The notes under the pieces: model-generated
The model's input: only the letters and a program-made list of their open reading frames with translations
Database searches by the model: none
Told to the model about the DNA's origin: nothing
Program-made: the position numbers and the translations under genes
From: Candidatus Iainarchaeum sp.
Lineage (GTDB): Archaea; Iainarchaeota; Iainarchaeia; JAADDC01
Reading direction: 5' to 3'
Assembly (NCBI GenBank): GCA_030445695.1
Contig: JASUTF010000015.1
Span: 1 to 22,485, forward strand
DNA: 22,485 nt
Shown here: positions 1 to 22,485 of the stretch, piece by piece
How positions within the stretch are numbered: the stretch's first letter is position 1
Layout: every line of letters begins with the position of its first letter

Positions 1-2
1 GA

Positions 3-284
3 ATCCACTTTCTCCGCACATACGGTTCCAAGAGCAGGGCAATCGCACGGGTCTCGGGTCTGCCAAGGGTGTTCCAGCTTGCCCTGAATACGAAGGCGCA
101 CTACGTGGTGGAAGTGATCGCGGAGAGATTCGATAAACTACCTGAAGGCGAGAAGGAGAAGGTCATCATACACGAGCTCCTGCACATACCGAAGTCCATG
201 GGAGGGGGCTACAGGCACCACGACTACGTGAGCAGGAGAAGGGTAGAAGAGCTGTGGAGGGTTTGGAGAGCAAACAAGGTATAA
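3..284 (+). CDS. Putative zincin-like metallopeptidase, C-terminal part (5' end outside window)
   Basis: The reading frame is open from the window edge, so this is the last 93 residues of a longer protein. A GTG lies at 69, but the frame upstream of it already reads like conserved protein (FLRTYGSKSRAIARVSGLPR), so I treat the gene as truncated by the window, not started there. The sequence HELLH at nt 171-185 is an HExxH zinc-protease motif, and a following HHDYV could supply the third zinc ligand. This arrangement resembles the small putative metallopeptidases found in archaea and phages; the substrate is unknown. The gene ends with TAA 30 nt before the TATA box of the 16S unit and is transcribed in the same direction. 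Confidence 0.65.
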   Translation: MHFLRTYGSKSRAIARVSGLPRVFQLALNTKAHYVVEVIAERFDKLPEGEKEKVIIHELLHIPKSMGGGYRHHDYVSRRRVEELWRVWRANKV

Positions 285-313
285 AAAACTTCCGAAGATC
301 CATCTCGATACCC

Positions 314-320
314 TTTTAAA
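314..320 (+). promoter_or_regulatory. TATA box of the 16S rRNA unit
   Basis: TTTTAAA lies in an AT-rich patch between the metallopeptidase stop codon and a GC-rich structured leader. Archaeal transcription normally starts about 25 nt downstream of the box centre, which predicts a start near 341-345. That is where the 5' arm of the leader hairpin (343-351) begins. Inferred from position and composition only. Confidence 0.5.
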
Positions 321-342
321 CGCAATGTTGGTAGGATAGTAA

Positions 343-416
343 TGCCGCACGGGCGTTGCCCGGGACGGGGCGGATGCCCTGGATGAACTGATTGGTGTCC
401 ACGTGCGGCGACAGGT
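343..416 (+). ncRNA. Predicted H/ACA guide RNA in the 16S leader, target 16S T1560 (E. coli 966 equivalent)
   Basis: A 9-bp lower stem pairs 343-351 with 402-410 (one G-U), and an ACA box follows directly at 411-413. The nucleotides just inside the stem are GGCGTT (352-357) and GTCCA (397-401). They are complementary to AACGCC (1562-1567) and TGGAC (1555-1559) of the 16S, leaving T1560-C1561 unpaired, as the 'UN' of an H/ACA pocket requires. The pocket lies 14 nt before ACA, inside the usual 14-16 nt. The target aligns with E. coli 966 and yeast 18S U1191, a known pseudouridine site that is hypermodified (m1acp3Psi in yeast). The upper part can form a short stem (360-363/392-395), tandem G-A pairs (364-365/390-391) resembling a kink-turn or K-loop, and a hairpin 366-371/376-381. 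This upper fold is irregular and is the weakest part. The 3' end is estimated. Confidence 0.62.
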
Positions 417-457
417 TATGAGGATCCGAGTTTTTCATGCTCACGCTCGGGTCTGAT

Positions 458-489
458 GTGGGCGGCCAGGAGTCAACCCCGCAGGAGAG
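458..489 (+). other. Pre-16S processing stem, 5' strand with BHB motif
   Basis: Nucleotides 458-469 pair with 2187-2198 (12 bp) and 477-489 pair with 2167-2179 (13 bp). Between them 470-473 (GAGT) pair with 2180-2183 (GCTC), leaving three unpaired bases on each strand: 474-476 (CAA) here and 2184-2186 (AAA) on the trailer strand. This is exactly the 3-4-3 bulge-helix-bulge recognised by archaeal tRNA-splicing endonuclease. In studied archaea, cleavage and ligation at such sites gives a circular pre-16S and joins the two outer flanks. The pairing is seen directly; processing is inferred from known archaeal biology. Confidence 0.9.
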
Positions 490-623
490 CAGAGCACCCA
501 TTCATGCCAGCGGACCGCTATGCGGGATGAACTAGCTGGCTTGACGCCGAGCGAAAGCGATGACGAATTTTGCTTCTCTTGCAAAATATGCAGGGCTGCT
601 CCCTCGTGAGCTGCCTTGCGGCC

Positions 624-2124
<1,501 letters not shown>

Positions 2125-2166
2125 CTGGTGGTTCGTCGCGGGGGCAAAAGCCCCCAACGCGTTTCC

Positions 2167-2198
2167 CTCTCCTGCGGGGGCTCAAACTGGCCGCCCAC
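2167..2198 (+). other. Pre-16S processing stem, 3' strand with BHB motif
   Basis: This is the trailer partner of 458-489; the AAA bulge is 2184-2186. Because the strand lies only about 43 nt after the mature 3' end and encloses nothing but the 16S, the 16S is processed as a one-gene unit. Between the mature end and this strand sits a 6-bp hairpin, 2140-2145/2150-2155, with an AAAA loop. After it, 2214-2218/2226-2230 can form a weak hairpin, but I see no U-rich tract that would mark a terminator. Confidence 0.88.
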
Positions 2199-2238
2199 GT
2201 CCAGAGCATGACGATTTCTGGTTCTGAAATACCAAGGA

Positions 2239-2245
2239 ATAAAAA
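2239..2245 (+). promoter_or_regulatory. Possible TATA box for the gene at 2267
   Basis: ATAAAAA, centred 25 nt before the GTG at 2267, lies in the first AT-rich stretch after the rRNA trailer. The spacing predicts a leaderless or nearly leaderless transcript. A purine run (GGAGA, 2249-2253) lies 13 nt before the GTG, a long spacing for a ribosome binding site. Confidence 0.4.
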
Positions 2246-2266
2246 GCAGGAGAATATAATTATGAC

Positions 2267-2806
2267 GTGGAAGAGCCGCTGTTGTTGAAGGCATTCAAAA
2301 AGCACTACGGACGGGAACCGAAGCATCCGAAGGAGATATTCCACGAACTTGCGAGAAACGGGGATTTTGAGGACGCTGTCAAAGAACATTCTGTGGAATC
2401 AAGAATAGTCAAATCCAAAAAGACAATGCGAGATCACATCAGACACCTTCTGGACGAGCGTTACATGCACCCTAAAACGCTGGCAATATTCCTCCTGGCA
2501 TACAACGGCAAGAAGATGTTATCGGGCACGCTTTATGTGTCCAGAGAAGCAGTCGAACGATTAGAAGAAGAGATAAAGAAACAGATAAAACTGAGGGGAG
2601 ACAGGGCGCGGTATAACGCCCTCCAATTAACGGAACTGGCGAAGGTACGGCCGGGGAGAAAGGCATACGTAGTAGGACCGGGCAGAGGAGAGATTATGAG
2701 AGGGTACGCAGAGTTTTTGAAAGATACGTTCCCGACCCTGAGGGAGATAATAGAAGAAGCGGAAAGGGGTAAGTTGCTGGCACGGCTTCACTCCCTGCGC
2801 AGGTAA
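2267..2806 (+). CDS. Conserved-looking protein of unknown function (179 aa)
   Basis: I do not recognise this protein. It is soluble, very basic and rich in charged helices. There is no signal peptide, membrane segment or cysteine cluster. A Lys/Arg/His-rich stretch (residues 45-70) includes RIVKSKKTMRDHIRHLLDER, and a predicted helical EEEIKKQIKLRGDRARYN follows near 98-115; both could bind nucleic acid, but no known domain is evident. GTG is the first in-frame start; an ATG at 2262 is in another frame and soon stops. Base composition is visibly more AT-rich than in neighbouring genes, which may reflect transfer or relaxed selection. It follows the 16S in the same direction and overlaps the end of the convergent MscS gene by 19 nt. 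Confidence 0.7.
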   Translation: MEEPLLLKAFKKHYGREPKHPKEIFHELARNGDFEDAVKEHSVESRIVKSKKTMRDHIRHLLDERYMHPKTLAIFLLAYNGKKMLSGTLYVSREAVERLEEEIKKQIKLRGDRARYNALQLTELAKVRPGRKAYVVGPGRGEIMRGYAEFLKDTFPTLREIIEEAERGKLLARLHSLRR

Positions 2807-3783
2807 ACGGTCCTTATGGGGAACGGGATGTCTATGCCCTTCTCGCGGAATGTCTCCAGTATTCTCGTGTTCATCTCGTCGAGAACGGTCCACTTGTCCG
2901 CCCGCTTGGTCCAGTAGAGGAGTTTGAAGATAAGGGCGGAGTCGCCGAACTCTGTAAAGAGCACGGAAGGTGCTGGGTCGTCAAGGACCTTTGGATGGTT
3001 CTTTGCTATCTCAAGGAGCGTGTTCTTGACCTCCTCCGGGTCGGAATCATAGGAGACGCCGACTACTATGGCCGTTCTCACGTCGTCGTTGGGGAACTCG
3101 TAGTTGGTTATCGTGGAGTTCGCTATGGTTGAGTTGGGGATCATGACCAGGTTTCCGTCCCACGTGCGGATCTTGGTGTTGCGTAAAGATATCTCTTCCA
3201 CCGTGCCACCTATACCGTTGATCTCCACGGCGTCACCCACGCGGAAGTGCGGGTCAAGGGCAAGGACGATGCCGTAGAACAGATTTTCCAACGGGTCCTT
3301 GAGCGCCAGACCAACAACAAGACCGAGGATACCGGCAGAAGCGAGGAGGGGGCCGATGTCCACGCCGAAGAGGGCGAGGACGTAGAAAACAACGGCAGCC
3401 CATATTACGGCGGCGGCGATGTTGAATATTGCCGATAGGGCTGTCGCCTTCCGTTTTTCGTCCAGCTCGACCTTTGCTTTCCCGAACACGTCAAATATGA
3501 TGATACGTGCAAGGCGGGCTGCAATAACACCCACAAGAACAGCGATGAGAGCATAAATGCCCTGGTGCACGTAGCCCATGTACGTCCAGACCACGTATTT
3601 GTCCAGAAGGTAGTCCGCGGCGTAGAGGAGGACAATGAACCAGAGAGGGTTCGCAACGGCCGCCACGATCTTATCGTCAACCTCCGTCTTTGTGAGCTTG
3701 GTGAGCGTGTAGATGAAGGGCTTGATAAACGGTCTGAAGAGAATGGCCGCAACGATGACGATGATGGCCTCGGTGGTGTCCAT
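2788..3783 (-). CDS. MscS-family mechanosensitive ion channel
   Basis: This 331-residue membrane protein gates in response to membrane tension and releases solutes during osmotic downshock. The N-terminal half has about four hydrophobic segments (around 6-20, 45-62, 70-100, 115-140). The pore-lining helix follows (around 148-175), rich in Gly and Ala as in GILGLVVGLALKDPLENL. The conserved cytoplasmic beta domain starts at FRVGDAVEINGIGGTVEEIS and continues through RTWDGNLVMIPNS, then the alpha/beta C-terminal domain. Length suits a mid-sized MscS homologue. I start it at the ATG at 3783; a TTG two codons earlier is less likely. It lies 25 nt behind the slipin gene, probably in one transcript, and its end overlaps the convergent gene by 19 nt. 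Confidence 0.93.
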   Translation of the reverse strand: MDTTEAIIVIVAAILFRPFIKPFIYTLTKLTKTEVDDKIVAAVANPLWFIVLLYAADYLLDKYVVWTYMGYVHQGIYALIAVLVGVIAARLARIIIFDVFGKAKVELDEKRKATALSAIFNIAAAVIWAAVVFYVLALFGVDIGPLLASAGILGLVVGLALKDPLENLFYGIVLALDPHFRVGDAVEINGIGGTVEEISLRNTKIRTWDGNLVMIPNSTIANSTITNYEFPNDDVRTAIVVGVSYDSDPEEVKNTLLEIAKNHPKVLDDPAPSVLFTEFGDSALIFKLLYWTKRADKWTVLDEMNTRILETFREKGIDIPFPIRTVYLRRE

Positions 3784-3808
3784 GAACAAAAAGAGTAAAG
3801 AAGGTTTA

Positions 3809-4666
3809 TTACTTCTTGCCCTTCTCCCTCGCCTTGCTCCAGGACTCCAGCAGTTCGATGGGTAGGATGAAGTAGATTTTCTGGCTGGGGTCCTTGGAGA
3901 TATCGTTTATCGTCTGCAGGGTTCTCAGCGTCAGACCGCCGGGCGTGGACGACAACGTCTTCGCCGCCTTTGCGTAGTTCTCCGCTGCGACTAATTCACC
4001 CTCTGCCTTGATGATGACTGCCCTCTTCTCACGCTCGGCCTCTGCCTGCACAGCCATGGCTCTCTTCATGTTCTCGGGGAGCGTTATGTCCTGGAGACGG
4101 ATCTCCGTAATGTCAATGCCCCACTCGTCTGTCTTCTGGTCTACTATCTTCCTGATCTCCGCGGCCACCTCGTCCCTGTTCTCCAGAAGGCCGTCAAGGT
4201 CCACGCCGCCCACAACGTCCCTCAGCGTGGTCTGTGCAATGGCAGAAGTGGCGTAGACGTAGTCGTTCACCTTGAGAACTGCCTTCGCCGGGTCGAGGAC
4301 CCTGTAAAAGACCACACCGTTCACGCGAACGGAGACGTTGTCCTTGGTTATGACCTCCTGGGGCAGGATGTCCAGTGTGTGGACACGGAGGTCAACGACG
4401 CGGAGCGACTGGACAATGGGGATGATCACAACAAGGCCGGGCCCGACGACGCCATCATAGCGGCCCAGCGTGAAGAGAACACCGCGCTTGTACTCTGGGA
4501 GAACGCGGACGGCCAGAAGCACGTATATTATAAACACCGTGAAAAGCGTCCAGAACAGCGCGGAAGATACGAACGCTGAAACCAGCACGATCAGGGCAAA
4601 GGCCAGTAAAACAATTCCTGGGAGCCCGGATGCCCGCCGGGAAGAGTACTCCATCTGTTCGTCCAT
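3809..4666 (-). CDS. Slipin / stomatin-like SPFH protein
   Basis: The protein has two closely spaced hydrophobic segments near the N-terminus (about residues 15-35 and 38-55). The SPFH domain follows directly: VLPEYKRGVLFTLGRYDG, GLVVIIPIVQSLRVVDLR, and further on DNVSVRVNGVVFYRVLDP. A helical Ala/Glu-rich region (ENMKRAMAVQAEAEREKRAV) drives oligomerisation in the family. The short tail SQKIYFILPIELLESW is typical of slipins. Such proteins organise membrane microdomains and scaffold channels or proteases. The usual NfeD partner is absent; an MscS channel follows instead. I use the ATG at 4666; a GTG three codons earlier (4675) is possible. TTAAAA at 4688-4693 is about 25 nt upstream and could give a leaderless message. 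Confidence 0.92.
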   Translation of the reverse strand: MDEQMEYSSRRASGLPGIVLLAFALIVLVSAFVSSALFWTLFTVFIIYVLLAVRVLPEYKRGVLFTLGRYDGVVGPGLVVIIPIVQSLRVVDLRVHTLDILPQEVITKDNVSVRVNGVVFYRVLDPAKAVLKVNDYVYATSAIAQTTLRDVVGGVDLDGLLENRDEVAAEIRKIVDQKTDEWGIDITEIRLQDITLPENMKRAMAVQAEAEREKRAVIIKAEGELVAAENYAKAAKTLSSTPGGLTLRTLQTINDISKDPSQKIYFILPIELLESWSKAREKGKK

Positions 4667-4685
4667 CACAACCACCGGATGAATT

Positions 4686-4706
4686 GTGTTTTAAGTAGAT
4701 TTAAAT
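4686..4706. promoter_or_regulatory. Shared divergent promoter region (slipin / ribosomal protein operon)
   Basis: The 87-nt gap between the divergent slipin and S19e genes holds two TATA-like boxes. TTTAAAT at 4700-4706 reads as a TATA box on both strands and suits the S19e operon, with a start near 4728. TTTTAAG at 4689-4695 on the plus strand, read as CTTAAAA on the minus strand, sits about 25 nt from the slipin ATG. Transcription factor competition between the two directions is possible but only inferred. Confidence 0.45.
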
Positions 4707-4740
4707 TGATTCCTTCGCCATATACTTCGGTACGGGTTTT

Positions 4741-4746
4741 GAGGTG
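4741..4746 (+). promoter_or_regulatory. Shine-Dalgarno site of S19e
   Basis: GAGGTG followed by A, 7 nt before the ATG at 4754, is complementary to the CACCTC of the 16S 3' end in this window. It fixes the S19e start and implies that the operon message has a leader. Confidence 0.8.
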
Positions 4747-4753
4747 AAGAAGT

Positions 4754-5323
4754 ATGGCAACAGTTTACGACGTTCCCGCAGACGCGCTCATAGAGAGGGT
4801 TGCAAAGCGTCTTGAGGAGATTCCAGAGATCAAGATGCCCGAGTGGGCAAAGTTCGTGAAGACGGGTGCCCACAAGGAGCGCTTGCCGGAGCAGCCCAAC
4901 TGGTGGTATATCAGGGCCGCCAGCATACTTAGGAGGATCTACATCGACGGTCCCGTCGGCGTTGCACGGCTGAGGACTTACTACGGTGGCAGGAAGAACC
5001 GTGGAGCCAAGCCGGAGCACCACGTGGACGCGTCAGGTAAAATCATCAGGACGATACTCCAGCAGCTCGAGAAGGCGGGCCTCGTGGAGAAGGACGGCAA
5101 CAACGGCAGAAAGATAAGCAGGAAGGGCCAGTCCCTGCTCGACAAGGAAGCAACTGCCATCGTAGCAGGCAAGAAGGCAACAGAGAAGAAGGCGGAGGAG
5201 AAGAAGGAAGAGAAGAAAGAGACAGCGGCGGCGGAAGAGAAGGCAGAAAAGGTAGAACAGAAGGAAAAGGAAGAGGAGAAGAAGGGAACGAAGAAGAAGG
5301 CCAAAAAGGCAAAGAAGGAGTGA
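4754..5323 (+). CDS. rps19e: Ribosomal protein S19e with long charged C-terminal tail
   Basis: S19e is a small-subunit protein needed for 30S assembly in archaea and eukaryotes. The core spans about residues 1-140, with the family's [30 protein letters not shown] and [14 protein letters not shown] segments and the winged-helix end ([25 protein letters not shown]). From about 144 to 189 there is an added low-complexity Lys/Glu/Ala tail, so the protein is about 40 residues longer than most archaeal S19e. Part of the tail is shared almost exactly with the L31e tail encoded about 1 kb downstream. It is the first gene of the operon, and its TGA overlaps the ribosome binding region of the PDCD5 gene. 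Confidence 0.95.
5254..5299 (+). repeat. 46-nt repeat, copy 1 (S19e tail)
   Basis: These 46 bases match 6219-6264 with one difference (A5279 against G6244), in the same orientation and the same reading phase. They encode [15 protein letters not shown] here. The neighbouring tail sequence is similar only in composition. Confidence 0.9.
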
Positions 5324-5328
5324 TGTTC

Positions 5329-5667
5329 ATGGATGACGCGGAGCTGGAGGCAATACGGCGGAAGAAGCTGTTAGAGTACCAGCAGAAACTGCAGCAGGAA
5401 GAGCAGATACGCCAGCAGCAACTGCAGGCAGAGCTCCAGCTCCGTGCAATCCTCCGACGGATTCTGGAGCCGGAAGCGTTTGAACGCCTCGGCCGTGTCA
5501 GGCTGGCAGATCCCGAACTCTACGCGAAGGCAGTTCAATACTTGATCGCCCTGTTCCAGTCGGGCCGCCTCTCCGGCAAGGTCTCGGACGCTCAACTCAA
5601 GACGCTGCTCATGCGTCTCCGCCAGCCCAGGCGGGAAACAAAAATAAGGGTCTTGGACAAGGGGTGA
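5329..5667 (+). CDS. PDCD5-family DNA-binding protein (TFAR19-like)
   Basis: Archaeal PDCD5 homologues are small three-helix-bundle proteins that bind double-stranded DNA weakly; the eukaryotic relative works in chaperonin regulation and apoptosis. This 112-residue protein shows the pattern: a highly charged Gln-rich N-terminal helix (EYQQKLQQEEQIRQQQL), then AILRRILEPEAFERLGRVRL, AVQYLIALFQSGRLSGKVSD and the end QLKTLLMRLRQPRRETKIRV. I start it at the ATG at 5329, which is 8 nt after GGAG (5317-5320). The earlier GTG (5320) and ATG (5323) lie inside or against that site. It sits between S19e and L39e, a common euryarchaeal order, and its TGA is part of the next gene's ribosome binding site. 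Confidence 0.92.
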   Translation: MDDAELEAIRRKKLLEYQQKLQQEEQIRQQQLQAELQLRAILRRILEPEAFERLGRVRLADPELYAKAVQYLIALFQSGRLSGKVSDAQLKTLLMRLRQPRRETKIRVLDKG

Positions 5668-5672
5668 TTCCC

Positions 5673-5858
5673 GTGGCAAAGCACAAGAACAAGGATTTTA
5701 AGATCATGCTCCACGCAGAGCGGAAAAGGCGTTCCAGGGGCCCGGTGTGGGCCTTCGCAAAGTCGAAGAAGCGGCTCTCCCCGAGAGTCGCAAGGATCCA
5801 CTGGAGGAGAACCGAACTCGGACATATCGTCCGCAGGAAGCTCGGTATATTGAAGTAA
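5673..5858 (+). CDS. rpl39e: Ribosomal protein L39e
   Basis: L39e is a small basic protein that lines the peptide exit tunnel. The conserved part is clear: a basic N-terminal helix, RGPVWAFAKSKKRLSPR and the diagnostic IHWRRTELG. The protein has 61 residues, against about 51 for most archaeal L39e; the extra part is a basic tail (GHIVRRKLGILK) after the WRR motif. The start is the GTG at 5673, set by GGGGTGAT (5661-5668), which overlaps the stop codon of the PDCD5 gene and implies coupled translation. The GTG at 5664 lies inside this site. L31e follows 10 nt later. Confidence 0.92.
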   Translation: MAKHKNKDFKIMLHAERKRRSRGPVWAFAKSKKRLSPRVARIHWRRTELGHIVRRKLGILK

Positions 5859-5868
5859 GGTGAGAACG

Positions 5869-6303
5869 ATGGAGGAAAGAGCATACACAATCCCCCTCAG
5901 GGTTGTCTACAACCGTGCAGCCCGCAAGGAGAGGGCAAAGAGGGCCATGAGGCACATCCGCGAGTTCGTGGCCAAGCACATGAAGGTCGAACCGGACAAC
6001 GTGAAGATCCACGTATCGGTGAACCACGTCGTGTGGCAGCGTGGCATAGAGAAACCGCCCAGGAAGGTGAAGGTAGTCGCAGTGAAGGAGGGCGAGACCG
6101 TCTGGGTCTACACACCGGAGGAGAGGGCGAAGATCAGCGTGGAACCAAAGAAGGCAAAGCGTGCAAAGAAGGCGGAGAAGGAAGAGGAGAAAGAGGTAGC
6201 GGAGACGAGGGAAATAGCAGAACAGAAGGAAAAGGAAGAGGAGGAGAAGGGAACGAAGAAGAAGAGCACGGGAAGGGCGAAGAAAAAGAGTGAGGAAGCA
6301 TGA
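5869..6303 (+). CDS. rpl31e: Ribosomal protein L31e with charged C-terminal tail
   Basis: L31e is a large-subunit protein near the exit of the peptide tunnel. The core (about residues 1-90) has RAYTIPLRVVYNRAARKERA, the RHIREFVAKHMK helix, VKIHVSVNHVVWQRGIEKPP and the beta strands KVKVVAVKEGETVWVYTPEE. A Lys/Glu-rich tail of about 50 residues follows, roughly half the length of the core again. Fifteen residues ([15 protein letters not shown]) match the S19e tail with one change. The ATG at 5869 is preceded by AAGGTGA (5857-5863), which overlaps the L39e stop. A GTG three codons earlier lies in that site and is not used. The TGA overlaps the aIF6 ATG as ATGA. Confidence 0.95.
   Translation: MEERAYTIPLRVVYNRAARKERAKRAMRHIREFVAKHMKVEPDNVKIHVSVNHVVWQRGIEKPPRKVKVVAVKEGETVWVYTPEERAKISVEPKKAKRAKKAEKEEEKEVAETREIAEQKEKEEEEKGTKKKSTGRAKKKSEEA
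6219..6264 (+). repeat. 46-nt repeat, copy 2 (L31e tail)
   Basis: Partner of 5254-5299, one mismatch over 46 bases, same reading phase. The copies are 965 bases apart. Recombination between them would remove the PDCD5 and L39e genes and fuse the S19e tail to the end of the L31e tail in frame. Confidence 0.9.
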
Positions 6304-6962
6304 CCATCATAAAGAAAGATATCCACAGGAACACGCACATCGGGCTGTTCATGCTGGCGACGGACCGCTTCGTCCTCGTTCCTGACCAGCTGGAAGAGGA
6401 CGAGGTGGAGGAGATCGCGAGAGTGCTGAAAGTTGACCCCGTGCCCGCACGCATATCCGGGACGTCGCTCATCGGTGTCTTCGCGGCGGGGAACAGCAAT
6501 GGTGTGATCGTTCCATACATTGTGAGGGAAGAGGAGGTAAAGCAGTTACTGGATCATGGCATTGAAGTCCTCGTCGTGAGGGACGTCCCCACCGCCCTGG
6601 GCAACCTCGTGACAGCAAACGACAGGGGCGCCATCATTTCCGAGAGCATAAGGAAAGAGAACGCCAAGAGAATCGCGGAGTTCCTCGGGGTAGAGGACTA
6701 CGTTCAGCGGAACATAGCGGGGACGGAACTCGTGGGTGCATCCATCGTAGCCACTAACCGCGGTTTCCTGGCACACCCAAACACGAAAGACGACGAACTG
6801 GAGATCGTAAGGCGTGTGCTGGGGGTTGACGGCGTAACAACCACCGTGAACTACGGTGACCCATTCGTGAGGACCGCTGTGGTGGCAAACTCCCACGGCG
6901 TGATCGTGGGGGACGACACGAGCCCCGTGGAGCTCATGAGGATTGATGACGTACTGGGGTGA
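6300..6962 (+). CDS. eif6: Translation initiation factor aIF6 (anti-association factor)
   Basis: aIF6 binds the 50S subunit face and stops premature joining with 30S; it also acts in large-subunit maturation. At 220 residues it has the family's normal length. It is built from five repeats of the pentein fold, visible as recurring blocks: NTHIGLFMLATDRFVLVP, GTSLIGVFAAGNSNGVIVP, VTANDRGAIIS, GTELVGASIVATNRGFLAHP and TAVVANSHGVIVGDDTSPVE. The ATG overlaps the L31e stop (ATGA) and GAGG lies just upstream. The pairing L31e-aIF6 is widespread in archaea. Its TGA forms part of the LX gene's Shine-Dalgarno site. Confidence 0.97.
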   Translation: MTIIKKDIHRNTHIGLFMLATDRFVLVPDQLEEDEVEEIARVLKVDPVPARISGTSLIGVFAAGNSNGVIVPYIVREEEVKQLLDHGIEVLVVRDVPTALGNLVTANDRGAIISESIRKENAKRIAEFLGVEDYVQRNIAGTELVGASIVATNRGFLAHPNTKDDELEIVRRVLGVDGVTTTVNYGDPFVRTAVVANSHGVIVGDDTSPVELMRIDDVLG

Positions 6963-6966
6963 TCGC

Positions 6967-7149
6967 ATGTGGAGGTTCGTGGGCAGGTACAGGAAGGGTA
7001 AAAGAATCATCCGCTTCACGAAGGAAATAGACGCTCCCACGAAGGAGAGGGCGCTCGAAATCCTGTACTCTGACCTCGGCTCAAAGCACCACGTGAAGAG
7101 AGCCCAGATAATTATTGATTCCGTGGAGGAGGTAAAGAATGAGGCCTGA
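6967..7149 (+). CDS. rplX: Ribosomal protein L18a / LX
   Basis: This 60-residue protein is the single-domain archaeal form (LX) of eukaryotic L20/L18a in the large subunit. Seen here are the opening strand MWRFVGRYRKGKRIIRFTKE, the helix APTKERALEILYSDLGSKH and the strand VKRAQIIIDSVEEV, the expected beta-alpha-beta pattern. I start it at the ATG at 6967, three bases after GGGGTGAT (6956-6963); an upstream TTG at 6943 would lie inside aIF6 and adds residues unlike the family. It overlaps the prefoldin gene by 11 nt. Confidence 0.93.
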   Translation: MWRFVGRYRKGKRIIRFTKEIDAPTKERALEILYSDLGSKHHVKRAQIIIDSVEEVKNEA

Positions 7150-7471
7150 TGAGGCGATTCGTGCCATAGACGAGCAGATCGCCCTGCTCACATCCATACT
7201 GCAGGAGACAGAGGGGGCCATAGCAGCCCTCAAGGAACTCAAGGAGCGGGGAGAGGCCATCGTACCGCTGGGTTCCGGCGTGCTCATACCCGTGAAGCTG
7301 AGTGGTGAAAAGATACTGGTGAGCGTCGGCGGAAACGTGGTGGTGGAAAAGGGCATTGACGACGCCATAGCGGTACTGGAGAAGAGAAGGGAGAACATCA
7401 AGAAGTCACTGGAGCAGACACGCCAGCAGCGGATGAAGATCGTTGAGCAGATACGCAGGGTGCAGCGTTGA
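7139..7471 (+). CDS. pfdA: Prefoldin alpha subunit
   Basis: Prefoldin is a jellyfish-shaped alpha2-beta4 chaperone that passes unfolded proteins to the group II chaperonin. The sequence has an N-terminal coiled-coil helix (about 3-38), two beta-hairpins (about 42-72: AIVPLGSGVLIPVKL, ILVSVGGNVVVEKG) and a C-terminal helix (74-110), the alpha-type pattern. At 110 residues it is shorter than the usual 140 or so, with both coiled-coil arms trimmed. The ATG at 7139 is preceded by GGAGGAGGT and lies inside the end of the LX gene; its TGA overlaps the FtsY ATG as TGATG. LX-pfdA-ftsY is a familiar archaeal order. Confidence 0.93.
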   Translation: MRPDEAIRAIDEQIALLTSILQETEGAIAALKELKERGEAIVPLGSGVLIPVKLSGEKILVSVGGNVVVEKGIDDAIAVLEKRRENIKKSLEQTRQQRMKIVEQIRRVQR

Positions 7472-8358
7472 TGTTCGACGCGTTCAGGAAGACGCTGCGG
7501 AAGTTCTCGGACACCGTGGCGACTGTAGCCGGCACAGGGGTCACAATAAGGGAGGAGCACGTGGACGAGGCCCTTGACGAGCTTGAAATGTCCCTTCTTC
7601 AGGCAGATGTGGCCCTTGATGTCGTGGAGCGCCTCCGGGACGCACTGAAGGAAAAGCTCGTCGGCACGAAGGTCAGGAACGCGTCCGAGATAAAGGAGGC
7701 GATCAGAAGGGCCCTCGAGGAACTTCTGGACCTTCCCGCACCGAAGATCGTTCCACCACCGGAGACGCCATACATTATCCTCTTTGTGGGGCCAAACGGG
7801 GTAGGGAAGACCACAACGATCGCCAAAATCGCCCACATGCTGTCAAAGATGGGTTACAGGTCCGTTGTATCGGCGTCCGATACATTCCGCGCCGGGAGCA
7901 TAGAGCAGACGGAGGAGTGGGCAAGGCGTGTGGGTGCCCGCGTCGTTAAGCACGACTACGGGGCAGACCCCGCTGCCGTTGCGTTCGATGCCGTGAAGAG
8001 CGCCAAGGCGAGAGGGGAGGAATACGTGCTCATAGACACGGCGGGACGTCAGGAAACAAACGAAAACCTCATGGAGCAGCTCCGCAAGATCAAAAGGGTA
8101 GTGAAACCCCATATCACGGTGTTTGTTGGGGAAGCGATCACGGGCAACGCCCTGTTAAACCAGATAAGGACCTTTGACGAAGAGGTGGGTGTGGACGCCG
8201 TTATACTGACGAAGCTGGACACGGACGCGCGCGGCGGCTCTGCCTTCACGGTGACCGTGGGTGCAGGGAAACCCATACTCTTCGTGGGGCTGGGCGAAGA
8301 CCCGGACGACCTTAAACCCTTCAGCCCAAAGGAACTGGTTGAGATGATCCTTTCGTAA
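7471..8358 (+). CDS. ftsY: Signal recognition particle receptor FtsY
   Basis: FtsY docks the SRP-ribosome complex at the membrane and hydrolyses GTP together with SRP54. The 295-residue protein has a short N-terminal part leading into the four-helix N domain (about 25-95), then the G domain: P-loop GPNGVGKTTT (107-116), the SRP-GTPase insertion around DTFRAGS, DTAGR, and TKLDTDARGGS followed by FVGLGEDPDDLKPF. It lacks a long acidic A domain, as is common in archaea. The start is the ATG overlapping the prefoldin stop; the TTG one codon earlier is not needed. It ends the ribosomal operon; the partner SRP54 starts 33 nt later from its own promoter. Confidence 0.96.
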   Translation: MFDAFRKTLRKFSDTVATVAGTGVTIREEHVDEALDELEMSLLQADVALDVVERLRDALKEKLVGTKVRNASEIKEAIRRALEELLDLPAPKIVPPPETPYIILFVGPNGVGKTTTIAKIAHMLSKMGYRSVVSASDTFRAGSIEQTEEWARRVGARVVKHDYGADPAAVAFDAVKSAKARGEEYVLIDTAGRQETNENLMEQLRKIKRVVKPHITVFVGEAITGNALLNQIRTFDEEVGVDAVILTKLDTDARGGSAFTVTVGAGKPILFVGLGEDPDDLKPFSPKELVEMILS

Positions 8359-8362
8359 ACGC

Positions 8363-8371
8363 TTATTTAAA
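8363..8371 (+). promoter_or_regulatory. TATA box of the SRP54 gene (leaderless)
   Basis: TTATTTAAA in the 33-nt gap after ftsY is centred 25 nt before the SRP54 ATG. The bases between box and ATG are pyrimidine-rich (CACCCTCCCTCTTTCTCTG) with no ribosome binding site. Together this indicates transcription starting at or beside the ATG. Confidence 0.7.
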
Positions 8372-8391
8372 CCACCCTCCCTCTTTCTCTG

Positions 8392-9663
8392 ATGCTCGAA
8401 AGAATACGCAATGCATTCCAGATTCTGTCCCGTGACGCGGACGTTGAGAGGGCACTGAAGGAGGTTCAGCGTGCGCTGATCGCATCCGACGTTGATGTAC
8501 GGCTGGTGGCGGACCTCGTAAAGGAGATAAAGGGTGCTGAGATACCGAAGGGCGTTCCCAAGTCCAGATACGTGATGAAGCTTCTCTACGACCGCCTTGT
8601 GGACATTCTGGGAGGTCATAAGCGTCCCTTCCCTGTTGTCCCCCAGAGAATCCTGCTCCTCGGCTTATACGGTTCAGGAAAGACGACCACCGCGGCAAAG
8701 CTCGGCCACTGGCTGCAGAAGAGAGGTTTAGATGTTATACTGGTTGCGGCGGACACGCACCGACCGGCGGCCTACGACCAATTAAAGCAATTGGCTGAGA
8801 GGGCAAATCTCAAGTTCTTCGGGATTCCGGGGGAGAAAGACCCCGTCAGGGTTGTGGAAGAAGCCCTGAAGCAGAAGGCAGATGTCTACATAGTGGATAC
8901 AGCCGGAAGGACGACGCTGGATGAGGATCTGGTGGATGAGGTCAAGAGGATAAGGGACGTGCTCATACCCGAGAAGACGCTCCTGGTCATACCCGCGGAC
9001 ATGGGGCAGTCGGCGGGGAGGGAGGCGGAGCGTTTCGCAAGAGAGGTGGGCATAGACGGCGTCATAGTTACGAAGATGGACGGGAGCGGAAAGGGCGGCG
9101 GGGCGCTCTCCGCCTGTGCCGCCGCAGGGGTCCCCGTTTACTTCATAGGAACGGGAGAGCACATAAAGGACTTCGAGGAGTTCGACGCCGCCAAGTTCGT
9201 CTCCCGGCTGCTGGGCGTCCCGGACATTGAGAAGCTCGCCGAACTCGCCGAGGAAACGGAAATCAACGTGGAGGACATCCTGGAAGGGGAGTATGATATC
9301 AACAAGTTCTACGCGCAGATAAAGGCAACGAGGGAAATGGGGCCCATAGATAAGGTTCTGGAGATGTTGGGTATACGTTCCGTGCCCAAAGAGTTGAAAA
9401 AGATGACAGAGGAGAAGTTCAAGAAATACGACGCCATATACAAGAGCATGACGAAATACGAGCGTGCCCATCCGGAGGTGTTGCAGGACCCGTCAAGGAT
9501 AAAGAGGATAGCAAGGGGATCCGGAACGAGCGAGGAGGACGTGCACGAGTTCCTGCGGGACTACAAGAGATCGGAGAAGCTCGTCAAGAAGCTGAGGAAG
9601 AAGGGAAGCAGAAAGCAACTGGAACGCATGCTTGCTTCCGGCCGTCTGCCCATACCGAAGTAG
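8392..9663 (+). CDS. srp54: Signal recognition particle subunit SRP54
   Basis: SRP54 binds signal sequences and the SRP RNA and delivers nascent chains to FtsY. The 423-residue protein has the N domain (1-85), G domain with P-loop GLYGSGKTTT (91-100), DTHRPAAYDQL, DTAGR and TKMDGSGKGGG, and the Met-containing M domain (about 300-423) with the RNA-binding DPSRIKRIARGSGTSEEDV stretch. Length is typical for archaea. The ATG has no Shine-Dalgarno site and is best explained as leaderless. Pus10 starts 5 nt after its TAG, so the two are likely co-transcribed. Confidence 0.97.
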   Translation: MLERIRNAFQILSRDADVERALKEVQRALIASDVDVRLVADLVKEIKGAEIPKGVPKSRYVMKLLYDRLVDILGGHKRPFPVVPQRILLLGLYGSGKTTTAAKLGHWLQKRGLDVILVAADTHRPAAYDQLKQLAERANLKFFGIPGEKDPVRVVEEALKQKADVYIVDTAGRTTLDEDLVDEVKRIRDVLIPEKTLLVIPADMGQSAGREAERFAREVGIDGVIVTKMDGSGKGGGALSACAAAGVPVYFIGTGEHIKDFEEFDAAKFVSRLLGVPDIEKLAELAEETEINVEDILEGEYDINKFYAQIKATREMGPIDKVLEMLGIRSVPKELKKMTEEKFKKYDAIYKSMTKYERAHPEVLQDPSRIKRIARGSGTSEEDVHEFLRDYKRSEKLVKKLRKKGSRKQLERMLASGRLPIPK

Positions 9664-9668
9664 CGGGG

Positions 9669-10847
9669 ATGGAAGTGATCCCGGAGGACGTCCTTGAGAG
9701 GGCAAAGGGCCTTCTCAAAAGATATCCGGTGTGTGATCACTGCCTGGGCCGAGCATTTCTGGAAGTGGATGGGAAGAACAACGAAGAAAGGGGGAGAAAA
9801 ATACGAGAGGTTCTGGGAGTAAAGAAAACGGAACCGGAAAACTGCTATTTCTGCATGGGGATATTCGGAAAACTGGAGGACTACGTGGAGGCGGCCGAAA
9901 GGGAAATGATGGGCCTCGTCTTCCGGACGTTCAGGGTGGGAACTCACGTGCCCGCCGAAATCATAGCCAGAGAAGAGGAGATGTGGGAGATTGTGGGCGT
10001 CAAGAACACGGAGACGATAAAGAAGCACGTCAACAGAGAGGTCGGCAAGATCCTGAAGAAACGCACGGGAAAGGAATACGACCCGGAGAACCCCGACGTG
10101 GACATCATCATTGACGTGGAGAGAGATAATGTCATCGCAAAGCCGAACCCCGTCTACCTCTACGGCAGGTATAGAAAACTTTCAGAGATGCCACAGAGCA
10201 AGTGGCCCTGTGAATACTGTGGAGGAAAGGGCTGCGAGCGCTGTGGATACACGGGAAGGGCAAAAAAGGAGACGGTGGAGTACTGTATGGCCGATGTCCT
10301 GCTCGGGATAACAGGAGGAGAGGAGACGAAGCTCCACGCGGCCGGAAGGGAAGATGCGGACATACTGGTGCTCGGGACGGGGCGTCCCTTTGTTATAGAG
10401 ATCGTTTCGCCACGCATAAGATACGACGACTGGGAGTGGGCAAGGGAGGAAATAAACAAGCACTGCGAGGGAAGGATGGAAGTGCTCTGCCTCCGGCCAG
10501 TGGAAAGAAGGGCGGTCAGGGAGCTGAAAAGCACGCAGATACTGCAGACCTACAGGGTCGTGGTCCGGTGCGGAAAGGCGGGGGAAAAGACATTGGATGG
10601 GCTAAAGGACCTCGGAGGGAGGACGGTGTTCTACGGGGTTAAAAAACCGCGGAGGAAGATATTATACATAAACTGGGAGCCCGGCGGTGAGGACGAGATA
10701 GCATTATACATAACCTGTGAGCAGGGCTTTCCCATCCGCCAGTTCATAGAGGGCAAGACGAAGCCGTCCCTCCCCGAAGCCCTGGGTGAGCACTGCAAGA
10801 TAATCAGGATAGATATTGTAGACGTGCACGGGGGGGAACCATGCTAG
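9669..10847 (+). CDS. pus10: tRNA pseudouridine synthase Pus10
   Basis: Archaeal Pus10 makes pseudouridine at tRNA position 55, and in some species 54, without a guide RNA. The N-terminal THUMP-containing region has paired cysteines C22/C25 and C59/C62 (CDHCLGR, CYFC), and a further zinc-ribbon pattern lies at C181, C184, C189 and C192. The catalytic domain contains GREDADILVLGTGRPF from residue 226; D229 is in the expected active-site position. The end is conserved Pus10-like (YITCEQGFPIRQFIEG, CKIIRIDIVDVHG). Length (392) is normal. The ATG follows the SRP54 stop by 5 nt, with only GGGG directly in front, so initiation probably depends on coupling. Its end overlaps the peptidase ATG. Confidence 0.95.
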   Translation: MEVIPEDVLERAKGLLKRYPVCDHCLGRAFLEVDGKNNEERGRKIREVLGVKKTEPENCYFCMGIFGKLEDYVEAAEREMMGLVFRTFRVGTHVPAEIIAREEEMWEIVGVKNTETIKKHVNREVGKILKKRTGKEYDPENPDVDIIIDVERDNVIAKPNPVYLYGRYRKLSEMPQSKWPCEYCGGKGCERCGYTGRAKKETVEYCMADVLLGITGGEETKLHAAGREDADILVLGTGRPFVIEIVSPRIRYDDWEWAREEINKHCEGRMEVLCLRPVERRAVRELKSTQILQTYRVVVRCGKAGEKTLDGLKDLGGRTVFYGVKKPRRKILYINWEPGGEDEIALYITCEQGFPIRQFIEGKTKPSLPEALGEHCKIIRIDIVDVHGGEPC

Positions 10848-11602
10848 ATATCATCGTCATAATAGCGGCAACAGCGGCCGCGGCGATAATCGACGGGTAC
10901 ACGGGGGAGATCCCAGAATGGATCACGATTCCCCTCATGGTATCTGGAATCGCATACGCCTTCTTCAACGGGTTCTTCACGGAGTCCGTCATTGTGACGG
11001 TAGCCACGCTGGGGGTCGGCTACCTTCTCTACTATACAGGGGAGCTGGGCGGCGGTGACGTCCTCCTGCTGGCGGGAATCTCCGCGTGGAAACCGTGGAT
11101 AGAACTGGCGGGCATTCCCATTCCGGCCTCGCTCATCATACTCGTGCTGGGCCTCATGCTCTCTTCCGTCTTCTTCTCCGTCTTCTACGCCATTCTGCTG
11201 GGCAGAAAGAGGAAAACGTTCCTCGCAATACCCATCGCCTATCCGTTCCTGCCCCCCGCCCTCGCCCTGCTCTACGGAGCAGCAGTGACTGCGTACCTCG
11301 GCCAGAAGTACAGGGAAGACCTGTTCGTCAGGGAGAAAAGTGTGGATCAACTGCTACCGGAAGACGTGCTGGCAGAGCCCGTGGACGCGTTACCACCCGG
11401 AAAGAAAGTGCTCGAGAAGAAAGACATTGAAACGCTGAAGGAAAGAGGGGTTAAAACCGTGAAAACGCTGGAGAACCTGCCCCGATTCGGACCCTTCATT
11501 CTGCTGGCGCTCCTAATGCTTCTCTGGCTTGAATCCAATCCCCTCTATCTTCAATACTATGCTTCTTCCTTCCTCTCGTTTAACGTCCGCCTTTACCCCT
11601 AA
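10841..11602 (+). CDS. Prepilin peptidase, A24 family
   Basis: This is a membrane aspartic protease that cleaves class III signal peptides of archaeal pilins or archaellins. The two expected aspartates are D18 (in IIDGYTGEIPEW) and D73 (in the GxGD-type motif LGGGDV). I count about six hydrophobic segments, with a soluble stretch (about 165-215) before the last one (RFGPFILLALLMLLWL). The ATG has GGGGGG four nt upstream and overlaps the Pus10 stop. The last 29 residues lie antisense to the end of rtcA; the tail after the final membrane segment looks like coincidental sequence, as if the original stop was lost. No pilin gene is visible nearby, so the substrate is unknown. Confidence 0.88.
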   Translation: MLDIIVIIAATAAAAIIDGYTGEIPEWITIPLMVSGIAYAFFNGFFTESVIVTVATLGVGYLLYYTGELGGGDVLLLAGISAWKPWIELAGIPIPASLIILVLGLMLSSVFFSVFYAILLGRKRKTFLAIPIAYPFLPPALALLYGAAVTAYLGQKYREDLFVREKSVDQLLPEDVLAEPVDALPPGKKVLEKKDIETLKERGVKTVKTLENLPRFGPFILLALLMLLWLESNPLYLQYYASSFLSFNVRLYP

Positions 11603-12571
11603 AATCTGTTCCACGACCCAAAGGTTCGTCACAAGGTGCATCGTGCCCTCCGTTGCCCTTATTTCTGACGTTCCGGAGGCAAGGGCCATGTATGGGACGA
11701 GCTGATCCGCCATATGATGGTCTACCGGCCTCCTCGCGTCCAGCTGGTGTATCAGATAGTTGGCAGCCCTCTTCCCCACCACCTCCGCCAGAACGCCCTT
11801 GGAGCCGAGGGAGGAGGCACCTATGGGCATCTCTTCGGTCCAGAGGGTTATTCCGGAACCGGGACAGAGCACCTCGGACCGGGAATACGTGACAACCTCT
11901 ATCTCGGCATCGTAGCCCGCTCCCCTCAGCCGTTTCATGGCCGCCTCCGCTTGGCGCTGTGCCACGTGCTCGGGGAGGGCGCCCGCGTGGGAAACGCCCT
12001 TGATGGAAAAGTCCTCCACGAAGTCCACAAGACGTATGGGCTGTATCCCGTCCGCCGGCTGGATCTCAACGATGATCTCTCCCCCGCCCTTCGGATAGTA
12101 GCCCCTGCGTTTCAGGCGGGTGGAAACACGAACGCCCATGCGCCGGACCCACGGGACGAAGACGTGGGCAAAGTAGTCATACGTCGGTGCATGCTCCACA
12201 TCCGTACCCCCTATGATGCGCAGCGTTGACGGCTCGGGGGCGAAGGAAAGTGGAGGAATGAGGCATTGAAGAAGGAGGGTGATGGAGCCGGCGGTCCCTA
12301 TGTTGATGGTGTATGCCCCGCCACGCACCTCGCCCGGAACGAACTCCAGCTCCTGGGAATCGAGGGCAGCCCCCTTCACCCGGGCGTTTGTTATGCGCTG
12401 GAGTGCCTGGACGCAGGCCAGATGCTGCGGCTGGAGACCGGGCCGGGGACGCCGAGCACGGATGTTGTGTATCCGCACGGGTTTCCCCGTGAGGGCAGAA
12501 AGTGCGAGCGTTGTCCTGAGGATCTGGCCACCGCCCTCTCCGTAAGAACCGTCGATCTCGATAAAGTCCAT
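11513..12571 (-). CDS. rtcA: RNA 3'-terminal phosphate cyclase
   Basis: RtcA converts RNA 3'-phosphates into 2',3'-cyclic phosphates through a covalent His-AMP intermediate. The protein opens with the family signature IDGSYGEGGGQILRTTLALS and RRPRPGLQPQH. It includes KRRGYYPKGGGEI, the HHMADQLVPYMAL block and TMHLVTNLWVVE. H312 in the latter aligns with the nucleophile His309 of E. coli RtcA. Length (352) is normal. It lies 20 nt behind GGGP synthase and probably shares its transcript, although no Shine-Dalgarno site precedes the ATG. Its last 29 codons overlap the convergent peptidase gene. Confidence 0.96.
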   Translation of the reverse strand: MDFIEIDGSYGEGGGQILRTTLALSALTGKPVRIHNIRARRPRPGLQPQHLACVQALQRITNARVKGAALDSQELEFVPGEVRGGAYTINIGTAGSITLLLQCLIPPLSFAPEPSTLRIIGGTDVEHAPTYDYFAHVFVPWVRRMGVRVSTRLKRRGYYPKGGGEIIVEIQPADGIQPIRLVDFVEDFSIKGVSHAGALPEHVAQRQAEAAMKRLRGAGYDAEIEVVTYSRSEVLCPGSGITLWTEEMPIGASSLGSKGVLAEVVGKRAANYLIHQLDARRPVDHHMADQLVPYMALASGTSEIRATEGTMHLVTNLWVVEQILGVKADVKREEGRSIVLKIEGIGFKPEKH

Positions 12572-12591
12572 ATAATAATAAGGGGATCTGT

Positions 12592-13356
12592 TTAGAAATC
12601 TCTCTCCACGCCCTTTACCGCCTCCACGAAGGACCTGACCGTCCGCTCCACGTCGGCGCTGTTCTCAAGGGCAGTGCCCGTTACGATCACGTCGGCCCCT
12701 GCACGCACCTTCTGCGCGGCGGTTTCCGGATCGCGGATGCCGCCACCGACTATGAGGGGCACTTCGCGTCCCAATGCCTTCCGTGCGACCATTACAAGGC
12801 GGTCATCCACCGGGTAAGCCGCCCCGGAGCCCGCCTCAAGGTATACGAACTTATAGCCGATGAAACGGGCCGATAGGGCATATGCATAGGTGATGCTGGG
12901 CTTCCGGACGGGCAGGGGACGTGCATCGCCCACCCACCCCGCTGCCGTCTCCCCGCCGGGTTCCGTGATGAGGTACGCCGTTGGTATGACCTCCAGTCCC
13001 CAGCGGAGGACGATGGGAGCTGCAAGTGCCTGAACGCCCGATATGTAATACGGGTTCCTGGAGTTCAGCAGGGACAGATAAAGGAGCGCGTCTGCAAAGG
13101 GAGATATGCCCGAAATGTCCCCGGGAAAGAGTATGACAGGGATCTTGACGGCATTCTTTATGTCCTTGACCGTCTCGTCAAGCAGCTCGCCCTGTACCCC
13201 CACGGTTCCACCAATAAGGATCGCATCCGTCCCCGCGTCCTCTGCGGCCGCGGCGAACTCGGCAGCACGCTCGTAGCCGATCTCATCGGGGTCGACAAGG
13301 GAAAAGTGAAGGGCCTCCCTGCGAATCTTACCAACAAGACGATCGTATACGGACAT
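12592..13356 (-). CDS. Geranylgeranylglyceryl phosphate synthase
   Basis: This enzyme joins geranylgeranyl diphosphate to sn-glycerol-1-phosphate, forming the first ether bond of archaeal membrane lipids. It is a TIM-barrel protein of 254 residues. Visible signatures are FSLVDPDEIG near the start, AILIGGTVGV, ILFPGDISGISPFADALL, YLEAGSGAAYPV and the phosphate-binding VGGGIRDPETAAQKVRAGAD followed by VTGTALE. I start it at the second of two adjacent ATGs (13356), three bases after a perfect GGAGGTGAT. It overlaps the G1P dehydrogenase stop by one base (TGATG), so the enzyme that makes its substrate is translated immediately before it. Confidence 0.95.
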   Translation of the reverse strand: MSVYDRLVGKIRREALHFSLVDPDEIGYERAAEFAAAAEDAGTDAILIGGTVGVQGELLDETVKDIKNAVKIPVILFPGDISGISPFADALLYLSLLNSRNPYYISGVQALAAPIVLRWGLEVIPTAYLITEPGGETAAGWVGDARPLPVRKPSITYAYALSARFIGYKFVYLEAGSGAAYPVDDRLVMVARKALGREVPLIVGGGIRDPETAAQKVRAGADVIVTGTALENSADVERTVRSFVEAVKGVERDF

Positions 13357-14363
13357 CATATCACCTCCGTGGCTTTCAACGCGTTTTTGGCAATCTCTTC
13401 ATCCACCTTCAGGCGGTGAAGGATCGTGTACCTGTTCCTCAACGTTCTGGCGATGGCAACCGCCTTTACCATCCTATCCTCCGGCACGCCAAGTTCCTCC
13501 GCCGTTACGGGCGCCCCCACGTCCTCCAGATACTTCCTTACCCTCTCCCAGTCACGCCCCTGAAAGTAAGCCGCCACAATGGTGCCGACCCCCACCTGCA
13601 CACCGTGCATCCCTTTCCTGCCGCGAAGGTAGTCGAGGGCATGCGAGATAAGATGTTCGGACCCGGAGGCAGGTCTGGAGGAGTGCTGGATACCCATGAC
13701 AATGCCGTTTGTAACGAGGGCTTCCATAAGAACGTTGATGCCCTCATATGTCTTTCTTGCTATGGCCTTCCTGAATCGGACCACGTGCCTGAACGTCATA
13801 CGGGCAAGGGCCGCGGAGTAGTCCCCGAAATATTCGCCGGTGTCTATATGCCCTAACCACCAGTCGTAGACCGAGGTGTACTTTCCGATGACATCGCCGA
13901 AACCGGCACGGACGAACTCGTCAGGAGCGTTCACGAGGATATCGGGATCGATCAGTACGAAATGTGGCGGACGGAAATACTGCGAGTACGGTTTACCGGA
14001 GTCCGATAAGGATATCATGGGGGAGGCGATGCCGTCGTGGGAAGGGAGGGTGGGGACGGAGATAACGGGAATGTTGCGTTTCCAGCCCACATACTTGGCG
14101 ACGTCGATGTTCTTTCCCCCGCCGAGCCCCACCACCACGTCGTGGCCGTCCACGGCAGAAGCTGCCGCCTCCGCATACTGCGTGGTGGCCTCGGGAACAC
14201 TGAAGAAGTCCGCACCCTCTGGGAGGAAGTGCTCTTTCGTGAAGGCATCCACAATATAGATAGGGTTCCTGAAGCCGAGGTCCCCCACGTATTCATCAAG
14301 TTCGGACACTATACCGGGGCGGACAACAACGCGGGACGGCAGATCTATCTCCCGGAGTTTCAC
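13356..14363 (-). CDS. egsA: sn-Glycerol-1-phosphate dehydrogenase
   Basis: The enzyme reduces dihydroxyacetone phosphate to sn-glycerol-1-phosphate, setting the stereochemistry of archaeal lipids. Numbered from the GTG at 14363 (335 residues), it shows the nucleotide-binding GLGGGKNIDVAKY (about 79-91), PTLPSHDGIASP, and the zinc ligands D157 (GFGDVIGK), H237 (SEHLISH) and H253 (MHGVQVG). A longer frame starts at a TTG at 14411, but its 16 extra residues are unlike the family and run through the promoter. The GTG sits 25 nt from a TATA box and has no Shine-Dalgarno, so it is probably leaderless. GGGP synthase follows with a one-base overlap. Confidence 0.95.
   Translation of the reverse strand: MKLREIDLPSRVVVRPGIVSELDEYVGDLGFRNPIYIVDAFTKEHFLPEGADFFSVPEATTQYAEAAASAVDGHDVVVGLGGGKNIDVAKYVGWKRNIPVISVPTLPSHDGIASPMISLSDSGKPYSQYFRPPHFVLIDPDILVNAPDEFVRAGFGDVIGKYTSVYDWWLGHIDTGEYFGDYSAALARMTFRHVVRFRKAIARKTYEGINVLMEALVTNGIVMGIQHSSRPASGSEHLISHALDYLRGRKGMHGVQVGVGTIVAAYFQGRDWERVRKYLEDVGAPVTAEELGVPEDRMVKAVAIARTLRNRYTILHRLKVDEEIAKNALKATEVI
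13360..13368 (-). promoter_or_regulatory. Perfect Shine-Dalgarno site of GGGP synthase
   Basis: GGAGGTGAT on the minus strand is a full 9-base complement to ATCACCTCC at the 3' end of the 16S in this window. It lies inside the last codons of the G1P dehydrogenase gene and selects the ATG at 13356 over that at 13359, which directly abuts it. Confidence 0.85.
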
Positions 14364-14383
14364 AGGGAAATATGGGGGAGGAT

Positions 14384-14391
14384 GCTTAAAA
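14384..14391 (-). promoter_or_regulatory. TATA box of egsA (leaderless)
   Basis: TTTTAAGC on the minus strand is centred about 25 nt before the GTG at 14363. It lies in the 57-nt gap behind the polD genes and supports both the independent transcription of the lipid genes and the choice of the GTG start. Confidence 0.55.
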
Positions 14392-14400
14392 GAGGGTGAG

Positions 14401-14405
14401 AAAAA
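14401..14405 (-). terminator. Possible T-run terminator after the PolD large-subunit gene
   Basis: TTTTT on the minus strand starts 15 nt after the stop codon and is followed by pyrimidines and another TTTT. Archaeal RNA polymerase can stop at such tracts. The tract is short and overlaps the egsA promoter region, so this is a weak call. Confidence 0.3.
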
Positions 14406-14420
14406 CGGCAATCGCCGATC

Positions 14421-17400
14421 CTACGCCCAGAAGTCGGCGAGCGTTTTCTGCTCCTTCCCCTCGCTCTCAAAAACGGACTTTATTTCCCTCTCAAGAATAA
14501 GGAGCCGCTGCCTCGTATAGTCGGTCAGCCCGTAGCGCTCCACCACGTGCTTCGAAACGTCCAGATACTTCTCCACAGACCCGCGGGACACTGTAAGAAC
14601 GAGGCGGCCGCCGCACTTCCTGCAGACCCCCTTCAGCGGAACCCTGCGGTACTTGGTGTTGCACTTGACACAGCGGAACTCCTGACGCCCAAAGGCACGG
14701 GCATTCCCCATGATGTCCTTGAGGAAGTGGTAGACAAGGACACGCTCGGCGGCATCTGCGTTGTCCACCGCCGCGATCTTACTCTGAACTTCCAGCTGCG
14801 TCTCTATCTTCTCTATCATGTTGTTCAGGCGGGAGTAAGCCGTGTGTTCCGGCCCCGCGTCGAAACGGCTTGTCTCGTGCGAGTAGACGATCTCCCGGAA
14901 CTGATCTGGCGTTCCCACTATCTTCCCTATAATGGGGAGGTCCACCTCCGCGGCATCCTTCCTGCTCACGGCCGCCTCGTAGAACTTCAAGGGGTATCTC
15001 GCGTCGTATTCCATTTCAAATATCTCGTCGTCCACCTCCGTGGGGTTCAGGGCAACGGTGACGACGAGGGGTGCGTCCATCTTCCCTCCGCGCTTCTCCG
15101 GGAGGTATTCAACGGAGAAGTTGAGCAATGCGTCAAGGAGCAGGATGTATGCGTCCTCGTCCCCGTCCGCATTCCTCCTGCGGGCAAGCATGTAGTAGGG
15201 ATGACAGTATTGGGCGTGTGCCCTCGTGAAGCCGATGATCCTGCCAAGTATGCCCGCGGACGTGTGCGGGGCAAGACCTATGACCAGAACGCCCACCAGA
15301 TCCTCCCTCGTCCTAACGTTGTAGTATGGGGGGAGGTGGTAGAAGTTCACCAGAAGATCGTCAACGAACTGGCACGCGTGGACGAGGTAGTCAGCCACGT
15401 GCTCAGATATTATGACGTCGGAGGGGAAGAGTTCAACGACCTGATCGTCACGCTCCAGGGGGTTACCGTGTATGTCGTGGGTGTAGCCAAGCTCCCTCAG
15501 ACGTTCAACAGACACGCCGATCTCGAAGGGGCGGAAGTGGGTAAGCGGCAGGTTAGAGAGGTCCACGCGGATTGTGCCGTCCTTGAAGACGTAGACGTCG
15601 TGTTTTGCACGGAGCAGCACCTTCTCCAGACGCTCGGGAATCCTTGTGGGGTTCGTAACGCCGATGACGCCCTTCACCGTTTCTGGGGGGCGTGCCATTC
15701 CGAGGTTGTCCATGGCCGCCTGGAGAAGTTCGCCCACCGGGAACTTCATGAGCATGTACGGTTTGGTCTCCGCACCGCAGTTGTGGCACCTCTCCTCATC
15801 GGCCTCTGCCATGCGGCCACACTTGGGGCACCAGCGCTTCTGGATCGTCTTCCCCCCGCAGAAAGGGCAGCGGCGGTATGGAACCATCCTGTTGCACTTG
15901 GGACAGTAGTAGGCGGCAACCTCCACCTCCGGTGCTCCGTGGGCTGCCTTGTTGATGAGCCGCTGAGAACCGCCCGCACTGCCAACCGGGAAGAGCCCGT
16001 GGGGTGGCGGGCTCATCTTGCGGGGCTTTGCGGCCTCCGGGCGGGCCATGCGAACGCCTATAAAAGTGCCCGCCTTGTCCCGGATTATAACGCCGGAGAT
16101 CGCAGACAGTTTGGAAAGAACGTCCCCTTCGGCCCTTTCAAAGTCCTGCAGGGCGGAGGGGTTAAAATAACCGAAGGTGAGTAGGAAGGGGTAGACGTAG
16201 GGCTCCTCGATGATGACCCTCCCGTCGCGGAAGCGGTGGGGGACGCCCGACTTCTCCAGAAGCTCCTTCACGGACGGTTCGAGGGCCGCGGAAACGATCT
16301 TTCCATCCTCCTTCCGCACTTCCGCACGCTTAACAGCTGATATGATCCGCTCCGCATCCTCCTCTGAGAGTATGCGGTAGTAGTGGATGTAACGAGGGTG
16401 GAGGGGCACGCCGAGCTCCTTGGATATCCTGACAGCCGTGTACGGATCCACGTGGAAAGGATCGTTAACGTATTTTCTGTATTCCTCGCCGTGGCCCCTC
16501 TCTCCAACGGCCCTTTCCAGTTCCCTGGCCCACCATTCCTCCACGTAGCCCGGCGGGACGAGCTTCTCGCCCGCCTTGCGGAAGTCACCGTAGGCGATGA
16601 GTACGTCGCCGAGGAACAGGATCTTCTTAACCTTGTCACGCAGGGCATACGCCTGATCCACACTTTCCACTTTAACAACGTCCCCGTTTTCCAAGAGGAC
16701 GATAGGTCCATCGATACCGTCCACCGGGACAGCACCCATGGCCTTTCCAGGCAGTTCTCGCTTTAACTGCGTCCCGGTGGCAATGAACTCACCTGTAAGG
16801 ACCATGGTGGCAGGGTGCACGCCGGAGGCCATGACTCCCACGTTCCTGGCACGGCCGTAGCGGACGCGGAAGCCACCCCAGCGGCCGGGGTAGGAGAAAA
16901 CGGGACGCCCCGCCACGAGCCCCTCCAGATAAACAGCAAGAGACGAGCCGCCCTCCTCCGCCTTGTGCTGCTTCTTCGCCTCAAGCACCCAGTCCCAGTC
17001 AAGACCAAGTTTCTTGGCTATCTTTGCGATCTTCTTCGCCTTGAGAAGAAGGGACTCTCCCACTGCGATGGCGAGGCCCCCCCTCACGCGGTTGGGCAGG
17101 CCGTCCATGTCCCTGTGGGCAGAAACCTCGAAGTCCTCCGTGGGCTCTCCGTCGGGACGGACCGGTATGTTCTCGTAGACCACCTCCAGTTCTCCCTTGG
17201 ACGGCCGGTACTGGCGGGAGTAAACGCGGAAGTAGAGGAGCGTCTCCTCCACCCAGCGGGCCTTCTCCTCCTCAGAGGGCTTCCACCTGTCAAGCCCTAC
17301 CCTCTGGCGCAAATAGTCAGCAAGCAGAAGTGCCAGAGCAGCAGCGGTTCCTCCTGCCGACCTTATGGGCCCGGCGAAGCCAACGGATATGTACTTCGTC

Positions 17401-17828
17401 CCGTCAGCGTTCTCCAGGATCTGGACGTCTGTTATGCCCTCTATGGGGGCCACGACAACGGCGTCTGTGTATATGAGAAGGGCTGCCTTCAGTGCATATT
17501 CAAGCCGCTCGTCCAGACGCTGGAAACTGCCCAGCTTGCCGTCCGCGATCTCTTCCATGAGGCGGACGGAGGTCATGAACTTGTCCCCGATCTCCGCAAA
17601 GAGCTCCTCGTAACGCTTGGCCAGGCCAGGGACGCCCAGAAGTGCTTCTGCCCTCTCGGACATACGGACGGCCGGCTTCACTTCCACCTCGTCCTTCGGA
17701 TCAAGACCCTTTGCCCTCGCTTTCTCCGCAATCTCCCATTCACGCACTGCTTGGTCCAGAAGACGGTCGAAGTATGCCTTTATCTCCGGCCGGCCAATGG
17801 GGATGTGGCTAATATCAGGTCGCTCCAT
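14421..17828 (-). CDS. polC: DNA polymerase D large (catalytic) subunit DP2
   Basis: DP2 is the catalytic subunit of the replicative family D polymerase. Its double-psi beta-barrel core resembles that of RNA polymerase. The 1,135-residue protein is colinear with the family: GPIRSAGGTAAALALLLADY and the KPSEEE region near residues 145-190, a first zinc cluster (CPKC, CPFCGGK, CPKCGRM, CHNCG; about 639-685), the catalytic motif NADGDEDA (886-893) with its metal-binding aspartates, and a second zinc ribbon (CVKCNTKY, CRKCGGR; about 1048-1075). The end QKTLADFWA is a PIP-box-like PCNA hook. No intein is present, although DP2 is a frequent intein host. The ATG has GGGGG upstream and overlaps the DP1 gene by 14 nt. 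Confidence 0.97.
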   Translation of the reverse strand: MERPDISHIPIGRPEIKAYFDRLLDQAVREWEIAEKARAKGLDPKDEVEVKPAVRMSERAEALLGVPGLAKRYEELFAEIGDKFMTSVRLMEEIADGKLGSFQRLDERLEYALKAALLIYTDAVVVAPIEGITDVQILENADGTKYISVGFAGPIRSAGGTAAALALLLADYLRQRVGLDRWKPSEEEKARWVEETLLYFRVYSRQYRPSKGELEVVYENIPVRPDGEPTEDFEVSAHRDMDGLPNRVRGGLAIAVGESLLLKAKKIAKIAKKLGLDWDWVLEAKKQHKAEEGGSSLAVYLEGLVAGRPVFSYPGRWGGFRVRYGRARNVGVMASGVHPATMVLTGEFIATGTQLKRELPGKAMGAVPVDGIDGPIVLLENGDVVKVESVDQAYALRDKVKKILFLGDVLIAYGDFRKAGEKLVPPGYVEEWWARELERAVGERGHGEEYRKYVNDPFHVDPYTAVRISKELGVPLHPRYIHYYRILSEEDAERIISAVKRAEVRKEDGKIVSAALEPSVKELLEKSGVPHRFRDGRVIIEEPYVYPFLLTFGYFNPSALQDFERAEGDVLSKLSAISGVIIRDKAGTFIGVRMARPEAAKPRKMSPPPHGLFPVGSAGGSQRLINKAAHGAPEVEVAAYYCPKCNRMVPYRRCPFCGGKTIQKRWCPKCGRMAEADEERCHNCGAETKPYMLMKFPVGELLQAAMDNLGMARPPETVKGVIGVTNPTRIPERLEKVLLRAKHDVYVFKDGTIRVDLSNLPLTHFRPFEIGVSVERLRELGYTHDIHGNPLERDDQVVELFPSDVIISEHVADYLVHACQFVDDLLVNFYHLPPYYNVRTREDLVGVLVIGLAPHTSAGILGRIIGFTRAHAQYCHPYYMLARRRNADGDEDAYILLLDALLNFSVEYLPEKRGGKMDAPLVVTVALNPTEVDDEIFEMEYDARYPLKFYEAAVSRKDAAEVDLPIIGKIVGTPDQFREIVYSHETSRFDAGPEHTAYSRLNNMIEKIETQLEVQSKIAAVDNADAAERVLVYHFLKDIMGNARAFGRQEFRCVKCNTKYRRVPLKGVCRKCGGRLVLTVSRGSVEKYLDVSKHVVERYGLTDYTRQRLLILEREIKSVFESEGKEQKTLADFWA

Positions 17829-19371
17829 TGTTGTTCCCCCTATACGTGATGATCTCGTGTATCCTGTGGGTGCTCAGATCCATGACGGGGATTACTCCGG
17901 GGGTCGGGACGTGGCCGTGCTCGAGCTGGAAGGGTGTCTGCTCCTGGAACGTGCCGGAAACGACGACCTCCACGTTCTTGTAGCTGCCGTATCCGTTCTT
18001 GTGGACGTGGCCGGACGTGAGCACGTCGGGAATCCTGTCGATGACCAGGTAGTCCCTCTTCTCCGGAACGATGGGGTTTTTCAGCCCGTACTGGATGGTG
18101 AGATGCCTATGGCGTAAATACTCCTTCAGCGCCTCCTGCGGCTTCGTGTAGTCGAGATACGGGATCCGGGAGATGACGTCGTCCATGGACGTCCCGTGGT
18201 AGGTGAGGAACTCCACCCCTTCTAACGAGAAGTATGCGGGGGACCCCACAAGGGTGACGTTGTCCCTTTCGTAGAGCGGTGCCGCCACGTCCTTTGAAAG
18301 GGCCGGCTGGGGCTCCAGGCGACGCACGGCGTCGTGGTTGCCGGGTCCGACAATTACTTCGATGTAGTCGGGGATCTCGTCCAGGTACTTGGCAAAGGCA
18401 TCGTACTGGCCGTATATGTCTTTTATCTCCAGCTCCTCTATCTGCTGGGGGTAAACGCCCACGCCGTCCACCACGTCCCCGTTCACTATGATGTATTTCA
18501 CAGTCCCCGCCAGCTCTCTGGACCTCTGATTCCCGATGCGGCCGTGCAGCCAGTCGATGAAGCGCCTCACCGCCTTCTCTATGTGCAGGCGGGAGCCCAC
18601 GTGCCAGTCGGATGTTATGGCGACGGAAAGGGGGACGTCCGCGTAGTGAGGCGTGTGATCAGAAACGTCCGGCCAGTATATGTCCTGAACGATGAGCATG
18701 CCGTTGGAACTCACGCGGCCATGGAGGACAACCACGTCGTCGGGTAGGAGGGATTCCGCCTTGGCCGCCAGCGCACGGTCCGACTTGGGTATGACCACGG
18801 TCGCGTAATCGTCGAGGTCTTCCACCGTGGCAATGATGTTCCCATTCCTGCTCTCCCTTATATCGTAAACCATGCCGAGGATGTCCACTACCTCCCCCGC
18901 CAGGCGCGGGAGACGCTCGATGGGTTTGAGGTTAAGGCCGGGCCTCGTTTTCAGTATGGCGGAGAGGCGTTCGAACCTGTCCCTGAAGTATCGGACGAAG
19001 TCGTCCACAGTTCCCTCGCAGTAGGACTTCCCAGTGACGTCGAACTCGTCAAAAACGCGGATCTTCCCATCATACTCCTTGGCAAGCGGTTTGAATGACG
19101 TCTTCTCCACGACTACTTCCTTCTCCTCCGCCTGCTCCTCTTCCGGCTCTTCAAGTTCCTCCTTCACGGACTCCTTTGGCTCCCTCGCCAGGATCTCCGC
19201 CCTCACAAGATCAGCATCTATGACGAAGACGTTCCTCGCCACAATCGCATCGACTATTTCCCTGTAGTCCGGGCGGGAGGAGAGGAGCGCGAGCGCGTCC
19301 GGAGTGACGATCACCTTCTTGGAGAGAACGTAGGAAACGACGTCTTCCCTCTCCCCCGCAAGGATATCCAT
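17815..19371 (-). CDS. polB: DNA polymerase D small subunit DP1 (3'-5' exonuclease)
   Basis: DP1 is an Mre11-like proofreading nuclease and the scaffold of PolD. The 518-residue protein has an N-terminal helical domain (1-70), an acidic linker (about 65-92, rich in Glu), an OB-fold region (about 160-240) and the phosphoesterase domain. Metal-binding motifs are intact: SDWHVGS (254-260), NGDVVDG, GNHDA (344-348), TYHGTSMDD and GHVH (454-457), so exonuclease activity is expected. I start it at the ATG at 19371; a TTG one codon earlier is less likely. There is no Shine-Dalgarno site and a T-rich box lies about 28 nt upstream. In many euryarchaea the DP1 and DP2 genes are adjacent; here they overlap by 14 nt. 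Confidence 0.96.
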   Translation of the reverse strand: MDILAGEREDVVSYVLSKKVIVTPDALALLSSRPDYREIVDAIVARNVFVIDADLVRAEILAREPKESVKEELEEPEEEQAEEKEVVVEKTSFKPLAKEYDGKIRVFDEFDVTGKSYCEGTVDDFVRYFRDRFERLSAILKTRPGLNLKPIERLPRLAGEVVDILGMVYDIRESRNGNIIATVEDLDDYATVVIPKSDRALAAKAESLLPDDVVVLHGRVSSNGMLIVQDIYWPDVSDHTPHYADVPLSVAITSDWHVGSRLHIEKAVRRFIDWLHGRIGNQRSRELAGTVKYIIVNGDVVDGVGVYPQQIEELEIKDIYGQYDAFAKYLDEIPDYIEVIVGPGNHDAVRRLEPQPALSKDVAAPLYERDNVTLVGSPAYFSLEGVEFLTYHGTSMDDVISRIPYLDYTKPQEALKEYLRHRHLTIQYGLKNPIVPEKRDYLVIDRIPDVLTSGHVHKNGYGSYKNVEVVVSGTFQEQTPFQLEHGHVPTPGVIPVMDLSTHRIHEIITYRGNNNGAT

Positions 19372-19395
19372 CAATATGATGCTGCAACGTTGGAG

Positions 19396-19402
19396 TAAAA
19401 AA
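19396..19402 (-). promoter_or_regulatory. Possible TATA box of the polD operon
   Basis: TTTTTTA on the minus strand is about 28 nt before the DP1 ATG, in the 64-nt gap behind the UPF0147 gene. The same T-run could end transcription of the upstream operon. It is a poor match to a strong TATA box. Confidence 0.35.
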
Positions 19403-19435
19403 GGGTCATTGTAACCGCAAAAGAATATGTGGGGG

Positions 19436-19699
19436 TTATCCCTTTATCTTCTCGCGGTAGCTCTCAAGTGCCCCCATGATCTGCCAGACCTGCGTTCTCG
19501 TGTGCATGGGCATATTTATGTCGTTGCTCGCCTCGTCGAGAATGTATATGGCCTCCGTGATGTTCACCACGGGGTCTCCTTCCTTCTTGAGAACGAGCTC
19601 CTTCGCGTCGGCCACGGCACGGCGGATGTTGCGCGGGACAGACGTGTCGTTTATGATGTCATCCATAACTTGAACGATCTCCTTAATCTCGGCGTCCAT
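19436..19699 (-). CDS. UPF0147 family protein
   Basis: This is a small all-helical archaeal protein (87 residues) of unknown function. The family pattern is clear: IVQVMDDIINDTSVPRNIRR, ADAKELVLK, the conserved ITEAIYILDEASNDINMPMH and RTQVWQIMGALE. There is no membrane segment or cysteine. I start it at the ATG at 19699, preceded by GGGGTGG at 19703-19709; a longer frame from 19720 runs through this site. It overlaps the end of the GTPase gene by 17 nt and is probably translated with it, so a role connected to ribosome assembly is possible but only inferred. Confidence 0.9.
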   Translation of the reverse strand: MDAEIKEIVQVMDDIINDTSVPRNIRRAVADAKELVLKKEGDPVVNITEAIYILDEASNDINMPMHTRTQVWQIMGALESYREKIKG

Positions 19700-20654
19700 G
19701 CGACCACCCCAGCTCCTCAATTATTTTTGACCTCAGTTCATCGACCCCTGTGCCGTGCTGGGCAGATACGACCATGTCCGCCCCGAACTCCTGCTTTGCA
19801 GACACGGGGTCATCGAGGAGGTCCGCCTTGTTAACCACCCGGATAACGGGCGCCCGAATAAGATGCTCCACCTTAGTTAATAAATCCCTTTGCATGGCTG
19901 GATCCTGGAAAGGATCGAAAATGAAGACGATCACGTCTGCCAGATGCTTGAGGGCTGCTACCGCCTTCAGTTCCACGGGGTTCATCTCCGAGGGGTCCCT
20001 GTCCAGGATGCCCGGCGTGTCGATCACCTGCACCTTCTGCCAGCGGTGCTCGAAGTGGCCAATGCGGATGTCCTGCGTCGTGAACGGGTAAGGCGCGATC
20101 TCCGGTTCCGAGCCGGTGAGTGCCTTCAGGAGCGTGCTTTTTCCCGCGTTCGGGAACCCTGCCAGAACAACGGTCTTCGCGTTGAAGTCCACCCGGGGGA
20201 AACGGCGGACGACGCGGTGCAGCTTCCGGAGAAAGTCAAAGGTCTTCTTGTTCTTCTCGAGCACGTCCCACGTCCTTCCAAGGTACATGCGCCTGACCCG
20301 CTTCAGATCCGCCAGCGTCTTCGCCTTTGTGATCTGGAAGAGCGCCTCGTCTCGAATGGACGCCAGTATCTTCATTATTGCCCTTATCCTCCCTATCTCC
20401 TCCTTTATCTTGTCTATGGGCGCGTATGCCTCGAGCAAGGCCCTGTAGAAGGGATGGAGGCGGTCAAGATCCGGGAACTGCTTCGGTATGGCGCGCAGCT
20501 CCTCGGCGAAGTGGCGGTCATACGTCTTTATGCGTATGTGCTCCAGTTTCCTTGCCTTGTCAATGCTGAGGCGTCCCGGGAGCTTCACGGTCCCCATATA
20601 CTTGTTCGTCTTCCTTACGACCGTTCCGTATATCGTATCTATGCTCTTAACCAT
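19683..20654 (-). CDS. NOG1-family GTPase (ribosome assembly)
   Basis: NOG1 (Nog1/GTPBP4) is an Obg-related GTPase that in eukaryotes acts in 60S subunit assembly; archaeal forms are assumed to do the same for 50S. An N-terminal helical domain (1-160, with HPFYRALLEAY and TLADLKRVRRMYLGRTWDVL) precedes the G domain: P-loop GFPNAGKST (166-174), the YPFTTQDIRIG switch I region, DTPGILDRDPSEMN and NKAD. The family hallmark FTT after the P-loop is present. Its 323 residues are typical of the archaeal type, which lacks the long eukaryotic C-terminus. GGTGAT lies three bases before the ATG. It overlaps the DUF131 gene by 16 nt. Confidence 0.95.
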   Translation of the reverse strand: MVKSIDTIYGTVVRKTNKYMGTVKLPGRLSIDKARKLEHIRIKTYDRHFAEELRAIPKQFPDLDRLHPFYRALLEAYAPIDKIKEEIGRIRAIMKILASIRDEALFQITKAKTLADLKRVRRMYLGRTWDVLEKNKKTFDFLRKLHRVVRRFPRVDFNAKTVVLAGFPNAGKSTLLKALTGSEPEIAPYPFTTQDIRIGHFEHRWQKVQVIDTPGILDRDPSEMNPVELKAVAALKHLADVIVFIFDPFQDPAMQRDLLTKVEHLIRAPVIRVVNKADLLDDPVSAKQEFGADMVVSAQHGTGVDELRSKIIEELGWSHGRRD

Positions 20655-20863
20655 AGGATCACCATCGCTATTAATGCAAGGGCTGCGAGAAGGGCGATAA
20701 TGGCCGCACGTTCGCTGTTGGCAACCACAAGGGGGATCGGACCTATGAAAACGACCGCAGCACCCTCAACACGCTTCTCAGAAGCGGGAACGCCAAGAAT
20801 TCCAATAGCAATAAAAAGCATTCCCAGTATTATTAACACCAGCCCTATATCCAACAAATCCAT
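20639..20863 (-). CDS. DUF131 / TIGR00304-like small membrane protein
   Basis: This 74-residue protein has two membrane segments (about 3-25 and 53-73) flanking a short loop, EGAAVVFIGPIPLVVANSER. The 'GxVVxIGPIP' loop is the mark of this archaeal family, whose function is unknown. The ATG at 20863 is set by GGTGAT four bases upstream; the GTG and ATG in front lie within the site. It is divergent from secF with only 20 nt between start codons, so their promoters must overlap each other's coding sequence. It heads the DUF131-NOG1-UPF0147 operon. Confidence 0.85.
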   Translation of the reverse strand: MDLLDIGLVLIILGMLFIAIGILGVPASEKRVEGAAVVFIGPIPLVVANSERAAIIALLAALALIAMVILWLRA

Positions 20864-20883
20864 GGCCATCACCGGGTGTTAGC

Positions 20884-21975
20884 ATGAATCTATCACCGCT
20901 GTATAGGAAATACGGTACGAAAATATTGATAATACCACTCATCGTGTTCGTGGCGTTCATATACCTCGCGTTCTTCCAGCCGGGCATATCCTACGGCATT
21001 GACTTCCGCGGGGGTGTGATGATCTCCTTCTCGTCTTCCTCACCGATCCCAGCCCAGAAAATAGCCGACAGCATCCGTTCCGAACTGGGGGTCACGGACG
21101 TAAGTGTAACGCCCACCCAGATCCCGGGGACGAACAGGTATGGCGGTTTCGTCGAGGTGGTCTATCCGGAGACCGCTGTGGGCGACGTAGATGAGACGGC
21201 TGTCCTGACCGCGGGTACCGAGGGGACGTCAACGGACACGTTCAAGGAGAAGATCCTTGCAATAATAAAGAGAGAGGTGCCGGACGCCTCCGACATCGTC
21301 ATCCGCGACGTGGCACCGACCCTCGGATCCACGTTCTGGACGCTGGGACTGAACATGCTCCTCTGGGCTGTAGTCCTGCTCAAAATGGTTGTTCTCTTTG
21401 CGTTTAGACGCCGCCTGCCCCTCACAACGGTGTTCGGGGTCGTCTTTCTGGACATCGTTATCGCGGCGGGCGTGGGCCTGGGCATGGGCCTCCCCGTGAT
21501 CGCACTGGCACTCATACTTCTGGACACGCTGCTCCTGATCAGAAGGTCCGCGGATGCAACGCCAACCATCATCATGCTCGGCTCCGCCGTCTTTGATGCC
21601 ATCGGCATGCTCGCACTCATGGCCCTGTTCCGCGTCCCCCTCACACTGCAGACCATGACCATCCTCCTCATGATGGTGGGGTACTCCATAGACACGGACA
21701 TCGTCCTCTCCACCCACCTACTAAAGCGTGGGAAGGAGGAGGGAGACGAGTACGAGCGTGCCGGGCGTGCCGCAGACACTGGCCTCCACATGAGCGGCAC
21801 AACGCTCGTCTCCATGCTCTTCATCCTCGCCGTGGGCTACCTGACGAGGAACCCGGACGTCCTGCGCATAGGCGCGGTGATGATATTCGGTGTAGTGTCA
21901 GACGTCATCATAACCTGGCTGTTCAACGCTCCTGTCATGATCGCATGGGTGAGAAGGTATGAATCCGCTGCTTAA
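20884..21975 (+). CDS. secF: Protein-export membrane protein SecF
   Basis: SecF works with SecD at the Sec translocon, using the membrane ion gradient in bacteria to pull proteins across; the energy source in archaea is unsettled. The 363-residue protein has TM1 (about 12-34), the signature GISYGIDFRGGVMISFS, a periplasmic-type P1 domain up to about 150, and five more membrane segments. The conserved MMVGYSIDTDIVLSTHLLKR lies in TM4-5. GGGTG a few bases upstream is a modest Shine-Dalgarno site. It overlaps the start of secD by 17 nt, so the two are translated together. Confidence 0.95.
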   Translation: MNLSPLYRKYGTKILIIPLIVFVAFIYLAFFQPGISYGIDFRGGVMISFSSSSPIPAQKIADSIRSELGVTDVSVTPTQIPGTNRYGGFVEVVYPETAVGDVDETAVLTAGTEGTSTDTFKEKILAIIKREVPDASDIVIRDVAPTLGSTFWTLGLNMLLWAVVLLKMVVLFAFRRRLPLTTVFGVVFLDIVIAAGVGLGMGLPVIALALILLDTLLLIRRSADATPTIIMLGSAVFDAIGMLALMALFRVPLTLQTMTILLMMVGYSIDTDIVLSTHLLKRGKEEGDEYERAGRAADTGLHMSGTTLVSMLFILAVGYLTRNPDVLRIGAVMIFGVVSDVIITWLFNAPVMIAWVRRYESAA

Positions 21976-22485
21976 GAACTGGAGGGTGCGGCTGCTCATC
22001 ATAGCGCTCGTACTGGCCGCAGGCATCATCGTATTCAAGGGCATAGACCTTGGCGTGGACTTCAGCGGTGGGACGATCCTCATCTTCCGCTTTGACCGCC
22101 CGCTGACACCGGACGAGATGCAGCAGGCGGTGCAGATCATATCCCAGCGTGTGAACTGGACTGGCCTTGCAAGTGTGGACGTGCGCGGCTGGGGAGACCA
22201 GTACGTCTTCGTCGAGCTCTCCACGTCGGACCCGCAGGAAATCGAGTACATGAAGGAGTCCGTGCTGAGACAGGGTAAGATGGAAGTCCTCGTTGACGGA
22301 AACGTCGTTCTTAAGGGAGACGAGATAGCAACGGTCAAGCCCGCTACCTACACGCCGCTCTCCACTGGTGTCCGCTGGCAGATCCCCTTCGTCGTCTCCG
22401 CAGAGGGTCTTGAGAGGTTCTGTGCAGGCGTCGAGGGGAAGCCAGGGGTCTACTCATTCACATACATCGACCGGCCCGCCGGTTC
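21959..22485 (+). CDS. secD: Protein-export membrane protein SecD, N-terminal part (cut by window end)
   Basis: The frame starts at the ATG at 21959 inside the end of secF and runs open to the window edge, giving 175 residues. It has an N-terminal membrane segment (about 10-26), the SecD signature GIDLGVDFSGGTILIF, and a start of the P1 domain with QIISQRVNWTGLASVDVRGW and QGKMEVLVDGNVVLKGDEIA, the expected SecD pattern. The remaining P1 domain and the five C-terminal membrane segments lie beyond the window. Confidence 0.93.
   Translation, partial: MNPLLKNWRVRLLIIALVLAAGIIVFKGIDLGVDFSGGTILIFRFDRPLTPDEMQQAVQIISQRVNWTGLASVDVRGWGDQYVFVELSTSDPQEIEYMKESVLRQGKMEVLVDGNVVLKGDEIATVKPATYTPLSTGVRWQIPFVVSAEGLERFCAGVEGKPGVYSFTYIDRPAG

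Follow-up and report, generated by a model that had tools for sequence, protein, structure and literature searches.

The closest described relatives of the element analyzed here are Pab19 and Tko-19 (Rfam family RF02794), H/ACA RNAs of the Thermococcales that lie, like it, in the leader of the 16S rRNA and target a uridine of the same 16S. The validated target of Pab19 is S1017 of the Pyrococcus abyssi 16S (PMC4652768), and the transcriptome of Thermococcus kodakarensis gives the snoRNA Tko-19 a likely position inside the 5' leader of the 16S operon (PMC4247193). The Pab19 model, used as a query, matched 77 of the 115 genomes of the Thermococcales phylum, and in all 30 loci examined the RNA sits 205-213 nt upstream of the 16S gene. 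At locus L090, the 9-nt 5' guide of Pab19 together with CCTCC fits U1005 of the same 16S, a position that we take, by offset, to be P. abyssi S1017 (S922 of P. abyssi was dropped as the 966 site, since this numbering places it 16 nt upstream). Hence, a 16S leader with its own H/ACA guide was already known, contrary to the earlier note, which had implied that the arrangement described below lacked a precedent. Our literature search found no paper stressing the self-targeting of a leader guide.

Two further systems resemble this locus in part. The yeast H/ACA snoRNA snR35 acts on the equivalent base, U1191 of the 18S, which is then methylated by Nep1 (PMC7694415); unlike the guide described here, snR35 comes from a separate gene, works in trans and is a eukaryotic H/ACA RNA without a K-turn. 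The box C/D guide in the intron of archaeal pre-tRNA-Trp is likewise contained in the precursor of its own target, and whether it acts in cis or in trans has long been debated (PMC7994747), but it belongs to the C/D type, directs 2'-O-methylation and resides in a tRNA intron.

Anatomy of the leader hairpin and its match to 16S

We analyzed a window of 22,485 nt (the whole stretch of DNA under study) on contig C26 of an archaeal genome, which is assembled into 29 contigs with a total of 664,191 bases and has a completeness of 88.6%. Besides the 16S gene, a scan with Rfam detected no further rRNA or Rfam family in the window, so this 16S has no 23S directly behind it. Upstream of the gene, positions 343-413 are confirmed by sequence comparison as an archaeal H/ACA guide RNA consisting of a single hairpin (Table 1). 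The 9-bp stem, the ACA box and both guide strands proposed in the earlier note are all present on direct reading, and its target also held up: among all sites of the 16S, U1560 is the unique best one for this guide, with 11 of 11 Watson-Crick pairs against 8 of 11 for the runner-up.

Table 1. Positions in the window of the 16S gene, its leader elements and the target of the guide
Feature	Positions	Strand	Remarks
TATA-like element TTTTAAA	314..320	+	TTTTAA kept in 7/7 leaders; putative promoter
Lower stem, 5' strand	343..351	+	9 bp; 100% of cells paired; 3 pairs changed on both sides
5' guide GGCGTT	352..357	+	pairs with AACGCC, 1562-1567; invariant in 7 genomes
Upper stem, 5' strand, pocket to K-turn	358..363	+	81-86% of cells paired; bulged, variable register
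K-turn and apical helix	364..386	+	C-helix 366-371/376-381; bulge GAU 382-384; tandem G-A pairs, G385-A386 against G364-A365
Upper stem, 3' strand	388..396	+	seven-genome alignment
3' guide GTCCA	397..401	+	pairs with TGGAC, 1555-1559; G-to-A in G003 matches C-to-U of G003 16S
Lower stem, 3' strand	402..410	+	direct reading and seven-genome alignment
ACA box	411..413	+	invariant in 7 genomes
Pre-16S processing stem, 5' strand	458..469	+	pairs with 2187-2198; direct reading; compensatory in G009
16S rRNA gene	625..2124	+	RF01959, 1469 bits
Guide target in 16S	1555..1567	+	U1560 (E. coli 966), predicted pseudouridine; U1560 and C1561 left unpaired
Pre-16S processing stem, 3' strand	2187..2198	+	direct reading

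In archaeal H/ACA guides, the lower stem has 7-9 bp (PMC4652768) and ends directly at an ACA (ANA) box; the K-turn or K-loop is placed 5-6 nt above the pocket, from which the ACA is 14-16 nt away (PMC7991803). The hairpin conforms in its lower stem and ACA box, in the ACA distance (14 nt, positions 397-410, from the pocket-closing pair) and in the position of the K-turn (6 nt, 358-363, above the pocket and below the GA pairs). The pairing with the target, 6 + 5 pairs in all five genomes with a known target, agrees with the criterion of at least 8 pairs, at least 3 per side, with UN unpaired. The irregular upper stem, which had been regarded as the weak point, turned out to be a canonical K-turn, with GA and AUGA unchanged across the seven genomes compared below. 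One deviation counts against the guide reading. Productive Pyrococcus guides stack 10 layers between the pocket and the G-A pairs of the K-turn; here, the 5' strand has 8-9 and the 3' strand 10-12 nt with bulges. Compensation of stem length by bulges has been proposed for Pab19 (PMC4652768).

When the single sequence was folded, no H/ACA shape was obtained, whereas the alignment does give one. The alternative fold is the more stable of the two (-37.9 versus -30.3 kcal/mol for the H/ACA form), which means that the H/ACA structure would need to be imposed by proteins. The Rfam H/ACA families gave no match in the window leader, either at the gathering threshold or at E up to 10.

Conservation and distribution in the family

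We compared the leader of the window with those of three genomes of the same genus (G001, G003, and G004) and three more of the same family (G006, G008, and G009), that is, the seven family genomes with an assembled 16S leader, and the guide is found in the same place in all of them. The 5' guide, the ACA and the GA and AUGA motifs are invariant, and the bases of the stems vary. In the proposed structure, 95.5% of the alignment cells are paired (97.6% in the apical helix, which has compensatory changes), compared with 41-51% in control structures slid along the alignment, and nine pairs have changed on both sides. None of 500 shuffles reached the covariation score of the guide structure, and RNAalifold, unaided, recovers the lower stem and the apical helix. 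The conservation and compensatory stem changes that the earlier note had asked for in related leaders are thus present.

The guide also varies together with its target. In the five genomes where both are known (the target region is missing from the assemblies of G006 and G008), 55 of 55 pairs are kept, three of them as G-U pairs. G003 has U instead of C in the target just before the uridine and A instead of G in the guide, while in G009 a target G faces a guide U. Judged from the sequences, this seven-genome record of conservation and covariation establishes that the guide is real.

A covariance model of the guide (R1) found one copy in the genome of the window and no second one. Among 87 genomes of the class, R1 matches were confined to the seven family members whose leader is assembled, with one weak extra match in G006; the 77 genomes of the class outside the family gave none. 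The family genomes without a match are G002 and G007, which have no 16S match, and G005, in which only the 3' part of the 16S is present at a contig end. The weak match (L065, positions 602-681, on contig C86 of G006; 26 bits) has the appearance of a stand-alone H/ACA hairpin that ends in ACA. When 84,980 named genomes were scanned with a pattern, only the six known relatives were recovered. The named relatives sharing the leader are MAGs filed under Candidatus Micrarchaeota, Diapherotrites or Euryarchaeota. A looser guide pattern, applied to the genome of the window, gave 71 matches versus 28 in the reversed control and was too permissive to be informative.

Proposed modification of U1560 and alternative readings

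Candidate protein partners of the guide are encoded in the family. Cbf5 is found in all ten family genomes, and Nep1 (PF03587), the N1-methyltransferase for a pseudouridine at the 966-equivalent site (PMC7694415), in nine of them; the 77 other genomes of the class yielded no Nep1. Of the named control genomes, those of Methanocaldococcus and Sulfolobus encode Nep1 and that of Haloferax, where the 966 base is acp3U (PMC2584109), does not. Guide and Nep1 are tied together in that both occur in the family of the window and, among the families of the class searched, in no other. The confinement of Nep1 to the guide-bearing family is strong circumstantial support for a pseudouridine at U1560, even if the association, occurring in one clade, amounts to one evolutionary coincidence only. 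At the 966-equivalent position, this family has U; many other families of the class have A, C or G, and in these no Nep1 is detectable. In yeast, where the pseudouridine at U1191 becomes m1acp3-pseudouridine, Tsr3 adds the acp group at the snR35 target. Our search of the family genomes found no Tsr3, so the expected product here is m1-pseudouridine, with no acp step.

We consider it very probable that the leader carries an H/ACA guide that directs pseudouridylation of U1560, followed by methylation by Nep1; the anatomy, conservation, covariation, guide-target covariation and presence of Cbf5 and Nep1 all point to this explanation. Transcription would proceed from the TATA-like element and start near position 343, the first base of the stem, which lies 23 bp downstream of that element, in agreement with a TATA-to-start spacing of about 23 bp (PMC4247193). 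The hairpin would thus form the first 71-75 nt or so of the 16S precursor, and with a start at the first stem base little or no 5' trimming would be needed. L7Ae would bind the K-turn, and Cbf5-Nop10-Gar1 the ACA and the pocket; the loaded RNP would then pair around U1560 of the 16S and isomerize it to pseudouridine, which Nep1 would convert to m1-pseudouridine.

The guide lies outside and upstream of the 12-bp processing stem of the pre-16S, so that on cleavage it would depart with the 5' fragment. It may act before cleavage on its own molecule or after release on others, and our guess is release followed by action in trans, possibly with some action in cis. A stricter version, in which the pre-rRNA modifies itself during transcription, its leader working in cis through both the H/ACA hairpin (U1560) and a half C/D element at 525-563 (helix-44 decoding region), seems to us unlikely; if true, each ribosomal RNA would come with its own modification kit, in 1:1 supply.

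A chance match in a leader hairpin with a purely structural role would be one alternative, and the earlier note had put its expectation at under one in a thousand. This was too low: when any U of the 16S and any loop length were allowed, 731 of 20,000 shuffled leaders carried a guide pair with an ACA at the right distance. However, none of the 20,000 did so once the stem was also required, and chance accounts neither for invariant guides amid varying stems nor for the K-turn, the covariation and the matched change in G003, so that the seven-genome comparison refutes this reading in practice and we give it a negligible probability. A role like that of snR30/U17, in which the RNP would aid folding or cleavage of the pre-16S and modification would be secondary or absent, is very improbable. 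snR30 is a non-modifying H/ACA RNA required for 18S processing (PMC7601244), and the hairpin does belong to the precursor, adjoins a K-turn hairpin and the processing stem, and keeps exactly 4 nt between its ACA and the following ATG in all seven genomes; yet the pocket geometry is exact for one uridine, the guide follows its target, and Nep1, specific for pseudouridine at the U1560 site, is limited to the same family.

The remaining alternative is a question of ancestry and not of mechanism, namely, that the guide is a diverged ortholog of Pab19 that has switched target, which we regard as doubtful. The two share their location in the 16S leader, R1 aligns over its full length to Pab19 next to the 16S in two Thermococcales genomes (about 25 bits), and Pab19 has GGCGUC and CUCCA at matching places. 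Nevertheless, the R1 matches are weak and fall on HgcG as well, the Pab19 model finds nothing in window positions 250-650 even at E up to 10, and searching 16S leaders (up to 700 nt) of the other families of the class revealed no guide with a true ACA box. Pab19 also differs in its target and in the long single-stranded 5' part of its internal loop, and the window guide does not fit the S1017-equivalent uridine, fitting only U1560.

Compared with Pab19, what is new in the H/ACA guide of the window is its site, its sequence and its lineage. It firmly assigns a guide to the helix-31 base (E. coli 966), a known base of the decoding site, for an archaeal lineage whose genomes are reduced, and the two RNAs together suggest that the 16S leader is a recurrent, or else an ancient, place to keep a guide for the 16S. 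The cis-or-trans question becomes testable in Thermococcus, which has genetics.

Other elements of the leader

Between the guide and the processing stem, positions 417-457 form a second K-turn hairpin (ATGA-GGATCCGAG-loop-CTCGGGTC-TGATG), found 4 nt after the guide in all seven genomes. Of 28 other 16S leaders of the class, 23 contain the same ATGA-stem-loop-stem-TGA element, with a stem of 8-9 pairs; three leaders from outside the class lack it. The element is probably an L7Ae site for pre-rRNA processing, and we know of no description of it.

The box C/D-like half guide at positions 525-563 lies within the processing stem and reads, in order, GGATGA, guide, D'-like CCGA, small stem and GATGA. 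Its 12-nt guide, GCTGGCTTGACG, is the perfect complement of the 16S helix-44 region at 1997-2008, the fifth base before the D'-like box facing A2001 (E. coli 1408). The small stem covaries within the family. In G009, pairing is kept via a G-U.

Just before the 16S, positions 613-623 (GCCTTGCGGCC) are complementary to 1487-1497, shortly upstream of the central pseudoknot strand, a pairing similar to the U3-like one that has been proposed for archaeal leaders. In several other families of the class, the leader contains CCAATTCCATT, which is complementary to 1506-1516.
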